Program-made: the position numbers and the translations under genes
The notes under the pieces: model-generated
The model's input: only the letters and a program-made list of their open reading frames with translations
The model's database searches: none
What the model was told of the DNA's origin: nothing
Source of the DNA: Candidatus Methanomethylophilaceae archaeon
Lineage (GTDB): Archaea; Thermoplasmatota; Thermoplasmata; Methanomassiliicoccales; Methanomethylophilaceae
Assembly: GCA_944322255.1 (NCBI GenBank)
Contig: CALUOK010000011.1
Span: forward strand, 1-64,000
Direction: 5' to 3'
DNA length: 64,000 nucleotides
Shown: positions 1 to 64,000 of the stretch, one piece after another
Layout: every line of letters starts with the position of its first letter
How positions within the stretch are numbered: position 1 is the stretch's first letter

Positions 1-129
1 TGCCACCACAACTCCGTCAGGAGGGAGAGCTCCGGCATCTGGTACTGCAAACACTGCGGAACCAAATTCGCCGCCGGCGCCTACAGCCCCAAGACGAAGA
101 AGGAGCTGTCCCAGGTCAGCGAGAACTGA
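1..129 (+). CDS. rpl37ae: 50S ribosomal protein L37Ae, C-terminal part
   Basis: The window opens inside this gene, so the N-terminus is missing. The remaining 42 codons read as the end of the zinc-ribbon ribosomal protein L37Ae (eukaryotic L43 family) of the large subunit. Visible are the second zinc knuckle, Cys-Lys-His-Cys within GIWYCKHCGTKF, and the family's AGAYSP segment. It ends in TGA at 127-129, and the gene for RNA polymerase subunit P follows 16 bases later in the same direction, an adjacency common in archaea. Identification rests on the C-terminal half only. Confidence 0.85.
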   Translation, partial: CHHNSVRRESSGIWYCKHCGTKFAAGAYSPKTKKELSQVSEN

Positions 130-145
130 GTCACAGGTGGTCCGA

Positions 146-277
146 TTGTACAGATGCGCCAAGTGCAACGAGCCCGTCAGGAACGTCAACGCTCTCGGGC
201 TCCAGTGCGAGAAGTGCGGATCCAAGATCTTCTTCAAGGACAGACCCAACGTGAAGAAGGTCCTGAAGTCCGACTGA
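146..277 (+). CDS. rpoP: DNA-directed RNA polymerase subunit P (Rpb12-like)
   Basis: A 43-residue zinc-ribbon protein with two CxxC knuckles (CAKC near residues 4-7 and CEKC near 21-24), the pattern and size of archaeal RpoP, the counterpart of eukaryotic Rpb12 that helps assemble RNA polymerase. I chose the TTG at 146 because an AGGTGG ribosome-binding site sits five bases before it and the protein then starts MYRCAKC, as in relatives. A GTG at 137 in the same frame overlaps that site and is less likely. It is co-directional with L37Ae, Pcc1 and prefoldin beta. Confidence 0.85.
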   Translation: MYRCAKCNEPVRNVNALGLQCEKCGSKIFFKDRPNVKKVLKSD

Positions 278-279
278 AC

Positions 280-519
280 ATGCTCCATGCGACGCTCAGG
301 ATCCAGGGGCCGGCGGCCAAGGTCGCCGTGCCCGCCATGGGTCCGGAGACGGGAAGGGAACTTCCCCGCACCGAGACGAGCATGCGCATGGATGGCGACG
401 AGGTCCTGATAGAGGTCCGCGCCGCCGACAGCTCGGCCATGAGGGCCGCGCTGAACTCACATCTTGAATGCATCAGGATAATCGAGGACATCGAAGACCT
501 GACGGAGATGAAACCATGA
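280..519 (+). CDS. pcc1: KEOPS complex subunit Pcc1
   Basis: A 79-residue protein with the Pcc1 fold signature: a short beta-hairpin start (MLHATLRI), an acidic middle strand region and the SSAMRAALNSHLECI helix near the C-terminus. Pcc1 is the dimerisation subunit of the KEOPS complex that makes the N6-threonylcarbamoyl group on adenosine 37 of tRNAs reading ANN codons. The ATG lies two bases after the rpoP stop, and its own stop overlaps the prefoldin start, so the genes are translationally coupled. Confidence 0.8.
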   Translation: MLHATLRIQGPAAKVAVPAMGPETGRELPRTETSMRMDGDEVLIEVRAADSSAMRAALNSHLECIRIIEDIEDLTEMKP

Positions 520-869
520 ACGGAATCAGCCCACAGCTCCAGAACCAGATCACGCAGTTCCAGCAGGTCCAGCAGCAGCTCCAGGCCGTCACCACGCAGA
601 AGATGCAGTACGACGCCCAGAAGCGCGAGCTCGCCAGGACCCTCGAGGAGCTCAACGCCAGCACCGGCGCGGTGTACAAGTCCTCCGGCTCCCTGCTCAT
701 CAAGGTCGATGACAAGGACAAGCTCAAGGGCGAGCTCGAGGAGTCCATCGAGATGATGGACGTCCGCGTCAGCTCCCTGGAGCGCCAGGAGACGAGTCTC
801 AAGGAGAGGTACCAGTCCCTCCAGGAGACCATCAACGCCGCCATGGGCAACATGCCCAGGCAGCAGTGA
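516..869 (+). CDS. pfdB: Prefoldin beta subunit
   Basis: A 117-residue, Gln-rich protein made of two long coiled coils (about residues 5-45 and 70-112) joined by a beta-hairpin segment (VYKSSGSLLIKV), which is the architecture of archaeal prefoldin beta. The hexameric alpha2beta4 chaperone delivers unfolded chains to the thermosome. The start ATG at 516 overlaps the pcc1 stop as ATGA. Synteny L37Ae-RpoP-Pcc1-prefoldin beta is an archaeal gene order that supports all four calls. The 129 bases after it carry the promoter of the next gene. Confidence 0.9.
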   Translation: MNGISPQLQNQITQFQQVQQQLQAVTTQKMQYDAQKRELARTLEELNASTGAVYKSSGSLLIKVDDKDKLKGELEESIEMMDVRVSSLERQETSLKERYQSLQETINAAMGNMPRQQ

Positions 870-954
870 TCCAAACCCATTCCCCCTTCTCAGGGATACG
901 GCATCCGTCGTATCCGGACACCTATATAGTCGTCTTACAACGACGATAGTCGCT

Positions 955-976
955 CCCCCCCCCCCTCGTTATATAC
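955..976 (+). promoter_or_regulatory. TATA box and poly-C tract before the ABC exporter
   Basis: TTATATAC at 969-976 is 23-30 bases before the ATG at 999, the spacing expected for an archaeal promoter giving a leaderless mRNA. Eleven consecutive C residues (955-965) sit immediately upstream, where the BRE would normally be, and a second TATA-like element (CTATATAG, about 922-929) lies farther up. Confidence 0.55.
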
Positions 977-998
977 AACATCGTATGATTCGCCCCCC

Positions 999-1718
999 AT
1001 GGAAGCACTCGTACTGAACGATGTGCGGAAGTCATACGGCAACAGGGAGGCCGTCCACGGCATCTCCCTGACCGTCCACGAGGGCGAGATCTTCGGACTC
1101 ATCGGCCACAACGGGGCGGGGAAGACCACCACGCTGCGTATGATCTCCACACTGCTCAGGATCACCTCGGGAAGCATCTCGGTGTACGGCCACGACGTGG
1201 CCACGGAACCGGACGAGGTCAGGAAGATCATCAGCTACCTGCCGGAGGACGCAGGCGCGTACAAGGACCTCACCGGCCGGGCCTACCTGGAGTTCATGGC
1301 CAGCTTCTTCGCCTCCGGCGCCGAGAAGGAGGCCATGGTCCAGAAGGGCATCGAGCTGGCCGACCTGGGGGACAGGATAGACTCCAAGGTCGACACCTAC
1401 AGCAAGGGGATGATGCGCAGGCTGCTCATAGCCAGGGCCATCATGCCCTCCCCCAGGCTCGCGATTCTGGACGAGGTCACGTCCGGACTGGACGTCATCA
1501 ACTCCTACGAGATCAGGGAGATCATCAGGAACATCGCCAGTACCGGCGTCACCGTGGTCATGTCCTCCCACAACATGTTCGAGGTGGACATGCTCTGCGA
1601 CAGGGTCGGCATGATAGACCAGGGCAACCTGATCCTTCTGGGCACCCCGGCGGAGCTGAAGGCCGAGTACGGGGTCGACACCCTCGAAGAGGTGTTCGTG
1701 AAGGCGGTGAGAGGATGA
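999..1718 (+). CDS. ABC exporter, ATP-binding protein
   Basis: A 239-residue ABC ATPase. It has Walker A (GHNGAGKTT, near 36-44), a degenerate signature loop (YSKGMMRR, instead of LSGGQ) and Walker B (AILDEVTSGLD, with Val where Pro is usual), then the H-loop (MSSHN). Degenerate signature loops of the form SKGM are typical of ABC-2 type drug, antibiotic or sodium exporters (NatA/CcmA class). The permease begins inside its stop codon (ATGA at 1715), so the two form one transporter. Substrate cannot be told from sequence. The mRNA is probably leaderless. Confidence 0.85.
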   Translation: MEALVLNDVRKSYGNREAVHGISLTVHEGEIFGLIGHNGAGKTTTLRMISTLLRITSGSISVYGHDVATEPDEVRKIISYLPEDAGAYKDLTGRAYLEFMASFFASGAEKEAMVQKGIELADLGDRIDSKVDTYSKGMMRRLLIARAIMPSPRLAILDEVTSGLDVINSYEIREIIRNIASTGVTVVMSSHNMFEVDMLCDRVGMIDQGNLILLGTPAELKAEYGVDTLEEVFVKAVRG

Positions 1719-3046
1719 GCCACATGACCAGCATCATCCGCAAGGAGGTCAGGGAGCTCCTGACCCCCGGGTCGGTGATCTCCGTGCTCGTGATGGTCGT
1801 CCTGTTCGCCGGACTCGGAGGGCTCATCGGAGGGGAGGTGGACAGCGCCGCCGAGCTCCCACAGTTCGGCCTGATAGTCGAGGAAGGGGAGTACACGGAT
1901 GGCTGGGACCCCGCCCAGATCCTGTACGACGCCTACGGCGAGGAGAACGCCTCCAAGATCGTCATCATGGACAGCACCTGCGGCAGCTCCGACTCGGAGA
2001 TTATTTCGGAGATGCAGGAGAAGGGCCTCGTCAGCGCCATAGCGCTCCCGGACAAGGAGTCGTTCTCCGAGAGCATGGCCTCCCAGACCCAGATATCGGT
2101 CAAGCAGTACTACCTGTACCAGCCCACTGGCCTCTTCGGCTCCGTTGGATCCACGATCATGTCGTCCGTGGTGTCCATCCTGAGCAGCAGCCTCTCGCAG
2201 CTGCTGGTGGCCGGGGAGTCCGGCGACGTGAACTACCAGTTCATCATGAACCCCGTCGGAACCGCCGGGGACGACATTAACACGATCGTGGACGGGGCGA
2301 TGCACAGCGGCATCACCCCCTACGACATCTCCAACGAGGTCACCTCCCAGACCCTGATGATCCCCATCGTGATCATGATCATCATAATGATGGTCGGGAG
2401 CATCGTCATCAGCTCCATGGGCTCAGAGAAGGAGAACAAGACCCTGGAGACCCTGCTGACCATGCCCATCAAGAGGACGTCCATCGTCAGCGGGAAGATC
2501 GTAGCGGCGGCCATCGTCGGACTCGTGTACGGACTGGCCTACATGCTCGGCATGAGCATCTACATGGGCGCGATGACCGGGACCATCTCCGGATCCACCA
2601 GCGTGAGCCTGGAGGACCTGGGCATGGCGCTGGACGCGGCGGACTGGGCCCTCGTCATGGTGTCCATGTTCCTGTCCATCGTGTGCGCCCTGGGAATCTG
2701 CATGATCCTGGGCGCCTTCGCCAAGAACTACAAGTCCGCGCAGACCATGACCATGCCCCTGAGCATCCTGGCGATGATCCCCATGTTCATCGTCATGTTC
2801 ACCGGATGGTACGGAGCCGGGGGCGCCATACAGGCCATAACCTTCGCCATCCCGTTCTCCCACCCGATGATGGCCATGCCCGCGCTGATGTACGGCGACG
2901 TGACGCTGGTCCTGGGCGGGATCGCGTACATGGCGGTGTTCGCGCTGGTGTCCATCCTGATCACTGTCAGGCTCTACAACTCCGACATCCTCATAACCGG
3001 CATCGGACAGAACAAGTACGTCCAGAAGCTGACCGGCAGGAAGTGA
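1715..3046 (+). CDS. ABC-2 type exporter permease
   Basis: A 443-residue membrane protein with the ABC-2 (NatB-like) layout: one N-terminal transmembrane helix (about 18-40), a large extracytoplasmic region of roughly 160 residues, then five or six membrane helices from about residue 210. The conserved cytoplasmic segment after the second helix, SEKENKTLETLLTMPIKR, is the coupling region of NatB-type permeases. It overlaps the ATPase by four bases and is co-transcribed with it. A GC-rich inverted repeat follows the stop near 3055-3070. Confidence 0.85.
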   Translation: MSHMTSIIRKEVRELLTPGSVISVLVMVVLFAGLGGLIGGEVDSAAELPQFGLIVEEGEYTDGWDPAQILYDAYGEENASKIVIMDSTCGSSDSEIISEMQEKGLVSAIALPDKESFSESMASQTQISVKQYYLYQPTGLFGSVGSTIMSSVVSILSSSLSQLLVAGESGDVNYQFIMNPVGTAGDDINTIVDGAMHSGITPYDISNEVTSQTLMIPIVIMIIIMMVGSIVISSMGSEKENKTLETLLTMPIKRTSIVSGKIVAAAIVGLVYGLAYMLGMSIYMGAMTGTISGSTSVSLEDLGMALDAADWALVMVSMFLSIVCALGICMILGAFAKNYKSAQTMTMPLSILAMIPMFIVMFTGWYGAGGAIQAITFAIPFSHPMMAMPALMYGDVTLVLGGIAYMAVFALVSILITVRLYNSDILITGIGQNKYVQKLTGRK

Positions 3047-3106
3047 GTGAAACGACGCCTCCGGGCGCCCCTTTCCCTTTTTATCTGACCTCACATATCA
3101 GGCGGC

Positions 3107-4084
3107 ATGCTCTCTCGCATCGCAGACGAACTCGGACACGGAAGGAAGGTCATACTCGTCCACGGCAACGCCGACATGGACGCGCTCGGGTCGGCCTACG
3201 CGATGTCGAGGTCGTTCCCCGATGCGGACATATTCGCCCCCAACGGCCTGGACAGGGTCTCCAGGATGGTGGCGGACAAGATGGGAGTGGATGTCCTGGA
3301 GTCCTGCGACTACTCCGGGTACGACAGGGTCGTGGTAGTTGACACGTCCTCCCCGGAGCAGCTGGAGGGCGCGCCCGAGATCCCCTCGGACGCCATCATC
3401 ATCGACCACCACAAGCCCACCGGCAGGTGGGACTTCGTCGGGACGTTCTACTGCGACGACACGAGGACCTCCTGCTGCGAGATCGTGAAGCAGATCATAG
3501 ACGCCGCCGGAGTGGAGATGCGCAGGGACGTGGGGCTCATGCTGCTGGGCGGGATGCTCACCGACAGCGGGCACTTCCAGTACGCCAAGCCCGCCATGCT
3601 CCCGGAGTTCTCCGACATCATGGTCAGATGCGGCATCGAGATGGACGAGGCCATGGACCTCACCCAGGCCCCGGTCAGCATGTCCGAGAAGATCGCCATG
3701 ATGAAGGCCATCGAGAGGACCAGGTTCGACCGCGTCGGCGAGATGATCGTGGCCATATCCTTCGGCGGCAGCTTCGAGGCGTCCTCGTGCAGGGCCATCA
3801 TGGCGGCCGGGGCCGACGTGGTGTTCGTGGGGTCCCAGAGGGACGAGAACTTCCGCCTCAGCGCCAGGGCGACCCAGGAGGCCGTGAGGAAGGGGATCCA
3901 CCTGGGCGAGATCATGTCCGGGATAGGCAGGGAGACCATGGCAGACGGCGGGGGCCACGGCGGAGCCGCGGGACTCACCGGGATCGGGGACACCGAGGCC
4001 ATGCTCAACATCTGCATGAGCCGGACCATGGAGGTCTTCCGCGACATCAAGAAGAGGGAGATGCTCGAGCGCGGGGACGCGTGA
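3107..4084 (+). CDS. DHH-family phosphoesterase
   Basis: A 325-residue soluble protein with the DHH/DHHA1 metal centres: HGNADMDALGS (motif I, near 20-30), VVVDTSS (motif II), IDHHKP (motif III, the DHH), GGMLTDSGHF (motif IV), and the C-terminal DHHA1 motif DGGGHGGAAG. This family cleaves oligonucleotides, cyclic dinucleotides or phosphoadenosine phosphate using two Mn ions. The arrangement is that of the archaeal NrnA/RecJ-like group. The exact substrate is not evident. It converges on tyrS with a shared terminator hairpin between them. Confidence 0.85.
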   Translation: MLSRIADELGHGRKVILVHGNADMDALGSAYAMSRSFPDADIFAPNGLDRVSRMVADKMGVDVLESCDYSGYDRVVVVDTSSPEQLEGAPEIPSDAIIIDHHKPTGRWDFVGTFYCDDTRTSCCEIVKQIIDAAGVEMRRDVGLMLLGGMLTDSGHFQYAKPAMLPEFSDIMVRCGIEMDEAMDLTQAPVSMSEKIAMMKAIERTRFDRVGEMIVAISFGGSFEASSCRAIMAAGADVVFVGSQRDENFRLSARATQEAVRKGIHLGEIMSGIGRETMADGGGHGGAAGLTGIGDTEAMLNICMSRTMEVFRDIKKREMLERGDA

Positions 4085-4117
4085 CCGGCACCGCACTCTC
4101 GGAATTATAGAGAAAAG

Positions 4118-4136
4118 CCGGAGGTGGACCCTCCGG
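4118..4136. terminator. Bidirectional terminator hairpin
   Basis: Perfect 7-bp inverted repeat CCGGAGG / CCTCCGG with a 5-base loop between the convergent DHH gene and tyrS. It is flanked by AT-rich bases on both sides (ATTATAGAGAAAA before, AATT after), so it could end transcription from either direction. Confidence 0.5.
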
Positions 4137-4144
4137 AATTGGTT

Positions 4145-5212
4145 TCACCTGAACTTCTTGACGCTCTCGACGACCTTGAGGATGGCCTCGTAGTTGTCGG
4201 GCTTGGCGGCGAAGTAGTCCCTGACAGGCTGGAGAGTCTTGTCGAGACCGTCCGTGACACCGGCCTTCAGGTCCACGGGGGACAGGGCTCCGCCGAAGTA
4301 GGCCTCGGCGAGCTCCTCGTACGTGGCGTAGTCCACGGGTCCGCCGTACTTCTCGGGCCTCTCGATGTGCATGGTCCCGTTCCTGGGGAAGAGGATGTAC
4401 CTGCACAGCATGAGGACGGGGTTCTCGCCCTCGTGCTCCCTCTCCGGAGGGCAGTAGGCCTTCTTCATCTTGGAGGCGATCTCCTCCCTGGTGTCGTGGA
4501 TCTTGACGCTGCCGTTGGGGTCGCTCTTGGACATCTTGGACTCCACGGGGTCCATCCTGTTGCCGCCCTTCAGTCCGGGGAGCAGGGGGGTGTGGAGCGC
4601 GATGGGCTTCTTCCATCCGAGCCTGTCCGCGGCGTCCCTGGCGAGCATGTGGGCCCTCCTCTGGTCCAGTCCGGCGTAGGCCACGTCGAGTCCCATGCAG
4701 AATATGTCGGTGGCCTGGAGGATGGGGTAGAACACCTTGGAGGTGTCGACCTCGGCCTCGTCCTCGGACCTGCCCATGATGGTCATGGCCCTCTTGACCC
4801 TGGAGAGCGAGGTGACCTTGGCCACCTTGATCGCCATCTCCCAGTACTCGATGTCGTTGAGGATCTCGCTGGCGTACTTGAACTCGACCTTGTCCTCGGG
4901 GACTCCCAGGGCGATGAAGCAGTCCTGCATGTACCGGGCGCAGGTGCGGATGTTATCAAGGTCACCGCCCAGCTTGTCGTTGATGTAGGCGTGCCAGTCC
5001 GCCCAGAAGATGGTCACCCTGAAGCCTGCGTCGGTCAGGTCCCTGATCTTCTGCGCCACGAGCACCCATCCCAGGTGCACGAGGCCGGAGGGCTCGAACC
5101 CGATGTAGGCGGTGGGCTCCTCCTTCTCGGTCAGGAGGGCGCGGAGCTCCTCCTCTGTCACGGTCTCCTCGGTGTTCCTCATTACGAGGGCCAGCCTCTG
5201 TTCGACATCCAT
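4145..5212 (-). CDS. tyrS: Tyrosyl-tRNA synthetase
   Basis: A 355-residue class I synthetase of the archaeal/eukaryotic TyrRS type. It carries the HIGH-like motif in GFEPSGLVHLG (near residues 38-48), the tyrosine-pocket segment QATDIFCMGLDVAYAGLDQ and the KMSKS loop (SKMSKSDPNG, near 225). It charges tRNA-Tyr, and a tRNA-Tyr gene lies about 18 kb away in this window. I placed the start at the ATG at 5212 (MDVEQRL). The frame stays open upstream through hpt, but that is an antisense shadow. TrpRS was considered, but the GLDQRRAHMLARD segment is TyrRS-like. Confidence 0.9.
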   Translation of the reverse strand: MDVEQRLALVMRNTEETVTEEELRALLTEKEEPTAYIGFEPSGLVHLGWVLVAQKIRDLTDAGFRVTIFWADWHAYINDKLGGDLDNIRTCARYMQDCFIALGVPEDKVEFKYASEILNDIEYWEMAIKVAKVTSLSRVKRAMTIMGRSEDEAEVDTSKVFYPILQATDIFCMGLDVAYAGLDQRRAHMLARDAADRLGWKKPIALHTPLLPGLKGGNRMDPVESKMSKSDPNGSVKIHDTREEIASKMKKAYCPPEREHEGENPVLMLCRYILFPRNGTMHIERPEKYGGPVDYATYEELAEAYFGGALSPVDLKAGVTDGLDKTLQPVRDYFAAKPDNYEAILKVVESVKKFR

Positions 5213-5267
5213 GTTGATCGGTGCGGGATAGGCAAACCCTATTAAAAGCGATGCTGTTGGAAGGGTG

Positions 5268-5831
5268 ATGGCAGGAGAATACCCGCTTCTCGAGAGCTCG
5301 TTCCTGTCCAGCCCCGTGGTGGACCTGGACGGATACCCGTACTTCGTGAACCCGGTCAGCGACGGGATCCCATGCATGACCCGCGAGCTGCTCGACGAGG
5401 TGGTCGGCGGCATCGTCTCCGTGGCGGACCTGGACTGCGACATGGTCCTGACGCCGGAGGCCATGGGCATCCCCCTGGCCGCGTGCATCACCGAGCGCAC
5501 CGGGATCCCCTACTCGGTCATCCGCAAGAGGAGGTACGGCCTCCCCGGGGAGATATCCCTGGACCAGCGCACCGGCTACTCCCACTCCCCGATGTACGTC
5601 AACGGCGTGGGTCCCGGCACCAGGGTCGCCGTGGTGGACGACGTGGTCAGCACCGGGGGCACGCTCAAGGCCATCGTGGGCGCGTTGAGGGATGCCGGGG
5701 TGATCGTGACGGAGGTCGTGACGGTCTACAGCAAGCAGAGGGACCTGTCAGGACTGTCCGCGGAGCTGGGCGTCCCGGCGAGATGCCTGCTGGCTGTGAG
5801 CTCCTCCGGCGGCGTGCCCTGCCTGTTGTGA
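5268..5831 (+). CDS. hpt: Hypoxanthine/guanine phosphoribosyltransferase, archaeal type
   Basis: A 187-residue type I phosphoribosyltransferase. The 13-residue PRPP loop VAVVDDVVSTGGT is clear near residues 123-135, and the stretches TPEAMGIPLA and VIRKRRYGLPGE match the archaeal Hpt/APRT-like family that salvages hypoxanthine, guanine or adenine to nucleotides. The ATG at 5268 is preferred to an in-frame GTG three bases upstream. It is divergent from tyrS with only 55 bases between the two starts, so their promoters must overlap. Confidence 0.8.
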   Translation: MAGEYPLLESSFLSSPVVDLDGYPYFVNPVSDGIPCMTRELLDEVVGGIVSVADLDCDMVLTPEAMGIPLAACITERTGIPYSVIRKRRYGLPGEISLDQRTGYSHSPMYVNGVGPGTRVAVVDDVVSTGGTLKAIVGALRDAGVIVTEVVTVYSKQRDLSGLSAELGVPARCLLAVSSSGGVPCLL

Positions 5832-5882
5832 TGTTGAGTCACACGGTTCCCGTAATATACCCGTCAGCGACAGCCCTCCCCC

Positions 5883-7640
5883 ATGGACCCTGTGCTGGTG
5901 GGATTCTGCATGGTCATGACGATGGCCGGAGCGGGGATGGGGCTGTTCAGCGGACTCGCCCCCGGGATCCACGTCAACACCCTGGCTGCGATGCTCCTGA
6001 CCGCGCATCCGGCTTTGGTGTCGGCTGTGTCGGGGCGTCTGGACGCCGACGGCGCGTCGATGGCGGTCTGCTGCTGCATAATGTCGGCGTCGGTGGTGCA
6101 CTCGTTCGTGGACTTCGTGCCGTCGGTCTTCATAGGCGCCCCCGACGGGGAGGACGCGGTGTCGGTGCTCCCGGGACACAGGCTGCTGAGGCAGGGCCGC
6201 GGGATGGTCGCCGTCAGAGCGGCGGCGATAGGCAGCCTGGTGGGCGCTTCCGCGGCGGTACTGATGTCGGTGCCCCTGCAGTGGCTCCTCCTGAACGGCC
6301 TCGGGGACGGGCTGGAGCGTCTGACTCCGATGGTCCTCCTGGCCGCCGCCGGCGCGATCCTGGCCTCGGAGCGCCGTCGCGGGAACGTGATGTGGGGTGC
6401 GGCGGCCTTCGCCATGTCCGGGATGCTGGGGCTGGCGTGCATGACCCTGGAGATCCCCATGGACGGCGTCCTGGACGAGGGGAGCGTCATGCTGCCCATG
6501 CTGACCGGCCTGTTCGGGATCCCGGTCCTCCTGGAGTCGTCCTCCTCTTCGAGGATGCCGGAGCAGAGGGACCGCGTGGCCGACCCCGTGGGCATGGTCC
6601 CCGGACTGAAGGGTGTGCTGATGGGGACCGTGGCCGGCTGGTTCCCGGGGATAACGTCCACGGTCGGAGCCTCCATGTCCGCGGCGGTGTTCCCGGAGGA
6701 CCGCCCTGAGTGCTTCATATCAACGGTGGCCTCGATCGGGACCGTGACGGCCGTCCTCTCCCTGGTGACGCTGTCTGTCTCTGGCAACGGCAGGTCGGGG
6801 ACCGCCCTGGCCATCGGTGAGATCGCAGGGGACTCCCTGACGGGATTCATGTCGGAGGGGTTCCTGCTTATGCTGCTGTCCACCGCGGCCGCTTCGCTGA
6901 TGGGATATTGGCTGACGGTCTGGTCCGGCAGGACGATGTCCGGACTCATGGGGAAGGTGGACGCCGGCAGGATGAACCGCAACGTGATCGCTGTGCTCGT
7001 GGCCGTCACCCTCGCCCTCACCGGCCCGTACGGCGTGGTCGTTCTGGCATGCTCCACGCTGGTGGGCCTGATGCCGGGGGTGTTCGGAACCGGGAGGATC
7101 GTCCTCTGCGGATGCCTGCTCCTCCCGGTGCTGATGTTCGAGTTCGGCTACCGATCACTGCAGCTTCGACTGGGCCTTGGACATGAACTTGGCGTTGTCC
7201 ACCACGAACCTCTCGTGGGTGCCGGAGCCGATCTCGCCCGCGGCGTCGGTCACGGTGACTCTGAAAACGAGCCTCCTCCTGTCGACCTCCACGAGCTCGG
7301 TGACGCAGGTGGCGCTCATGCCGACGGGGGTGGCGGCGGAGTGGGCCACGTCCAGATGGGTGCCGACGGTGCTGGACCCCTCCTCCAGGTGGGGTGCCAC
7401 GCTCTCGCTGGCGGTGGCCTCGATGAGCGCTATCATGGCGGGGGTCGCGAACACCTTCAGCGTCCCGGACCCCAGGGCCTCGGCGGTGTTGGATTCGGTC
7501 ACTTCGACGGTCTTCTCTCCTCTGATTCCAGGGCTGAGCATGGGGGCCGTATTCTCTCCCCCGACATATTAACTAACCTGAATACTATGCGGGCGTTATG
7601 GGATTGGAAGATGACCTCTACGACGAGCTCTACGAGCTGA
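5883..7640 (+). CDS. TctA-family integral membrane protein, reading frame without a timely stop
   Basis: The first ~425 codons code for a polytopic membrane protein of the TctA/DUF112 group (COG1784 in archaea). It starts with GLFSGLAPGIHVNTLA near residues 20-35 and has a second related repeat, VAGWFPGITSTVGASM, near 255-270, as in tripartite tricarboxylate carriers. In archaea it occurs without TctB/TctC and its substrate is unknown. The last membrane segment ends at about 7152 (LLPVLMFEFGY). The frame then runs on with no stop through the opposite-strand thioesterase gene and 43 bases into the helicase gene, to TGA at 7638-7640. The tail is antisense of a real gene and probably not native, so a lost stop or a frameshift near 7150 is likely. 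Confidence 0.65.
   Translation: MDPVLVGFCMVMTMAGAGMGLFSGLAPGIHVNTLAAMLLTAHPALVSAVSGRLDADGASMAVCCCIMSASVVHSFVDFVPSVFIGAPDGEDAVSVLPGHRLLRQGRGMVAVRAAAIGSLVGASAAVLMSVPLQWLLLNGLGDGLERLTPMVLLAAAGAILASERRRGNVMWGAAAFAMSGMLGLACMTLEIPMDGVLDEGSVMLPMLTGLFGIPVLLESSSSSRMPEQRDRVADPVGMVPGLKGVLMGTVAGWFPGITSTVGASMSAAVFPEDRPECFISTVASIGTVTAVLSLVTLSVSGNGRSGTALAIGEIAGDSLTGFMSEGFLLMLLSTAAASLMGYWLTVWSGRTMSGLMGKVDAGRMNRNVIAVLVAVTLALTGPYGVVVLACSTLVGLMPGVFGTGRIVLCGCLLLPVLMFEFGYRSLQLRLGLGHELGVVHHEPLVGAGADLARGVGHGDSENEPPPVDLHELGDAGGAHADGGGGGVGHVQMGADGAGPLLQVGCHALAGGGLDERYHGGGREHLQRPGPQGLGGVGFGHFDGLLSSDSRAEHGGRILSPDILTNLNTMRALWDWKMTSTTSSTS
7155..7541 (-). CDS. FlK-like hotdog thioesterase
   Basis: A 128-residue hotdog-fold protein closely resembling the fluoroacetyl-CoA thioesterase (FlK) family. 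Thr33, Glu41 and His67 fall at the same spacing as the catalytic Thr42-Glu50-His76 of FlK, within FATPAMIALIEA and VGTHLDVAHSAATPVGM. Family members hydrolyse small acyl-CoA esters, and the physiological substrate here is unknown. The gene is transcribed towards the TctA-like gene, whose frame runs antisense through it. Conserved residues along the full length leave little doubt it is real. Confidence 0.85.
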   Translation of the reverse strand: MLSPGIRGEKTVEVTESNTAEALGSGTLKVFATPAMIALIEATASESVAPHLEEGSSTVGTHLDVAHSAATPVGMSATCVTELVEVDRRRLVFRVTVTDAAGEIGSGTHERFVVDNAKFMSKAQSKLQ

Positions 7641-10600
7641 GGGAGAGCCTCAGGCAGGAACGCAGGATGTCCAACGGACGCATACCCACGGTGTGCTCCG
7701 ACGAGGCGCTGAGGGAGATGGCCCAGCGCGTGCCCACCAAGGTCGACGACTTCTCGGCCATCGTGGGCGTGGGGCAGAGGTTCGTCGAGCAGTACGGCGA
7801 GGACTTCCTCAGCGTGACGCGCAAGTACGCGATCACCGCCGCCAACGGGTCCAACATCGACGACGACGCAGCCCAGACCCTCAGGGAGCTGGAGAAGAAG
7901 CTCATCAACATCAGCAAGAGCAACCGCCTGCTCTTCCAGCCCAAGATCTCCAGGAAGAACACCTTCGACCTCATGACCCTGCCCGATGTGGACGTCATGG
8001 GCCTCCTCTTCGGCAGGAAGAGGATCCTGAAGCTGTGCGACTCCGCCAAGAGCGCCGAGGACGCCAAGGTGTACAAGCACCTGAACGAGATCATCCGCGA
8101 GGTCAACAGGGAGCAGAGGGAGAAGGGTCAGTACGACCTGTACATTGCCTATCCCTTCGTGCAGGGGAAGATGCCCGACGGGGACATCGACGTCCGCGCC
8201 CCGCTGGCGCTGTTCCCGGTCATCCTGGACAAGGACTCCCGCACCATCACCCTCACCCTGGACAACTCCAGGGACGCCATCTACAACAACACCCTCATCC
8301 TGGGGTTCATCAAATCCAGCGGCCAGAACCGCCCCCTCCCTGACAACATCCTGGAGGACTACAGCGGCGAGACCTTCCTCACCAACCTGGTGGAGTTCTA
8401 CGAGCAGAACGGGATCAAGATGGCCGTCAACTACAGCCTGCCAACCCCGTTCATCGACTACAAGGCAGGGGAGTTCCCGCACTACCTCGCCGGGGACATG
8501 GAGATGGTCCCCAACGTCATGCTGGGCAAGTACCCCACGTACTCCAGCTCCATCCAGAAGGACTTCGACGGCATGCTCGCCGGCAGGGAGATCAACGGCA
8601 TCCTCAACGACCTGATCGTGGACCTGAACAAGACCGACTTCCTGTCCGACCTCCCCATGCCCCTGTCCGAGGACGAGATCCGCGACAAGGGAATGGCGGC
8701 ATCGGAGAAGGACCTGGTGTACATCAACTCCCTGAACAGCTCCCAGGAGAACATCCTGACGGCCATGGAGAAGGGCGACGAGATCGTGGTCCAGGGCCCC
8801 CCGGGCACCGGCAAGTCCCAGGTCATCACCGGGCTGATCACATCGGCCGTCATCAAGGGCAAGACCGTCCTGATGGTCTCCGAGAAGAAGACCGCGCTGG
8901 ACGTTGTCTACTCCCGCCTCGGGACGCTGTCCAAGTACTGCCTGCTGATCGACGACGTGGGTAACAAGGACCTGTTCTACAAGCAGCTGGGCAGGATGCT
9001 TGACACCGAGCCCATGAAGAAGGGCGTGGACCTGGACTCCGTGTCGGAGGCCATCGACAGGGACGTGGCCCTGCTGGACAACATAGCCAACGTCATGTAC
9101 AGCCCCTGCGAGTTCGGCATCGAGCCCTACAAGCTGTACTCCATGGACAGGTGGCTGGACCTGAACGACAGGCGCCAGTTCGAGGAGTACAAGCTCCTGA
9201 AGGACAACATCGACGCCACCCTCCTGGCACTGAGGTACCAGTCCGTCTCCGAGCTCCACAGGAAGTTCGGGGACCAGACCCTGATGAGGAACTTCAACGA
9301 GTACATGGAGCTGGTCGAGAAGCATCCCTGGATGACCCAGATGAGGGCGGACCTCTCCGAGTACAACATCGGGGAGATGAAGGCCGACCTCCTGGACCTG
9401 GAGCAGCAGATCAAGACCCTCAACTCCAAGGGGTTCATGGGCAGGCTGTTCAACAAGGGGAAGGTGACCCGCGAGGCCACCGCCATGACCGGCAAGTACT
9501 TCGACAACTACAACGAGCACACCGTGCAGAAGGTCATGGCCGACCCCAGGGGCATGTTCGAGGCCCTGGACGGGTACGGCACGTTCTCCGCCAGGGCCAC
9601 GGTCTACGACAGGCTCACCCCCGAGGAGAGGACCTACGGGACCGACGTGCTCAACGTCTCCTCCGCCTCCAAGATGCCTTACGGCGAGAGCAACGACAGG
9701 ATCTACGAGTGGATCCTCAACGACCACCTCCAGAGGTTCGACGCCGCCCACAAGGACATCATGCAGGAGATCTGGGACTTCGACAGCATCATCGCCGACA
9801 TGGACCGCAAGATCGAGTCCAAGAGGGAGCTGTCCAAGGACAAGGTGGAGGAGGTGTTCCAGCAGAGCCTGAAGTACATCACCGAGTCCAAGAGGCGCGG
9901 GGACATCAACAGGATCATCGAGTCCAAGAGGAAGTGGAACCTCAACAAGTTCATCAACAGGTACGGGTACGAGCTGTTCAAGGGCGTCCGCGTCTGGCTC
10001 CTGACCCCGGAGGTCGTGTCCGAGATCCTCCCGCTGGAGATGGGCATCTTCGACATGCTGATCTTCGACGAGGCGTCCCAGATGTACGTGGAGAAAGGGG
10101 TGCCGTCCATCTACCGCGCCAAGAAGGTCGTGGTGGCCGGGGACCACAAGCAGCTCCGCCCGTCCTCCCTCGGAGTGGGCAGGATCGACTACGAGAGCGA
10201 CGAGGACGACCTGGACGACATCGTCACCGCCGCGCTGGAGGAGGAGAGCTTGCTGGACCTGGCCAGGGCCAAGTACGACTCCATCCTCCTGAACTTCCAC
10301 TACCGCTCCAAGTACGAGGAGCTCATCGCGTTCTCCAACTACGCGTTCTACGGCGGGAGGCTGTACGTCTCTCCCAACGTGGAGACCCCCAAGAAACCCC
10401 CCATCGAGGTGTTCAGGGTCGAGGGACTCTGGGAGGACAAGTCCAACATGGCCGAGGCCAGGAAGATCGTGCAGCTGCTCAGGGAGTTCTTCACCGAGAG
10501 GAAGAACAACGAGACCGTGGGGATCATCACGTTCAACGCGTCCCAGAGGGACCTCATCAACGACGTCCTGGACGAGGAGTGCGCCAACGACCCGTCCTTC

Positions 10601-11320
10601 GGCAAGATCGTGGCCGACGAGATGAAGAGGTTCGACAACGGCGAGGACGTGGGACTGTTCATCAAGAACATCGAGAGCGTCCAGGGGGACGAGAGGGACG
10701 TGATCATGTTCTCCATCGGGTACGCCAAGAACTCCGAGGGCAAGCTCATGCAGAGGTTCGGATGGCTGAACAACCGCGGAGGCGAGAACCGTCTGAACGT
10801 CGCCATCTCCAGGGCCAAGAAGAAGATCTTCATCGTCACCTCCTTCGACCCCGAGGACCTTCAGGTGGACAACACCAAGAACGAGGGCCCCAGGATCCTG
10901 AAGAAGTACCTGCAGTACGCCAACGCCGTCAGCAGCGGCAACACCGGCCTGGCCGACTCCATCCTCCACTCCTTCGGGGACGAGAGGTGGAACGTGCCCG
11001 AGGACTACGACTCCGGCAAGATCGCCGACCGCGTGTACAACGCCCTGACCCGCAAGGGCTACACCGTGGAGAGGAACGTGGGGATCGGAGGGTACCAGAT
11101 CGACCTGGCCGTGAAGCAGAACGACAGGTACATCCTCGGGATCGAGTGCGACAGCCGCCTCTACGAGATGTCCTCGTCCACCAGGGAGAGGGACTACCAC
11201 AGGCAGAAGTACCTGGAGTCCAGGGGATGGAAGATCCACAGGGTCTGGACCCCGGGCATGTGGAAGGACCCCGAGAAGGAGATCGCCAGGATCATCCAGG
11301 CCATCGAGAGGAGCCACTGA
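7598..11320 (+). CDS. HRDC - DUF4011 superfamily 1 helicase - restriction-like nuclease fusion
   Basis: A 1240-residue protein with three parts. Residues about 28-78 form an HRDC domain (PTVCSDEALREMAQR...GVGQRFVEQYGEDFL). Next comes a DUF4011-type segment (LINISKSNRLLF, near 102-113) and a split SF1 helicase: Walker A GPPGTGKSQ near 400, Walker B IFDEASQ near 824, ESVQGDERD near 1027 and RLNVAISRAKK near 1065. Residues about 1140-1235 form a PD-(D/E)XK nuclease of the Vsr/MTES_1575 type, with Asp1169 in GYQIDLAV and Glu1183/Asp1185 in GIECDSR, followed by RQKYLESRGWKIHRVW. Helicase-nuclease fusions of this class are typical antiviral or DNA-processing proteins. It stands alone in its operon, and the role is inferred. 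Confidence 0.85.
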   Translation: MGLEDDLYDELYELRESLRQERRMSNGRIPTVCSDEALREMAQRVPTKVDDFSAIVGVGQRFVEQYGEDFLSVTRKYAITAANGSNIDDDAAQTLRELEKKLINISKSNRLLFQPKISRKNTFDLMTLPDVDVMGLLFGRKRILKLCDSAKSAEDAKVYKHLNEIIREVNREQREKGQYDLYIAYPFVQGKMPDGDIDVRAPLALFPVILDKDSRTITLTLDNSRDAIYNNTLILGFIKSSGQNRPLPDNILEDYSGETFLTNLVEFYEQNGIKMAVNYSLPTPFIDYKAGEFPHYLAGDMEMVPNVMLGKYPTYSSSIQKDFDGMLAGREINGILNDLIVDLNKTDFLSDLPMPLSEDEIRDKGMAASEKDLVYINSLNSSQENILTAMEKGDEIVVQGPPGTGKSQVITGLITSAVIKGKTVLMVSEKKTALDVVYSRLGTLSKYCLLIDDVGNKDLFYKQLGRMLDTEPMKKGVDLDSVSEAIDRDVALLDNIANVMYSPCEFGIEPYKLYSMDRWLDLNDRRQFEEYKLLKDNIDATLLALRYQSVSELHRKFGDQTLMRNFNEYMELVEKHPWMTQMRADLSEYNIGEMKADLLDLEQQIKTLNSKGFMGRLFNKGKVTREATAMTGKYFDNYNEHTVQKVMADPRGMFEALDGYGTFSARATVYDRLTPEERTYGTDVLNVSSASKMPYGESNDRIYEWILNDHLQRFDAAHKDIMQEIWDFDSIIADMDRKIESKRELSKDKVEEVFQQSLKYITESKRRGDINRIIESKRKWNLNKFINRYGYELFKGVRVWLLTPEVVSEILPLEMGIFDMLIFDEASQMYVEKGVPSIYRAKKVVVAGDHKQLRPSSLGVGRIDYESDEDDLDDIVTAALEEESLLDLARAKYDSILLNFHYRSKYEELIAFSNYAFYGGRLYVSPNVETPKKPPIEVFRVEGLWEDKSNMAEARKIVQLLREFFTERKNNETVGIITFNASQRDLINDVLDEECANDPSFGKIVADEMKRFDNGEDVGLFIKNIESVQGDERDVIMFSIGYAKNSEGKLMQRFGWLNNRGGENRLNVAISRAKKKIFIVTSFDPEDLQVDNTKNEGPRILKKYLQYANAVSSGNTGLADSILHSFGDERWNVPEDYDSGKIADRVYNALTRKGYTVERNVGIGGYQIDLAVKQNDRYILGIECDSRLYEMSSSTRERDYHRQKYLESRGWKIHRVWTPGMWKDPEKEIARIIQAIERSH

Positions 11321-11338
11321 GACATCTCCCATCAACAG

Positions 11339-11358
11339 CCTCGGGGCCCGCCCCGGGG
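11339..11358 (+). terminator. Terminator hairpin after the helicase-nuclease gene
   Basis: An 8-bp stem (one G-T pair) of the form CCTCGGGG / CCCCGGGG with a CCCG loop, followed by the pyrimidine-rich run TCTTCCCTTT. It lies between convergent genes. Confidence 0.5.
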
Positions 11359-11375
11359 CATCTTCCCTTTCCGAT

Positions 11376-11738
11376 TCAGTTCGTCTTCGGGGGATTGCCG
11401 AACTTCGCCTTCTCCCGCTCCATGTCCATGTACGCCGCACCCCACTCGGCCATGGCGTCTATCACCGGAATCAGGCTCATGCCCGTGGTCGTGAGGGAGT
11501 ACTCCACCCACGGGGGGTTCTCGCTCTTGACCTCGCGGCGGATCAGGCCGTCCGCCTCCAGCTCCTTCAGCTGACGGCTGAGGATGTGGGCGGTGACGCC
11601 TGAGAAGAAGGCGCGGAGCTCCCCGAACCTCATCGGACCGTTCATCAGCTTCCATATGATGTATATCTTGTACTTCCCGCCGATGAGCTGGAGGGTCCTG
11701 TTTATCGGCGTCTCCTCGAACAGGCTGTTCACGGGCAT
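11376..11738 (-). CDS. HxlR-family transcriptional regulator, second of a pair
   Basis: A 120-residue winged-helix protein of the HxlR family (LIGGKYKIYIIWKL, then RFGELRAFF..TAHILSRQLKELEADGLI and the wing). It begins three bases after the stop of the first HxlR gene, so the two are one transcript. Unlike its partner it has no cysteine next to the first helix, so it may not sense redox directly. HxlR proteins bind DNA as dimers near their own promoter. This pair could heterodimerise, and the divergent nitroreductase is the obvious target. Confidence 0.85.
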   Translation of the reverse strand: MPVNSLFEETPINRTLQLIGGKYKIYIIWKLMNGPMRFGELRAFFSGVTAHILSRQLKELEADGLIRREVKSENPPWVEYSLTTTGMSLIPVIDAMAEWGAAYMDMEREKAKFGNPPKTN

Positions 11739-11740
11739 GG

Positions 11741-12106
11741 TCACATCCTCGCGCAGTCGGCCACCGGTATCCCCTCGCGCTCCAGGTAGGCTATGCCCCA
11801 TTCGCTCATGTCCATGATCAGAGGTATGGCGGACATCCCGAACTCGGTCAGGGAGTACTCCGTCTTCGGCGGCACGACGGGGTACACCTTGCGTTCGATG
11901 AGCCCGTCCGCCTCCAGCTCCCTGAGCTGCTTGGTCAGCATCTTCCCTGTGGCCTCCGGGACCATGGCCTGGATCTCGCTGAACCTCTTCTTCCCGTCCC
12001 TGAGGCACCAGAGGACCACGGACTTGTACTTCCCTCCCAGGAGACGGACCGTCGCCCTCACCGGGCACTCCGCCTCGGAGACCTCCCTGACTTCCTGCAT
12101 GCCCAT
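11741..12106 (-). CDS. HxlR-family transcriptional regulator with N-terminal cysteine
   Basis: A 121-residue HxlR winged-helix protein (RLLGGKYKSVVLWCLRDG, FSEIQAMVPEATGKMLTKQLRELEADGLI). The Cys in AECPVRA just before the first helix is at the position used by redox-sensing HxlR members such as YodB and HypR. I start it at 12106 (ATGGGCATG), preceded by an AAGGA site. An in-frame ATG at 12133 would place the TATA-like bases inside the gene. It is transcribed divergently from the nitroreductase gene and is probably its electrophile or redox-responsive regulator (inference). Confidence 0.85.
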   Translation of the reverse strand: MGMQEVREVSEAECPVRATVRLLGGKYKSVVLWCLRDGKKRFSEIQAMVPEATGKMLTKQLRELEADGLIERKVYPVVPPKTEYSLTEFGMSAIPLIMDMSEWGIAYLEREGIPVADCARM

Positions 12107-12244
12107 GGTATCCTTTCGGATAGTATATGTCATATCGTATCGTACATGCTTTATCAGGATATACGCCGTTGACTTCCATCGAGAGGTCGCGGGAAATGAC
12201 GGACCGACGTCCGCCGATGCCTCCGCCCGCGACTCACCCCTAAA

Positions 12245-12263
12245 TACGATACCGACGATACGA
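12245..12263 (+). promoter_or_regulatory. Direct ACGATAC repeats at the nitroreductase promoter
   Basis: Two ACGATAC copies (12246-12252 and 12255-12261) overlap the TATA-like TAAATA at 12241. The reverse complement of the same word (ATCGTATCGTA, 12134-12144) occurs just upstream of the first HxlR gene. The repeats are plausible HxlR binding sites in the shared 173-base intergenic region. Confidence 0.4.
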
Positions 12264-12279
12264 ACCCCCGGTGATTTCG

Positions 12280-12783
12280 ATGGATTTCAACGAACTTGTC
12301 AGGAGAAGATACTCGTGCCGTGCCTACAAGCCCGATACCGTCGAGGACGACATGGTCCGCTCCATCCTGGAGGCCGGACGCCTCGCGCCCACAGACAGGA
12401 ACGACCAGCCGGTCCGCGTCATCGCCGTCAGGTCCAAGGAGGGCCTCGCAAAGCTGGAGGAGGCGGGGCACATCTACGACGCTCCGCTGGCGTTCATCGT
12501 CTGCTCCGACAGGAGCAAGGCCTGGACCCGCAGCTACGACGGCATGAAGACCACCGACATCGACGCCTCGATCGTCACGACGCAGATGATGTACGAGGCC
12601 ACCGACATGGGACTCGGCACACTGTGGGTCTGCATGTTCAAGCCCGACGTCATCCGCAGGAACTTCGGACTGGACGACGACATGATTCCGGTCAACATCC
12701 TCGCTGTGGGATACAGGGACGACCAGACGTCCAAGAACCACGGCGTCCGCATCCCTATGGACGACTTCGTCAGGTACACTTGA
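12280..12783 (+). CDS. Nitroreductase-family FMN flavoprotein
   Basis: A 167-residue nitroreductase-fold protein. The start MDFNELVRRRYSCRAYKPD carries the FMN-binding RRS-like motif, AGRLAPTDRNDQP follows, and the C-terminal half includes GLGTLWVC. These enzymes use FMN and NAD(P)H to reduce nitro groups, quinones or disulfides. I prefer the ATG at 12280 because GGTGAT lies five bases before it. A GTG nine bases upstream is in frame. Its divergent placement from two HxlR regulators fits an inducible electrophile-stress enzyme. Confidence 0.85.
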   Translation: MDFNELVRRRYSCRAYKPDTVEDDMVRSILEAGRLAPTDRNDQPVRVIAVRSKEGLAKLEEAGHIYDAPLAFIVCSDRSKAWTRSYDGMKTTDIDASIVTTQMMYEATDMGLGTLWVCMFKPDVIRRNFGLDDDMIPVNILAVGYRDDQTSKNHGVRIPMDDFVRYT

Positions 12784-12830
12784 TTTAGGATAATCTAAAA
12801 CTCTTTAACCCCTCCTCACCATGAGGGGTT
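12784..12830 (+). promoter_or_regulatory. Two inverted repeats before the copper operon
   Basis: TTTAG-N6-CTAAA at 12784-12799 resembles half-sites of DtxR-family metalloregulators. A perfect 8-bp inverted repeat AACCCCTC / GAGGGGTT with an 8-base loop follows at 12807-12830. Either could be an operator for copZ-copA, or the second could end the nitroreductase transcript. Confidence 0.4.
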
Positions 12831-12881
12831 CATAGGACGCCCCGCCCGTTCGACGAGTGCGGACGCCCGGGAAGTGGTATC

Positions 12882-13103
12882 ATGACGAAGACAACTCTGA
12901 AGATAGAGGGCATGATGTGCGAAGGATGCGTCAAATCCGTGAAGGAGTCCCTGGAGAAGACCGACAAGGTCACGTCCGTGGACGTCAACCTGAAGAAGGG
13001 CACCGCCACGGTGGAACATGAGGGGGCCAGCGAGGAGTCCCTCGTCAAGGCCGTCGTGGACGCCGGGTTCAGGGCATCCGTGAAGCACGGACTGTTCTCA
13101 TGA
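12882..13103 (+). CDS. copZ: Heavy-metal-associated (HMA) copper chaperone
   Basis: A 73-residue single HMA domain with the metal-binding loop GMMCEGC near residues 10-16 and the usual beta-alpha-beta-beta-alpha-beta pattern ([16 protein letters not shown]). It binds Cu(I) through the two Cys residues and passes it to the ATPase encoded next to it. Its stop overlaps the copA start (ATGA at 13100), so the two are made together. Confidence 0.9.
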
Positions 13104-15319
13104 GGACCAAGATAATCCGCGTCGGCGGGATGACCTGCGCCGCCTGCATGGGGCGCGTGGAGGGCGCCCTGCAGGCGGTCCCCGGCGTGCAGTCCGCCGT
13201 CGCGAACATCGGCAACAACACCGCCACGGTCACCTACGACGAGTCGATGACCGACGAGTCCGCGCTCGCCGACGCCATAGTCGGCGCCGGGTACCAGGTC
13301 ATAAGCGAAAACCGCGAGGAGGCCGCCCTGCAGGAGCGGAGGGACCTGGAGGTCCGCCGCCGCGACCTCTTCATCTCCATATTCTTCGCGGTGATCCTGA
13401 GCGTCATCGCCATGGGCCACATGTTCGGCCTGGAGATCCCCCTGGATCCCCTGCCGTTCTGCCTGGTGCAGCTGGTCCTGTGCGTGCCGATCATGTACGG
13501 CGGGAGGAGGTTCTACAAGAAGGGCATCCCCGCGCTGTTCACCAGGAACCCCACCATGGACTCCCTGGTCTCCTTGGGGACCATCGCGTCCCTGTGCATG
13601 GGACTGTACAACACATACCTCGTGTACACCGGCGACACCGGTGCCATGCACTCCCTGAGCTACGACTCCGTGGGCATGATCATCGCCCTGGTGAGCGTCG
13701 GTAAGTACATGGAGGCCAGGTCCAAGATGCGCACCAACGACTCGCTGAGGAAGCTCATCTCCCTGGCGCCGGCCGAGGCGACGGTGATCAGGGACGGTGC
13801 CGAGCACACCGTGCCCGCATCCGAGCTGGTCGTCGGGGACGTCGTGCTTATCAGGCCGGGCGAGAAGGTCCCGGCGGACGCCACGGTCATCTCCGGGGAG
13901 TCCTCCGTCAACGAGTCCATGCTCACAGGCGAGAGCATCCCGGTGGACAAGGGGCCCGGGGACACCCTCTACGGAGCCACGGTCAACGGCTCGGGAAGCC
14001 TCAGGGCCAGGATCGAGAAGACCGGCGAGGACACGGTGCTGTTCCAGATCGCACGCATGATGGAGATGGCCCAGGGCACCAAGGCGCCGGTGGCCAACAT
14101 CGCCGACAGGGTCGCCGCCGTGTTCGTGCCAGCCGTGATAGCCGTGGCGGTGCTGGTGTTCATCGGATGGATGCTCGCCGGACGCGACTTCCAGTTCAGC
14201 CTGACCATAGCGATCTCGATCCTCGTCATAGCGTGCCCCTGCGCCCTCGGCCTCGCGACGCCCATCGCCATAGTCGTTGGTACCGGCAGGGGATCGCAGT
14301 ACGGTATCCTCTTCAAGACCGCCGCGTCCCTGGAGGCGGCCGCCAGGATCGACACCGTCGTCCTGGACAAGACCGGCACCTGCACGGTCGGACACCCCGA
14401 GGTGAACTCGATGACCGACGAGTCCGTGCTGGGGCTGGTCGCGGCAGCCGAGACCGACTCCGAGCATCCGCTTGCGGAGGCCATCGTCAGGTACGCCAGG
14501 GACAGGGGGGTGGACATCCCGCCGCATTCCGACTTCGAGAGCGTGACCGGAGGCGGGGTCAGATGCGTCGTCGACGGGAGGAGGGTGCTGGTGGGAAGCG
14601 CCAGGTTCCTCTCCGAGGAGGGCGTCGAGGTGCCAGATGGTGCAGACAGCCTGGCATCGTCGGGGATGACCTGCATACTGGCCGCCGTCGACGGAGCCTA
14701 CGCGACAACCGTGGCCATCTCAGACCCGGTGCGTGAGGAGAGCCCCTCGGCCATAGGGTCGATGCACAGGGACGGCCTGAGGGTGATGATGGTCACCGGC
14801 GACAGGAGGGACACCGCGGAGCACATAGCCTCCGAACTGGGCATCGACGAGGTCCACGCCGAGACGAAGCCCGGGGACAAGCTGGAGATAGTCAAGGACC
14901 TGCAGGTGGCTCAGAGGCGCGTGGCTATGACCGGGGACGGGATCAACGACGCCCCCGCGCTCACCCAGGCGGACGTCGGCATCGCAGTGGGCTCCGGAAC
15001 CGACATCGCCATGGAGTCCGCGGACATCGTCCTGATGAACGACGACCTCCGCAGCGTGCCTGCGGCACTGGAGATCGGGAGGGCCACGCTGAGGAACATC
15101 AAGGAGAACCTGTTCTTCGCGTTCTGCTACAACGTGGTCTGCATACCGATAGCGGCCGGACTGCCGGTGCTGCTGGGGTACGACGGCCTCGTGGACCAGA
15201 TGCCGATGATCTCGGCGCTGGCCATGGCGTGCTCGTCGGTGTCGGTGGTGTCCAACGCGCTGAGGCTGAGGAAGTTCAGGCCGAGGGCCTTGGAAGGAGT
15301 TCCGCGGACGTCACCCTGA
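13100..15319 (+). CDS. copA: Copper-translocating P-type ATPase (CPx type)
   Basis: A 739-residue P1B-type ATPase. It has an N-terminal HMA domain (GMTCAAC, 9-15), eight predicted membrane helices, the TGES actuator motif, the intramembrane CPC motif ([11 protein letters not shown]), the phosphorylation site DKTGT, the SEHPLA nucleotide-binding motif and [10 protein letters not shown]. The residue after DKTGT is Cys where Leu, Ile or Val is usual (DKTGTCT). CPC with a CopZ partner indicates Cu(I) export. The last 44 bases overlap the end of the convergent dph6 gene. Confidence 0.9.
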
Positions 15320-15956
15320 GCGTCCCGGCTCCTCTCTTCCATTCCTTCTCGTAACCCGTTATCCCCAGAGGCCTGGAATGCATCGGAGAATCGAGGGTGA
15401 GGGACTCGTACTCCCCGCCCTCGCCCATTATGCTTATGCCGTATCTCTCGCGGAGGGCCTTCAGCTCCCTGACGGAGTCCTCGTCGATCGGCCTGCCGAG
15501 CCATGACTCGTCCAGGCCCTCGGCGTAGCATCCCACGATTATGGCCCTGATCCCGGAGGCCAGGAACTGGTCCATGAGCATGTCCTGGTCCTTCCTCCAC
15601 ATGGGGGTGACGACCTTCAGGCCCAGGTCCCCGCAGACCATGTTCATGCGGTCCCACTGGTAGTCGGACCATATGGCTCCGGTCACGACCCCGTCCACGT
15701 CGAGTCCGTCCAGGGCGTTCCTGAGCCCCTCCATGTCGCCCTCCTCCGATCCGGAGCTGGGCGCGGTCACGAGCTCCTTCCCCATGGACTCGGACATCAG
15801 GGGGACGACGCCCAGGTTGGGGGTGTGGAAGATCCAGGACGCCTCGTCCTCGGGGACGATGTTCACCAGGTACGGCACATCGTGGCCCATCTGCTCGGCG
15901 AGATACAGGGAGAACGTCGAGTCCTTCCCGCCTGAGTACAGGGATGCAAGCCTCAT
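15276..15956 (-). CDS. dph6: Diphthine-ammonia ligase / PP-loop ATP pyrophosphatase
   Basis: A 226-residue alpha-ANH-type ATP pyrophosphatase starting [13 protein letters not shown] with the PP-loop SGGKDS. The motif [14 protein letters not shown] near the C-terminus is the hallmark of Dph6, which amidates diphthine on elongation factor 2 to form diphthamide in archaea and eukaryotes. I use the ATG at 15956 because the PP-loop must lie near the N-terminus. Another in-frame ATG is at 15980. Its 3' end overlaps copA by 44 bases on the opposite strand. Confidence 0.88.
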
Positions 15957-16047
15957 GCGTCCGGATATGGCCGACGACATTAAAACGATGGCCCCCGAAA
16001 CAGTTTTTTATGGCTGTGGAGTGTTGGAACATCTGGATGGTGTGACA

Positions 16048-16743
16048 ATGGACGCCGCAGAGATGAAGAAGATAGTCGCAGAGAAGGCAGTTGACACTTT
16101 CGTCAAGGACGGAATGAACGTCGGGCTCGGCACCGGATCGACGGCTTACTTCGCCATCAAAAGGATAGGGGAGCTCGTGGCCCAGGGCTACGACCTCACC
16201 TGCGTGGCCACATCCGTCCAGAGCGAGGGCCTGGCCCGCGAGTGCGGCGTCAAAGTCGTCGACCTGGACGAGGTCGACAAGCTCGACATCACCATCGACG
16301 GGGCCGACGAGGTGGACCCCGACATGCAGCTCGTCAAGGGACTCGGCGGCGCGCTCCTGAGGGAGAAGATCGTCGCGGCCGCGTCCGTGAGGGAGGTCAT
16401 CATCGTCGACGAGTCCAAGCTCGTGGAGAAACTCGGCACCAAGGCGCCCCTCCCGGTGGAGGTCCTCCCCTTCGGCCACGAGCACACCAGGTACGCCCTC
16501 CAGAGGCAGGGCTGCACCCCGGAGCTGAGGATGAGGGACGGGAAGCCGTTCGTCACCGACGGGGGCAACTACATCTACGACTGCAGGTTCCCGGAGGGCA
16601 TCGCCAACCCGTTCTTCCTGGAGTCCAGGATCGACGTCATACCGGGCGTCGTGGAGAACGGCCTCTTCCTTAACACCGCTTTCGACGTCCTCGTCTCCAG
16701 GACCGACGGGACAGTCTACAGGATGTCGGGCCAGGACATCTGA
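16048..16743 (+). CDS. rpiA: Ribose-5-phosphate isomerase A
   Basis: A 231-residue RpiA interconverting ribose 5-phosphate and ribulose 5-phosphate. Diagnostic stretches are GLGTGSTA (phosphate loop, near 27-34), TIDGADEVD (catalytic acids, near 82-90) and KGLGGALLREKIVA (with the catalytic Lys). In methanogens this supports ribose and nucleotide synthesis. The start ATG at 16048 lies about 37 bases after a TTTTTTAT element near 16005. It is divergent from dph6 with 91 bases between starts. Confidence 0.92.
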   Translation: MDAAEMKKIVAEKAVDTFVKDGMNVGLGTGSTAYFAIKRIGELVAQGYDLTCVATSVQSEGLARECGVKVVDLDEVDKLDITIDGADEVDPDMQLVKGLGGALLREKIVAAASVREVIIVDESKLVEKLGTKAPLPVEVLPFGHEHTRYALQRQGCTPELRMRDGKPFVTDGGNYIYDCRFPEGIANPFFLESRIDVIPGVVENGLFLNTAFDVLVSRTDGTVYRMSGQDI

Positions 16744-16792
16744 AACCCATTGATTCGCCCCCCTTAAGCACCCGTAAACGGGGGCGCATCTT

Positions 16793-16801
16793 TTTATATA
16801 A
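16793..16801 (+). promoter_or_regulatory. TATA box of the L44e-S27e-eIF2alpha operon
   Basis: TTTATATAA about 50 bases before the L44e ATG, in an otherwise GC-rich gap after rpiA. It is one of the clearest archaeal TATA elements in the window and should drive the five-gene translation cluster downstream. Confidence 0.6.
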
Positions 16802-16849
16802 CCCCGATATTAGCACGTTCCTGATTCAATTCATCAGGGTTGATTAATC

Positions 16850-17128
16850 ATGAAGATGCCCAGGACCGTCAAGAGATACTGTCCCTACTGCAAGGCCCAC
16901 ACCGAGCAGGAAGTGGAGAGGGTCAAGAAGAAGAAAGCCAGCGAGCTCAAATGGGGTCAGAGGAGATTCAGAAAGGTCACCGCCGGTTACGGAGGTTTCC
17001 CCAGGCCCAAGCCCGAGGGAAGGGAGAAGCCCACCAAGAGGATCAACCTCAGGTACAGGTGCACCCAGTGCAAGAAGGCCAACATCTCCCCCTGCATCCG
17101 CGCCAAGAAGTTCGAGCTCACGGAGTGA
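16850..17128 (+). CDS. rpl44e: 50S ribosomal protein L44e
   Basis: A 92-residue basic zinc-binding ribosomal protein, with CPYC near 11-14 and CTQC near 74-77, plus the conserved KRRFRKVTAGYGGFPRP-like core. It sits near the E site of the large subunit in archaea and eukaryotes. Gene order L44e-S27e-eIF2alpha-Nop10-PAC2 is conserved widely in archaea and strengthens each call in the cluster. Confidence 0.95.
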   Translation: MKMPRTVKRYCPYCKAHTEQEVERVKKKKASELKWGQRRFRKVTAGYGGFPRPKPEGREKPTKRINLRYRCTQCKKANISPCIRAKKFELTE

Positions 17129-17133
17129 TTACC

Positions 17134-17301
17134 ATGACCGGAGATTTCATCAAGATCAAATGCCCCGACTGCGCCAACGAGCAGATCGCTTTCAGGAAGG
17201 CCGCCACCAAGGTCACCTGCCACGTCTGCGGAGCCACTCTTATCGTCCCCAAGGGCGGTGTCGGAGAGGTCAAGGGCGAGATCCTCGAGGTCGTCGGCTG
17301 A
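17134..17301 (+). CDS. rps27e: 30S ribosomal protein S27e
   Basis: A 55-residue zinc-ribbon protein with CPDC (10-13) and CHVCGATL (29 onward), the S27e signature. It is a small-subunit protein shared by archaea and eukaryotes. The last base of its stop codon is the first base of the eIF2-alpha start (TGATG), which couples their translation. Confidence 0.95.
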   Translation: MTGDFIKIKCPDCANEQIAFRKAATKVTCHVCGATLIVPKGGVGEVKGEILEVVG

Positions 17302-18083
17302 TGTCCAGAGTCAGGGGCTTCCCCGAGCACGGCGAGCTCGTCGTCTGCACCGTGAAGAACGTCAAGAACTTCGGTGCGTTCGTCACACTCGACGAGTACG
17401 ACGACAAGGAAGGGTTCGTCCACGTCAGGGATGTTGCCACTGGCTGGGTAAAGTACATCAGAGACTACATCAGGGAAGGGCAGAAGATCGTCTGCAAGGT
17501 CCTGGGCGTAGACTCTTCAAAAGGTCACATCGACCTTTCCCTGAAATCAGTAAACGAGCACCAGAAGAGAGAGAAGATCCAGCAGTGGAAGAACGAGAAG
17601 AAGGCCGAGAAGCTCGTGGAGATCATCGCCGAGAGGATGGAGATCTCCGTCGACGACGCCTACGACCTCTTCGGCAACGACCTGCTGGAAACCTACGAGA
17701 CGCTCTACGGTGCCTTCGAAGCCGTCGTCGCCGACCCCGAGGACTTCCTCGAGGACTTCTCCGGCGACTGGACGGACACATTCATCGAGGTGGCGAAGGA
17801 GAACGTCGTCCCGCCCTCCGTCCAGATCGACGGAATCCTGGAGATGACATCCTCCGCGCCCAACGGCATGGAGCTCGTCAAGCACGCCCTCATGGCCGGC
17901 ATCGATGCCGCCGACGGGGCCGATGTCGAGATAACCTGCGTCGGATGCCCCAAGTACAGGGTCGTCGTCAACGCCGCCGAGTACAAGGAGGCCGAGGAGA
18001 TCATGAGGAACGTCTCCTCCGCCGCCGTCAACGACCTCGTCTCCAACGGCGGGTCCGCTGTGCTCAAGCGCGAGAGCAAGTGA
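17301..18083 (+). CDS. eif2a: Translation initiation factor 2 subunit alpha
   Basis: A 260-residue protein with an N-terminal S1/OB domain (about 10-85: GELVVCTVKNVKNFGAFVTL, GFVHVRDVA), a helical middle domain and a C-terminal alpha-beta domain. That is the three-domain layout of archaeal aIF2-alpha. It joins the beta and gamma subunits to carry initiator Met-tRNA to the ribosome. Unlike in eukaryotes, phosphorylation control is uncertain. Confidence 0.95.
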   Translation: MSRVRGFPEHGELVVCTVKNVKNFGAFVTLDEYDDKEGFVHVRDVATGWVKYIRDYIREGQKIVCKVLGVDSSKGHIDLSLKSVNEHQKREKIQQWKNEKKAEKLVEIIAERMEISVDDAYDLFGNDLLETYETLYGAFEAVVADPEDFLEDFSGDWTDTFIEVAKENVVPPSVQIDGILEMTSSAPNGMELVKHALMAGIDAADGADVEITCVGCPKYRVVVNAAEYKEAEEIMRNVSSAAVNDLVSNGGSAVLKRESK

Positions 18084-18084
18084 C

Positions 18085-18273
18085 ATGAGGTCACTGCTTA
18101 GGAGATGCCCCGACTGCGGGAGATACACCCTTCTGGACCAGTGCAGGTCATGCGGCAGGCCCACGGTCTGCCCCGTCCCTCCGAGGTACTCCCCGGAGGA
18201 CCGCATGGGCGAGTACCGCAGAAGGACGATCATCGAGAGGTATGGTGAGAATGGCAAGCTCGGTAAGCTATGA
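18085..18273 (+). CDS. nop10: H/ACA ribonucleoprotein subunit Nop10
   Basis: A 62-residue protein with the Nop10 zinc ribbon (CPDCGRYTLLDQCRSCG) followed by a Pro-rich linker and a C-terminal helix (YSPEDRMGEYRRRTI). Nop10 is part of the H/ACA complex that guides pseudouridylation of rRNA. It starts one base after the eIF2-alpha stop, and its 3' end overlaps the PAC2 gene by 23 bases. Confidence 0.93.
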   Translation: MRSLLRRCPDCGRYTLLDQCRSCGRPTVCPVPPRYSPEDRMGEYRRRTIIERYGENGKLGKL

Positions 18274-18997
18274 CCGCAGGCCCGCCCTCAGGCGCCCCGT
18301 GTTCATCGAGGGGCTCCCCGGAGTGGGGAACATAGGCAAGCTGGCGGCCGACCTCATCTGCGAACAGCTCGGCGCAGTCCGCTTCGCCCGCATCTACTCC
18401 GACGACCTGCCCCCGCAGGTTGTCCTGGACGACGAGTGCATAGCCGAGGCCGCCTGCAACGAGCTCTGGTACGCCGACATCGGGGACAGAGACGTCGTGT
18501 TCCTCCTGGGCGAGTTCCAGGGAACCACCCCCGCCGGCCAGTACAACCTCTCGGAGACGGCGTTCAGGATCGTCCTCCCCCACGACCCGTCTCTGGTGCT
18601 CACCCTCGGCGGATACGGGACCGGACAGCTCACACCCGCACCCCGCGTGCTCGGAGCGGTGTCCCGTCCGGAGATGAAGCCTGACCTGGAGGCCGCAGGC
18701 GTTGGGTTCTACCCCGGCGAGCCGCAGGGCGGGATCGTCGGCGCCGCCGCCATGGTCCTGGCCTTCGGGAAGATGTACGGCATCGACTCCGCATGCATAA
18801 TGGGGGAAACGTCCGGTTACATCGTAGACTACAGGAGCGCCAGGAACGTCGTGAACTCCGTGTGCGCCCTGCTTGGGATAGACGTCGACACATCCTCGTT
18901 CCAGGAGCAGATCGACGGCATCGAGGCGGCCAGCGAGGCCATCGCCGAGAAGTCCCAGGCGGAGGAGTCCCCCGAGGACCTCGTCTACATCCGCTGA
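18251..18997 (+). CDS. PAC2-family protein (proteasome assembly chaperone fold)
   Basis: A 248-residue protein of the PAC2/COG2047 family. The opening PVFIEGLPGVGNIGKLAADLI and the later GGYGTGQL and GIVGAAAMVLAFGK segments are typical. It is always near Nop10 in archaea. Eukaryotic relatives chaperone proteasome assembly, but the archaeal role is unproven. The ATG at 18251, preceded by GGTGAGA, is preferred to one nine bases upstream. The C-terminal 30 residues are acidic. Confidence 0.85.
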   Translation: MASSVSYDRRPALRRPVFIEGLPGVGNIGKLAADLICEQLGAVRFARIYSDDLPPQVVLDDECIAEAACNELWYADIGDRDVVFLLGEFQGTTPAGQYNLSETAFRIVLPHDPSLVLTLGGYGTGQLTPAPRVLGAVSRPEMKPDLEAAGVGFYPGEPQGGIVGAAAMVLAFGKMYGIDSACIMGETSGYIVDYRSARNVVNSVCALLGIDVDTSSFQEQIDGIEAASEAIAEKSQAEESPEDLVYIR

Positions 18998-19059
18998 ACC
19001 CCGGAATCCCGACCGGACAGCACATTTTAAGATTCGACAGCCGATTTGGAATCCGTTTC

Positions 19060-21018
19060 ATGACCGGCCGCATCGGATTCAGGGAGTACCTCGGAAAGCG
19101 CGAGCTGACCATACTCGTGCTGGCGTTCGTCATCACGGGGGTGACGAACTACATCAGCATCCACCTCCCCATCGAGCTGGAGCCCTATCTGGCACTGTGC
19201 CCGGTCATCGGTCTTCTGTTCGGTCCCATGGGCATAATCGGGGTCAACCTGGTCAGCTTCATCTACAACACCTGGATGGGCTACCCGTTCGACCTGGTCA
19301 TCCTGGACCTGCTGAACGTCTTCATGGTCTCGTACATCCCGTACAGGCTGTGGTACAGCATCGGCATGGGCAGGGACGACCGTCCCCCTGTGCTCGACTC
19401 CGTGTTCAACGTGTCCAAGTTCATGGTCATCATGACCGTGACCAGCCTGGTGTACACCCTCCTCTACAACATCCTCTACACGTACCTGGAGGGCAGCATG
19501 GTCCTGGACGTGACGGACCTGGTCAGGTTCCTGAAGGTGGTCTCGTTCTCGTTCCTGTTCGGCATGTCCGCCATCCTGGTGCTTAGGTATCTCGGCGTGA
19601 GGTTCGAGACCCCCCGGTTCGGTGGCACCCCCGACGGATGGAGGCGCAGGGTCGACCCCCGCTGGTTCGACGTCGTCCTGATGGTCGGGGCCGTGGTCCC
19701 GGCGGCGCTGATGTGCACGAACCCGGACCAGGGCGTGTTCACCGTGCTGGCCGTGATCGAGTACGGCATGCTTCTGGCGTTCCTGCTGAAGCCGGTCGAC
19801 CCCGCCCACACCGAGGAGAAGACCGTCAACGTCGGCGGCCTCAGGATCAACAAGTTCGACCGCACCCTCATCGAGCGCTTCATAGCCATGTTCGTTGTCA
19901 TCGGCCTGGCGATATGCGTCGGCGTGGGACTGTCCAGTTACTTCATCTTCAGCGGGATCAGGACGCCCGAGGAGCTCAGCGGCGACGTCGTCATGTACAT
20001 GAGCGTCGCCCTCCTGGCGTTCTTCATCCCCTCCGTCATCATACTGTGGTACATCGAGAACAGGGTCACCGTCCCGGTCGGCGCCATATCCGCCGCGTCC
20101 AGGAACTTCGTCAGCCACGACTACGACGAGTTCTCGGCCGAGTTCGCGGACACCTGCGCCAGGTTCACCGGCGCCGACAACGAGATCGGCGAGCTGGCCA
20201 GGTCCCTGTCCAAGATGAACGTGGACATGGGGACCTACATCGAGGACATAAGGAACCTTAACAGCCAGCAGGAGATGTACCGCGCGGAGCTGAATGTCGC
20301 CAAGAACATCCAGGAGTCCTTCGTACCCAGGGACTTCTCCATCGTGGACGGTACCGGCGCATCCATAGCCGGGTCCATGGAGGCCGCCAAGTACGTCGGC
20401 GGGGACTTCTACGACTTCTACATGGTGGACGAGGACCACCTGGCCGTCGTCATCGGCGACGTCTCGGGGAAGGGGGTGCCGGCGGCGCTGTTCATGGCCG
20501 TCACCAAGAACCTCATCGAGAGCCAGTCCCATCCCGGGAAGGACCCCGCGGAGATCATATCCCTAGTGAACGCCAGTCTGAGCAGGAACAACGACGAGAA
20601 CATGTTTGTCACCGTCTGGCTGGGGATACTGGACCTGGTCACGGGCAGGATGACCTACTGCAGCGCCGGACACAACCCGCCGGTCATCGTCCGCCGCGGA
20701 TCCCGGCCGGAGCTCCTGAAGTCCAAGGCGTTCCTGGTCATGGGGGCCAAGGAGACGGCGAAGTACGGTTCCTTCGAGGTGGACCTGGAGCCGGGCGACA
20801 GGATCCTCCTGTACACGGACGGCATCACCGAGGCCAACGACGACTACAACGGGTTCTACGGCACGGACAGGCTCATGGACGTCATGGCCGGGAACGGGGA
20901 CATGACCCCCGAGAGGCAGATAGAATCGGTGTCGGAGGACGTGGCGGAGTTCACCAACGGCGCGGAGCAGTTCGATGACATGACGATGCTGCTGCTCAGA
21001 TACGACGGAAGGGCCTGA
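19060..21018 (+). CDS. Membrane SpoIIE/RsbU-type PP2C protein phosphatase with HAMP linker
   Basis: A 652-residue receptor-phosphatase. Residues 15-245 form seven or so membrane helices resembling the sensor domains of bacterial SpoIIE proteins, two more helices follow (270-295 and 308-332), then a HAMP-like linker (about 333-395) and a coiled coil. The PP2C domain starts near 410: GGDFYDF (447-453), GDVSGKG (466-472), AGHNPP (536-541), LYTDGITEA (584-592) and DDMTML (639-644), so all metal-binding acids are present. Such phosphatases dephosphorylate STAS antagonists in bacterial partner switching. It converges, three bases apart, on an RsbW-like kinase gene, with a STAS gene 2 kb downstream. 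Confidence 0.88.
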   Translation: MTGRIGFREYLGKRELTILVLAFVITGVTNYISIHLPIELEPYLALCPVIGLLFGPMGIIGVNLVSFIYNTWMGYPFDLVILDLLNVFMVSYIPYRLWYSIGMGRDDRPPVLDSVFNVSKFMVIMTVTSLVYTLLYNILYTYLEGSMVLDVTDLVRFLKVVSFSFLFGMSAILVLRYLGVRFETPRFGGTPDGWRRRVDPRWFDVVLMVGAVVPAALMCTNPDQGVFTVLAVIEYGMLLAFLLKPVDPAHTEEKTVNVGGLRINKFDRTLIERFIAMFVVIGLAICVGVGLSSYFIFSGIRTPEELSGDVVMYMSVALLAFFIPSVIILWYIENRVTVPVGAISAASRNFVSHDYDEFSAEFADTCARFTGADNEIGELARSLSKMNVDMGTYIEDIRNLNSQQEMYRAELNVAKNIQESFVPRDFSIVDGTGASIAGSMEAAKYVGGDFYDFYMVDEDHLAVVIGDVSGKGVPAALFMAVTKNLIESQSHPGKDPAEIISLVNASLSRNNDENMFVTVWLGILDLVTGRMTYCSAGHNPPVIVRRGSRPELLKSKAFLVMGAKETAKYGSFEVDLEPGDRILLYTDGITEANDDYNGFYGTDRLMDVMAGNGDMTPERQIESVSEDVAEFTNGAEQFDDMTMLLLRYDGRA

Positions 21019-21021
21019 GGA

Positions 21022-21435
21022 TCAGGACAGCTCCTTCTCCACCGTCAGTATGTTGCGACCGTTCTCGCGGCGGTAGCTGATACCATCCACGGTGTTCTTC
21101 ACCAGGTATATCCCCAGACCGCCGATCGGACGCTCGTCCGCACCCAGCGTGGTGTCCGGATCCTCCCTCTCCAGGGGGTCGAACTCGGGACCCTCGTCGG
21201 TGAAGGTGATCACGACCTTCATCCTGTCCCCCACCACGTCACAGGAGATGTCCACATCACCCGAGCCGTGGGGATGGTAGGCATAGTTGGCTATGTTGAC
21301 GAAGATCTCCTCGACCACCAGCTGCAGCTGAAGGAGCGTCTTGCTGGAGGCCCCGCAACCCGAGAGGCACTCCTCCACGAACTCCTGGACCTGGTAGAGC
21401 CTCTCCTTGTCCGACGGCACTGTGATCGTCTTCAT
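21022..21435 (-). CDS. RsbW-like serine kinase (anti-sigma-type HATPase)
   Basis: A 137-residue single-domain GHKL ATPase. The N box (VVEEIFVNIANYAY, near 42-55), G1 box (DEGPEFDP) and G2 box (GGLGIYLVKNTVD) follow the RsbW/SpoIIAB pattern. In bacteria these kinases phosphorylate a STAS protein and sequester a sigma factor. Archaea have no sigma factors, so the bound partner here must be something else. It sits opposite the SpoIIE-type phosphatase and near a STAS gene, together completing a partner-switching set. Confidence 0.85.
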   Translation of the reverse strand: MKTITVPSDKERLYQVQEFVEECLSGCGASSKTLLQLQLVVEEIFVNIANYAYHPHGSGDVDISCDVVGDRMKVVITFTDEGPEFDPLEREDPDTTLGADERPIGGLGIYLVKNTVDGISYRRENGRNILTVEKELS

Positions 21436-21490
21436 CCGTCATCTCCCGGCGCCGAACGCCGGACCTCCATCATCCCACCGATTAAAAGGG

Positions 21491-22051
21491 TTAGCGGGAG
21501 TCGTCGTACATTATCCTGTAGCCCTCGGCGGTGTACAGCGGGGTCAGGAACGCGTACTTGACCCAGTTGACGAGGGGCCTGTCCTCCTCCATGAGGGGGA
21601 CGTAGTACGACCTGATCGGCCTCGTGAACATCATGACCAGGATGGTCAGGGACAGCGGCGTCACGATCGCCGGATTGAATGCCACGAACCCGACGGCGGT
21701 GCTCTGGCTCAGACCCAGCCACGCGACTATGTTGAAGATCGCCAGCAGGAACGATGCCCTGACCACCTTCTTCCACGCCTTCGGGCGCTTCGACATGATG
21801 GCGAGGGCCGAATCCGTGGTGACGACCATCATGATGATCTCCACGATGAACATGAACAGCGACACGTAGGGGCGCCCGTAGTCCTCGTACATCCCCGTGA
21901 CCAGTATGCAGACCTTGACGATGTACAGCCCCAGGATGACAAGCAGGAACGCCTCCCCGAACTTCAACGCCACAGGGATGCTGCCCTTGCGCAGCCCTCT
22001 GGCCAGCCTGACGATGACCGTGCACTCGTCGCCAGATCCGCTCATGGGCAT
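21491..22051 (-). CDS. Unknown four-helix membrane protein
   Basis: A 186-residue protein I do not recognise. It shows about four hydrophobic segments (near 30-52, 62-82, 97-117 and 128-150) separated by basic loops such as MSKRPKAWKK. The C-terminus ends YRIMYDDSR. An ATG two codons in (22045) is an alternative start. The stop is TAA. Its position between the RsbW-like kinase and another unknown membrane gene, with which it shares a 38-base divergent promoter region, suggests a role in the same signalling module. Confidence 0.7.
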   Translation of the reverse strand: MPMSGSGDECTVIVRLARGLRKGSIPVALKFGEAFLLVILGLYIVKVCILVTGMYEDYGRPYVSLFMFIVEIIMMVVTTDSALAIMSKRPKAWKKVVRASFLLAIFNIVAWLGLSQSTAVGFVAFNPAIVTPLSLTILVMMFTRPIRSYYVPLMEEDRPLVNWVKYAFLTPLYTAEGYRIMYDDSR

Positions 22052-22089
22052 CAGATAGCGTTTTCAACGGAATAAACCATTCGCCCCCC

Positions 22090-22980
22090 ATGGAGAGGAA
22101 CCAGTGGGCTGACAGGTTCACGGACACCGTCGTGCGCCGCACGGACTACGACTCGGTGCCGGGGACGGACACGGTGGTCCTCATCCTCCTCATACCGGCG
22201 ATCTTCGGCCTGCTGGTGACCGCGGTCATCCTGATCTACCATACGGAGGTCTTCGACGACCCCGACACCACGTACATCGCCACAGCCATGGGCCTTCTCG
22301 CCCAGTGCGGCCTGGCGGCCTTCGTGCTGTTCTCGCTGGCCAACAGGACCCGCCGCCACGTCCTGCGCGACACCATATGGATGGACAGCCTCATCGGCTA
22401 CGTGGAGTCCCACGACGCCGACGCCTCCGGCATGAGGCGCGTCCGCGACGAGATCCCCCACTACTACAACCTCTCGGCCTTCGTCTCCGCCGGGCTGTGG
22501 ATCGTGACCACGGTCATCGTCGTCGCCGGCGGCATAGCCATGTCCAGAGCGGGCCTGTCCGACTTCGCCTACGACACCCTGGTCTACGCCTACCTACTGT
22601 TGATGGTCCAGTTCGCGGTCACGCTGGGATCCACAATCAGGTTCCCTTACAGGCACGACGACATGCAGTGCAGGTTCACCGAGGAGCTGTCCGACGCCTG
22701 CTCGGGCTTCGGACTGTCCGTGAAGCCGATGGAGCCCTCGGTGAGGAAGCCCCACTCGGTCGTCAACGCCATCCTCTTCGTCATCACCCTCGGACTGTAC
22801 GCGTTCATCCTGCTCCTCCTGGCCAACCACCGCACCAACAGGCACATCACGTCGCAGTGGAGGTACGAGTCGCACCTGATGGTCTCCATCATAAGGTTCG
22901 AGGGCGGCATCGGCGTGGAGGGCTACGGGGACAACCAGCCGAAGAACTGGCTGGTCAGGCTGATATTCAACGTCCTCTGA
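22090..22980 (+). CDS. Unknown membrane protein with DUF4234-like C-terminal segment
   Basis: A 296-residue protein with helices near 28-50, 62-82, 135-160 and 168-188 and two more around 222-245. The segment VNAILFVITLGLYAFILLLLAN, followed by a short basic linker, is reminiscent of DUF4234-type membrane proteins but the match is loose. No catalytic motif is visible. It lies immediately upstream of the STAS gene (62 bases, with its own TATA box) and is divergent from the other unknown membrane gene, so membrane output or input of the partner-switching module is a reasonable guess. Confidence 0.7.
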   Translation: MERNQWADRFTDTVVRRTDYDSVPGTDTVVLILLIPAIFGLLVTAVILIYHTEVFDDPDTTYIATAMGLLAQCGLAAFVLFSLANRTRRHVLRDTIWMDSLIGYVESHDADASGMRRVRDEIPHYYNLSAFVSAGLWIVTTVIVVAGGIAMSRAGLSDFAYDTLVYAYLLLMVQFAVTLGSTIRFPYRHDDMQCRFTEELSDACSGFGLSVKPMEPSVRKPHSVVNAILFVITLGLYAFILLLLANHRTNRHITSQWRYESHLMVSIIRFEGGIGVEGYGDNQPKNWLVRLIFNVL

Positions 22981-22995
22981 CGTTCTCAGACGACA

Positions 22996-23005
22996 GTATA
23001 AATAG
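22996..23005 (+). promoter_or_regulatory. TATA box of the STAS gene
   Basis: GTATAAATAG about 40 bases before the STAS ATG. It gives the antagonist gene its own promoter separate from the upstream membrane gene. An AGGAT ribosome-binding site follows at 23035-23039. Confidence 0.55.
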
Positions 23006-23042
23006 AGAAGACGCACGTCCGCCCCACGGAGCTCAGGATATC

Positions 23043-23354
23043 ATGTTCGGGAAGAAGAGCAAGGGAGACGCGCTGACCGCCAGCTACACCGAGGAGAACG
23101 ACACCGTCCTCATCAGACTGGACGGCAGGCTCGACTCCGTGACATCCAGGGAGTTCCAGACGGAGGCCGTCGACAGGTGCAGGAACAGGCCCACCACCCT
23201 CGACATGGGACTGGTCACGTACATCTCCAGCGCCGGCCTCAGGGCGATCCTCGCTCTGGACAAGGCGGTCGGATCCAACAAACTGTCCATAATCAACGCC
23301 AAGGACTCCGTGAAGGACGTGCTCGACATGTCCGGGTTCAGCGACTTCATCTGA
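23043..23354 (+). CDS. STAS-domain anti-sigma-factor-antagonist-like protein
   Basis: A 103-residue STAS domain (RsbV/SpoIIAA type). The core VLIRLDGRLDSVTSREFQ is followed by VTYISSAGLRAIL, in which the first Ser of the SSAG loop is the usual phosphorylation site, and the protein ends DMSGFSDFI, also typical. In bacteria the unphosphorylated STAS protein frees the target of an RsbW kinase. With the kinase at 21022 and phosphatase at 19060 it makes a complete switch. The N-terminal basic stretch (GKKSKGDA) is an extension. Confidence 0.88.
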   Translation: MFGKKSKGDALTASYTEENDTVLIRLDGRLDSVTSREFQTEAVDRCRNRPTTLDMGLVTYISSAGLRAILALDKAVGSNKLSIINAKDSVKDVLDMSGFSDFI

Positions 23355-23400
23355 GACCGCGCTTAAATTTAAATATAAGAGCGCCATCCCAGATTCCAAT

Positions 23401-23514
23401 CCCCACTTAGCTCAGACTGGCCAGAGCGGCTGACTGTAGAGTGTTTTCGGAAGAAAATCCGATACAGCCGCTGAAATCAGCAGGTCCCCTGTTCAAATCA
23501 GGGAGTGGGGACCA
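23401..23514 (+). tRNA. tRNA-Tyr: tRNA-Tyr (GUA) with intron
   Basis: A full cloverleaf with a 7-bp acceptor stem CCCCACT/AGTGGGG, D-arm GCTC/GAGC, anticodon GTA at 23436-23438, T-arm CCCTG/CAGGG and an encoded CCA end. A 36-base intron (about 23440-23475) interrupts it after position 37. The intron holds TACAG (23463-23467), which pairs with CTGTA spanning the anticodon, the central helix of a bulge-helix-bulge splice structure, plus a TTTTC-GGAA-GAAAA hairpin. An AT-rich TATA region (TTAAATTTAAATATAA) lies about 30 bases upstream. Confidence 0.93.
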
Positions 23515-23615
23515 TCCTTTCCCACACTCCGAATTTTTTAATCGGGCGGATTTTGGTGATTTCCAAGGTCTCGTCACCTTCTTCTACATTGACCCTGACA
23601 ACATCCACAACATAG

Positions 23616-23913
23616 TTGACTATCTGGACACATCTGTTCTCCCAGTTCTACAGGATGTTCCCAGAGATGTTCCAGACACCGTCTGGAACATATCCTCGTC
23701 TGTCATGGTCCCACTATATCGAGCTCATGCGCGTCCCGATCGACAGCGCCAGAGCATGGTACCATGAGCATGCGGTATCCGAGGGGTGGAGCGTCAGGAT
23801 CCTCAGCCGGAACATCTCCACCCAGTACTACTCAGGATCGCAGGGAGATCGAGACCCAGAAGGAGATCCACCACCAGATGGAATCGCATGACCGGCTATC
23901 TCAACAGGGATGA
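23616..23913 (+). pseudogene. Remnant of a DUF1016 (YhcG-type) nuclease-family gene, frameshifted
   Basis: Two frames together read as the middle of a DUF1016 N-terminal domain. From about 23637 the frame gives FSQFYRMFPEMFQTPSG, LSWSHYIELMRV, ARAWYHEHAVSEGWSVR and NISTQYY. At about 23840 the match moves one base to a frame reading QDRREIETQKEIHHQM, which stops at 23911. The start, the C-terminal PD-(D/E)XK nuclease and an intact frame are missing, so it is dead. It lies 100 bases after tRNA-Tyr, a common integration site. The rest of 23515-24136 holds no gene I can support. Confidence 0.7.
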
Positions 23914-24029
23914 GCGGTCGGATCAGAAACGCCCATCGAGTGTGCGAGACAATCAAAAACCCTTTCCGACCCCTTTCGAATCGGCCTGTCCTGCGTGTTA
24001 TCTCAGATGTCGCATCGTTCTACCTTGTG

Positions 24030-24056
24030 TTGGAGTCAACTCCAATAATTTAAATT
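24030..24056 (+). promoter_or_regulatory. Palindrome and TATA box before flavodoxin
   Basis: TTGGAGT-CA-ACTCCAA (24030-24045) is a perfect 7-bp inverted repeat with a 2-base centre, abutting the AT-rich TATA-like AATAATTTAAATTAA. The palindrome resembles MerR-family operators in bacteria. In an archaeon it would block or recruit TBP/TFB at this promoter. No MerR-type gene is in the window. Confidence 0.45.
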
Positions 24057-24136
24057 AACCATGTCCGATGCACCGATCGACCACCGAAGTCCCGACATCG
24101 GACCCCGATGGCCCATCGTAATCAGGAGAGACGGAA

Positions 24137-24610
24137 ATGAGCGGAAGAGCACTGATAGCGTACTTCTCAGCCAGCGGAACGACGGCCAGGGTGGCCAGGG
24201 GGATGGCCGACGCCACCGGGGCGGACCTCTACGAGATCCGTCCGGCACAGCCGTACACCGAGGCCGACCTGGACTGGACCGACAAGAAAAGCCGCAGCAC
24301 CGTCGAGATGAACGACAGGTCCTGCCGCCCCGCCATGGCGGAACCCGTCCCGGACATGTCCCAGTACGACACCATCCTCGTCGGCTTCCCGATTTGGTGG
24401 TATGTGGAGCCCCGCATCGTGGACACGTTCCTGGACTCCTGCGACCTCTCCGGCAAGACCGTGATCCCCTTCGCCACGTCCGGCGGAAGCGGCATAGACA
24501 GGGCAGAGAGCAACCTTAGATCCAACTACCCTCGGGCCAACTGGGGGAGGGGCAGGCTCCTCAACGGCGGAGACGCGGCGGAGTGGGCCAGGGGCGTCCT
24601 CGGGGAGTGA
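24137..24610 (+). CDS. Flavodoxin
   Basis: A 157-residue flavodoxin-fold protein. The FMN phosphate loop FSASGTTARVA sits near 10-20 and later segments (ILVGFPIWWYVEP, and PFATSGGSG near 115-123) match the long flavodoxin_4 group often annotated as NAD(P)H-dependent reductases or menaquinone-independent flavodoxins. It likely carries electrons under iron limitation or oxidative stress, but partners are unknown. Its promoter carries a perfect palindrome (24030-24045), so it is probably regulated. Confidence 0.88.
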   Translation: MSGRALIAYFSASGTTARVARGMADATGADLYEIRPAQPYTEADLDWTDKKSRSTVEMNDRSCRPAMAEPVPDMSQYDTILVGFPIWWYVEPRIVDTFLDSCDLSGKTVIPFATSGGSGIDRAESNLRSNYPRANWGRGRLLNGGDAAEWARGVLGE

Positions 24611-24679
24611 TCCCCATCATGGCCCTGGCACTGTGCCAGACTTTATGAACGGACACCTGGATTCCTTCCCAGTGATCCT

Positions 24680-25312
24680 ATGAGGCTTGGCATCGTAGCG
24701 TGCGACATCCTGAAGAAAGAGATAGAGTTCCTGACCAAGGACGACCCGGACTTCACCTACCGTGAGTACATCGAGTTCGCCCTCCACGAGAACCCTCCGG
24801 AGATGAAGCGCGTCATCATAGAGAAGGTCAACTCGCTCAAGGGACAGGTCGACGCCATCTTCCTCGGATACGCCATCTGCAACTCCCTCGAGAACGTCAC
24901 CAGCGAGTTCGAGGTGCCGGCGGTCATGCTGCCCGGAGCTGACTGCATCGACGCCCTCCTCGGCCCGGAGGAGTACAAGAAGGAGAAGAAGATCTGCCCC
25001 GGGACCTGGTTCTGCTCCCCGGGATGGGCCCTGGAGGGGACCAACGGCCTGATCAAGGAGTTGCACCTCGACTCCATGGTCGACGAGGGGTACGACCCCT
25101 CGTTCTTCCTCGACATCATATTCGACTCCTACGAGCGCACCCTGTTCATCGACGACGGCATCGGGGACGCGGACAAGTACGAGGCCGAGGCCAGGAAGTT
25201 CTCGGACGAGATCGGCCTGAGGACCGACTGCCGCACCTGCAACCTCGACCGCATCAAGGAGACCATCGAGAAGACCAGGGAGCTTGGGAGACAGGTCACG
25301 GGCGAGGCCTGA
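24680..25312 (+). CDS. DUF1638 protein
   Basis: A 210-residue cytoplasmic protein of the DUF1638 family (opening MRLGIVACDILKKE, later FLGYAICNS, AVMLPGADCIDALLG, GTWFCSPGW). This family is frequent in methanogens and acetogens that use corrinoid methyltransferases and often lies beside methylamine or methoxyl methyltransferase genes, but its biochemical role is not established. Here no such gene is adjacent. Conserved Cys residues (CD, CN, DC, FC, DCRTC) suggest metal or cofactor binding. It is followed 30 bases later by a dihydrouridine synthase. Confidence 0.8.
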   Translation: MRLGIVACDILKKEIEFLTKDDPDFTYREYIEFALHENPPEMKRVIIEKVNSLKGQVDAIFLGYAICNSLENVTSEFEVPAVMLPGADCIDALLGPEEYKKEKKICPGTWFCSPGWALEGTNGLIKELHLDSMVDEGYDPSFFLDIIFDSYERTLFIDDGIGDADKYEAEARKFSDEIGLRTDCRTCNLDRIKETIEKTRELGRQVTGEA

Positions 25313-25342
25313 ACCCGATCAGGACGGAAAATCGGATATCCG

Positions 25343-26386
25343 ATGAGCGTCTCGCGTCGAGACATGTGGAAGGTGGGAGACCTCACCATCGACGGGCGCG
25401 TCGTGCTTGGGCCCATGTCGGGCTACACATCCGAGGCCTACAGGCTCTTCATGAAGCCGTTCGGGACCGCCCTGTCCTACACGGAGATGGTCTCCGACAG
25501 CGCCATGATGCACAACCCGCGCAGCGACGAGTACCTGATGTACGGCAGCTGCCCGTTCACCGGCACCCAGGTGTTCGGCAGCGACCCCGAGAGGATGGCG
25601 ATTGCCGCGGAGGAGTGCCTGAAGCGCAACCCCAACACAGACCTCTTCGATGTGAACATGGGCTGTCCGGTAGAGAAGGTGGTCCGCAGGGGCGCCGGCT
25701 CCGCCCTCATGACCGATCCCGCCAGATGCGGGGAGATCGTCAGGAGGATCAAGGAAAAGACCGGCATCCCGGTGACCGCCAAGATCCGCCTGGGCCAGGG
25801 CGCCGACTCGATGAACTTCAGGGAGGTCATCGCGGAGCTCGAGGCCGCGGAGGTGGACGCGATCACCGTGCACGCCCGCACCAGGAAGGAGCGCTACGCC
25901 GGGATCCCCCACTACGACCTCATGAGGGATCTGAGAGAGGAGATGTCCGTGCCCCTCATAGTGTCCGGCAACGTGTTCTCGCTGGACGACGCCATAGGGT
26001 ACACAGAGATCACCGGCGCCGACGCGGTCATGGTCGCTCGCGGCGGCATAGGCAACCCGTTCCTGGTGACCCAGATTGACAGGTGGTTCCGCGACGGGAC
26101 CCGCCTGCCGAACCCCACGGTCTCCCAGCAGGTGGACTGGTGCCTGGAGCTGGCCGACATGCTCATCGCCGAGAAGGGCGAGGAGATGGCGGCGAAGAAG
26201 CTCAGGAGCATCGCCCCCAAGTTCATCGTCGGCTGCAGGCACAGCCGCGAGTTCAGGTACAGGCTGGCCACCGAGATCGACGACAGGGCGTCGCTGGAGG
26301 CCATCCTGGAGGAGGTCCGCGAGCGCCTCGGGGACAGGGTGGTCCGCACCCTGGGGTACCGGACGTCCGTCCCCGAGGACGACTGA
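25343..26386 (+). CDS. dus: tRNA-dihydrouridine synthase
   Basis: A 347-residue TIM-barrel flavoenzyme of the Dus family. FMN-site GPMSGYTSEAYR lies near 22-33, the catalytic Cys is in DVNMGCPVEKVVRRGAG, TAKIRLG and ITVHARTRKERYAG follow, and GGIGNP is near the end of the barrel. It reduces specific uridines in tRNA to dihydrouridine. The C-terminal helical extension carries conserved basic residues for tRNA binding. It converges on the downstream ABC permease gene with three bases between the stops. Confidence 0.9.
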   Translation: MSVSRRDMWKVGDLTIDGRVVLGPMSGYTSEAYRLFMKPFGTALSYTEMVSDSAMMHNPRSDEYLMYGSCPFTGTQVFGSDPERMAIAAEECLKRNPNTDLFDVNMGCPVEKVVRRGAGSALMTDPARCGEIVRRIKEKTGIPVTAKIRLGQGADSMNFREVIAELEAAEVDAITVHARTRKERYAGIPHYDLMRDLREEMSVPLIVSGNVFSLDDAIGYTEITGADAVMVARGGIGNPFLVTQIDRWFRDGTRLPNPTVSQQVDWCLELADMLIAEKGEEMAAKKLRSIAPKFIVGCRHSREFRYRLATEIDDRASLEAILEEVRERLGDRVVRTLGYRTSVPEDD

Positions 26387-26389
26387 TTC

Positions 26390-27220
26390 TCAGAACTCCC
26401 TCCTGGAGAACCTGAGGTAGGCCAGGGCCAGGGTGACCAGGCCCCACGCGGCCATGGCACCGCCGGACGCCACGCAGTCGGCGGGCTCGATCATCGAGCC
26501 GGACATGTCCACTCCGAGCTCCTGGCCCACCTGCACGAGCAGGTCGTTGCTGCTGGCCACGTACTCCGGGATCGAGTTCGTGATGGACGACGCGGCGGAG
26601 TCCAGCATGAACCAGGTGTCGATGCCGGATGCGGACATCACTGCCGACACGACGCTGATGAGCAGCAGTATCGTGACGAACGTCATCACCGCCGAGGTCC
26701 CGCCCTTCTTCATGACCGAGCTTATCAGCATGGCCACGCCCGTGGTGGCGAACACGTACAGCAGGCACATGACCAGCGACGGCGCGAACGATGTCACGAG
26801 CTCCCCGGACACGGCGAACGCGATGACCAGCGACACCGCGTAGTACAGGACCATGACGACTCCGGTGAGCGCGAAGCACGCGGCGAACTTGCCCAGGAAG
26901 ATCGTGGACTTCCTCAGCGGCCTGGTGAACAGGATCAGCGCGGTGCGCTCCTCGAACTCGGAGACGATGGAGTACGACGCGAACAGGGTTGCTCCCAGGA
27001 GCACCAGCAGCGAGGCGTATCCGATGTATCCGGAGAAGATGTCCCCTCCGGAGCCGGAGAGCCCGTCGCCGAGGGCGTACGGGAGCAGGGTCATCAGCGC
27101 TACGATGGCCACCACCAGGAGCCCGTACAGCATGAACTTCCTGGACCTGAGGAACTTGATGACCTCGTTCTTCGCGACCATGTAGGTCTGGGTCAGATCG
27201 TCCGGTGTCTCGGTCATCAT
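26390..27220 (-). CDS. ABC-2 type exporter permease
   Basis: A 276-residue membrane protein with about six transmembrane helices, an amphipathic cytosolic start (YMVAKNEVIKFLRSRKF) and the coupling-helix segment EFEERTALILFTRPLRKS typical of ABC-2 permeases (the ABC2_membrane_5-like group). The start ATGATGA at 27220 overlaps the stop of the ATP-binding gene and has AAGGAG five bases before it, so the pair forms one exporter. Substrate is unknown. Confidence 0.85.
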   Translation of the reverse strand: MMTETPDDLTQTYMVAKNEVIKFLRSRKFMLYGLLVVAIVALMTLLPYALGDGLSGSGGDIFSGYIGYASLLVLLGATLFASYSIVSEFEERTALILFTRPLRKSTIFLGKFAACFALTGVVMVLYYAVSLVIAFAVSGELVTSFAPSLVMCLLYVFATTGVAMLISSVMKKGGTSAVMTFVTILLLISVVSAVMSASGIDTWFMLDSAASSITNSIPEYVASSNDLLVQVGQELGVDMSGSMIEPADCVASGGAMAAWGLVTLALAYLRFSRREF

Positions 27221-28146
27221 CTCGACTCCTTGATGAGCTCCAGATACTTCGACTCCAGGCTGTCTCCCTCGGACAGTCCGCACGCCCCTATGCCCAGGGC
27301 GGCCACGTCGCTGAACAGGCGGGAGCGGCTCCCGCGGAAGCGTATGACCACGTCGGAGCCGTTCAGGTCCACGTCCACCACATAGCTCAGGGACCTCAGC
27401 CTCCCGACCATGGCCTCGTCCGGGGACGACTCGGTCTTCAGGACCATGGTCTCCAGCCCGGCCACTGTACTGACTGCAGAGATGTCGTCGTTGAACACCA
27501 GCCTGCCGTGGTTCACCATGGCGACGCGGTCGCAGAGGTCCTGCACCTCGTGCAGCATGTGCGACGACATCACGATGGTGAGGTCGCTGGTGTCCCTGCG
27601 GAGGTCCTTCAGCACCTCCCTGATCTCCGCCATCCCCCTGGGGTCCAGGCCGGACGTGGGCTCGTCCAGGATGATCACGCTGGGATCGTCCAGCAGCGCC
27701 TGGCCCAGGGCGATCCTCTGCCTCATGCCCTTCGAGAACGTGGACAGCTTCTTGTCCGCCCAGTCGGTCATCCTGACCTTCTCCAGGATCTCGTCGGTCT
27801 GGCTCGACACCGCCTCCGGCGACATGCCGATGATTCCGCCGATGTACCTGAACGTCTCCCTCGGGGTCAGGTACCCGTAGAACTCCGGCGTCTCTATGAC
27901 GGTCCCGACGCCGGCCAGGGCCTCCTTGGGGTTCTCGGACACGTCGTACCCGTTGATGAACGCCATGCCCGAGGTCGGGCGTATCAGATGCGTGAGTATC
28001 TTCAGGGTGGTGCTCTTGCCCGCCCCGTTGGGCCCCAGGAGCCCGGTGAAGCTGTTGCGCCTTATGGCGAGGCTCAGGTCGTCCACCGCCGTGAAGCCCC
28101 CGTACTCCTTGCGGAGGCCCACCAGTTCGATCGGATTCGGTTCCAT
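27217..28146 (-). CDS. ABC exporter, ATP-binding protein
   Basis: A 309-residue ABC ATPase with Walker A GPNGAGKST (near 38-46), Q-loop region, signature FSKGMRQRI, Walker B IILDEPTSGLD and H-loop SSHML. A C-terminal domain of about 90 residues (DUF4162-like) follows, as in the CcmA/NatA/BcrA group that exports peptides, antibiotics or lipids. The promoter lies in the divergent AT-rich region shared with the alanine symporter, which carries a 21-bp palindrome. Confidence 0.88.
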   Translation of the reverse strand: MEPNPIELVGLRKEYGGFTAVDDLSLAIRRNSFTGLLGPNGAGKSTTLKILTHLIRPTSGMAFINGYDVSENPKEALAGVGTVIETPEFYGYLTPRETFRYIGGIIGMSPEAVSSQTDEILEKVRMTDWADKKLSTFSKGMRQRIALGQALLDDPSVIILDEPTSGLDPRGMAEIREVLKDLRRDTSDLTIVMSSHMLHEVQDLCDRVAMVNHGRLVFNDDISAVSTVAGLETMVLKTESSPDEAMVGRLRSLSYVVDVDLNGSDVVIRFRGSRSRLFSDVAALGIGACGLSEGDSLESKYLELIKESR

Positions 28147-28175
28147 GATGCGTTCCCTTCCTGCTGTTTCTGAGG

Positions 28176-28216
28176 GTTTATCATTATCGTGAATTATTTA
28201 ATGTTTATCATTAAAT
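28176..28216. promoter_or_regulatory. Palindrome ATTTAATG-N5-CATTAAAT and GTTTATCATTA repeats
   Basis: In the divergent promoter between the ABC exporter and the alanine symporter, 28196-28216 is a perfect 8-bp inverted repeat with a 5-base centre. The word GTTTATCATTA occurs twice (28176-28186 and 28203-28213). The same 21-bp layout recurs before the DUF2975/XRE pair at 32339. It overlaps TATA-like sequence, so binding would repress. Confidence 0.5.
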
Positions 28217-28344
28217 CAACTGGAAGTCGAAAACCACTCCCAGAACTTTGGAACAAGCGATGACGGACACTCCTGCCAGCACCGCTGGCACTGACCATTT
28301 TATAGATACAATGGTTCCATCGGCGCAGTGATTAATTGGACTTC

Positions 28345-29751
28345 ATGGGAGTACTAGACTTCATAGACGAGTACATCTGGTACATCGCCTTCGTCCTGAT
28401 CGTCTGCGCCGGCATCTACGCCACGGTGCGCCTCAGGCTGATCCAGGTATCCGGCCTGAAGGAGATGGTCAAGGTAACCTTCTTCGACAAATCCGAAAGG
28501 AAGGAGGGCAAGCTGTCCTCGTTCCAGGTCTTCTGCATGAGCATGGGCTCGCGCATCGGTGTCGGTAACATCACCGGCCCCGTCATGGCCATCATGGTGG
28601 GAGGACCCGGCGCCATCTTCTGGATGTGGGTGTTCGCCGTCATCGGCATGGCCACCAGCTTCCTGGAGACCACCATCGCCCAGATCTACAAGGTCCCCAA
28701 GGAGAACGGGGGATTCCGCGGAGGCCCCGCATACACCCTGTTCCACGGGCTCGGGATGAAGCGCATCGGCATGATCGCCGCGTTCGTGATGATCCTGATG
28801 TACCTCGTGGGATTCATCTCCGGAGAGGTGGTCAGCATGTCCGAGGCCGTGCACTACGCCTTCGACTTCGATGGAATCAACATAGTGTTCGCCATCCTCC
28901 TGACAGCCGCCACCGCCCTGCTCCTCATCGGAGGGGTGTACAAGATCGCCGACCTCTCCGTCAAGGTCGTCCCCCTCATGGCCATCGCCTGGTTCGTGGT
29001 CTGCATCATCTGCATCGCCCTCGGACCCGAGGGAGTGATCAACGGGATCGTCTCCATCTTCGAATACGCCTTCAGCATCCCGTCTGTCCTCGGAGGAGGA
29101 CTCGGTGCGGTCATCATCACCGGCATGCAGAGGGGAGTCTGGTCCAACGAGGCCGGTATCGGTACCATCACCAACCTGTCCTCCATGGCCCACGTGAAGC
29201 ACCCCGTGTCCCAGGGATACACCCAGGCCATCGGTGTGCTTATCGACACCCTCGTGAGCACCATGACCGCCCTGGTCGTCCTGTCCTTCGCCGGGATCGG
29301 CCCGCTGCACGACATGTACCTCGCCCTGGGCGAGGACTCCATCCCCGTGCTCCAGGAGGTCTTCATGGGAACCATCGGTTCGGTCGCGCCCTACATCGTG
29401 ATGATCTTCATGTTCATCTTCGCGTTCACCTGCCTGATGTCCGACATCGTCATCGGGGAGGGCAACCTGATGCTGATCAAGGACAGCAAGGTCGCGAAGT
29501 ACTGCATGTGGGCGCTGCTCCTGGCGGTCGTGTTCCTGTCCAGCTTCTACGCCTCCGACGCCATCGTGGTGGTCATGGACATCCTGCTGGCTGTATGCGC
29601 GTTCTTCAACGCCATCATCCTGGTCAAGGTCGCGCGCCGCGGAATCGAGGCGTTCCACGACTACCGCAGGCAGAAGAAGGAGGGCATCGAGGAACCGGTG
29701 TTCCACAAGAGTTGCCTGTCCGATCCCACCGGCGTAACCGAATGGGACTGA
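28345..29751 (+). CDS. Sodium:alanine (glycine) symporter, AGCS family
   Basis: A 468-residue transporter with about 11 membrane helices. The AGCS signatures GSRIGVGNITGPVMAI (near 75-90), GGPAYTLFHGLG and GMQRGVWSNEAGIGT are present. AGCS proteins take up alanine or glycine with Na+ or H+. The ATG at 28345 starts MGVLDFIDEYIW. A TTG three codons upstream is in frame. No strong ribosome-binding site is visible. The gene shares its upstream region with the ABC exporter and is followed by a GC hairpin. Confidence 0.9.
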   Translation: MGVLDFIDEYIWYIAFVLIVCAGIYATVRLRLIQVSGLKEMVKVTFFDKSERKEGKLSSFQVFCMSMGSRIGVGNITGPVMAIMVGGPGAIFWMWVFAVIGMATSFLETTIAQIYKVPKENGGFRGGPAYTLFHGLGMKRIGMIAAFVMILMYLVGFISGEVVSMSEAVHYAFDFDGINIVFAILLTAATALLLIGGVYKIADLSVKVVPLMAIAWFVVCIICIALGPEGVINGIVSIFEYAFSIPSVLGGGLGAVIITGMQRGVWSNEAGIGTITNLSSMAHVKHPVSQGYTQAIGVLIDTLVSTMTALVVLSFAGIGPLHDMYLALGEDSIPVLQEVFMGTIGSVAPYIVMIFMFIFAFTCLMSDIVIGEGNLMLIKDSKVAKYCMWALLLAVVFLSSFYASDAIVVVMDILLAVCAFFNAIILVKVARRGIEAFHDYRRQKKEGIEEPVFHKSCLSDPTGVTEWD

Positions 29752-29764
29752 GACCTATCCAAAC

Positions 29765-29780
29765 CGGGCCTCCGGGCCCG
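29765..29780 (+). terminator. Terminator hairpin after the alanine symporter
   Basis: Perfect 6-bp stem CGGGCC / GGCCCG with a TCCG loop, followed by TTTCCCC and preceded by ATCCAAA, a word that recurs before other hairpins in this window. Confidence 0.5.
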
Positions 29781-29827
29781 TTTCCCCACCCTTGTTATTA
29801 TATTTCCGACCGGCCGTTACTCCCCCG

Positions 29828-30496
29828 ATGGCATCGGAATCGACACTGGACAAGTACAGGCAGAAGATCGGGCAGATGGGCACCGACGCGCTCCGCGAGG
29901 AGATCCAGAAGCTCGAGGACAACCTCGTCAGGGTCGCCGGCGAGCTGTACGCCCTGGACACAGCGCCCGAGTCCCTCGGGAACGACAAGTCCTACAAGTC
30001 CAAGGTCACCGTGAGGATCAACAACCAGTCGTCCTGGGACCAGAAGCTCGACGCCGCCATCTCCGAGCTGAAGAGCCGCGGGGAGACCTACGTGCCCTCC
30101 CCCGAGTACGGGAAGCTCTGCGACCTTGCCGCCGACATCTACAACGCCGTCAGGGTGGTCTACGTCGTGAGGGGAGAGGACGGGAGGTCCTACGGATACG
30201 ACCTCATCCTGGAGCCCACCGGGTTCCTCGCCAAGGCGTCCGGGTACGGTCCGTTCAACCCGGAGACCATACCGATCGCCACCAGCACCAGGAGCCTCCT
30301 GGTCAACAGCCTCCTGAACAACTACATCTTCTCGTGGGGAGGCAGGTACATGCAGGCGGGTGCGAAGACCAGGGCCAGGTGGATGCTCGACATCTACACC
30401 AGGGACGGCGGGTGCATCTCCTACAAGGGCAACGTCTACCACCCCTACAACTTCCAGCAGGTCAGCCTGGCCATAGAGTCCGCGGCCAGGATGTGA
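29828..30496 (+). CDS. Hypothetical protein with N-terminal coiled coil
   Basis: A 222-residue soluble protein I do not recognise. Residues about 5-45 form a coiled coil (LREEIQKLEDNLVRVAGELYAL). The C-terminal part is a mixed alpha-beta domain with many aromatic residues (NNYIFSWGGRYMQAG, GCISYKGNVYHPYNFQQ). No signal peptide, Cys cluster or enzyme motif is visible. The start ATG at 29828 has no strong ribosome-binding site but a TATA-like TTATTATATTTCC lies 15-30 bases upstream, so it may be leaderless. It is convergent with the small membrane protein gene. Confidence 0.7.
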   Translation: MASESTLDKYRQKIGQMGTDALREEIQKLEDNLVRVAGELYALDTAPESLGNDKSYKSKVTVRINNQSSWDQKLDAAISELKSRGETYVPSPEYGKLCDLAADIYNAVRVVYVVRGEDGRSYGYDLILEPTGFLAKASGYGPFNPETIPIATSTRSLLVNSLLNNYIFSWGGRYMQAGAKTRARWMLDIYTRDGGCISYKGNVYHPYNFQQVSLAIESAARM

Positions 30497-30554
30497 TGTG
30501 GGGAACGGACCGCCGGCGAGGATGCCGACGGCCTTCGGGTTTGGAGAAGGGACG

Positions 30555-30863
30555 TCAGGATATTGTGATCGACGTCACCGTCTTGTCCGGGAGCGAGAAC
30601 GTCACGTCGAAGTGATGGGACTCGCCGGAGACCGTCTTGAAGGTCCCCTCGAAGTGGGCGGTGCCGGTCCCGTCGCCCTCGATGTTCTCGCTGAACGACG
30701 TCACGGAGAACGACTCCACGTCGTACCCTTCCGACTCGATGGCATCCTGGATGGGGTAGTCGTCGGCGACGCTGTTCATCAGCGCGGGGATGGCGTATGC
30801 CACTGCCGCTCCGATCACGACGATGACGATGACACCCAGGACGATCTTGAGCTTGGTGTCCAT
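30555..30863 (-). CDS. Small membrane-anchored exported protein
   Basis: A 102-residue protein with one N-terminal membrane helix (residues 6-29, LKIVLGVIVIVVIGAAVAYA) and an extracytoplasmic domain of about 70 residues rich in Ser, Thr and Glu/Asp, ending in a beta-rich stretch (HFDVTFSLPDKTVTSI). Function is unknown. I start at the ATG at 30863 so that the helix is at the very N-terminus. It shares a 121-base divergent region with the acetyltransferase gene. Confidence 0.6.
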   Translation of the reverse strand: MDTKLKIVLGVIVIVVIGAAVAYAIPALMNSVADDYPIQDAIESEGYDVESFSVTSFSENIEGDGTGTAHFEGTFKTVSGESHHFDVTFSLPDKTVTSITIS

Positions 30864-30984
30864 GCACTGCTGCAGGGCGTCGGGATATATCGTTTTTCTA
30901 ACAGCGACCGCCGTTTTCAAGTCGGATTGAGCACGCGCATCCTTTATATCGGTTGACGCCCACTGTTTCGGCCGGTGAAAGACG

Positions 30985-32205
30985 ATGGATGGAGACGGGG
31001 ACTTCCCTTATCAGATACGCGACCTCACGACCGACGACCTGGACCAGTACAACGCGCTCCTGCGCTACGCCTTCCAGGTCACGGAGCAGCAGCTCATGGA
31101 GGCCGGCTGGAGGGACGACGAGATCATGCAGTCCAAGTTCCCCATCCTGGAGAGGGCGGACGTCCTGGGCTGCTACGACGGGGAGAATCTGATCTCGCAG
31201 GTGGCGGTGTACCCGCTGCAGATGAACATCCACGACGAGATCTACCCCATCGGATACGTCACCAGCGTCAACACCTACCCGGAGTACTCCGGCCAGGGGC
31301 TGATCAAGGTGCTGATGCACAGGAGCCTGGCCAGGATGAGAGAGAAGGGCCAGTCCGTGGCGCTCCTCTACCCGTACTCCATCCCGATGTACAGGAGGTT
31401 CGGATGGGAGATCATCTCCAACAAGATCTCCTACAAGATCAAGGACAGCCAGATCATCCCCCGCAGGAAGAAGGCCACCGACGGATACGTCAGGAGGGTG
31501 GACTGGAACAACCCGGACTTCATGAACCTGCACACCCAGTTCGCCCTGCGCACCCACGGCTGCCTCCTCAGGAACGCCTCCGCGTGGGAGGAGTACTGGA
31601 GATGGGACGTGGACGACACCACCGTCGCAGTGTACTACAGCAAGGAGGGGAAGCCCCTGGGGTACATGGTGTACCTGATCAAGCAGGATATCATGCACAT
31701 CAAGGAGATGATCTACCTCAACAGGGAGGCCCAGAAGGGGATATGGGACTACATCAGCGCCCACTACTCCATGATCGACGAGGTCCGCGGTAACACCTAC
31801 CAGAACGAGCTGCTGGCGTTCTACCTGGAGGACGGGAACATAACGGAGACGATCAAGCCCTACATCATGGGCAGGATAGTGGATGTGGAGGCGTTCTTCA
31901 TGAGGTACCGCTGCGACCCCACCGAGGAGGACGTCTGCTTCAGGTTCGAGGTGGAGGACCGCTTCCTGGACTGGAACAGCAGAGGGTTCAACGTGTTCTT
32001 CCACGACGGCAAGGCCACCGTCACCGACAGGGAGCCGAAGTACACCGTGAGGATGACCATAAACACGCTGTCCACCCTGCTGCTCGGATACATGACGGCC
32101 AACCAGCTGTACAAGCTGGAGATGATCCAGGGCTCGCCGGAGGCGGTGCAGATCCTGGACGAGGTCGTAATCCATCAGATCCCGTACATCTCCGACTTCA
32201 TCTGA
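30985..32205 (+). CDS. Eis-like GNAT N-acetyltransferase
   Basis: A 406-residue protein with the Eis layout. The first GNAT domain (about 8-160) has the acetyl-CoA loop region YVTSVNTYPEYSGQGLIKVLM and YPYSIPMYRRFGW. A second degenerate GNAT domain follows, and a C-terminal SCP2-like domain ends the protein (TVRMTINTLSTLLLGYMTANQL). Eis enzymes acetylate aminoglycosides or lysines, but bacterial and archaeal members vary and the substrate is unknown. TTTATATC at 30943-30950 is the likely TATA box and GGTGAAA precedes the start. Confidence 0.85.
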   Translation: MDGDGDFPYQIRDLTTDDLDQYNALLRYAFQVTEQQLMEAGWRDDEIMQSKFPILERADVLGCYDGENLISQVAVYPLQMNIHDEIYPIGYVTSVNTYPEYSGQGLIKVLMHRSLARMREKGQSVALLYPYSIPMYRRFGWEIISNKISYKIKDSQIIPRRKKATDGYVRRVDWNNPDFMNLHTQFALRTHGCLLRNASAWEEYWRWDVDDTTVAVYYSKEGKPLGYMVYLIKQDIMHIKEMIYLNREAQKGIWDYISAHYSMIDEVRGNTYQNELLAFYLEDGNITETIKPYIMGRIVDVEAFFMRYRCDPTEEDVCFRFEVEDRFLDWNSRGFNVFFHDGKATVTDREPKYTVRMTINTLSTLLLGYMTANQLYKLEMIQGSPEAVQILDEVVIHQIPYISDFI

Positions 32206-32338
32206 GCCCCGTCATGAAGGGCATCACGAAGACGCCCACGGGCCAGTCCCTGTCATCGTCACCTGCGGTCATGTGCTCCCATCTCCCATGGCCCGGAACA
32301 TGCCGGACCTTCTGAGGATATGGTAGCCTCCGTTGACT

Positions 32339-32374
32339 ATTTAATGATATTCGATAAATTGTTGATGGATATCA
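32339..32374 (+). promoter_or_regulatory. Operator-like palindromes before the DUF2975/XRE pair
   Basis: ATTTAATG-N5-CGATAAAT at 32339-32359 has the same 21-bp architecture as the palindrome at 28196-28216 (6 of 8 arm positions pair). A second repeat, TTGAT-N4-ATCAA, follows at about 32362-32375. Both overlap AT-rich promoter sequence. The XRE regulator encoded downstream is the natural candidate to bind. The remainder of 32206-32416 shows no gene. Confidence 0.45.
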
Positions 32375-32416
32375 ATAAATACATACGACGGCTGACAACC
32401 GACGGTGAGACGTCCG

Positions 32417-32902
32417 ATGGACAACGACCTTGGAAGGCTGAAGACGCTCTGCAGAGCGCTGTACTACATACTCACACTGCTGACGGCGGGACTGATCGTG
32501 CTGGTGGCGCTCATGCTGCTGGTCTTCGTCGTCGAGGCCGCGGACCCCGGCGCCGTGACGGACGGAGAGGACCCCGTGTCGATGTCCATGGTGGCGGCCG
32601 CCACGCTCATGCTGGTCATCGCGACCATCGTCGTGATCATGCTCAGGAACATCGCGAAGTCCATCTACAAGGAGTACTCGCCGTTCACACACACCAACGT
32701 CAGGCGCTTCGAGTTCATCTCCCTCGCCTGCCTGCTGACGATCGCCCTCGTCCCCCTGGTGAACATGGACACTCAGCTGACGGCTGCCGACGTCGCGGGT
32801 TTCATCATCGGCGCCGTCCTCGCGGCGGCAACATTCTACATACTGGCACTTGTATTCCGCTACGGAAGCTGGCTCCAGAAGGAGTCCGACGAGACCCTGT
32901 GA
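32417..32902 (+). CDS. DUF2975-type membrane protein
   Basis: A 161-residue protein with four membrane helices (about 15-38, 55-76, 105-122 and 130-152) and the loop IAKSIYKEYSPFTHTNVRRFEF between helices two and three, which matches the DUF2975 pattern (ILRSIxxGxPFxxxNxxRL). Such proteins are usually encoded with a small YozG-like XRE regulator, as here (10 bases downstream). Function of the pair is unknown, with roles in signalling or stress proposed. The ATG at 32417 is preferred to one 12 bases upstream. Confidence 0.8.
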   Translation: MDNDLGRLKTLCRALYYILTLLTAGLIVLVALMLLVFVVEAADPGAVTDGEDPVSMSMVAAATLMLVIATIVVIMLRNIAKSIYKEYSPFTHTNVRRFEFISLACLLTIALVPLVNMDTQLTAADVAGFIIGAVLAAATFYILALVFRYGSWLQKESDETL

Positions 32903-32911
32903 GGATGATTC

Positions 32912-33130
32912 ATGGCGATAATACTGAGATTGGACCGCGTCATGGCGGACAGGAAGATGTCCCTCAACGAGCTGGCACAGCGCGTGGGGATATCCAACGT
33001 GAACCTGTCCAACATCAAGACCGGCAAGATCCACGCCATCAGGTTCTCCACCCTCAACGGCATATGCAGGGCCCTGGACTGCCAACCGGGGGACATCCTC
33101 GAGTACCGGGACGACGAGGACCCGGAATGA
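32912..33130 (+). CDS. YozG-like XRE-family transcriptional regulator
   Basis: A 72-residue Cro/C1-type helix-turn-helix protein. The HTH lies at about 17-50 (MSLNELAQRVGISNVNLSNIKTG), followed by FSTLNGICRALDCQPGDILEY, the signature of the YozG/DUF2975-associated group. It is co-transcribed with the DUF2975 gene and probably represses its own promoter through the palindromes at 32339-32375 (inference). Confidence 0.88.
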   Translation: MAIILRLDRVMADRKMSLNELAQRVGISNVNLSNIKTGKIHAIRFSTLNGICRALDCQPGDILEYRDDEDPE

Positions 33131-33197
33131 CCGCGGATGCCCAGGCTGAATTATAATCAAATAGATAAACGGGGTTTACACCCAACAGGGTGGATGC

Positions 33198-34973
33198 ATG
33201 GAAGAGCTGGCGCTATTGACGAGTCTCGCGGTCTTCACGCTGCTCGCCGCCGGCTGCTCCATCATATTCAACAAGATCAGGCTCCCGGCGCTCATCGGCT
33301 ACATCGTCGCCGGGATCATCGTGGCCAACGTCTGGACCATCACGCCCGAGAGCGAGGAGATTGTGGAGATCCTCTCGAACATAGGCCTGGTCATGCTGAT
33401 GTTCTGCATAGGTCTGGAGATCAACCTGAAGAAGATCCACAAGCAGGGCATATTCGCCATGGGCATCGCCATCATCCAACTGCCGATCATGATGTTCGGC
33501 GGCATCGTCGGCGGCATGCTGCTGGGCTTCGACATGGTCCAGTGCATCTGCCTGGGTGCCATCATCTCCGGTTCGAGCACCGCCGTCGTCCTGGCGGTGC
33601 TGAAGTCCCAGAAGAGCCTGGACAGCGACCACAAGGAGACCCTGGTGCTGGTCCTCATCATGGAGGACATAGGACAGGTCATAATCCTGTCCATAATCAC
33701 GCCCATCATGGCCAGCCACAACCCGTCGGTCGACCTGAACAGCCTGATCGTGATGGTGGTGAGCATCATAGTGTTCATGGTGCTGAGCATCGTGGTCGGG
33801 CTGAGGCTGATCCCCAGGGTGATCAACTGGGTGTCCGACAACGTCTCCGACGAGATCATCACCGTGCTCTCCGTCGGACTGGCCTTCGGCATGGCCCTCA
33901 TGGCGATCCACATCGGCCTGTCCATGGCCATCGGAGCGTTCCTGATGGGCATGATGATAGCCGCCAGCAGGAAGAGCAAGGAGATCAACCACAAGGTGGA
34001 GCCCATGAGGGACCTGTTCATGGCCATATTCTTCATCTCCATCGGCATGAAGATCACCGTGTCCTCTCTGGTGGAGAACCTGGGGACCATCTTCGTAATC
34101 TACATCATGTTCCTGGTCCTGATGATTGTGGCCGTCTTCGTCGCCTACTGGATCAACAACGACACCTGCCGCAACGGGTTCCTGTCCGCGGTCAGCCTGG
34201 CCACCATGGGAGAGTTCGCGTTCATCATCGCCCAGGAGGCCCTGAGCCTCGGGGCCATACCTCCGTCGCTGTACACGTCGGTGGTCGGAGCGGCACTGGT
34301 CTCGATGGTTTGCCTGCCGTTCATCAGCAGGTACGCCGACAGGATCTGGGAGAAGTCGGTGTCCTGCTGCCCCCGCCCTGTCTACAACGCGTGCTGCAAC
34401 GTCAACTCCGCCAGGGACAGGGCCTACACGAAGGCATACGCCACCTCGAAGAAGTCGCGCAAGATGATGTACAGGAGCATGACGCACACCTACATCAACA
34501 TCCTGGCGATCATCGGCATCCAGATCGCGTTCTACTTCATCATCCCGGCCGCCGTGGACTGGATCACCGGGAACTTCGGAGGGAACGACACCGTGTGGGG
34601 CATCGGCATGCTCCTGGTCAACTTCATGGTGCTGTCCATACCGGTGTACCACCTGGTGAACAACGTGAAGTTCCTGGACTCCATGATCATCAACGGCGCC
34701 AAGCGCATCGCCAAGAGGGAGGGCTCCGCCAGCGAGCCGGGGGACATCTACCAGAGGTTCCTGGAGATCAACACGTACATAATGGTCATCGCACTCACCG
34801 CGGTCATAATCATCGTGTCCCCCAACTCCATAGGGTTCTGGCAGCACATGGTCATGCTGGGGCTGGCCGCCCTGGTGCTTGCCGCCATCATGTACAGGCG
34901 CGCCAGGGCTTCGAAGAGGTCCCGGTCGGTCAGCGAGGAGTCCCCCGACGACGACCTGGGAGACGACCTCTGA
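33198..34973 (+). CDS. Kef-type cation:proton antiporter (CPA2), first copy
   Basis: A 591-residue membrane protein. Residues 1-380 are a CPA2 exchanger domain of about 12 helices (LPALIGYIVAGIIVAN, FCIGLEINLKKI, SGSSTAVVLAVL, the FDMVQCICLGAI region and FLMGMMIAASRKSKEI). Instead of an RCK/TrkA domain it has a Cys-rich cytosolic linker (CCPRPVYNACCN, near 395-407), a basic stretch and three or four further helices, ending in an acidic tail. GGTGGATGC precedes the ATG. A near-identical paralogue follows 81 bases downstream. Ion specificity (K+ or Na+) is unknown. Confidence 0.88.
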   Translation: MEELALLTSLAVFTLLAAGCSIIFNKIRLPALIGYIVAGIIVANVWTITPESEEIVEILSNIGLVMLMFCIGLEINLKKIHKQGIFAMGIAIIQLPIMMFGGIVGGMLLGFDMVQCICLGAIISGSSTAVVLAVLKSQKSLDSDHKETLVLVLIMEDIGQVIILSIITPIMASHNPSVDLNSLIVMVVSIIVFMVLSIVVGLRLIPRVINWVSDNVSDEIITVLSVGLAFGMALMAIHIGLSMAIGAFLMGMMIAASRKSKEINHKVEPMRDLFMAIFFISIGMKITVSSLVENLGTIFVIYIMFLVLMIVAVFVAYWINNDTCRNGFLSAVSLATMGEFAFIIAQEALSLGAIPPSLYTSVVGAALVSMVCLPFISRYADRIWEKSVSCCPRPVYNACCNVNSARDRAYTKAYATSKKSRKMMYRSMTHTYINILAIIGIQIAFYFIIPAAVDWITGNFGGNDTVWGIGMLLVNFMVLSIPVYHLVNNVKFLDSMIINGAKRIAKREGSASEPGDIYQRFLEINTYIMVIALTAVIIIVSPNSIGFWQHMVMLGLAALVLAAIMYRRARASKRSRSVSEESPDDDLGDDL

Positions 34974-35054
34974 GAGACCGGATGGTTCCGATTTACCGGG
35001 GCTCCATCCAATCCCAATAAATACTTGCGACAGAATGGATGTTCAGGTGGATTC

Positions 35055-36827
35055 TTGGATGAGCTGGCCCTTCTGACTAGTCTTGCGGTCTTCACGCTGC
35101 TTGCCGCGGTGTTCTCCATCGTCTTCAACAGGATCAAGCTGCCGCCGCTCATCGGATACATCGTCGCAGGAATCATCATAGCCAACGTCTGGACCATCAC
35201 GGACGAGGGTCACGAGGTCGTGGAAATCCTGTCGGACATAGGTCTGGTCATGCTGATGTTCTGCATAGGCCTGGAGATCAACCTGAAGAAGATCCGCAAG
35301 CAGGGAGTGTTCGCGATAGAGGTGGCGGTGATACAACTGCCGCTGATGGTGCTGGGTGGAGCCCTGGGCGGGATGCTGCTGGGCTTCGACATGGTCCAGT
35401 GCATCTGTCTGGGAGCGATCATCTCCGGATCCAGTACAGCAGTGGTGATGGCGGTCCTCAAGGCACAGAAGAAGCTGGACAAGGAGCACATCGAGATGCT
35501 GGTCCTCATCACCATCATGGAGGACATAGGACAGGTCATCATACTCTCGATGATCACCCCCATCCTGGCCAGCAACAACCCTGCCGTCGACCTGAACAGC
35601 CTGATCGTGATGATCGTCAGCATCATCGCGTTCATGGTCGCCAGCATCGTGGTCGGTCTGAGGCTGATCCCCAGGATGATCAACTGGGTGTCCGACAACG
35701 TCTCCGACGAGGTCCTGACCGTGTTCTCCGTGGGACTGGCGTTCGGCATGGCGCTGCTCTCCATGTACATCGGCCTGTCCATGGCCATCGGAGCTTTCCT
35801 GATGGGTATGATGATCGCGGCCAGCAGGAAGAGCAAGGAAATCAACCACAAGATAGAGCCCATGAGGGACCTGTTCATGGCCATCTTCTTCATCTCCATC
35901 GGAATGGAGATATCGGTGGCGTCGCTGGCGGACAACATCCTGCTGATAGTCATCATCTATATCCTGTTCGCGGTCCTGAAGATCGCCACCGTCTTCCTGG
36001 CCTACTGGGTCGGCGGCGAGTCCGGTCGCAACGGGTTCCTGTCCGCCACGGGCCTGGTGGCCATGGGTGAGTTCGCGTTCATCATAGCGGCGGAGGCGTA
36101 CGAATACAAGGTGGTCGACGACGCGTTCTACACATCCGTGGTCGGAGCGGCACTTGTGTCCATGGTCGTACTGCCCTTCCTCACGAAGTACGCCGACACG
36201 ATATGGGACAAGAGCATCCAGAAGTGCCCGAAGAGGATGTACTGCGCCTGCTGCAACCTCAACGAGGGAAGGGACAGGATGTACTCCCACATCCACGCCT
36301 CCACCAGGAAGTCCCGCAAGGCAGTCTACCGCAGCATGACCAAGTCCTACATCAACATCCTCTCGATAGGGCTGATCCAGGTGTTGTTCATAGTCGGCAC
36401 GAGGCCGGCCATCGACTGGCTCATGTCCGGGTTCGGCGGAAGCGAGGTGATCTGGGACGTGTTCATCCTGCTGGTCAACTTCATGATCCTCGTCGTACCG
36501 GTGTACAACCTGGTGAACAACGTGAGGTTCCTGGACTCCATGATCATCAGCGGCGCCAAGCGCATCGCCAAGAGGGAGGGGGCGTCCAGCGAGCCCGGGA
36601 CGATATACCAGAGGTTCCTGGAGCTGAACACCTACCTGATGGTGCTGCTGATCGTCGCCCTCATCATCATCGTGACGCCGAACAACATCGGCCTGTGGCT
36701 CCACTTCGTGGTCCTCGGAATTGCCATCGTCATCCTGCTGGTGATGATCTTCGGGAAGAACAGGAAGAAGGTGACGGAACCCGAGGAGACCGAGCCCGTG
36801 GACGACGACCACGGGGACGACCTGTAA
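35055..36827 (+). CDS. Kef-type cation:proton antiporter (CPA2), second copy, TTG start
   Basis: A 590-residue paralogue of the preceding gene, alike along the whole length, including the Cys-rich linker (KCPKRMYCACCN) and the extra C-terminal helices. By alignment with copy one (MEELALLTS) the start is the TTG at 35055 (read MDELALLTS) with AGGTGG five bases upstream. No ATG fits. Long blocks of identical nucleotides point to a tandem duplication. The stop is TAA at 36825-36827 and directly abuts the stop of the convergent PHP gene. Confidence 0.88.
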   Translation: MDELALLTSLAVFTLLAAVFSIVFNRIKLPPLIGYIVAGIIIANVWTITDEGHEVVEILSDIGLVMLMFCIGLEINLKKIRKQGVFAIEVAVIQLPLMVLGGALGGMLLGFDMVQCICLGAIISGSSTAVVMAVLKAQKKLDKEHIEMLVLITIMEDIGQVIILSMITPILASNNPAVDLNSLIVMIVSIIAFMVASIVVGLRLIPRMINWVSDNVSDEVLTVFSVGLAFGMALLSMYIGLSMAIGAFLMGMMIAASRKSKEINHKIEPMRDLFMAIFFISIGMEISVASLADNILLIVIIYILFAVLKIATVFLAYWVGGESGRNGFLSATGLVAMGEFAFIIAAEAYEYKVVDDAFYTSVVGAALVSMVVLPFLTKYADTIWDKSIQKCPKRMYCACCNLNEGRDRMYSHIHASTRKSRKAVYRSMTKSYINILSIGLIQVLFIVGTRPAIDWLMSGFGGSEVIWDVFILLVNFMILVVPVYNLVNNVRFLDSMIISGAKRIAKREGASSEPGTIYQRFLELNTYLMVLLIVALIIIVTPNNIGLWLHFVVLGIAIVILLVMIFGKNRKKVTEPEETEPVDDDHGDDL

Positions 36828-37760
36828 TCAGCGCTTCCCCAGCTCGCGGATGCGTGCCTCTATCTCCGCCGCGGTGCCGATGAGGTCGCTGGTCTTCTCC
36901 CTCACGGTCTCGGCGGCCTTCCTGGCCCCGCGGTCCGCCGACATCACGGCCTGGTTGGTCTGGACGTAGATCGCCGAAGGCGAGTGCATGACGAACTTGG
37001 ACAGCGAGGCGGAGGCCATGTGCACCTTCTTGGGGATGGACTTCTCCAGACCGACTATGTTCACGCGGTGCTGGGCCACGTCCTCCAGGAACGTTCCGAC
37101 GTCCGAGGCCTCGGACATGGTCAGGACGTTGCCGAGCTCCCCCAGCGTGTGCCCGTCGGTCCCTCCGGTGAACCCGAGGCCGTACCTCTTCGCCGAGGCC
37201 AGGGCCTCGCGGTTGGACTCGCGGGTCATGCCGCTGCACAGCACCTCGTAGGCGTCGAGGCGTCTGGCGACGTCCTCCTTCAGGTACCCCTTGCGTATGC
37301 AAATCTCCACACCCTTGTTGGTGCCGAAGTACCCCATTGGATGGGCCGCTGACACGACGCAGCTCTCCCCCTCGAGCATGTCCAGCAACCTCTCCGTGGG
37401 GCAGTCCCGCAGCGCCAGCCAGGGGCATTCCTGCAGACGCGGCCGGATCTCGTGGTACCAGAACCTCTCAAGGTCCCGGAGGTCGTAGAAGTATACCAGG
37501 ACATGGGGGCCGTCGCTGGTGCTGACCTCCATGCCCGGAACGACCGGGACCGGGGTCCGCCTGTCCTTGATCCTCACCAGCGAGGAGATGAGGTTGTGGT
37601 CGGTGACCGCCAGCCCCACCCCGCGCTCCTCCGCCAGCTTCAGGGCGGAGTCTATGTCGGTGAAGGAGTCCGAACAGCTGGTGTGGAAGTGCATGTCCAC
37701 GGCCATCATTCCGCTCTCGCGGATGGCGCCCCAGTCCGGCCTCTCGAATCTCACATCCAT
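36828..37760 (-). CDS. PHP-domain metal-dependent phosphoesterase
   Basis: A 310-residue protein with the PHP metal ligands in order: DMHFHTSCSD (near 22-31), TDHN, GMEVS, AAHPMG and GTDGHT. PHP proteins hydrolyse phosphoesters with a trinuclear metal site. This archaeal type is sometimes called RNase AM-like or histidinol-phosphatase-like. The C-terminal 60 residues are a charged helix. It starts one base after the stop of the amidohydrolase upstream, so the two share a transcript. Confidence 0.85.
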   Translation of the reverse strand: MDVRFERPDWGAIRESGMMAVDMHFHTSCSDSFTDIDSALKLAEERGVGLAVTDHNLISSLVRIKDRRTPVPVVPGMEVSTSDGPHVLVYFYDLRDLERFWYHEIRPRLQECPWLALRDCPTERLLDMLEGESCVVSAAHPMGYFGTNKGVEICIRKGYLKEDVARRLDAYEVLCSGMTRESNREALASAKRYGLGFTGGTDGHTLGELGNVLTMSEASDVGTFLEDVAQHRVNIVGLEKSIPKKVHMASASLSKFVMHSPSAIYVQTNQAVMSADRGARKAAETVREKTSDLIGTAAEIEARIRELGKR

Positions 37761-37761
37761 G

Positions 37762-39051
37762 TCATCTGAGGCAGAGGGACCTCCAGGCGTCCTCCGACCC
37801 CGCCAGGACCTCCTCCGTGTCCAGGGTCGTGATGCGTCCGTCCTCCACTACGACGTCCCCCTGGCAAAGGACCGTCTTGACGTTCAGGCTGTTGCCGGAG
37901 TACACGATGTTGGCGATGATGTTCTCCGGCACCAGGGGGCGGAGGTTGGGAGCCTTCCCGTCCAGGATCACTATGTCGGCGTACTTCCCCGGCTCGATGG
38001 AGCCGATGGAATCCTGCATGCCCACCGCCTTCGCACCGTTGATGGTGGCGAAGTCCAGGAGCTCCTGGGCGTTGGCCACCACGGGGTCCCACCTGCTGGA
38101 CTTCTGCAGGAGGCCCAGCGTCTTCATCTCGGCGAACATGTCGAGGGTGTTGTTGGTGGTGTTGCCGTCTGTTCCGATGGAGACGTTCACCCCGTACTTC
38201 TGGAACTCGGGGACGGGCGCGACCCCTCCGGTCGCGAGCTTCATGTTGGACACGGGGCAGGATGAGATGGACATGCCGGCCTCCCCCATCAGCCTGACCT
38301 CCCTGAGGGTCAGCCAGGCGGAGTGCGCGGCGACCCCCCTGGGGCCTAGCACGCCGATGCTGGACAGCCACTCGGCGGGGCGCATGCCTGTCTTCTTCTT
38401 GTGGTCGTTGACCTCGCCCCTGGTCTCGGAGAGGTGGAAGTTCATGGGAGCGCCGACCTCGTCGGAGAACTCCTTCGCTCCGACGCATGTCTCCTCGTTG
38501 CACACGTAGACTCCCTGGAGTCCGACTCCGGGGACGATCTTGCGCTCATCCTTGAATCTCTGATAGAAGTCCTTGCAGTTCTGCAGAGGGTTGCCCTTCT
38601 GGGTGGTGCACTCCTCGTCGAGGACGCACCAGCAGAGGATTCCCCTGATGCCGGCCTCCTGGGTGGCCCTGGCGATCACGTCTTCGGAGTAGTAGAGGTC
38701 CATGAACGTGGTGGTGCCTCCGCGCATCATCTCCATGCATCCGAGCTTGGTTCCGAGCGCCAGGTCCTCGTCGGTCCTGTCGGAGTCGATCTTGAACACC
38801 TTGTCCAGGAAGTCGGGGAAGGTGAGGTCGTCGACGACGCCCTTCATCACGGACATGGCGACATGGGTGTGGGTGTTGACCATTCCGGGCATGACGATGT
38901 CGCCGGTCGCGTCGATCTCCCTGTCTGCAGTCCCGTTGTATGCGGGTCCGACGGAGACGATCCTCTCCCCGTCGATCACCACATCTCCCCTGAGAATGCG
39001 CCTGGACTCGTCCTGTGTGACGATCCATGCGTTGCGGATCGCTGTTATCAT
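37762..39051 (-). CDS. Amidohydrolase: S-adenosylhomocysteine / 5'-deoxyadenosine deaminase type
   Basis: A 429-residue amidohydrolase of the TrzN/MtaD/DadD group. Metal ligands appear in NTHTHVAMS (near 61-69), the FHLSET and AAHSAW stretches and SIGTDGN. Archaeal relatives deaminate 5'-deoxyadenosine, S-adenosylhomocysteine or methylthioadenosine, salvage products of SAM enzymes. Which of these is the substrate is not decided by sequence. The ATG at 39051 is chosen from the conserved start (MITAIRNAWIVT), not the longer open frame. It is divergent from the MBL hydrolase. Confidence 0.85.
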   Translation of the reverse strand: MITAIRNAWIVTQDESRRILRGDVVIDGERIVSVGPAYNGTADREIDATGDIVMPGMVNTHTHVAMSVMKGVVDDLTFPDFLDKVFKIDSDRTDEDLALGTKLGCMEMMRGGTTTFMDLYYSEDVIARATQEAGIRGILCWCVLDEECTTQKGNPLQNCKDFYQRFKDERKIVPGVGLQGVYVCNEETCVGAKEFSDEVGAPMNFHLSETRGEVNDHKKKTGMRPAEWLSSIGVLGPRGVAAHSAWLTLREVRLMGEAGMSISSCPVSNMKLATGGVAPVPEFQKYGVNVSIGTDGNTTNNTLDMFAEMKTLGLLQKSSRWDPVVANAQELLDFATINGAKAVGMQDSIGSIEPGKYADIVILDGKAPNLRPLVPENIIANIVYSGNSLNVKTVLCQGDVVVEDGRITTLDTEEVLAGSEDAWRSLCLR

Positions 39052-39152
39052 GCGGACACGATACCGCTCGGCCGTATTAACGGTTCGGATACCCGATTCC
39101 GACGTTCCGGATTTCACGAAATAGAAATAGTCGCCTGGACCATCCAGGCGGC

Positions 39153-39986
39153 ATGAGCTTCCGCATAACATTTCTCGGGACGGGAGGCGGTCGTTACACC
39201 ACCATGTACCAGATACGCTCCACCGGCGGCATGCTCATCGAGCACGACGGGAGGTTCCTGCACGTCGACCCGGGTCCGGGGGCTCTGACCCAGATGCAGA
39301 GGATCCGCTACGACCTCCATCGGACCGAGTCCCTCATCGTCTCGCACTGCCACCCGGACCACTACTCGGACGCCGAGAGCGTCCTGGAGGGCATGTCCAA
39401 GGGCGGATGGGAGAAGCGCGGCCACCTGTACGGCTCCGAGACAGTCGTGAACGGCAACGGGAAGCTCGGACCCTGCATATCCGGATACCACCAGGGGATC
39501 GCGGAGGGCGTCACCGTGTTCAAGCCGGGCGACGTGCTCGACGTCGACGGGATGAGGGTGGACGTGTGCAGGGCGATACACAGCGACCCGACGAACGTGG
39601 GCTTCAGGTTCCACACCGACCACGGGATCGTGTCGTACGTGAGCGACACCGAGTACACCGACAACATCGCCGACCAGTACATCGGATCGAGGGTTGTGAT
39701 CCTCCCTGTAACCACGCCCCGCGGGAACCGGATAAAGTACCACATGTGCACCGACGACGCGGTGCCGTTCCTGGAGCGCGTCAGACCGGAGCTGGCGATA
39801 TTCATACACCTGGGCGTCGTGATAATCAGGAGGGGGCCGGAACAGGAGGCCGAATCCGTGGAGAAGGAGACGGGGATCAGGGCCGTCGCCGCACACGACC
39901 TGATGGTCCTGGATGTCGGAGACGAACTGACATTCTCGGACGCCGAGACATACGAGGGCGGATGGATCCCCGACTCGTCACCCTGA
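39153..39986 (+). CDS. Metallo-beta-lactamase-fold hydrolase
   Basis: A 277-residue MBL-fold protein with the zinc motif SHCHPDHYSD (near 66-75) after the opening FLGTGGGRY, resembling the RNase Z / phosphodiesterase branch. Another His ligand lies near VCRAIHSDPTN, and SDTEYTD supplies the bridging Asp. The substrate is unknown. Its 3' end overlaps the end of the convergent transglutaminase-like gene by nine bases. Confidence 0.8.
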   Translation: MSFRITFLGTGGGRYTTMYQIRSTGGMLIEHDGRFLHVDPGPGALTQMQRIRYDLHRTESLIVSHCHPDHYSDAESVLEGMSKGGWEKRGHLYGSETVVNGNGKLGPCISGYHQGIAEGVTVFKPGDVLDVDGMRVDVCRAIHSDPTNVGFRFHTDHGIVSYVSDTEYTDNIADQYIGSRVVILPVTTPRGNRIKYHMCTDDAVPFLERVRPELAIFIHLGVVIIRRGPEQEAESVEKETGIRAVAAHDLMVLDVGDELTFSDAETYEGGWIPDSSP

Positions 39987-41081
39987 GACCGGATAGAAGC
40001 CCGTGGTGCCCCAGTACAGCGTCTCCGCTCCGAAGTCCACCCAGTTCACGTATCCCACCGGGATCTGGTCGTATATGGTCTCCACAGCGTAGTACTCCCT
40101 GCCGCCGTCGTCGCCGACCGCGGAGTGATGTGTGACCTGCATGTGTCCGATCCCGAGACCCTCGATGAACCCATCGGAGTGCTGCCTGTAGCCGTCCATG
40201 GCCACCCCGGCGAACACGTGTCCGCTCTTCCCGCCCATGGCCACGTCGTATCCGGCCTCGATGTAGAGGGCGCACAGCAGGGCGGAGGTGTCCTCGCAAT
40301 CCCCGTACAGATGGTAGAGCGTCTCCTGGGGGAGGGCCCAGTACTCTGCTGCCCCGTAGACTCCGTAGTCCCACTGCGACCTCCTGTCCTCCACCGTGCC
40401 GGGGTAGCGGACGTTCAGCTGCACGAAGGATGCGATGAAGTCCAGGTAGCCCTGCCCGTCATCTGGGTCCCCTCCGATGCGCAGGTACTCCTGGCGGAGC
40501 TGGGATTCCAGCCTGTCGGTCGTGTCGTCGCACACCACGATGTCGGGAAGATGGGAGAAGGCCGCCGACCCGTTCCCGTTCATCTTCGCGTTCCAGGCCC
40601 GGCTGCCGTCGATGGAGTCCATCACGTCGCGCATGTCCAGGGTGTAGGTGACCGACGCCCGCACCTCGCGACCCTCCATGGAGTACGTCCATGACACGGA
40701 CCTCTCCACGGTTCCGTAGACTTTGACGGAGAACGTGACGCCCGAAGCCGTGACCGTGTAGCCGCCGGCCTCGAAGGTCACCGAATCCGCCACGATGTCC
40801 TCGCCCACGTAGGGCGTGGTGAACCCGCCGAAGCGGTCGGTGTTGTACGCGGTGTGGTAGTCGTCGTGGACGTGCCACTCCGTGACTGCGGGGGAGATTA
40901 TGGTGTTCGTGGCCTCGTCGACGACGAACCCGTCGGGAAGGCCGTCCACGACGATGCCCGACGGCGCCGGCTCCGTGTCATTGTCGCCGTCGTCGGGATC
41001 CGGCGTGAGCATGGCTGTGGCTGCGATCAGAACAACGACCGCTGCTACTGCTGCTACGATGGCTGCCAGTGACCTCTGCAT
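39978..41081 (-). CDS. Transglutaminase-like exported protein, first paralogue
   Basis: A 367-residue protein with an N-terminal membrane anchor (about 5-27), an acidic Pro-rich spacer (TPDPDDGDNDTEPAPS) and a large extracytoplasmic part. The C-terminal third carries the transglutaminase/protease core: Cys in YGDCEDTSALLCALYIEAGY and His in GKSGHVFAGV. Archaeal members of this family are thought to act on surface proteins. It lies 10 bases after a paralogue with the same core, which in turn follows a SIMPL gene. Confidence 0.78.
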   Translation of the reverse strand: MQRSLAAIVAAVAAVVVLIAATAMLTPDPDDGDNDTEPAPSGIVVDGLPDGFVVDEATNTIISPAVTEWHVHDDYHTAYNTDRFGGFTTPYVGEDIVADSVTFEAGGYTVTASGVTFSVKVYGTVERSVSWTYSMEGREVRASVTYTLDMRDVMDSIDGSRAWNAKMNGNGSAAFSHLPDIVVCDDTTDRLESQLRQEYLRIGGDPDDGQGYLDFIASFVQLNVRYPGTVEDRRSQWDYGVYGAAEYWALPQETLYHLYGDCEDTSALLCALYIEAGYDVAMGGKSGHVFAGVAMDGYRQHSDGFIEGLGIGHMQVTHHSAVGDDGGREYYAVETIYDQIPVGYVNWVDFGAETLYWGTTGFYPVSG

Positions 41082-41091
41082 GGATGCACCG

Positions 41092-42357
41092 TCACACGAT
41101 GTAGGGCCGCACAGGAGATATGAGAATTACGGAGTCGGGGTCGACCATGTGCACCTTGGCTATGTAGCCCAGGGACACGTACTTGTCGAACGCCGTGTCG
41201 CCCACGTACATCGTCTCCCCGTCCACCTCCACGGAGACGAAATGGTACTGCGACTCGCCGGAGGGGTCCGCGACATAGTCGTCGAGTGCCACCGCCACGA
41301 GCACGTGGCTGGGCAGGAGGACCATGCCGGAGGTGTATCCTGATGCCGAGAGAAGTGCGCAGTAGAGCACGGACGTGTCCTCACAGTCCCCCATCCTGTA
41401 GTACAGTGTCTCCATCGGATACGCCCAGTACTCCTCCGCTCCGTACAGGTACAGGTCGCCGCAGCCGTCTCCGGACTTGACGAACTGGCCGTCGACGTAG
41501 GCGATCTGGTCCGGGAACCCGATGACCATCTGCACGAAGGACAGCAGGTAGTTGGCGTAGTCCTGCCCGTCGGTCGGCGCATCCTCGCCGTGGACGTCCA
41601 GGTACTCCCCCCTGAGGTCGTCGGACAGCCTCAGAATGGTACTGTCGACGACAGCGAACTCCGCGGGGTCCATGCCCTCCTCCAGGATGCGCCCGGTGGA
41701 GTCCATGGAGTACCTGTAGAAGTCCGTGAACTCGTACTCGAAGTGCACCGAGTAGTCGAAGCTCTCCCCGTCCACCGTCCTGGACCATTCGTAGTCCTCG
41801 ATCACGCTGCCGCGCAGGAGCGCATCCCCGATCGCCGTCAGATGGCCGTCCACATACAGCATGATCTCGTAGTATCCGGGATCCGTGAGAGATATCGCTG
41901 GGCCGTCCGTGTGGGTGAACTCCCGGTGGTCGTAGACGTCCCCCTCCTTCACGAATGCCGCCTTGCTGATGTCCAGGACCAGCCATTCCATGTCGGATCC
42001 GGGGCCCACGTACTCCATGTCCCCCGAGTTGCCGTTCGAGTGTATCCTGAACAGATCGGAGTTCAGGCTGCCGTCCACCATCAGGGCGCCGACCTCGTGG
42101 ACGTGCCTCCCGTCGTCTCCGTGGCCGCCCATGGCGGACGAGCCCGCGACGAGCACCAGGATCATCGCGAAGACGACCAGCGATGACGCCGCCAGCTTGT
42201 ATCTGTTCATGCCGCGGCGCGGGGTGGCGGGGGTGGTGCCCTCCGAACGGACCTCGACGACATCCGCCGAATCATCGACGGAACCTGAGGGATTTCCGCA
42301 CAATGGGCAGAAACCCTCCCCCGGCTTCAATTCGCAGCCGCAACCTGAACAGCGCAT
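41092..42357 (-). CDS. Zinc-ribbon, membrane-anchored transglutaminase-like protein, second paralogue
   Basis: A 421-residue protein. The N-terminus is a cytosolic zinc ribbon (CSGCGCELKPGEGFCPLCG, residues 3-21), followed by a single membrane helix (about 54-76) and an extracytoplasmic domain ending in a transglutaminase-like core (GDCEDTSVLYCALLSASGY with the catalytic Cys, and LPSHVLVAVALD with His). A zinc ribbon inside, an enzyme outside is an unusual combination. It starts six bases after the SIMPL gene stop and ends ten bases before the paralogue. Confidence 0.78.
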   Translation of the reverse strand: MRCSGCGCELKPGEGFCPLCGNPSGSVDDSADVVEVRSEGTTPATPRRGMNRYKLAASSLVVFAMILVLVAGSSAMGGHGDDGRHVHEVGALMVDGSLNSDLFRIHSNGNSGDMEYVGPGSDMEWLVLDISKAAFVKEGDVYDHREFTHTDGPAISLTDPGYYEIMLYVDGHLTAIGDALLRGSVIEDYEWSRTVDGESFDYSVHFEYEFTDFYRYSMDSTGRILEEGMDPAEFAVVDSTILRLSDDLRGEYLDVHGEDAPTDGQDYANYLLSFVQMVIGFPDQIAYVDGQFVKSGDGCGDLYLYGAEEYWAYPMETLYYRMGDCEDTSVLYCALLSASGYTSGMVLLPSHVLVAVALDDYVADPSGESQYHFVSVEVDGETMYVGDTAFDKYVSLGYIAKVHMVDPDSVILISPVRPYIV

Positions 42358-42363
42358 CGGGAA

Positions 42364-42978
42364 TCAGATGATCTCCCACTGGATGGTGACCGAGTCGCGG
42401 AACTCCTGGTCCCTGGGGACGGCGTCGACGGCCATGGCGGCCATCATCCTCGCCCTGGGGACGGGTGCGCCGCCCTCGGAGGCGTAGCTGATGGACACGA
42501 TGTCCCCTAGCTTCACGTCCGCGGCCGCCGCCAGCTCCCTGGCCCTGTGCTTGGCGTCCTTCACCGCCGCGGCCCTGGCCTGCCTCATGGGCTCGGTCGG
42601 GTCGCTGACGATGTAAGAGACTCTGAACTCGGGTGCGCCCTCGCAGGATGTCAGAGCCTGGAGCAACTTCCCGAGCGAATCACCCTGCGCTTCGGTCGTT
42701 ATCGATATCCCGTGCATGTAGCGGTAGCCAGAGAACTCCATGTCCCCGGACGCCCCGTTGCGGTACACGGTGTCCACAGAGAAGCTGGTGGTCTTCAGAT
42801 CGTCCATGTCGAACCCAGCCTCACCGATGGACTTCCTCAGGGATGAGAGCGCCTCTGCGGATGCCCTCACCGCCTCCGAATAGTCGTTAGAAGTTCCTAT
42901 GACCTGTCCGTTTATAACCACAGAGTCCGGCGCAGCATATGCGGCCCCACAACCGATTACGGTGATTGTTCTGTCCAT
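42364..42978 (-). CDS. SIMPL-domain (DUF541) protein
   Basis: A 204-residue SIMPL/DUF541 protein. The N-terminal strand ITVIGCGAAYAAPDSVVING and the C-terminal VKDAKHRARELAAAADVKLGDIVSISY are characteristic. Bacterial members form periplasmic ring structures, but here no signal peptide is visible, so it may be cytosolic. The ATG at 42978 is used, and a TTG six bases upstream is in frame. It leads an operon with two transglutaminase-like proteins. Confidence 0.82.
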   Translation of the reverse strand: MDRTITVIGCGAAYAAPDSVVINGQVIGTSNDYSEAVRASAEALSSLRKSIGEAGFDMDDLKTTSFSVDTVYRNGASGDMEFSGYRYMHGISITTEAQGDSLGKLLQALTSCEGAPEFRVSYIVSDPTEPMRQARAAAVKDAKHRARELAAAADVKLGDIVSISYASEGGAPVPRARMMAAMAVDAVPRDQEFRDSVTIQWEII

Positions 42979-43046
42979 ATCCAACTCGAACTCCTATGGT
43001 AAATTTGAGGATATCCGACGTAGATAAACCCTCGTCTATGTGTTTC

Positions 43047-43055
43047 TATTTATAT
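43047..43055 (+). promoter_or_regulatory. TATA box of thiL
   Basis: TATTTATAT, 25-33 bases before the thiL ATG, the distance expected for a leaderless archaeal transcript. An imperfect inverted repeat (ACGTAGA / TCTATGT) lies just upstream at about 43019-43041. Confidence 0.5.
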
Positions 43056-43079
43056 GGACGATTCTTGTTATGAATCGGC

Positions 43080-44042
43080 ATGGTCAGAATCGGCGACATC
43101 GGAGAGCGGCAGTTGATCGAGGATTTTAAGAGCTTCATCAGGCCGGAGGGCATGATCGGCCCGGGCGACGACGCCGCGATCGTCGGCGACGGGGTCGTGG
43201 TCTCCACGGACATAGTGACCTTCGACAGGCACTTCCCGGCCGGGATGTCGTACGAGCAGTTCGGATGGTACTCCGCCGCGGTCAGCTTCAGCGACCTTGC
43301 GGCCATGGGCGCCAGACCCACGGGTTTCCTGGCGGCGCTGGCGCTGCCCCTGGACCTGGAGGCCCAGGCGGCGTACGACATCATGAGCGGAATCGACCAG
43401 TGCTGCGAGTTCTGCGGCACCGGGATCGTGGGCGGGGACACCAAGACCGGCCCGGGGATCGTCGCCGGGACCGCCCTGGGATCCATGGACGGCCGCCATC
43501 CCATGACAAGGTCCGGCGCCAGGCCGGGAGACGTGGTGGCCGTGACCGGTCCCCTCGGATCGCCCGCCGCGGCGTTCATCGCCCTCGACCTTGGCGTCGA
43601 CGCCCCGGAGGCCAAGGACTCCCTGTACGTCCCCATCCCGAAGGTGGCCGAGGGCATCGCCATGGCCGACAGCGGCGCGGTGACGTCGTGCATGGACCTG
43701 TCCGACGGCCTGGGCACCGCCCTCAACACGATATGCGCGTCCTCCGGCGTCGGGATCGACGTGGAGATGGACTTCATACCCCGCGGACCCTGGGTCGACG
43801 AGATGGCCGAGGCCGCCGGTAAACCCGTGAGCGAGCTCCTCCTGGGATGGGGCGGGGAGTACGAGCTCCTGTTCACCGCGGATAGGGACCGCCTCAGGAA
43901 GCTTTACGACGCCGAACTGGAATTCTCCATCATCGGGATGGTGAACGACTCCGGACATCCCGACCTCGTGGAAGACGGGAGGAGGACGAGGATACCCTAT
44001 GGCGAATACCGATCGCGTCGAGGCCAGGTTCTACACACGTGA
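43080..44042 (+). CDS. thiL: Thiamine-monophosphate kinase
   Basis: A 320-residue ThiL of the PurM-like fold. GPGDDAAIV (near 28-36) and the Mg-binding Asp residues, GGDTKTGP (near 118-125), VAVTGPLGSPAAA and MDLSDGLG (near 210) mark the two ATP/Mg sites. It phosphorylates thiamine monophosphate to thiamine diphosphate. Its 3' end overlaps amrS by 44 bases in the same direction. The mRNA is probably leaderless. Confidence 0.92.
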   Translation: MVRIGDIGERQLIEDFKSFIRPEGMIGPGDDAAIVGDGVVVSTDIVTFDRHFPAGMSYEQFGWYSAAVSFSDLAAMGARPTGFLAALALPLDLEAQAAYDIMSGIDQCCEFCGTGIVGGDTKTGPGIVAGTALGSMDGRHPMTRSGARPGDVVAVTGPLGSPAAAFIALDLGVDAPEAKDSLYVPIPKVAEGIAMADSGAVTSCMDLSDGLGTALNTICASSGVGIDVEMDFIPRGPWVDEMAEAAGKPVSELLLGWGGEYELLFTADRDRLRKLYDAELEFSIIGMVNDSGHPDLVEDGRRTRIPYGEYRSRRGQVLHT

Positions 44043-45009
44043 TGGCGACGGCTACGTATGCGGGCTCTGCCCGCACGCGTGCAGGCTCAAGCCCGGGCAG
44101 TACGGGAGGTGCGGCTCCAGGAGGGCCGACGAGGACATGCTCGTGGCGTACTCCTACGGGAAGGTGTCCTCCATGTGCGTGGACCCCGTGGAGAAGAAGC
44201 CCCTGTTCCACTACAGGCCGCACTCCAGATGCTTCTCCGTCGGCAGCGTCGGATGCAACATCAGATGCAGGCACTGCCAGAACTACTCCATATCGATGAT
44301 GTCCTACGGCAAGAAGCGCACCACGTACGAATCCCCTCGGGAACTCGTCGGCATGTGCAGGCACGAGGGGCAGGACATCATAGCGTTCACCTACAACGAG
44401 CCGGGGATCTGGTTCGAGTACATCATGGACGTGATGGCCGAGGACCCGGACCTGCACCTGGTGCTGGTCACCAACGGGTTCCTGAACGAGGAGCCACTCA
44501 GGCAGCTTTGCCATGTCGCCGACGCGTTCAACATGGACGTCAAGGGGTTCACCGAGGAGTTCTACGGGAGGATATGCGACGGACATCTGGCCGACGTCCT
44601 CAGGTCGGCTGAGATCGTCCATGAGGAGGGCGTGCACCTGGAGCTCACCTACCTCGTGATACCGGGGCTCAACGACTCAGAGGACGACGTCGGACGCTTC
44701 TGCGAATGGGTCAGGGACACCCTGGACCCGGACGTGCCGGTGCACTTCACCCGCTTCCACCCGGACTACGAGATGACCGACGTACCGATGACCCCCGTGG
44801 ACACCGTGATGAGATGCAGGGAGATCGGGATGGAGCGGGGGCTGAACTACGTGTACGTCGGGAACGTGCTCACGGAGGACGGGGACAACACCTACTGCCC
44901 GGAGTGCGGGGAGGCCGTGGTGAAGCGCCTCGGATACCTTGTGAACGTGGTGGGCCTCGACGGGGACAGGTGCTCCAACTGCGGCCATCGCATCCCGATC
45001 ATACGCTGA
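43999..45009 (+). CDS. amrS: AmmeMemoRadiSam system radical SAM enzyme
   Basis: A 336-residue radical SAM protein of the AmrS (PflA-like) family. The [4Fe-4S] motif is C86-x3-C90-x2-C93 (GCNIRCRHC), preceded by a Cys-rich N-terminal zinc-like region (CGLCPHAC and GRCGS) and followed at the C-terminus by a rubredoxin-type knuckle (CPECGE...CSNCGH). Its usual partners are Memo-like and AMMECR1 proteins, not present in the window. Function is uncertain, with methyl or modification chemistry proposed. It converges on the prepilin peptidase with 11 bases of overlap. Confidence 0.9.
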   Translation: MANTDRVEARFYTRDGDGYVCGLCPHACRLKPGQYGRCGSRRADEDMLVAYSYGKVSSMCVDPVEKKPLFHYRPHSRCFSVGSVGCNIRCRHCQNYSISMMSYGKKRTTYESPRELVGMCRHEGQDIIAFTYNEPGIWFEYIMDVMAEDPDLHLVLVTNGFLNEEPLRQLCHVADAFNMDVKGFTEEFYGRICDGHLADVLRSAEIVHEEGVHLELTYLVIPGLNDSEDDVGRFCEWVRDTLDPDVPVHFTRFHPDYEMTDVPMTPVDTVMRCREIGMERGLNYVYVGNVLTEDGDNTYCPECGEAVVKRLGYLVNVVGLDGDRCSNCGHRIPIIR

Positions 45010-45841
45010 GCAGCGGTGCCATCGGGCTCCCCAGAACGACGACGACCGCGAAGGACACGGCCACCGGCAACACGAAGGGGATCATCGGCGTCACCATGAC
45101 CCTCTCGATTCCCGCCGCTTCCATCTCGTCGAGGATCCTCTCCCTGGAGTCGTAGTCCCTGCTTGGGACCTTCTCACCGTCCGCCACCCTCTCCACGGGC
45201 CACACGAACGCCGTCCTGGCCCGGCCCACGTCCATCGGGAACGCCGTGAGCATGCGCCTCCCGCGATACCCCTGGCGGAGGTTGACGCACAGCACGTAAA
45301 AGACGGACGACAGGGACAGAGCCAGCGACACCACCATCACGGACATGGAGAGGTTGGCGACCAGGGACTCCGGCTGGTCCACGACCCACAGGAGGGGCAG
45401 CGGATCGGAGACCGGGTACACCGGGAACGCCAGCGCCAGGGACATCAGGCACTTGGCGTCGGCCCCGCCGCGGAGCAGCCCTGTCAGATACATGGCGTAG
45501 AACAGGAGGTACATGGCCAGGGCCGACAGGCCTGCGTACCGCACCCATCCCGAATCTTCCGTGAGCGCCGGGACGGACATGAGAACGACAGCGGCCGCGA
45601 TGACCAGCACAGCCCTGAATCCGTCAAGCCTCTCTGAAAGCATGCACGCGGCCAGCATGACGGACCCCAGCAGAACGCAGACCGACAGCCCCTGCACCGA
45701 CAGGAGGCAGAGAACCGGCCCAATAACACCTATCACCGCCCAGTGCCAGTCGGGCACCTCGCGGATGCGCAGGTCGCATGCCGCCGCATGGGCCAGCACC
45801 ACAACCGGAACGGCCACCCACAGCGCTGCAAGAACGTCCAT
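44999..45841 (-). CDS. Archaeal prepilin peptidase (A24 family)
   Basis: A 280-residue membrane aspartyl protease of the A24 family. The first catalytic Asp is in ACDLRIREVPD (near 22-32), the second in GGADAKCL (GxxD, near 127-134). There are about six membrane helices and a soluble C-terminal loop. It cleaves class III signal peptides of archaeal pilins or archaellins. No pilin gene is in the window. Confidence 0.85.
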   Translation of the reverse strand: MDVLAALWVAVPVVVLAHAAACDLRIREVPDWHWAVIGVIGPVLCLLSVQGLSVCVLLGSVMLAACMLSERLDGFRAVLVIAAAVVLMSVPALTEDSGWVRYAGLSALAMYLLFYAMYLTGLLRGGADAKCLMSLALAFPVYPVSDPLPLLWVVDQPESLVANLSMSVMVVSLALSLSSVFYVLCVNLRQGYRGRRMLTAFPMDVGRARTAFVWPVERVADGEKVPSRDYDSRERILDEMEAAGIERVMVTPMIPFVLPVAVSFAVVVVLGSPMAPLLSV

Positions 45842-45941
45842 ACCGCGACGACGATCGGACCCCTCTTAAAGCCTGGCCGTGGAATCTATACGGCAACGTC
45901 ATCGCAACATGTTCTGAATCGCGGAGGTCTCCACTAAATAG

Positions 45942-45950
45942 TTTATATAC
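45942..45950 (+). promoter_or_regulatory. TATA box of the MscS channel gene
   Basis: TTTATATAC, 21-29 bases upstream of the ATG at 45971. The transcript should be leaderless. Confidence 0.55.
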
Positions 45951-45970
45951 TGCGTCAAAATCGCAAACCC

Positions 45971-47599
45971 ATGAACATCAGGAAGACGACGGTCCTGCTG
46001 CTGATCGCGGCCATCCTCGCAGTGGCCGTGCCGTCCGCCCTCACGGAATCGCCGGACGCGGCAACGTCCGACAACGTCATCGTGAACGTCGGCGACGGTG
46101 GAGACTTCATCCACATGGACCTCAACAGCAACTCCAGCAGCACGGTCGTGGTGTACATCACCAACCTGTCGTCCAGCTACCTGAGCCTGGACGTCCCGGG
46201 CCTGGAGAACGACGCCTTCTCGATGACGTCGTCGATCTCCGTCAACGGGGTGGCATCCAACATCCTGTACCCCGCGGGCGACGCGGAAGGGAGGCACATC
46301 GCCATCCTGACCCTGGTGTTCACCGCGGACCGTCTGGCGGACACGCAGACCTACACCGGCACAGTGGACCTTACATTCACCGACCTGGGGATGGCGCCGT
46401 CGGAGGGGAACGTGTTCCATGTAACGATCCCCGCGACCCTGGACGTCAACTCCGTGTACACCTCGGAGGGTTCCTTCAACCAGTTCTTCGGGATTTTCCC
46501 CAACACCCTGTCCGAGCCCTTCAACAAACCCTGGTTCACCGCACTGGTGACATTCGTCCTCTGGATCGTCATCACCGTGGTCGTCTGCGAGGCGGTCATC
46601 CCGTTCTTCACGAAGTTCGCCGGCACCAGGAAGACGCCCGCGGAGAAGGACAAGCTCAGGAACACCCTGACCAAGACCATCTCCGTGCTGATGATCGTCG
46701 TCGCCGTCAACGAGTGCCTGAACATCGTCGGCACCAGCGCCGAGATCATGAGCCTGGTGTCGACATGGTCGCTGGTGCTGTACGTGATATTCGGCGGCAT
46801 CATAGCCTGGCAGATCTACCTGTTCATAATCACCACGATACTGAACGGAATAGACGAGGCCGTTGACGTCAAGGGCATCGACAACTCCCTCATCCCGCTG
46901 TTCAAGATGATCGGCAGGATCGTAATATGCGTCATGGCCGCGACGATCATCCTCGCCGCGTTCGGCGTGGACCTGGCGGGCATCATGGTCAGCGCCGGGG
47001 TCATCACCCTGGGAATCACCTTCGGAGCCCAGGAGATCATCAGCCAGTTCTTCAGCGGCGTGGTCCTCCTGTCCACGAGGCCGTTCAAGAAGGGAGACTA
47101 CATCAGCTTGAACGGCACCACGTACATCGTCCACAAGGTCAGGCTGATGTACACCGAGTTCGAGAACTGGGACAGGGACCAGATCGTGACCATGCCCAAC
47201 AACGCGGTCACATCGGCCACCATGATCAACTACACCAAGGGCGACCCCAGGACCAGGATCTTCATCTACATGTCCGTGGCGTACGACACGAACCTCACCC
47301 TTGCCAAGGAGCTGATGATCCAGGCCGCGAACATGCACCCCCACGTGATCAAGGACAAGACCTGCGTCCCGCCCAACACCAGGCTCACCAACTTCCTGGA
47401 CTCCGGGATCGAGTACAGACTCGCCTGCTACGTGGACAACTACGATCTGAGCGCCCACTACGCCGGGCAGATCAGGGAGATCATCTACAAGCTGTTCAAG
47501 GACAACGGCATCGAGATCCCGTACAACAGGCTCCAGATCGACATCCTGAGCGACTGCGACGGGAAGAAAAGGCCGACGGACGACACTCCGGACGACTGA
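45971..47599 (+). CDS. MscS-family mechanosensitive channel with exported N-terminal domain
   Basis: A 542-residue protein. A signal peptide (1-25) is followed by an extracytoplasmic beta-rich domain (about 30-165), then four membrane helices. The MscS pore helix and beta domain follow (VITLGITFGAQEIISQFFSG near 338-357, then VLLSTRPFKKGDYISLNG), ending in the cytosolic vestibule. It opens under membrane tension to release solutes. The N-terminal domain resembles the NPCBM-associated/NEW3 beta-sandwich of archaeal surface proteins and is unusual for MscS. Alternative function as an ion or osmolyte valve is possible. Confidence 0.87.
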   Translation: MNIRKTTVLLLIAAILAVAVPSALTESPDAATSDNVIVNVGDGGDFIHMDLNSNSSSTVVVYITNLSSSYLSLDVPGLENDAFSMTSSISVNGVASNILYPAGDAEGRHIAILTLVFTADRLADTQTYTGTVDLTFTDLGMAPSEGNVFHVTIPATLDVNSVYTSEGSFNQFFGIFPNTLSEPFNKPWFTALVTFVLWIVITVVVCEAVIPFFTKFAGTRKTPAEKDKLRNTLTKTISVLMIVVAVNECLNIVGTSAEIMSLVSTWSLVLYVIFGGIIAWQIYLFIITTILNGIDEAVDVKGIDNSLIPLFKMIGRIVICVMAATIILAAFGVDLAGIMVSAGVITLGITFGAQEIISQFFSGVVLLSTRPFKKGDYISLNGTTYIVHKVRLMYTEFENWDRDQIVTMPNNAVTSATMINYTKGDPRTRIFIYMSVAYDTNLTLAKELMIQAANMHPHVIKDKTCVPPNTRLTNFLDSGIEYRLACYVDNYDLSAHYAGQIREIIYKLFKDNGIEIPYNRLQIDILSDCDGKKRPTDDTPDD

Positions 47600-47604
47600 G
47601 CCGT

Positions 47605-47705
47605 TTCTGCGGAATCCGCAGAACATCCAAACCGTTTACCCCCTTTTATCTCGAATGACTGTGGAATCCGTCCGAAAGACCACGGATTCCCACAATTTAT
47701 ATAAT
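47605..47705 (+). promoter_or_regulatory. Inverted repeats and TATA box before the Lrp-lysine operon
   Basis: A palindrome with 9-bp arms TTCTGCGGA / TCCGCAGAA around a single A (47605-47623) is followed by GTGGAATCCGT / ACGGATTCCCAC (47661-47693), paired except for one extra C, directly before the TATA box TTTATATAAT (47696-47705). All share the core GGAATCC. Their position suits autoregulation by the Lrp protein, although the first palindrome could also be a terminator of the channel gene. Confidence 0.5.
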
Positions 47706-47753
47706 ATCAAAGAATGCAAGCAAGCATAGCCGAAAGGATGCGGGGGTTTTAGG

Positions 47754-48173
47754 ATAGACAACCTTGACAAGAGGATCATCGAGATAATGAAGAAGGATTC
47801 CAGATGTCCCTTCGTCGAGATCGCCAACCAGCTTGGAGTCTCCGAGGGCACGGTACGCAGCAGGGTCCACAGGATGACCGAGGAGGGCATAATCCGCGGG
47901 TTCACCATCAAGACAAGTTCGCGCAACGTGAAGGCACTCGTCGAGATCCGCATCGACGTCAACACCGACACCCAGGAGATCGCCAAGGAGCTGGCCAGCT
48001 ACGACGGCGTCACCGAGGTGTTCGAGGTCACCGGCGACCAGGACATCATCGCCATCGTCGACGTCGAATCGTCCCAGCATCTGAACGACATCATCGAGAG
48101 GGTCAGACGCTACGACAACATCCTCAGCACCAGGACGCGCCTCATCCTCAAGGAGCATTTCGGGGAGGCATGA
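47754..48173 (+). CDS. Lrp/AsnC-family regulator, start codon not canonical
   Basis: A ~139-residue Lrp/AsnC protein. The HTH lies near the N-terminus (CPFVEIANQLGVSEGTVRSRVHRM), followed by the RAM domain (VKALVEIRIDVNTDTQEIAKEL, VFEVTGDQDIIAIVDV). Family proteins start with a D-x-x-D-x-x-I helix. Here that sequence (IDNLDKRIIEIM) begins before the first in-frame ATG (47787), and no ATG, GTG or TTG precedes it. Either ATA at 47754 is used or the ATG at 47738 is out of frame by one base in a GGGGGTTTT run (see findings). It is followed one base later by dapA, so it probably regulates lysine synthesis. Confidence 0.8.
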   Translation: MDNLDKRIIEIMKKDSRCPFVEIANQLGVSEGTVRSRVHRMTEEGIIRGFTIKTSSRNVKALVEIRIDVNTDTQEIAKELASYDGVTEVFEVTGDQDIIAIVDVESSQHLNDIIERVRRYDNILSTRTRLILKEHFGEA

Positions 48174-48174
48174 C

Positions 48175-49047
48175 ATGTTCGCAGGCACAGGCACAGCACT
48201 CATCACACCGTTCACCAAGGACGGGCAGATAGACGAGGAGTCCCTCAGGAGACTCGTCAACTTCCAGGAGGACAACGGGGTGAACACCCTCATCCCCTGC
48301 GGCTCCACCGGCGAGTCCGCCATGCTGTCCCACGAGGAGCACCTCAGGGTCATCAGCATCGTCAGGGATGAGGCCAAGAAGGCCAAGGTCCTGGCCGGGG
48401 CCGGCAGCAACTGCACCACCGAGGCGGTGGGGCTCAGCAAGAGCGCCGAGGACCTGGGCGCGGACGGCATCCTGTCCATCTCCCCCTACTACGTCAAGCC
48501 CACACAGGAGGGCATCTTCCAGCACTACAAGGCCATCGAGGAGGCCATCGACATCCCGATCATCGTCTACAACATCCCCGGGAGGACAGGGTCGAACATC
48601 ACCGTCGACACCATGCTCAGGCTCGCCGAGCTCCCCGGGATCGTGGGTGTGAAGGAGGCCAGCGGGAACATGTCCCAGATCCAGAACATCATCGCCAGGA
48701 GGCCGGAGGGCTTCGAGGTCCTGTCCGGAGACGACAGCATCACCCTGGCGCTGATGAGCATGGGAGCCGACGGGGTCATCTCCGTCACCTCCAACTGCTG
48801 CCCCGGACTGGTCTCGGAGATGGTCCGCAACGCGCAGTCCGACCAGTTCGAGATCGCCAAGTCGATCCACAACAAGCTCCTCCCCATCTTCGGAGCCCTT
48901 TTCTGCGAGTCCAACCCCATCCCGATCAAGTACGTGATGGGCATCATGGGATACGGCGACGGGCGCCCCAGGCTCCCGCTCACCCCCCTGTCCGAGAGCG
49001 GCAAGGCCGTGCTGGACCCCATCCTCAGGGACCTGGGGATAGCATGA
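48175..49047 (+). CDS. dapA: 4-hydroxy-tetrahydrodipicolinate synthase
   Basis: A 290-residue TIM-barrel aldolase. The features are GTGTALITPF (start), PCGSTGESAML (substrate loop, near 41-51), the YNIPGRTG tyrosine site, and the Schiff-base Lys in GVKEASGN (near 159-166). It condenses pyruvate with aspartate semialdehyde in lysine and diaminopimelate synthesis. It is co-transcribed with the Lrp gene (one-base gap) and is followed 124 bases later by lysC. Confidence 0.93.
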   Translation: MFAGTGTALITPFTKDGQIDEESLRRLVNFQEDNGVNTLIPCGSTGESAMLSHEEHLRVISIVRDEAKKAKVLAGAGSNCTTEAVGLSKSAEDLGADGILSISPYYVKPTQEGIFQHYKAIEEAIDIPIIVYNIPGRTGSNITVDTMLRLAELPGIVGVKEASGNMSQIQNIIARRPEGFEVLSGDDSITLALMSMGADGVISVTSNCCPGLVSEMVRNAQSDQFEIAKSIHNKLLPIFGALFCESNPIPIKYVMGIMGYGDGRPRLPLTPLSESGKAVLDPILRDLGIA

Positions 49048-49171
49048 GGGGACCCCGGACCCCCTCCTGCGAAAACGGACGGGCGGACCCCGTCCACAAC
49101 CGCTTTTCCGGAAACACCCGCCCCGACGCCCAGGGCGCCCGCGGGAACCACATGATAGAGGTGCCTGATCT

Positions 49172-50527
49172 ATGATCACAGTAATGAAGTTCGGGGGCAC
49201 CAGCGTCGGTAGCGCCGAGGCCCTGAACAGAGTGGCGAACATCATCGCCAACAAGGACGGCGAGAAGGTCGTGGTCGTGTCCGCGATGTCCGGGATCACC
49301 AACTTCCTGGTCAGCATCGTCGACAACCCCCTCACGGACCTGGAGAACGTGCTCGAGCAGTTCGAGGAGAAGCACCTCGCCACCGCCGCGCAGCTCTTCG
49401 ACGGCGAGACCATGGAGGAGTTCAGGAAGGAGTTCGACGCCAGGATGGCCGGGCTCAGGGCGGCCGTGTCCGCCGACAGGGACGACCCCTTCTACGGGGA
49501 CGCGGTGGTCTCCCAGGGCGAGAGGTTCTCCTCGCTCATCCTCGCCTACGTGCTGAGGTCCATGGGACACAAGTCCGTGGCCCTAACCTCCGAGGACGCC
49601 GGCATCGTGGCCGTCGGACAATCCATGTCCGGCTCCGCCGACCTCCTGAACACCGCCACCGGCATGACCATGAAGGTCAAACCCCTGCTCTCCATGGGAG
49701 TCATCCCCATCATCACCGGGTTCTACGGAGTCAACAGCCAGAAGAAGCCCCTGACATTCGGCAGGGGAGGCTCCGACTACTCCGCCGCCGTGGTGGCCAA
49801 CGCCATGGACGCGGACCTCCTGGAGATCTGGACCGACGTGGACGGCTTCATGTCCGCCGACCCCAGGATCGTGGAGGGCGCGGTGAAGATCGACGAGATG
49901 AACTTCGGGGAGGCCGCGGAGCTGGCCTACTTCGGCGCCAAGGTCCTGCACCCCAGGACCATCGAGCCCGTGAGGCTGAAGCACATCCCCCTGAAGGTGA
50001 AGAACTCGTTCAAGCCGGAGGAGCCCGGCACCCTGATCCACCACCTCAGGAGGTCCAGCGACAGGCTCCTGAAGAGCGTGGCGGCGAAGACCGACCTCTC
50101 CATCATCACCATCAGCTCGGCGGAGATCGCCTACAGGCCGGCCATGGTCGCCAGGATCATAGAGAAGATCGCCGACATCAACGTCATAATCTACTCCATC
50201 TCGACGTCGCTCTCCACGGTGGCGTTCCTCGTCCACAACAACGACGTGAAGCTCACCCTCAGGCAGCTCAACGGCCTGAGCGGAGGGGACATCGAGAGGA
50301 TAGACGTCAAGAACAACGTCGCCCTCATCTGCGCCGTCGGGGACAACCTCCTCGACAAGTGCGGAGTGTCGGGCGACATCTTCTCCGCCGTCAAGGAGGC
50401 GGAGGCGAACGTGGAGATGATCTCCGAGGGGGCGTCGGACGTCTCCCTCAACTTCGTCGTCCCCATGAGCAAGGTCGTGGACGTCGTCAGGGCGCTGCAC
50501 GACAAATACATCGGAGTGGTCCAATGA
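49172..50527 (+). CDS. lysC: Aspartate kinase
   Basis: A 451-residue aspartokinase. The kinase domain starts MKFGGTSVGSAEAL, with GFYGVN, FGRGGSDYSA and EIWTDVDG motifs. The C-terminal part has tandem ACT domains (about 305-450) for feedback control by lysine or threonine. The first step of the aspartate family. It lies just ahead of lysA, whose start overlaps its stop. The 124 bases before it hold a GC-rich inverted-repeat region but no obvious promoter. Confidence 0.93.
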   Translation: MITVMKFGGTSVGSAEALNRVANIIANKDGEKVVVVSAMSGITNFLVSIVDNPLTDLENVLEQFEEKHLATAAQLFDGETMEEFRKEFDARMAGLRAAVSADRDDPFYGDAVVSQGERFSSLILAYVLRSMGHKSVALTSEDAGIVAVGQSMSGSADLLNTATGMTMKVKPLLSMGVIPIITGFYGVNSQKKPLTFGRGGSDYSAAVVANAMDADLLEIWTDVDGFMSADPRIVEGAVKIDEMNFGEAAELAYFGAKVLHPRTIEPVRLKHIPLKVKNSFKPEEPGTLIHHLRRSSDRLLKSVAAKTDLSIITISSAEIAYRPAMVARIIEKIADINVIIYSISTSLSTVAFLVHNNDVKLTLRQLNGLSGGDIERIDVKNNVALICAVGDNLLDKCGVSGDIFSAVKEAEANVEMISEGASDVSLNFVVPMSKVVDVVRALHDKYIGVVQ

Positions 50528-51783
50528 TGAGGGAATTCGAGGGGAAGGACGGAGTCATGATGATCGGCGGCAAATCCGCCGTCGAGATCGCGGACGAGTT
50601 CGGCACCCCCGTTTACGTTACGGATGAGCAGAGGCTCAGGGACAACTACAGGCGCATCTACAACGCCTTCGCGCAGTACATGGACACCAGGATCCACTAC
50701 GCCGCCAAGGCCAACACCAACCTGGCGGTCCTGAAGGTCCTGGAGCAGGAGGGCTCCGGCATCGACGCCGTCTCCATCGGCGAGGTCATGAGCTGCCTGA
50801 AGGTCGGGTACACCCCCGACAGGATCATGTACACCGGGGTCAACGTCAGCGACGCCGAGCTCAAGGCGGTCTCCGACCTCGGCGTGATGATCAACCTGGA
50901 CTCCGTCTCCGAGATGGAGAGGCTGGCCAACATCGCCCCCGGCACCGACGTGTCCTTCAGGGTCACACCCGGGGTCGGGTCCGGACACAGCGCCAAGGTC
51001 ATCACCGGGTCCAAGGGGGCCAAGTTCGGCATCCCCCTGGACGAGGTCATCAACACCTACGCCAGGGCCAAGGACCTGGGATTCAACATCAAGGGCATCC
51101 ACGCCCACATCGGCTCCGGCGGACAGGTCGTCGAGCCCTTCATGGACATGATGGAGGTCCTCATCGAGCTGGTCAACGAGATCAAGGCCATCGGCATCGA
51201 CCTGGAGTTCATCGACATGGGCGGCGGGATCGGCGTCCCGTACAAGCCCCAGGAGGAGGAGATGGAGGTCGGCGAGCTGGCCATGAACCTCACGGACATG
51301 ATCCAGGAGGAGACCGACATCAACACCATCATCCTCGAGCCCGGGAGGTACATCGTCTGCGACACCACCGTGCTCCTGACCAGGGTCAACGACGTCAAGG
51401 ACGCGGGCACCAAGAAGTACGTGGGATGCGACGCCGGGTTCAACACCCTGATCAGACCGGCCATGTACGACTCCTACCACTACGTGGCGCTGGCCAACAA
51501 GTTCGGAAGGGCCTGCACCGACAAGTACGACGTGGTCGGACCGATCTGCGAGTCCGGCGACTACCTGGCCCACGACAGGGTCCTGCCCGACCCCAAGGAG
51601 GGGGACATCGTCGCGGTCTACAACGCCGGCGCCTACGGGTTCTCCATGTCCAGCAACTACAACTCCCGCCCCCTCTGCGCGGAGGTCATGGTCAACGACG
51701 GCAAGGCGGAGCTCATCCGCGAGGCCGAGACCGTGGAGGAGCAGTGGAGGCACCAGATCATCCCCGAGAGGCTCCTGAGATGA
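50524..51783 (+). CDS. lysA: Diaminopimelate decarboxylase
   Basis: A 419-residue fold-type III PLP enzyme. The Schiff-base Lys is in IHYAAKANTN (near 60-69), the HIGSGG motif near 198 and GGGIGVPY near 237 bind PLP phosphate, and CESGDYLA carries the catalytic Cys. It decarboxylates meso-diaminopimelate to lysine. The start overlaps the lysC stop, and its stop overlaps the dapF start (ATGA). Confidence 0.93.
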   Translation: MMREFEGKDGVMMIGGKSAVEIADEFGTPVYVTDEQRLRDNYRRIYNAFAQYMDTRIHYAAKANTNLAVLKVLEQEGSGIDAVSIGEVMSCLKVGYTPDRIMYTGVNVSDAELKAVSDLGVMINLDSVSEMERLANIAPGTDVSFRVTPGVGSGHSAKVITGSKGAKFGIPLDEVINTYARAKDLGFNIKGIHAHIGSGGQVVEPFMDMMEVLIELVNEIKAIGIDLEFIDMGGGIGVPYKPQEEEMEVGELAMNLTDMIQEETDINTIILEPGRYIVCDTTVLLTRVNDVKDAGTKKYVGCDAGFNTLIRPAMYDSYHYVALANKFGRACTDKYDVVGPICESGDYLAHDRVLPDPKEGDIVAVYNAGAYGFSMSSNYNSRPLCAEVMVNDGKAELIREAETVEEQWRHQIIPERLLR

Positions 51784-52613
51784 GGTTCTGGAAGTACCAG
51801 GGCCTCGGCAACGACTTCGTCCTGATCGACGGGACGAAGGGAGGGGTGGTCATCGACCCCGGCTGGTGCGAGATGATGTGCGACCGCCACTTCGGCATCG
51901 GAGCCGACGGCGTCCTGTACGTGATGCCCGGCGAGGGCACCGACATAACCATGCGCATCATCAACGCCGACGGCAGCGAGGCGGAGATGTGCGGCAACGG
52001 CATCAGGTGCGTCGCCAAGTACGCCTACGACAAGGGCCTCGTGGACAGGGAGGTGTTCACCATCCACACCCTGGCCGGCGACCTGGAGGCCACGGTGTTC
52101 CCCGAGGACGGGGAGGTCCGCACCGTCAGGATCGACATGGGAGCGCCCATCCTGGATGGCAGGCAGGTCCCGGTGGACTTCGACGGCAGGTTCATAGACC
52201 AGCCCTTCGAGGCCGACGGGGTCAGCTTCAGGGCCAACGCCGTGTCCATGGGCAACCCCCACTTCATAACCTTCACCGAGATGGACGACGCCACCGTCGA
52301 CAGGCTGGGGCCCATCCTGGAATGCCACCCCTTCTTCCCCCGCAAGACCAACGTGGAGTTCTGCAGGGTGGAGGACGGCAAGATTTACATACGCGTGTAC
52401 GAGAGGGGTGCGGCATGGACCCTGGCCTGCGGCACCGGGGCGTGCGCCACCACCACCGCGGCGGCCCTCAACGGGCTGGTGCCCTTCGGCGTCCCCGTGG
52501 ACGTGCACCTCCCCGGCGGATGGCTGAAGATCACGGTCGACAAGGATCTCGGATACGTCCTCATGGAGGGACCGGCGGAGCTGGTCTTCGAGGGCGAGAC
52601 AGAGGTGATTTGA
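51780..52613 (+). CDS. dapF: Diaminopimelate epimerase
   Basis: A 277-residue DapF with the two catalytic Cys motifs EMCGNGIRC (near 74-82) and LACGTGACAT (near 220-229), and the opening KYQGLGNDFVLID. It converts LL- to meso-diaminopimelate between the DapL and LysA steps. Overlapping start and stop codons with lysA show translational coupling. Confidence 0.93.
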   Translation: MRFWKYQGLGNDFVLIDGTKGGVVIDPGWCEMMCDRHFGIGADGVLYVMPGEGTDITMRIINADGSEAEMCGNGIRCVAKYAYDKGLVDREVFTIHTLAGDLEATVFPEDGEVRTVRIDMGAPILDGRQVPVDFDGRFIDQPFEADGVSFRANAVSMGNPHFITFTEMDDATVDRLGPILECHPFFPRKTNVEFCRVEDGKIYIRVYERGAAWTLACGTGACATTTAAALNGLVPFGVPVDVHLPGGWLKITVDKDLGYVLMEGPAELVFEGETEVI

Positions 52614-52614
52614 G

Positions 52615-53778
52615 ATGACAACTTTCGAACAGGCAGACAGACTGAAACAGATCCCCCCGTACCTCTTCGTCAGGCTGGAGAAGCTCTCCGCCGAGAAGAG
52701 GGCCGCGGGATGGGACATGATCGACTTCGGGATCGGAGACCCCGACCTCCCCACCCCCGACTGCATCGTCGAGGAGCTGTGCAAACAGGCCGGAGTGAAC
52801 GAGAACCAGAAGTACTCCTCGTCCCAGGGCGAGAAGGACCTCAGGAGGGCCGTGGCGGCCTGGTACAAGAAGAGGTTCGACGTGGACGTGGACCCCGACA
52901 CCCAGGTGTGCATCACCATCGGCTCCAAGGAGGCCATCTTCAACATCGCCCAGGCCTTCGTGAACGCTGGCGAGACCATCGTCGCCCCCTCCCCCGGGTA
53001 CCCCGTGTACTCCGGAGCGGCCACCATCTTCAACGAGGCCAAGTGCGTGAAGGTCCCCCTGAGGGCCGAGAAGAACTGGCTGCTGGACGTGGACGAGTGC
53101 CCCAAGGGGGCCAGGATGCTGTACCTGAACTACCCCAACAACCCCACCGGCGCCACCTGCGACCTGGAGTACCTGAGGAAGGTGTACGGCTGGTGCCAGG
53201 ACAACAAGACCATCCTGTGCTACGACGCCGCCTACTCCGAGATGTGCTACGACGGCTACCAGGCCCCGTCCATCCTGCAGGTCGGCCCCGACGCCATCGA
53301 GTTCGGGTCCTTCTCCAAGACGTTCAACATGACCGGGTTCAGGCTCGGATACGCCGTCGGACACCCCGACCTCATCGCCGGACTGACCAAGTGCAAGGGC
53401 CAGACCGACTCCGGAGCCCCCATCTTCATCCAGAAGGCCGGAATCAAGGCGCTGGAGCTCTACGGGGACGACGGCAAACTGCCCAAGGTCATCGCCGACA
53501 ACATGGCCATCTACGCCGAGAGGAGGAAGGTCCTTGTCGAGGGCCTGAGGAAGCTCGGGTACGACGTGGTCATGCCCAAGGGAACGTTCTACGTCTGGTT
53601 CGACTGCGGCATGTCCTCCGCGGAGTTCACCCAGAAGATGATCGACCTGGGAGTCATCGTCACCCCCGGATCGGGATTCGGCGAGAGCGCTGAGGGATAC
53701 ATCAGGATGACCGTCACCGAGCCCGTCGAGCGCATCAAGATCGCGCTCGAGAGGATGGAGCGCGGCTCCTACCAGTGA
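52615..53778 (+). CDS. dapL: LL-diaminopimelate aminotransferase
   Basis: A 387-residue fold-type I aminotransferase. The substrate loop GIGDPDLPTP lies near 39-48, NPTGA near 175-179, YDAAYSEMCYD near 202-212, and the PLP-binding Lys in FGSFSKTFNMTGFRLGY near 225-241. DapL converts tetrahydrodipicolinate directly to LL-diaminopimelate, the route known in methanogens. With DapA, DapF, LysA and LysC it gives all but two steps (DapB, Asd) of lysine synthesis. Confidence 0.93.
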   Translation: MTTFEQADRLKQIPPYLFVRLEKLSAEKRAAGWDMIDFGIGDPDLPTPDCIVEELCKQAGVNENQKYSSSQGEKDLRRAVAAWYKKRFDVDVDPDTQVCITIGSKEAIFNIAQAFVNAGETIVAPSPGYPVYSGAATIFNEAKCVKVPLRAEKNWLLDVDECPKGARMLYLNYPNNPTGATCDLEYLRKVYGWCQDNKTILCYDAAYSEMCYDGYQAPSILQVGPDAIEFGSFSKTFNMTGFRLGYAVGHPDLIAGLTKCKGQTDSGAPIFIQKAGIKALELYGDDGKLPKVIADNMAIYAERRKVLVEGLRKLGYDVVMPKGTFYVWFDCGMSSAEFTQKMIDLGVIVTPGSGFGESAEGYIRMTVTEPVERIKIALERMERGSYQ

Positions 53779-53786
53779 TCCAAACA

Positions 53787-53806
53787 GCCGTCCCTGAGGG
53801 GACGGC
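53787..53806 (+). terminator. Terminator hairpin after the lysine operon
   Basis: Perfect 8-bp stem GCCGTCCC / GGGACGGC with a TGAG loop, preceded by ATCCAAA. The identical stem recurs after the aquaporin gene at 54644. Confidence 0.6.
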
Positions 53807-53907
53807 CACCCTTACCCCCAGCTTTTAACACCCATTTACACAGCGCGCACGTCCCTGGTCGCCTGTATATACCCGTAAATTTTGAGAGCGCTCAGAAAGT
53901 GTTTCTC

Positions 53908-54630
53908 ATGGGGAACATGTCTGTCAAGAAATACGTGGCGGAGCTCATCGGAACCATGGTCCTCACCATGGTCGGATGCGGCGTCGCCGTGGTCGTCGGA
54001 TGCAACTCGTCCGGCGGAGTCGTCGCCACAGCGCTGGCGTTCGGCCTGTCCGTGGTCGGCATGGCCTACTGCATCGGACGCGTGTCCGGATGCCACATCA
54101 ACCCGGCGATCACCATCGGAATGTACGTCGACAAGAGGATCGACACCAGGGACGCCATCGGGTACATCGCCTTCCAGTTCATCGGAGGAATCATCGGAGC
54201 CGTCCTGCTCTGGCTGATTCTCAACCAGACCAGCGTCTGGACCCCTGCAGACGGACTCGGCACAAACGGATTCGGCGCCGCATCCATGGCCGGAATCAAC
54301 ATGGGCGGAGCCCTGCTCGTCGAGATCCTCCTGACGTTCATCTTCGTCCTCGCCGCGCTCGGTGTGACCTCCACCAAGGCCACCGCCGCCCAGGGAGGAA
54401 TCGTTATCGGTCTCGCCCTGGTCCTTGTCCACCTTCTCGGAATCGGACTCACCGGAACATCCGTCAACCCCGCCAGGTCCTTCGGACCCGCACTCATGAT
54501 GCTCGCCGAAAACAACTCCCTGCCCATCGAGCAGGTCTGGGTGTTCATCGTCGCCCCCATCATCGGTGCGATCATCGCGGGACTCGTCTGGAAGTTCCTC
54601 AAGCCCGAGGACGAACCCGAGGAGGCCTGA
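53908..54630 (+). CDS. Aquaporin / glycerol-facilitator family channel
   Basis: A 240-residue MIP channel with six membrane helices and both half-helix NPA motifs, CHINPAITIG (near 66-75) and SVNPARSFG (near 190-198). The second NPA is followed by Arg, the selectivity-filter Arg of the family. Water or small neutral solutes such as glycerol are the likely substrate. The ATG at 53908 is used. A GTG nine bases upstream and an ATG three codons downstream (53917) are alternatives. A TATATAC element at about 53867 precedes it. Confidence 0.92.
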   Translation: MGNMSVKKYVAELIGTMVLTMVGCGVAVVVGCNSSGGVVATALAFGLSVVGMAYCIGRVSGCHINPAITIGMYVDKRIDTRDAIGYIAFQFIGGIIGAVLLWLILNQTSVWTPADGLGTNGFGAASMAGINMGGALLVEILLTFIFVLAALGVTSTKATAAQGGIVIGLALVLVHLLGIGLTGTSVNPARSFGPALMMLAENNSLPIEQVWVFIVAPIIGAIIAGLVWKFLKPEDEPEEA

Positions 54631-54643
54631 AACCCCATCCAAA

Positions 54644-54663
54644 GCCGTCCCTTCGGGGACGGC
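54644..54663 (+). terminator. Terminator hairpin after the aquaporin gene
   Basis: Perfect 8-bp stem GCCGTCCC / GGGACGGC closed by a stable TTCG tetraloop, preceded by ATCCAAA. Same stem as at 53787. Confidence 0.6.
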
Positions 54664-54842
54664 CCTTGACCTATTCGCCCCGGTACCACGCCCTGTATTT
54701 CAAACCGGCACCGTGCACCCACGTTCACATCCTGTTCACGGACGTCTCCTTAAACCACCGTTAATACTTTTTCGGGGTTTTCGGTCACCCCCCGATTCAG
54801 GTTAAATACCCAATCGGGAATGGAGACTCGGAGGAAATCCCA

Positions 54843-55784
54843 ATGGTCACCAAAACCCTTGAAGACATACCAGGAGTAGGACCAGCCATAGCAGAGAAAC
54901 TCCGTGAAGCAGGATACAACGAGCTGATGGCCATTGCAGTGGCTTCTCCCAAAGAACTCGCCGAGACGTGCGAGATAGGGGAGAAGAAGGCATCGGACAT
55001 CATCGAGGGTGCCAAGCTTTGCGCTGACATTGGCGGTTTCGAGACAGGAGAGGACATCCTAGAGAGACGCAAGGCCGTGACTAAGCTCACGACCGGATCC
55101 AAGGCGTTCGACGAGCTCCTCGCGGGAGGACTGGAGAGCCAGTCCATCGTGGAGTTCTTCGGAGAGTTCGGAAGTTGCAAGACGCAGGTCTGCTTCCAGC
55201 TCGCGGTCAACGCCACTCTCCCCGAGGACAGGGGAGGACTCGACTCGGATGTCATCATCATAGACACAGAGAACACGTTCAGACCCGAGAGGATCATCCA
55301 GATGGCGACGTACCTGGGCGTGGACCCGGACGACGTCCTCAGGAGGATCCACGTGGCGAGGGCGTTCAACTCCCAGCACCAGGTCCTCCTCGTGGACAAG
55401 GCCATGGAGCTCGCCCAGAACACGAAGGTCAGGCTCCTGATCGTGGACTCGCTCACATCCCACTTCAGGGCGGAGTACGTCGGAAGGGGAGCGCTCGCCG
55501 AGAGGCAGCAGATCCTCAACCGCCACATGCACGACCTGCTGAACTTCGCCACCGTGAACAACGCCGTGATCGCCGTGACCAACCAGGTCGCCGCCAAGCC
55601 CGACGCGTTCTTCGGGGACCCCACCAGGCCCATCGGGGGACACATCGTCGGACACACAGCCACGTTCCGTATCTACCTCAGGAAGGGGAAGGCCGGCAAG
55701 AGGATCGCCAGGCTGATCGATTCGCCCAACCTCCCGGAGGGAGAGGCCGTCTTCATGGTCACCGAAGATGGAATAAAGGACTGA
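54843..55784 (+). CDS. radA: DNA repair and recombination protein RadA with altered Walker A
   Basis: A 313-residue archaeal RecA/Rad51 recombinase. The N-terminal helix-hairpin-helix ([20 protein letters not shown]), the polymerisation segment (near 80-100), Walker B ([11 protein letters not shown], near 199-209), and the DNA loops L1/L2 (RGALAERQQ, and [11 protein letters not shown]) are all in place. The Walker A reads GEFGSCKTQ (107-115) where family members have GEFGSGKTQ, so the glycine before the catalytic Lys113 is Cys112 (TGC at 55176). The rest of the gene looks intact. Confidence 0.92.
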
Positions 55785-55800
55785 AACCTAACCCGGGGGC

Positions 55801-56790
55801 ATGAGCCCCCAATTCTTCTTCGAACTGTCCGGAGAATCCAAGGACATGCCCCTGGCCGAGGCCGTGAGATGCCTCGAGGCCGAGACCGACTCGTTCGAGG
55901 TCGTCAAGTCCGGGCCCGGATACATGGTCGCATCCTTCGACGAGAGGTTCCTTCCGGGCATCGCGGACCGCATCGCGCTCACCCACAGCATCGGGCTCTA
56001 CCTGGGCGAGTACACCCCTGACGACGTCTCCGGACTGGAGGGCGTCGTCCTTCCCGAAGGCAGCTTCGCGGTGCGCGCCAAGAGGTTCGAGGGCATGATG
56101 AAGGATGTGGACTCCCAGAGTCTGATCCGCAGGATCGGCGGCATCCTGTCCAAGCACAACGACGTGAACCTCCGCGAGCCGGACACCGTGGTCAGGATGC
56201 AGATGTGCGACGCCGTGCACCTGTACATAGAGCAGCACGTCACCGACACGGACCTGCTGGAGAAGAGGAAGGTCGGGGAGAGGCCGTTCTTCTCGCCCAT
56301 ATCCCTGCACCCCAAGTACGCCAGGGCCCTGATCAACCTCACCGGGGTCAAGAGGGGCGGGACGGTCCTGGACCCCTTCTGCGGGACCGGCGGCATCGTC
56401 ATCGAGGCCGCGGAGATGGGCATGAGGGCCATGGCGTCTGACTTCGACGAGGAGATGGTCATCGGATGCCAGGAGAACATGGACTTCTACGGCCTGGAGC
56501 TGGCCGACTTCGAGACCATAGACATCGGCGACATCGGCGACAGGTTCCACGACGTCGACGCCATCTGCACCGACCCGCCGTACGGCAGGTCCACCAAGAC
56601 CGGCGGAGAGGACATAGACCACATATACGCCAGGGCAGGGGAGGCCATCCCGAAGTCGCTGAGGGAGGGCGCCAGGGCGGGCGTCGTCCTGCCGCACCCG
56701 GTGGAGTTCGACTCCATGACCCTGGAGAACATCTACCTGCAGAAGGTCCACGGGTCCCTCTCCAGGCACTACCACATCTTCAGGAACTGA
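55801..56790 (+). CDS. tRNA (guanine-N2-)-methyltransferase, Trm11/TrmG10 type
   Basis: A 329-residue protein with an N-terminal THUMP-like domain (about 20-150) and a C-terminal Rossmann methyltransferase: LDPFCGTGGIVIEA (SAM site, near 187-200) and TDPPYGRS (catalytic DPPY, near 258-265). This is the archaeal family forming N2-methylguanosine at position 10 of tRNA. It follows radA by 16 bases, is preceded by the GGGGGC ribosome-binding region and ends convergent with a small unknown gene. Confidence 0.88.
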   Translation: MSPQFFFELSGESKDMPLAEAVRCLEAETDSFEVVKSGPGYMVASFDERFLPGIADRIALTHSIGLYLGEYTPDDVSGLEGVVLPEGSFAVRAKRFEGMMKDVDSQSLIRRIGGILSKHNDVNLREPDTVVRMQMCDAVHLYIEQHVTDTDLLEKRKVGERPFFSPISLHPKYARALINLTGVKRGGTVLDPFCGTGGIVIEAAEMGMRAMASDFDEEMVIGCQENMDFYGLELADFETIDIGDIGDRFHDVDAICTDPPYGRSTKTGGEDIDHIYARAGEAIPKSLREGARAGVVLPHPVEFDSMTLENIYLQKVHGSLSRHYHIFRN

Positions 56791-57138
56791 TCAGTCCTCG
56801 AACTCGTCGGTCACGTCGTCCCACTTGGTGACGACGGGGTCCCAACCGTCGAAGTAGGCGCGGAACGCACTGTATATCGTGTGGAAGTCCTTCGTCTTCA
56901 GCCTGTAGTGGCGTGCACCCTCCGCACCGGATATGCTGATCTCGGCGATGTAGCTGGGGCGCAGGATCATCCCGGGGTTCCACAGGGAGGTCTGGATGTA
57001 GTCGTCCCCGGAGGTTCCCTTGGACAGCACCACGAACTCGTTCTCACCCGACGTGACACCGGCCAGGGCCGAGCCTATCTCCTCCCAGTCCTGGGTGGGC
57101 CTCTCCTCGGCGGAGTCGGTCATCAGGTAGAACTCCAT
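56791..57138 (-). CDS. Hypothetical protein
   Basis: A 115-residue protein of unknown function, rich in acidic and aromatic residues and ending VTDEFED. No membrane segment or metal motif is visible. Two segments, VTSGENEFVVLSK and MILRPSYIAEISISG, look like paired beta strands. The ATG at 57138 with GGTGG just upstream is preferred to a GTG two codons earlier. Its stop directly abuts the stop of the convergent methyltransferase gene. Confidence 0.6.
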   Translation of the reverse strand: MEFYLMTDSAEERPTQDWEEIGSALAGVTSGENEFVVLSKGTSGDDYIQTSLWNPGMILRPSYIAEISISGAEGARHYRLKTKDFHTIYSAFRAYFDGWDPVVTKWDDVTDEFED

Positions 57139-57228
57139 GGCCACCGGAGAACCCCCAACCTTTATTAGGGTCTCCTTCCGACGGATGGCGATCCCGTCAG
57201 GCCCATTTCCCAGAAGAATTGACTGTCT

Positions 57229-57309
57229 GGCACATCCGACGATGGTATGTATTTATATTGTGCCAACATAGTGTTAAGAGATGTTCGCAGGGCATCGTGC
57301 TGATGCCCT
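57229..57309 (+). promoter_or_regulatory. GGGP synthase promoter and leader hairpin
   Basis: A TATTTATAT element (about 57249-57257) is flanked by the inverted repeat GGCACA (57229) / TGTGCC (57259). About 30 bases downstream, within the predicted leader, a perfect 8-bp stem AGGGCATC / GATGCCCT with a GTGCT loop lies at 57289-57309, some 45 bases before the ATG. These could set expression of the first committed lipid enzyme. Confidence 0.4.
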
Positions 57310-57354
57310 CTGAGCGATGAACGCGCACGCGCGTCCAAACCGGTGTGATAAGAA

Positions 57355-58092
57355 ATGACGGTCAAACAGTACCTCCTCGACAGGATGTCCGAAGGAACCT
57401 TGCATATCGCCCTCCTCGATCCCGACAAGCAGCCGGCTGAGAAAGCCGGCGAGATGGCCAGGCACATGAAGGAGGCCGGAACCGATGCGATCTTCATCGG
57501 CGGATCCACGGGAGTGACTGCCCAGAACCTCTCCGAGACGGCCGTGGCCATCAAGGAGGCGTCCGGACTCCCCGCCATCCTCTTCCCCGGGAACGCCGAG
57601 GCCATATCCCCCGACATAGACGCCCTCCTGTTCATGAGCATGATGAACAGCTCCAAGCTCGACTGGGTCATGGGCGCCCAGGTCTACGCCGCCCCGTACA
57701 TCAGGAAGCTCGGCATCGAGACCATCCCCATGGGATACATCGTCGTCGAGCCCGGCATGAAGGTCGGCGAGGTCGGGAAGGCCATGCTGGTCAAGCGCGA
57801 CGACGTGAAGACCGCCGTCTCCTACGCCCTCGCGTGCGAGATGTTCGGCATGGAGCTGGCCTACCTCGAGGCGGGCTCCGGAGCCGGACAGCCCGTACCC
57901 CCCGAGATGATCCGCGCTGTGAAGGAGGCCATCTCCATCCCGCTGATCGTCGGCGGAGGCATCAGGACCCCCGAGGCGGCTGCCGCCGCCAGAGAGGCCG
58001 GAGCGGACATCATCGTCACCGGAACTCTCATCGAGCAGTGTGACGATCTAGACAAACTGAAGGCCGTCGTCAAGGCGGCGAAAGGGATCTGA
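57355..58092 (+). CDS. Geranylgeranylglyceryl phosphate synthase
   Basis: A 245-residue TIM-barrel prenyltransferase of the PcrB/GGGPS family. LLDPDKQ (near 20-26), FIGGST (near 47-52), VVEPGMKVG, AYLEAGSGAG and the phosphate-binding GGGIRTPE and IVTGT motifs (200-226) are all seen. It joins geranylgeranyl diphosphate to sn-glycerol-1-phosphate, the committed step of archaeal membrane lipids. A bacterial PcrB was considered, but the length and motifs fit the archaeal GGGP group. The 216-base gap before it holds the promoter. Confidence 0.93.
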   Translation: MTVKQYLLDRMSEGTLHIALLDPDKQPAEKAGEMARHMKEAGTDAIFIGGSTGVTAQNLSETAVAIKEASGLPAILFPGNAEAISPDIDALLFMSMMNSSKLDWVMGAQVYAAPYIRKLGIETIPMGYIVVEPGMKVGEVGKAMLVKRDDVKTAVSYALACEMFGMELAYLEAGSGAGQPVPPEMIRAVKEAISIPLIVGGGIRTPEAAAAAREAGADIIVTGTLIEQCDDLDKLKAVVKAAKGI

Positions 58093-58096
58093 GAAA

Positions 58097-58462
58097 ATGA
58101 GTTATGACTACGATGAGGGGCCGTCGTACAACACCCCCATCTCCCCCAGGTCGCCCATGTGGCTGACCCCCGAGGAGAGGGCCGCCGGAATCCACAAGGA
58201 CCTGAAGATCGCGGCCAGGAGGTACCTCTGCCCCAACTGCGGAAGGGAGTTCAGCCTGTTCCAGTCCAGGGCGGTAGCCTGCAAGGCCTGCCCCCAGGCC
58301 AGTCAGAACTGCCCCTACGTCAGATGCCCGTTCTGCGACAAGGAGTACCCGATCAGCGGATTCGTCGTCCCCGAGAGCAAGGAGGACCAGGTCCACATGT
58401 CCGCCTACGCTGACAAGGTGTTCAACAGGTGGCAGGACGCCTTCGGCAACAACAGAAGATGA
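58097..58462 (+). CDS. Small zinc-finger protein
   Basis: A 121-residue protein with eight cysteines in two clusters, CPNCGREF (45-52) and CKACPQASQNCPYVRCPFC (62-80), pointing to two zinc-binding knuckles. The N-terminus is Pro/Tyr-rich (YDEGPSYNTPISPRSP). I cannot assign a function. It starts five bases after the GGGPS stop and so is co-transcribed, but a functional link is only guilt by association. Confidence 0.75.
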   Translation: MSYDYDEGPSYNTPISPRSPMWLTPEERAAGIHKDLKIAARRYLCPNCGREFSLFQSRAVACKACPQASQNCPYVRCPFCDKEYPISGFVVPESKEDQVHMSAYADKVFNRWQDAFGNNRR

Positions 58463-58489
58463 ACTTCTCCCCGGGGACATCCCCCGGGA

Positions 58490-60112
58490 TCACCTTTTCT
58501 GGATGCAGAGCATCTGAGGATGCCTGTTCAGCACCGCCGCGAGGTCCATGGGCCTCGGGCGGGCCCTGTGCATCGAGCCCCCGTTCTCCGGGTCGTACGC
58601 CATGACCGCGTCCACGGCGGCTTTGCACACCTCGGCCATCGACCTGGAGCCGTCCATGAGCTCCCTGGCGACTAGCACCGCGTCCGCGACCGCACGGGTC
58701 TGGGCGGTGTCGAAAAGCCCCGAAACAGGCACGTTGACCTTGTACTCGCCGATCTCCACTGTCCTGACACCCTGGGCGGACGCACTGACCTCCTTGCGTC
58801 CCTTCTCGTAGACGATGTTCTTGGACACGGGGTACCTGGTCTTCGGAACCTGGTACGTGCGGCCGGAGGCCCTGTGATCGACCTCGGCCCTGGAGACCCT
58901 GAACCCGTCCATGACGAGCACCAGGTCCGCCAGCGACGCGGCGTCGCGGTCCCCCGACACCATCAGCACGGAGACGCCGGACTCCCCCATGGAGCTCCCG
59001 AGCTCCGATACGGGGATGAGCGAATCGTCTTCGGCGAGGAATCCGCGCCTGATGACGCATGGGTTCGAGTACTCCTCGTCCAGGACCAGAAGGCCGCAGC
59101 CCATCTCGACAGCTTCGGACATGGAGACGAGCTCCGACATCGGTGACGGGACAGACGGCTGGTTGACGGAATCAGAGCCTGCCTCCGAGGGCATGAACGC
59201 GGACACGTCGACGGAATCGGATGGACGCCCTGATTCGGCCATGACGTAGACGGCGGTGGGGTCGGTGACGACGTACTCCCTCCCGTCGCCGGGGATGTGG
59301 TTGTGGATTCCGGCGAAGACGGCGTCGGCGAGGACGGACTTCCCGCAGCGGCTGCGGCCGGTGATCACAGTGAAACCCCTCGGGAGACCCATGCCCGTGA
59401 CCGGCTCCCCGTTGGGGACCTCGATGCTCACCTTCAGCGAGTCGTCGCAGTCGAAGGGCACCGCATCGGTGAGCGGGGCCAGGTCGTCGTCCCTCCTGGG
59501 GAGGATGGATCCGACCGCGATGAAGGATGCGAGGCCCATGTCCCTCAGGGACGCCCTGATGTGGTCGGCGTTCTCCGCGGTCTGGATGTGGTTGTACAGC
59601 TTTGACTGCTTGTAAGCCCTGAACATCATGGACTCGGCGACGATGCGCCCGATCCTGCCGAATATGAGCTCCTCGGTGGCCATGGCGTTGACCTTTCCGC
59701 CGGAGGATGGAAGATCCGCTGTGAACGAGACCTCCACGTAGTGCTCGGTGACCGCCACGCTGCCCCTCTCCACGACCTCCTGCCCGGGACGGGGTATGTA
59801 GACCTCCCCGCCGTCGGTCTTGGGTATGGGTGAGCGGGCGTATGTGCGGGCGCACTCCCAGAAGCGCCTGGCGATGATGTCCCTGAGGGCGGTCCTCCTG
59901 GACTCGTTTGAGTAGGTGTCCTCCGGGAAGGCGGCGGCCTTCATGGGGACCCTGACCCTCATGCGGCTGTGGCCGGCCCTGTCGTTCTGGACCTCGTCCA
60001 CCAGCAGCTCGAAGGCCTCGGTGGTGAAGTTGTTGGTTATGCCCTTGTACTTGGCGAAGGGCTTCCCGTCCGCGTTGCGGAGCGTCTTGTGGAGGATCTC
60101 CTCGGATGCCAT
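58490..60112 (-). CDS. Predicted ATPase of the ABC class (COG3044-type)
   Basis: A 540-residue cytosolic ATPase of the COG3044/ABC_ATPase (PF09818) family. The N-terminal domain (1-190) has KYKGITNNFTTEAFELLVDEVQ-type features. The ATPase part has Walker A in TGRSRCGKS (near 250), a MAESGRPSDSVDVSAFM segment, and Walker B GLLVLDEEYSNPCVIRRG (near 350-367). The family is widespread but of unknown function. Its start overlaps the stop of the PCC-domain gene (ATGA at 60112), so the two products may work together. Confidence 0.8.
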   Translation of the reverse strand: MASEEILHKTLRNADGKPFAKYKGITNNFTTEAFELLVDEVQNDRAGHSRMRVRVPMKAAAFPEDTYSNESRRTALRDIIARRFWECARTYARSPIPKTDGGEVYIPRPGQEVVERGSVAVTEHYVEVSFTADLPSSGGKVNAMATEELIFGRIGRIVAESMMFRAYKQSKLYNHIQTAENADHIRASLRDMGLASFIAVGSILPRRDDDLAPLTDAVPFDCDDSLKVSIEVPNGEPVTGMGLPRGFTVITGRSRCGKSVLADAVFAGIHNHIPGDGREYVVTDPTAVYVMAESGRPSDSVDVSAFMPSEAGSDSVNQPSVPSPMSELVSMSEAVEMGCGLLVLDEEYSNPCVIRRGFLAEDDSLIPVSELGSSMGESGVSVLMVSGDRDAASLADLVLVMDGFRVSRAEVDHRASGRTYQVPKTRYPVSKNIVYEKGRKEVSASAQGVRTVEIGEYKVNVPVSGLFDTAQTRAVADAVLVARELMDGSRSMAEVCKAAVDAVMAYDPENGGSMHRARPRPMDLAAVLNRHPQMLCIQKR

Positions 60113-60561
60113 CAGCGTATCTCCAGAAGTTTGGCGTCTATCCTGGGATCGGACACCGCCCTGACCGGGCCGTCCCCGACGATCTCGCGGATGACGACCT
60201 CCATGACGAGCCAGACCACCATCCTCACACGGAAGCATCCGGTGGATGAACGGCCCTCCCTCCCGACGGACCCGTGCATGTGCAGCACCGGGTTGCCGTC
60301 CTCGTCCGGGAAGATCGTGCCTGTGCCCGTGAGCTCGCTGGGAGCGTCCACGGTGCAGACCATGGGGACTATCCTGTCCCCGACGGGCATCGTAGGCCCT
60401 GAGACATATTGGGAGCCCCCGTCCACCCCGCCGACGGCGGTGACGGTGGCGTTCCTCACGCCGTGCTCCCTGCAGAATGATTCTATGGCCTCGTGGAGGA
60501 CCTCGCCGTCTTCCAGACGCAGGACGAAGACCCTGCCGTCCCTCATCTCGGCGGACCTCAT
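60112..60561 (-). CDS. PCC/DUF296-domain protein
   Basis: A 149-residue protein with the PCC (plant and prokaryote conserved) or DUF296 fold. It shows LRLEDGEVLHEAIESFCREHGVRNATVTAVGG and VLHMHGSVGREG, the two signature stretches, including a possible metal site (HMHGS). In plants the fold follows AT-hooks in DNA-binding proteins, while stand-alone prokaryotic members have no known function. It overlaps the COG3044-type ATPase gene and follows a small basic protein gene by nine bases. Confidence 0.82.
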   Translation of the reverse strand: MRSAEMRDGRVFVLRLEDGEVLHEAIESFCREHGVRNATVTAVGGVDGGSQYVSGPTMPVGDRIVPMVCTVDAPSELTGTGTIFPDEDGNPVLHMHGSVGREGRSSTGCFRVRMVVWLVMEVVIREIVGDGPVRAVSDPRIDAKLLEIR

Positions 60562-60570
60562 CACGGAGCC

Positions 60571-60936
60571 TCAGCGCCAGCGGCTGTACCTGTCCAGGAG
60601 CTTGCAGATCTTGTCGTGCTCCTCCTTGGTCAGGTCGCCGGATTCCAGGAACGTCTTGACGAAGTCCTTGGCATCCTTGGTTGATACGCGGGATGCCTTG
60701 GCTATCACGGAGGCCAGGAAGGACGATGCCTTGGACGGGTCCATCGCCGAAGCCTCCAGGATCTCGTTCATGTCGTACTTGAACGGGTTGATCCTGTGCG
60801 TGTTCAGCATCGCCTGTCTCTTGGTGGACTCTTTGGTCCTCTGCTGCTTGTTCTTCCTGGCGCCTTTGTCGCCGTACTGCCCGGACGGGGCCGGGTGGTT
60901 CACGACGACCTTGTTCTTCTTCACTTCCCCTGGCAA
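60571..60936 (-). CDS. Small basic protein with C-terminal helical domain, TTG start
   Basis: A 121-residue protein. The N-terminal 45 residues are very basic and Gly/Lys/Gln-rich (a likely RNA- or DNA-binding tail), and residues 50-120 are helical (AKASRVSTKDAKDFVKTFLES, EEHDKICKLLDRYSRW). The start TTG at 60936 follows GGAG by nine bases. No family is recognised, and ribosomal S25e or similar was considered but the sequence does not fit. It heads the operon with the PCC protein and the ATPase. Confidence 0.65.
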   Translation of the reverse strand: MPGEVKKNKVVVNHPAPSGQYGDKGARKNKQQRTKESTKRQAMLNTHRINPFKYDMNEILEASAMDPSKASSFLASVIAKASRVSTKDAKDFVKTFLESGDLTKEEHDKICKLLDRYSRWR

Positions 60937-61044
60937 GAATATTACTCCGTTGAGCGTCGAATCGACAGACGGTATTTATAGTAATCGCGAGCGCGCGAGG
61001 ACTGGCATCGGAAACATAAAGTCGATGACGGCGATTTTGCCGGC

Positions 61045-62289
61045 ATGTCAGACACCGACGGTTCCGTGTTCGGCGATGCTCCGAAGCGCCTCAGGAGGTT
61101 CGCCAGATGGATGTACGTCTCCATGCTGCTGATCACGTTCATCATCGCCCTGGCCGCCCTGGGGTTCGGAGAGACCAGGGACCTGGTGCTGACGATCCCC
61201 GTGATCATCGTCCTCGCGATGACGATCTTCACCGAGAGGAAGTCGGTGCACATCCCGCCTGCGCTCATCATCATGATGTGTCTGACGTTCTACATCTCCA
61301 CCGCCGGCAGGATCATGCTCAGCCTGGACGTGATGAGCGACGTCACGCTGTTCATGCTGGTGGTCAACTTCCTCGTGGGGGTGAACTTCGGCCTCCTGAG
61401 CCTCATCCTCGTCTACATGTTCCTCAAGACGATGCCCGGGGTCCGCAACGAGAACCCCATGCTGGTCACGTTCTTCGTCATGGCCGCATCGGTGGCCATC
61501 TACATCTTCCTGAGGATGATCCAGTACTACATCGCCGTGTACTGGGCGGGCATGGAGCAGCTGAATCTGTCCACACTGATGGACGAGACCCTGATGGTCG
61601 TGCTCGGGTCGGCGGTCGTCTGCCTGCTGTACTACGAGGACGACAAGCACAACCTGTTCAAGTACACCCTGGACTCGTTCCTGGAGATCAACTCCGAGGC
61701 CCTGGGCATACAGGACCGCGAGAGGGAGAACGTGCTGAAGCTGATCGAGGGCGGCGAGTCGGAGAAGCTGGAGTTCAAGTCCACACTCCGCACCAACCTG
61801 GAGACGGGAGAGACCGACAAGAGGATGGAGAAGGCCGTACTGAAGACCATCGTCGCGTTCCTGAACTCCAATGGCGGGAACCTCCTCATCGGGGTGTCCG
61901 ACGACGGCTCCATCTGCGGTGCTGACCTGGAGAGCTTCGACAACAAGGACAAGATGGGGCTGCACCTGACCAACCTCATCTCCAGCAAGATCGGCAACGG
62001 GTTCCTGCCCTACATCACCTTCAACCTCATCGACTTCGACGACAGGGTCGTCATCAGGGTGAGGTGCGACCCGTGCCCCCTGCCGGTGTTCTACAAGGAC
62101 GGCAAGACCGAGATATTCTACGTACGCTCCGGACCGAGGACGGAGGAACTCACGGGAACGACCCTGCTGGGCTACGTCAAGAACCGCGAGAACGACAAGA
62201 ACCTGAAGAAGATCAAGAAGAGGTTTTCGGACGCCGAGTCCGCCATCCCTATCCTCAGGGACGAGGACGGGGACTCAGGGGCGTCCTGA
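61045..62289 (+). CDS. Membrane-anchored Schlafen AlbA_2 domain protein
   Basis: A 414-residue protein with two halves. Residues 20-205 carry about six membrane helices. Residues 230-360 are an AlbA_2 (Schlafen group) domain: SEKLEFKSTLR (near 237-247) with the Glu-Lys residues used by Schlafen nucleases, KTIVAFLNSNGGNLLIGVSDDG (near 271-292) and the strand IDFDDRVVIRVRC. The C-terminus is basic. AlbA_2 domains bind nucleic acid and some cut tRNA in antiviral defence. A membrane-tethered version suggests an abortive or envelope-sensing role (inference). Confidence 0.8.
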   Translation: MSDTDGSVFGDAPKRLRRFARWMYVSMLLITFIIALAALGFGETRDLVLTIPVIIVLAMTIFTERKSVHIPPALIIMMCLTFYISTAGRIMLSLDVMSDVTLFMLVVNFLVGVNFGLLSLILVYMFLKTMPGVRNENPMLVTFFVMAASVAIYIFLRMIQYYIAVYWAGMEQLNLSTLMDETLMVVLGSAVVCLLYYEDDKHNLFKYTLDSFLEINSEALGIQDRERENVLKLIEGGESEKLEFKSTLRTNLETGETDKRMEKAVLKTIVAFLNSNGGNLLIGVSDDGSICGADLESFDNKDKMGLHLTNLISSKIGNGFLPYITFNLIDFDDRVVIRVRCDPCPLPVFYKDGKTEIFYVRSGPRTEELTGTTLLGYVKNRENDKNLKKIKKRFSDAESAIPILRDEDGDSGAS

Positions 62290-62291
62290 GG

Positions 62292-62564
62292 TCACTCCTC
62301 CTCTTCCTTCATGAGGTGGAGGGCCTTCTTGGCCTTGGAGAGCGACCTGGAGATGAGCAGGGTCATGATGACCGCGATGATCGTCACGACGATTGCGTAG
62401 ACGAACATCCCAACGAGGTCGTCCTCTGTTCCGAAGACCGCCTTGATGGCCGCCTTGATTGTGTCGTTCCATGCCAGAGCCGCCACGAGACCGAACGCCG
62501 CCGTGATGAGGGAGGCGAAGGTCTCCAGAAGCTGGACCTTGAACTCGTCCGATTTCTGAGACAT
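62292..62564 (-). CDS. DUF5654 small membrane protein
   Basis: A 90-residue protein of the archaeal DUF5654 family. LITAAFGLVAALAWNDTIKA (residues 19-38) spans the membrane once, and a second hydrophobic stretch (about 54-72) follows, then a basic C-terminus. Function is unknown. It occurs widely in Euryarchaeota. It converges on the AlbA_2 gene with two bases between the stops. Confidence 0.82.
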   Translation of the reverse strand: MSQKSDEFKVQLLETFASLITAAFGLVAALAWNDTIKAAIKAVFGTEDDLVGMFVYAIVVTIIAVIMTLLISRSLSKAKKALHLMKEEEE

Positions 62565-62622
62565 GGATGTGAAATAACGTTACATCGCATTTATTGATGA
62601 TGCTCAAATTTCGGGATTCCGA

Positions 62623-62708
62623 TGGTGCGGGAGAAGGGATTCGAACCCTTGAACCACTAAGGACGGGATCTTAAGTCCCGCGCCTTTGGCCAGCTCGGCC
62701 ACTCCCGC
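62623..62708 (-). tRNA. tRNA-Leu: tRNA-Leu (UAA)
   Basis: A class II cloverleaf on the minus strand: acceptor stem GCGGGAG/CTCCCGC, D-arm, anticodon loop CTTAAGA giving anticodon TAA, a long variable arm typical of Leu, T-arm with GTTCGAATC and an encoded CCA end. There is no intron. Anticodon UAA reads UUA/UUG. Confidence 0.93.
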
Positions 62709-62779
62709 TCGTGGCTGTATCGCGCTCCCCTCTTAAGCCTAGGGGTTCGGTCATATACGGGTAATCCGATGAGGGGACG

Positions 62780-63169
62780 ATGTCCTACAGGATCCCGTCG
62801 GAGGACGACGTCGCCAAGGCGATAGAGAACGTCCTGGTCCGCACGCCCCACATGCGCTCCCAGAGGGAGCTATGCGACGCCGTCTCGGCGGAGCTGATGT
62901 GCCTCGACACGGACTACCGCATCGGGCCCGAGAGGATCCGCAGGATAGGGATCTCCAGGCAGCTCTTCAAGCTGGAGATCAGGTACGCCGACAGGGGGAG
63001 ACCCGCCGGGAAGTGGTGCCCGGTCTGCGGCTCCATCCTGCTCTCAGTCAGGAACAGGACCCTGGAGGGGAAGACCGTGGAGCTCATGCGCAGGTGCAAG
63101 GTCTGCGGCTACGCGGCCAAGGGCAACAGCTCCAAACCCGCCAGGTACTCCATCGAGAGGAGGGTCTGA
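62780..63169 (+). CDS. Hypothetical protein with C-terminal zinc ribbon
   Basis: A 129-residue protein. The N-terminal 75 residues are helical (an HTH-like pattern at MRSQRELCDAVSAEL cannot be excluded), followed by a zinc ribbon with CPVCGS (80-85) and CKVCGY (106-111). Such small archaeal proteins often bind nucleic acid, but no function is known. A GAGGGG site three bases before the ATG supports the start. It is immediately followed by another small gene whose ribosome-binding site lies inside it. Confidence 0.72.
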   Translation: MSYRIPSEDDVAKAIENVLVRTPHMRSQRELCDAVSAELMCLDTDYRIGPERIRRIGISRQLFKLEIRYADRGRPAGKWCPVCGSILLSVRNRTLEGKTVELMRRCKVCGYAAKGNSSKPARYSIERRV

Positions 63170-63170
63170 C

Positions 63171-63437
63171 ACGGACAGACGCGAGAGGGCCGAGAAGCTC
63201 CGCGAGGCGGAGAGGCTGCTGAACCGGGCCGCGGACCTCATGGACGAGGCCCTCAGGATGTCGGGTCTGGAGCAGCGCGCCCGCGGAAGGTCGGCGGAGG
63301 TCCGCGCCATCGCCTCCGACCCCGGCGACGACGGCAGCCTGCGCAACCTCGCCCTGGACATGGAGAGGCTGGAGGACGACCCCGGCTGGACGCAGCCCCT
63401 GGTCTCCCCGAAAAACCTCTTCGACGGCAAGCTTTAA
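63171..63437 (+). CDS. Small coiled-coil protein, apparent ACG start
   Basis: An 88-residue protein, mostly a charged coiled coil (RERAEKLREAERLLNRAADLMDEALR, given here only as its core) with a less ordered C-terminal part. GGAGGG lies at 63159-63164, six bases before ACG at 63171, the ideal distance for a start, but no ATG, GTG or TTG fits until 63240, in the middle of the coil. The frame begins two bases after the upstream gene's stop. Its stop is TAA at 63435. No family is recognised. Confidence 0.6.
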   Translation, partial: TDRRERAEKLREAERLLNRAADLMDEALRMSGLEQRARGRSAEVRAIASDPGDDGSLRNLALDMERLEDDPGWTQPLVSPKNLFDGKL

Positions 63438-63473
63438 TCAGTGCCTGCTCATTCGACTGACCAGAGGGCTCAA

Positions 63474-64000
63474 ATGAAGATTTGGGAGTTTGCGAAAGTC
63501 AACGGTTCGTCGATCAAGGTGGACAGCTGGATGTCCGACACCATGGGTCTCGTCGACGGTGGTTACGTCTACAGCACCCTTTTCAAGCATCCCGCCGCAG
63601 GTCCCAAGGACTACGAGATCATCCTCTCGGTGTTCCCGCAGGAGAACTACCGCACCCTCACGCACATCACGATGTACCTGGACGACGTCCCGGGGTCCAG
63701 CGCCCAGGCGGCCAACTTCCTCGCCGCCAAGGAGATCAACATCCTGAACTCGGTCTCCCTGAACGGCATCTCGGACACCGTCATCGTCTGGAAGCTCATG
63801 GCCGACATGAACTTCGCCGGAGAGGTCGACATCCTCAGGGAGGAGTTCGAGGCCCTCAAGGCAAAGGACGACCCCAGCGTCTCCAAGATCAGGAGGATCG
63901 ACTTCAAGCCCGCCGAGATCGGGAGGCTGTTCAAGGGCAACAACTCCCCCGACGGCAACAAGGTGGAGGTCCGCCGCGGATACCCGTCCAGCATCAAGAA
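63474..64000 (+). CDS. Hypothetical protein, 3' end beyond the window
   Basis: The first 175 codons of a gene that runs off the edge. GAGGG five bases before the ATG supports the start. The visible part (start MKIWEFAKVNGSSIKVDSW) is a soluble alpha-beta protein with a charged middle helix (DILREEFEALKAKDDPSVSK). I do not recognise the family. An ACT-like pattern around ILNSVSLNGISDTVIVWKL is possible but not convincing. It seems archaeal in codon use and lies 36 bases after the coiled-coil gene. Confidence 0.7.
   Translation, partial: MKIWEFAKVNGSSIKVDSWMSDTMGLVDGGYVYSTLFKHPAAGPKDYEIILSVFPQENYRTLTHITMYLDDVPGSSAQAANFLAAKEINILNSVSLNGISDTVIVWKLMADMNFAGEVDILREEFEALKAKDDPSVSKIRRIDFKPAEIGRLFKGNNSPDGNKVEVRRGYPSSIK

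Follow-up and report, generated by a model that had tools for sequence, protein, structure and literature searches.

SpoII-type trios in archaea were reported in 2009 from Methanomicrobiales (Memar_2467-2469 and Mlab_1450-1452), where, according to that paper, the genome does not allow the targets to be determined (PMC2686161), and the role of anti-sigma-like kinases in sigma-free archaea has been a standing question ever since. For Methanobrevibacter ruminantium M1, Leahy et al. (2010) described NRPS clusters accompanied by serine phosphatases, an anti-sigma factor antagonist and MatE, and suggested that these serve environment sensing, control of NRPS expression and export (PMC2812497). The locus studied here had been put forward in the original prediction as a possible new archaeal signalling switch, and its novelty is not borne out given the trios already known from these two sources. 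What is new is the wiring of the switch to small-molecule synthesis and export genes, as our survey of its relatives revealed.

In the following, the window is the whole stretch of 64,000 nucleotides that was analysed, G000 is the genome from which it comes, and the order-wide comparison covers 147 genomes of Methanomassiliicoccales.

The trio and its catalytic motifs

With a codon-trained gene caller, five genes are found at the locus:

19060-21018, plus strand: membrane-bound SpoIIE/RsbU-type PPM serine phosphatase, 652 aa (Pfam PF07228, E=5e-55)
21022-21435, minus strand: RsbW/SpoIIAB-like GHKL serine kinase, 137 aa (HATPase_c_2 PF13581, E=9e-25; RsbW 6m36, E=2.6e-8)
21491-22051, minus strand: membrane protein 1, 186 aa, four predicted TM segments (gene call, hydropathy)
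22090-22980, plus strand: membrane protein 2, 296 aa, five predicted TM segments (gene call, hydropathy)
23043-23354, plus strand: STAS-domain antagonist, 103 aa, candidate phospho-acceptor Ser63 (PF01740, E=6e-12; SpoIIAA 1th8, E=9e-7)

The prediction of a trio with intact catalytic motifs at 19060-23354 was confirmed, all five genes being called again in their places and the Pfam matches agreeing with the motif alignments. The phosphatase consists of about eight hydrophobic segments (residues 16-324, by hydropathy), a linker and a catalytic domain at 457-648 (Pfam); its Asp motifs are all present (GGDFYD 447-452, GDVSGKG 466-472, YTDGITEA 585-592 and DDMT 639-642), and their Asp residues do not vary across an alignment of 13 members. 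A structure search with the model of its membrane region (pLDDT 66) gave no PDB match at E<=0.001. In the kinase, whose gene is convergent with that of the phosphatase across a gap of 3 bp, alignment to the solved RsbW 6m36 shows the N-box Glu43/Asn47 and the DEGPEFDP and IGGLGIYL boxes intact, while Ser63 of the STAS protein, within YISSAGL, aligns with the phosphorylated Ser of SpoIIAA 1th8. Genome searches of G000 found one SpoIIE copy, which is the window gene, three STAS domains and three HATPase_c_2 domains above the cut-off; the window kinase is the only free-standing one, the remaining HATPase_c_2 matches being fused to STAS or MATE or lying below the cut-off. The phosphorylation chemistry is deduced from these intact homologues, and we infer from them that the locus is a partner-switching module that works with no sigma factor.

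Directly after the STAS gene, at 23401-23511, there is a tRNA gene that Rfam finds and ARAGORN misses; its anticodon seems to be GUA (Tyr), and about 39 additional bases past the anticodon region are probably an intron.

Absence of sigma factors and probable origin of the module

The genes directly upstream of the locus, namely eL42, aIF2-alpha and a PAC2-family gene, form a typical archaeal block (gene calls, Pfam), and Sigma70_r2 is absent from G000 in a genome search that was positive in 10 control bacteria; together these identify the host as an archaeon. Beyond the order, 80 SpoIIE loci were collected and the 1.14 Mb around them scanned with a small sigma profile built from 20 sigma hits, which gave only four hits, all of them kilobases away from the SpoIIE gene. 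A sigma factor as the kinase target is therefore ruled out, there being none in the genome and none close to SpoIIE in the outside loci, and the expectation that the kinase must have some other partner holds.

Within the named collection, the nearest SpoIIE relatives belong to Clostridia of the rumen and gut, to Treponema and to one Methanobrevibacter. The window kinase falls in a clade of six archaeal sequences (support 100/95) that is nested in a largely bacterial group (87/82). Since the deep branches of the kinase tree are without resolution, a bacterial origin is read from the nesting alone; the module was likely transferred from gut bacteria, a direction deduced from these sequence relationships.

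Co-occurrence of the trio across the order

SpoIIE is present in 37 of the 147 genomes, relatives of the kinase in 36/147 and STAS in 41/147. SpoIIE and kinase relatives occur together in 34/147 genomes (p=1.8e-27), SpoIIE and STAS in 35/147 (p=3e-25), where these counts, as well as those of neighbours below, take no account of phylogeny and include some genomes that are close kin; within genus alone the association of SpoIIE with the kinase persists (p=3.5e-5). Moreover, phosphatase and kinase share one open frame in 24 of the 39 SpoIIE loci of the order, usually with STAS adjoining. The three parts thus co-occur far beyond chance and form a genuine module, which a minority of the order carries. 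The proposed co-occurrence of all five genes held for the trio, which recurs across the 147 genomes, but not for the full five-gene layout, which is found only in G000 and G098.

Neighbouring genes in the order and beyond

In 26 of the 39 SpoIIE loci of the order, genes for small-molecule synthesis or export (NRPS, LuxE/LuxC, GH3, ABC, MATE) adjoin the module:

NRPS with terminal reductase: 14/39 loci
LuxE/LuxC class (STAS, HATPase-X, LuxE, LuxC/AMP-binding, MATE-HATPase fusion): 5/39 loci
GH3/ATP-grasp/ABC class (ABC-ABC-STAS-GH3-kinase): 2/39 loci
GH3-STAS-MATE: 1/39 loci
ABC pairs (ABC-ABC-STAS): 3/39 loci
STAS-MATE: 1/39 loci

Besides these 26, four loci of families f4-f6 (L060, L065, L071 and L085) have SpoIIE, HATPase and STAS as separate genes ahead of a conserved gene of metallo-beta-lactamase fold, about 530-565 aa, which stands behind STAS. 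The SpoIIE of L065 has a 5TMR-LYT region.

Strong NRPS condensation domains occur in 14 genomes of the order, 13 of which have SpoIIE (p=3e-8), and the association within genus alone is not significant (p=0.09). For example in L088:1611-9998, and in 13 more loci, an NRPS with AMP-binding, condensation, carrier and terminal reductase domains adjoins a fused SpoIIE-kinase. Reductive release from the NRPS suggests an aldehyde or alcohol product, and the NRPS frames of 5,225 codons in G077 and G078 fit the published 5,216-residue NRPS of isolate ISO4-G1 (PMC4824259), in keeping with the placement of these genomes in Methanomassiliicoccales. For G000 itself an NRPS output is ruled out, as the genome has no Condensation domain.

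Such output genes are also present at 25 of the 80 outside loci, with MATE at 12, ABC at 7, GH3 at 5 and NRPS domains at 4. For instance in one Methanobrevibacter MAG (L145:4230-12480), a fusion of GH3 with a HATPase_c_2 kinase (711 aa) is found together with STAS, a MATE-HATPase fusion and two successive SpoIIE genes. The original prediction considered that the switch may serve transcription, envelope or motility; the neighbours of its relatives point elsewhere, to small-molecule synthesis and export, and are the best clue to its role in G000.

It may still be asked whether a protein of transcription, be it TFB, TBP or a helix-turn-helix regulator, is what the kinase holds, so that it acts as an archaeal stand-in for an anti-sigma factor. 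Bacterial switches follow this logic as a rule, and expression control could be the meaning of the NRPS link, as proposed for M. ruminantium (PMC2812497). However, no conserved transcription-factor gene was found among the neighbour clusters inspected, and the fusion partners of kinase domains are instead MATE transporters, GH3 and STAS-X proteins, which suggests control at the protein level; we regard this explanation as unlikely.

The pair of membrane proteins

Neither membrane protein 1 nor membrane protein 2 has a Pfam family above the cut-off, and for protein 2, whose model is all-helical (pLDDT 86), the structure search gave no PDB match at E<=0.001. That the switch gates these local proteins, with the kinase or STAS binding a channel, transporter or receptor formed by protein 1 or 2, is suggested by the layout: on the minus strand, the gene of protein 1 precedes the kinase gene by 55 bp; on the plus strand, that of protein 2 precedes the STAS gene by 62 bp; and the divergent spacer between the two membrane genes is 38 bp. 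The pair is also over-represented near SpoIIE and occurs there in two different module architectures; 7 cases within 10 kb were observed against 0.5 expected (p=9e-7, or p=0.014 if 3 are independent), so that a facultative link is possible. Against this, the two genes behave as an independent divergent pair that stays together in 30 of 30 loci examined, with the orientation altered in a few, and 40 of the 62 genomes that have the pair are without SpoIIE; moreover, the close trio relatives G076 and G100 have no pair at the locus. Since the kinase and STAS genes of G076 are divergent with no pair between them, the pair looks inserted between kinase and STAS in G000 and G098. A gate on the local membrane proteins is accordingly quite improbable, and the pair, being widespread without SpoIIE, is rejected as a dedicated partner and main explanation. 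The proposal of the two proteins as partner candidates is thus weakened to a pair nearer to the module than by chance and at most accessory to the switch.

The GH3 operon and a possible shared hub

Two further sets of genes in G000 bear on the output:

Contig C1, L264:799-6116 and L050:2015-5799: RimK ATP-grasp, GH3, RimK ATP-grasp, ABC, ABC, STAS, GH3
Contig C4, L046:4735-11858: STAS-HATPase-X fusion, LuxE, LuxC/AMP-binding, MATE with C-terminal HATPase_c_2

The C1 operon, with two ATP-grasp ligases, two GH3 amide synthetases, two ABC genes and STAS, is a possible small-molecule cluster and itself includes neither kinase nor phosphatase. In G074 and G100, the kinase is the last gene of an ABC-ABC-STAS-GH3 operon (with a 4-bp overlap between GH3 and kinase genes in G100) and is convergent with the SpoIIE gene, and the SpoIIE-kinase site is the same chromosomal site as in the window, beside aIF2-alpha and PAC2. 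These operon kinases form one clade with the window kinase (100/95), and the SpoIIE of G074 clusters with that of the window (97, FastTree tree). In G000 and G098, the GH3 operon lies at another site, without a kinase. As the C1 operon lacks a kinase and phosphatase while the orthologous kinase of sister species ends the operon, the window pair probably serves the C1 operon.

The distribution of STAS types varies across these genomes: a search for the trio-type STAS found none in G074, G076 has the trio STAS as its only type, G000 and G098 have both types with a single SpoIIE, and G100 has two full sets. A hub on which two STAS proteins depend in G000 would fit this pattern, as well as the count there of three STAS domains to one SpoIIE and one free-standing kinase. 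Strong GH3 is found in 6 genomes of the order, all 6 with SpoIIE (p=1.8e-4), where the association within genus alone is not significant (p=0.47).

Our favoured reading, held tentatively and at somewhat less than an even chance, is a sigma-free partner switch in which the window phosphatase-kinase pair is a hub for both the STAS of the C1 GH3/ATP-grasp/ABC operon and the local STAS at 23043; that the hub is common to two STAS proteins is read from gene content. In the absence of a signal, the kinase would phosphorylate Ser63 of STAS and so remain available to hold its target. Once the membrane region senses a signal, the SpoIIE domain would become active and dephosphorylate STAS; dephospho-STAS would then bind the kinase, and the target would be released or retuned. 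This target would most likely be a small-molecule production and export machine rather than a transcription factor, the best candidate in G000 being the C1 operon.

Several observations count against the hub. The window locus itself has no output gene, output genes adjoin only 25 of the 80 outside loci, and the GH3 association does not reach significance within genus alone (p=0.47). One kinase and one phosphatase would, besides, have to work on two STAS proteins that are divergent, whereas in B. subtilis SpoIIE and RsbU show strong discrimination (PMC11418112). Moreover G076, whose trio is the closest and whose sequence is one contig with a completeness rating of 99%, lacks GH3, NRPS and X genes alike, so that the local STAS must have another target there. 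This retention of the trio in G076, as well as the clade that the trio STAS forms with those of G076, G100 and G098 (99), would fit a private target of STAS 23043 encoded elsewhere, the C1 operon being unrelated to the window pair. In such an arrangement, neither kinase nor phosphatase would remain for the C1 STAS, unless it is served by the STAS-HATPase-X and MATE-HATPase fusions of C4, and we consider a private target doubtful, on a par with a transcription partner. In G076, the gene after the trio STAS (L054:7004-8002) weakly matches a family of replication-associated proteins, which hints at a mobile element.

The hub reading may also be extended: one hub would steer several STAS proteins, each acting by direct contact and with no transcription step on a different machine (GH3/ATP-grasp/ABC on the one hand, STAS-HATPase-X/LuxE/LuxC/MATE-HATPase on the other), as a metabolite-export switch common to gut archaea and gut Clostridia. 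This wider form is clearly less probable than the hub itself, though a little less doubtful than the private target.

Comparison with known systems

A literature search of incomplete coverage found no papers on GH3 with STAS, SpoIIE or MATE, and within the same coverage no precedent was found for a neighbourhood survey of such breadth, for the GH3 link or for the GH3-kinase fusion. The collected neighbourhoods, in which kinase domains occur as fusions with a GH3 enzyme and with MATE transporters, give concrete testable targets in the GH3 synthetase and the MATE and ABC exporters, and suggest that gut methanogens control specialised metabolism post-translationally.

Compared with SpoIIE/SpoIIAB/SpoIIAA and RsbU/RsbW/RsbV of Bacillus, the window trio belongs to the same three families with intact catalytic residues, and the same kinase-phosphatase-STAS cycle would be expected; the difference is that G000 has no sigma factor, and that among its relatives synthetases and exporters are the partners found nearby or in fusion. 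MlaB-MlaF is a precedent for direct action of a STAS protein on an ABC transporter, although it concerns a phospholipid transporter and its abstract mentions neither kinase nor phosphatase (PMC7367683). The SiaABCD system of Pseudomonas aeruginosa is a phosphatase-kinase-SiaC switch whose output is an enzyme, the diguanylate cyclase SiaD, and not a sigma factor (PMC8457831, PMC7647112); the window phosphatase, however, scores 46.6 bits with the SiaA model, against a cut-off of 700. The Methanomicrobiales trios (PMC2686161) are alike in being complete phosphatase-kinase-STAS trios in a methanogen, but belong to another order, whereas the window has the pair of membrane proteins, and a GH3 operon elsewhere in the genome. 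Finally, the clusters of the rumen methanogen M. ruminantium likewise tie partner-switch genes to the making and export of small molecules, and differ from G000 in their NRPS, in place of which the candidate output of G000 would be GH3/ATP-grasp/ABC or LuxC/LuxE/MATE.
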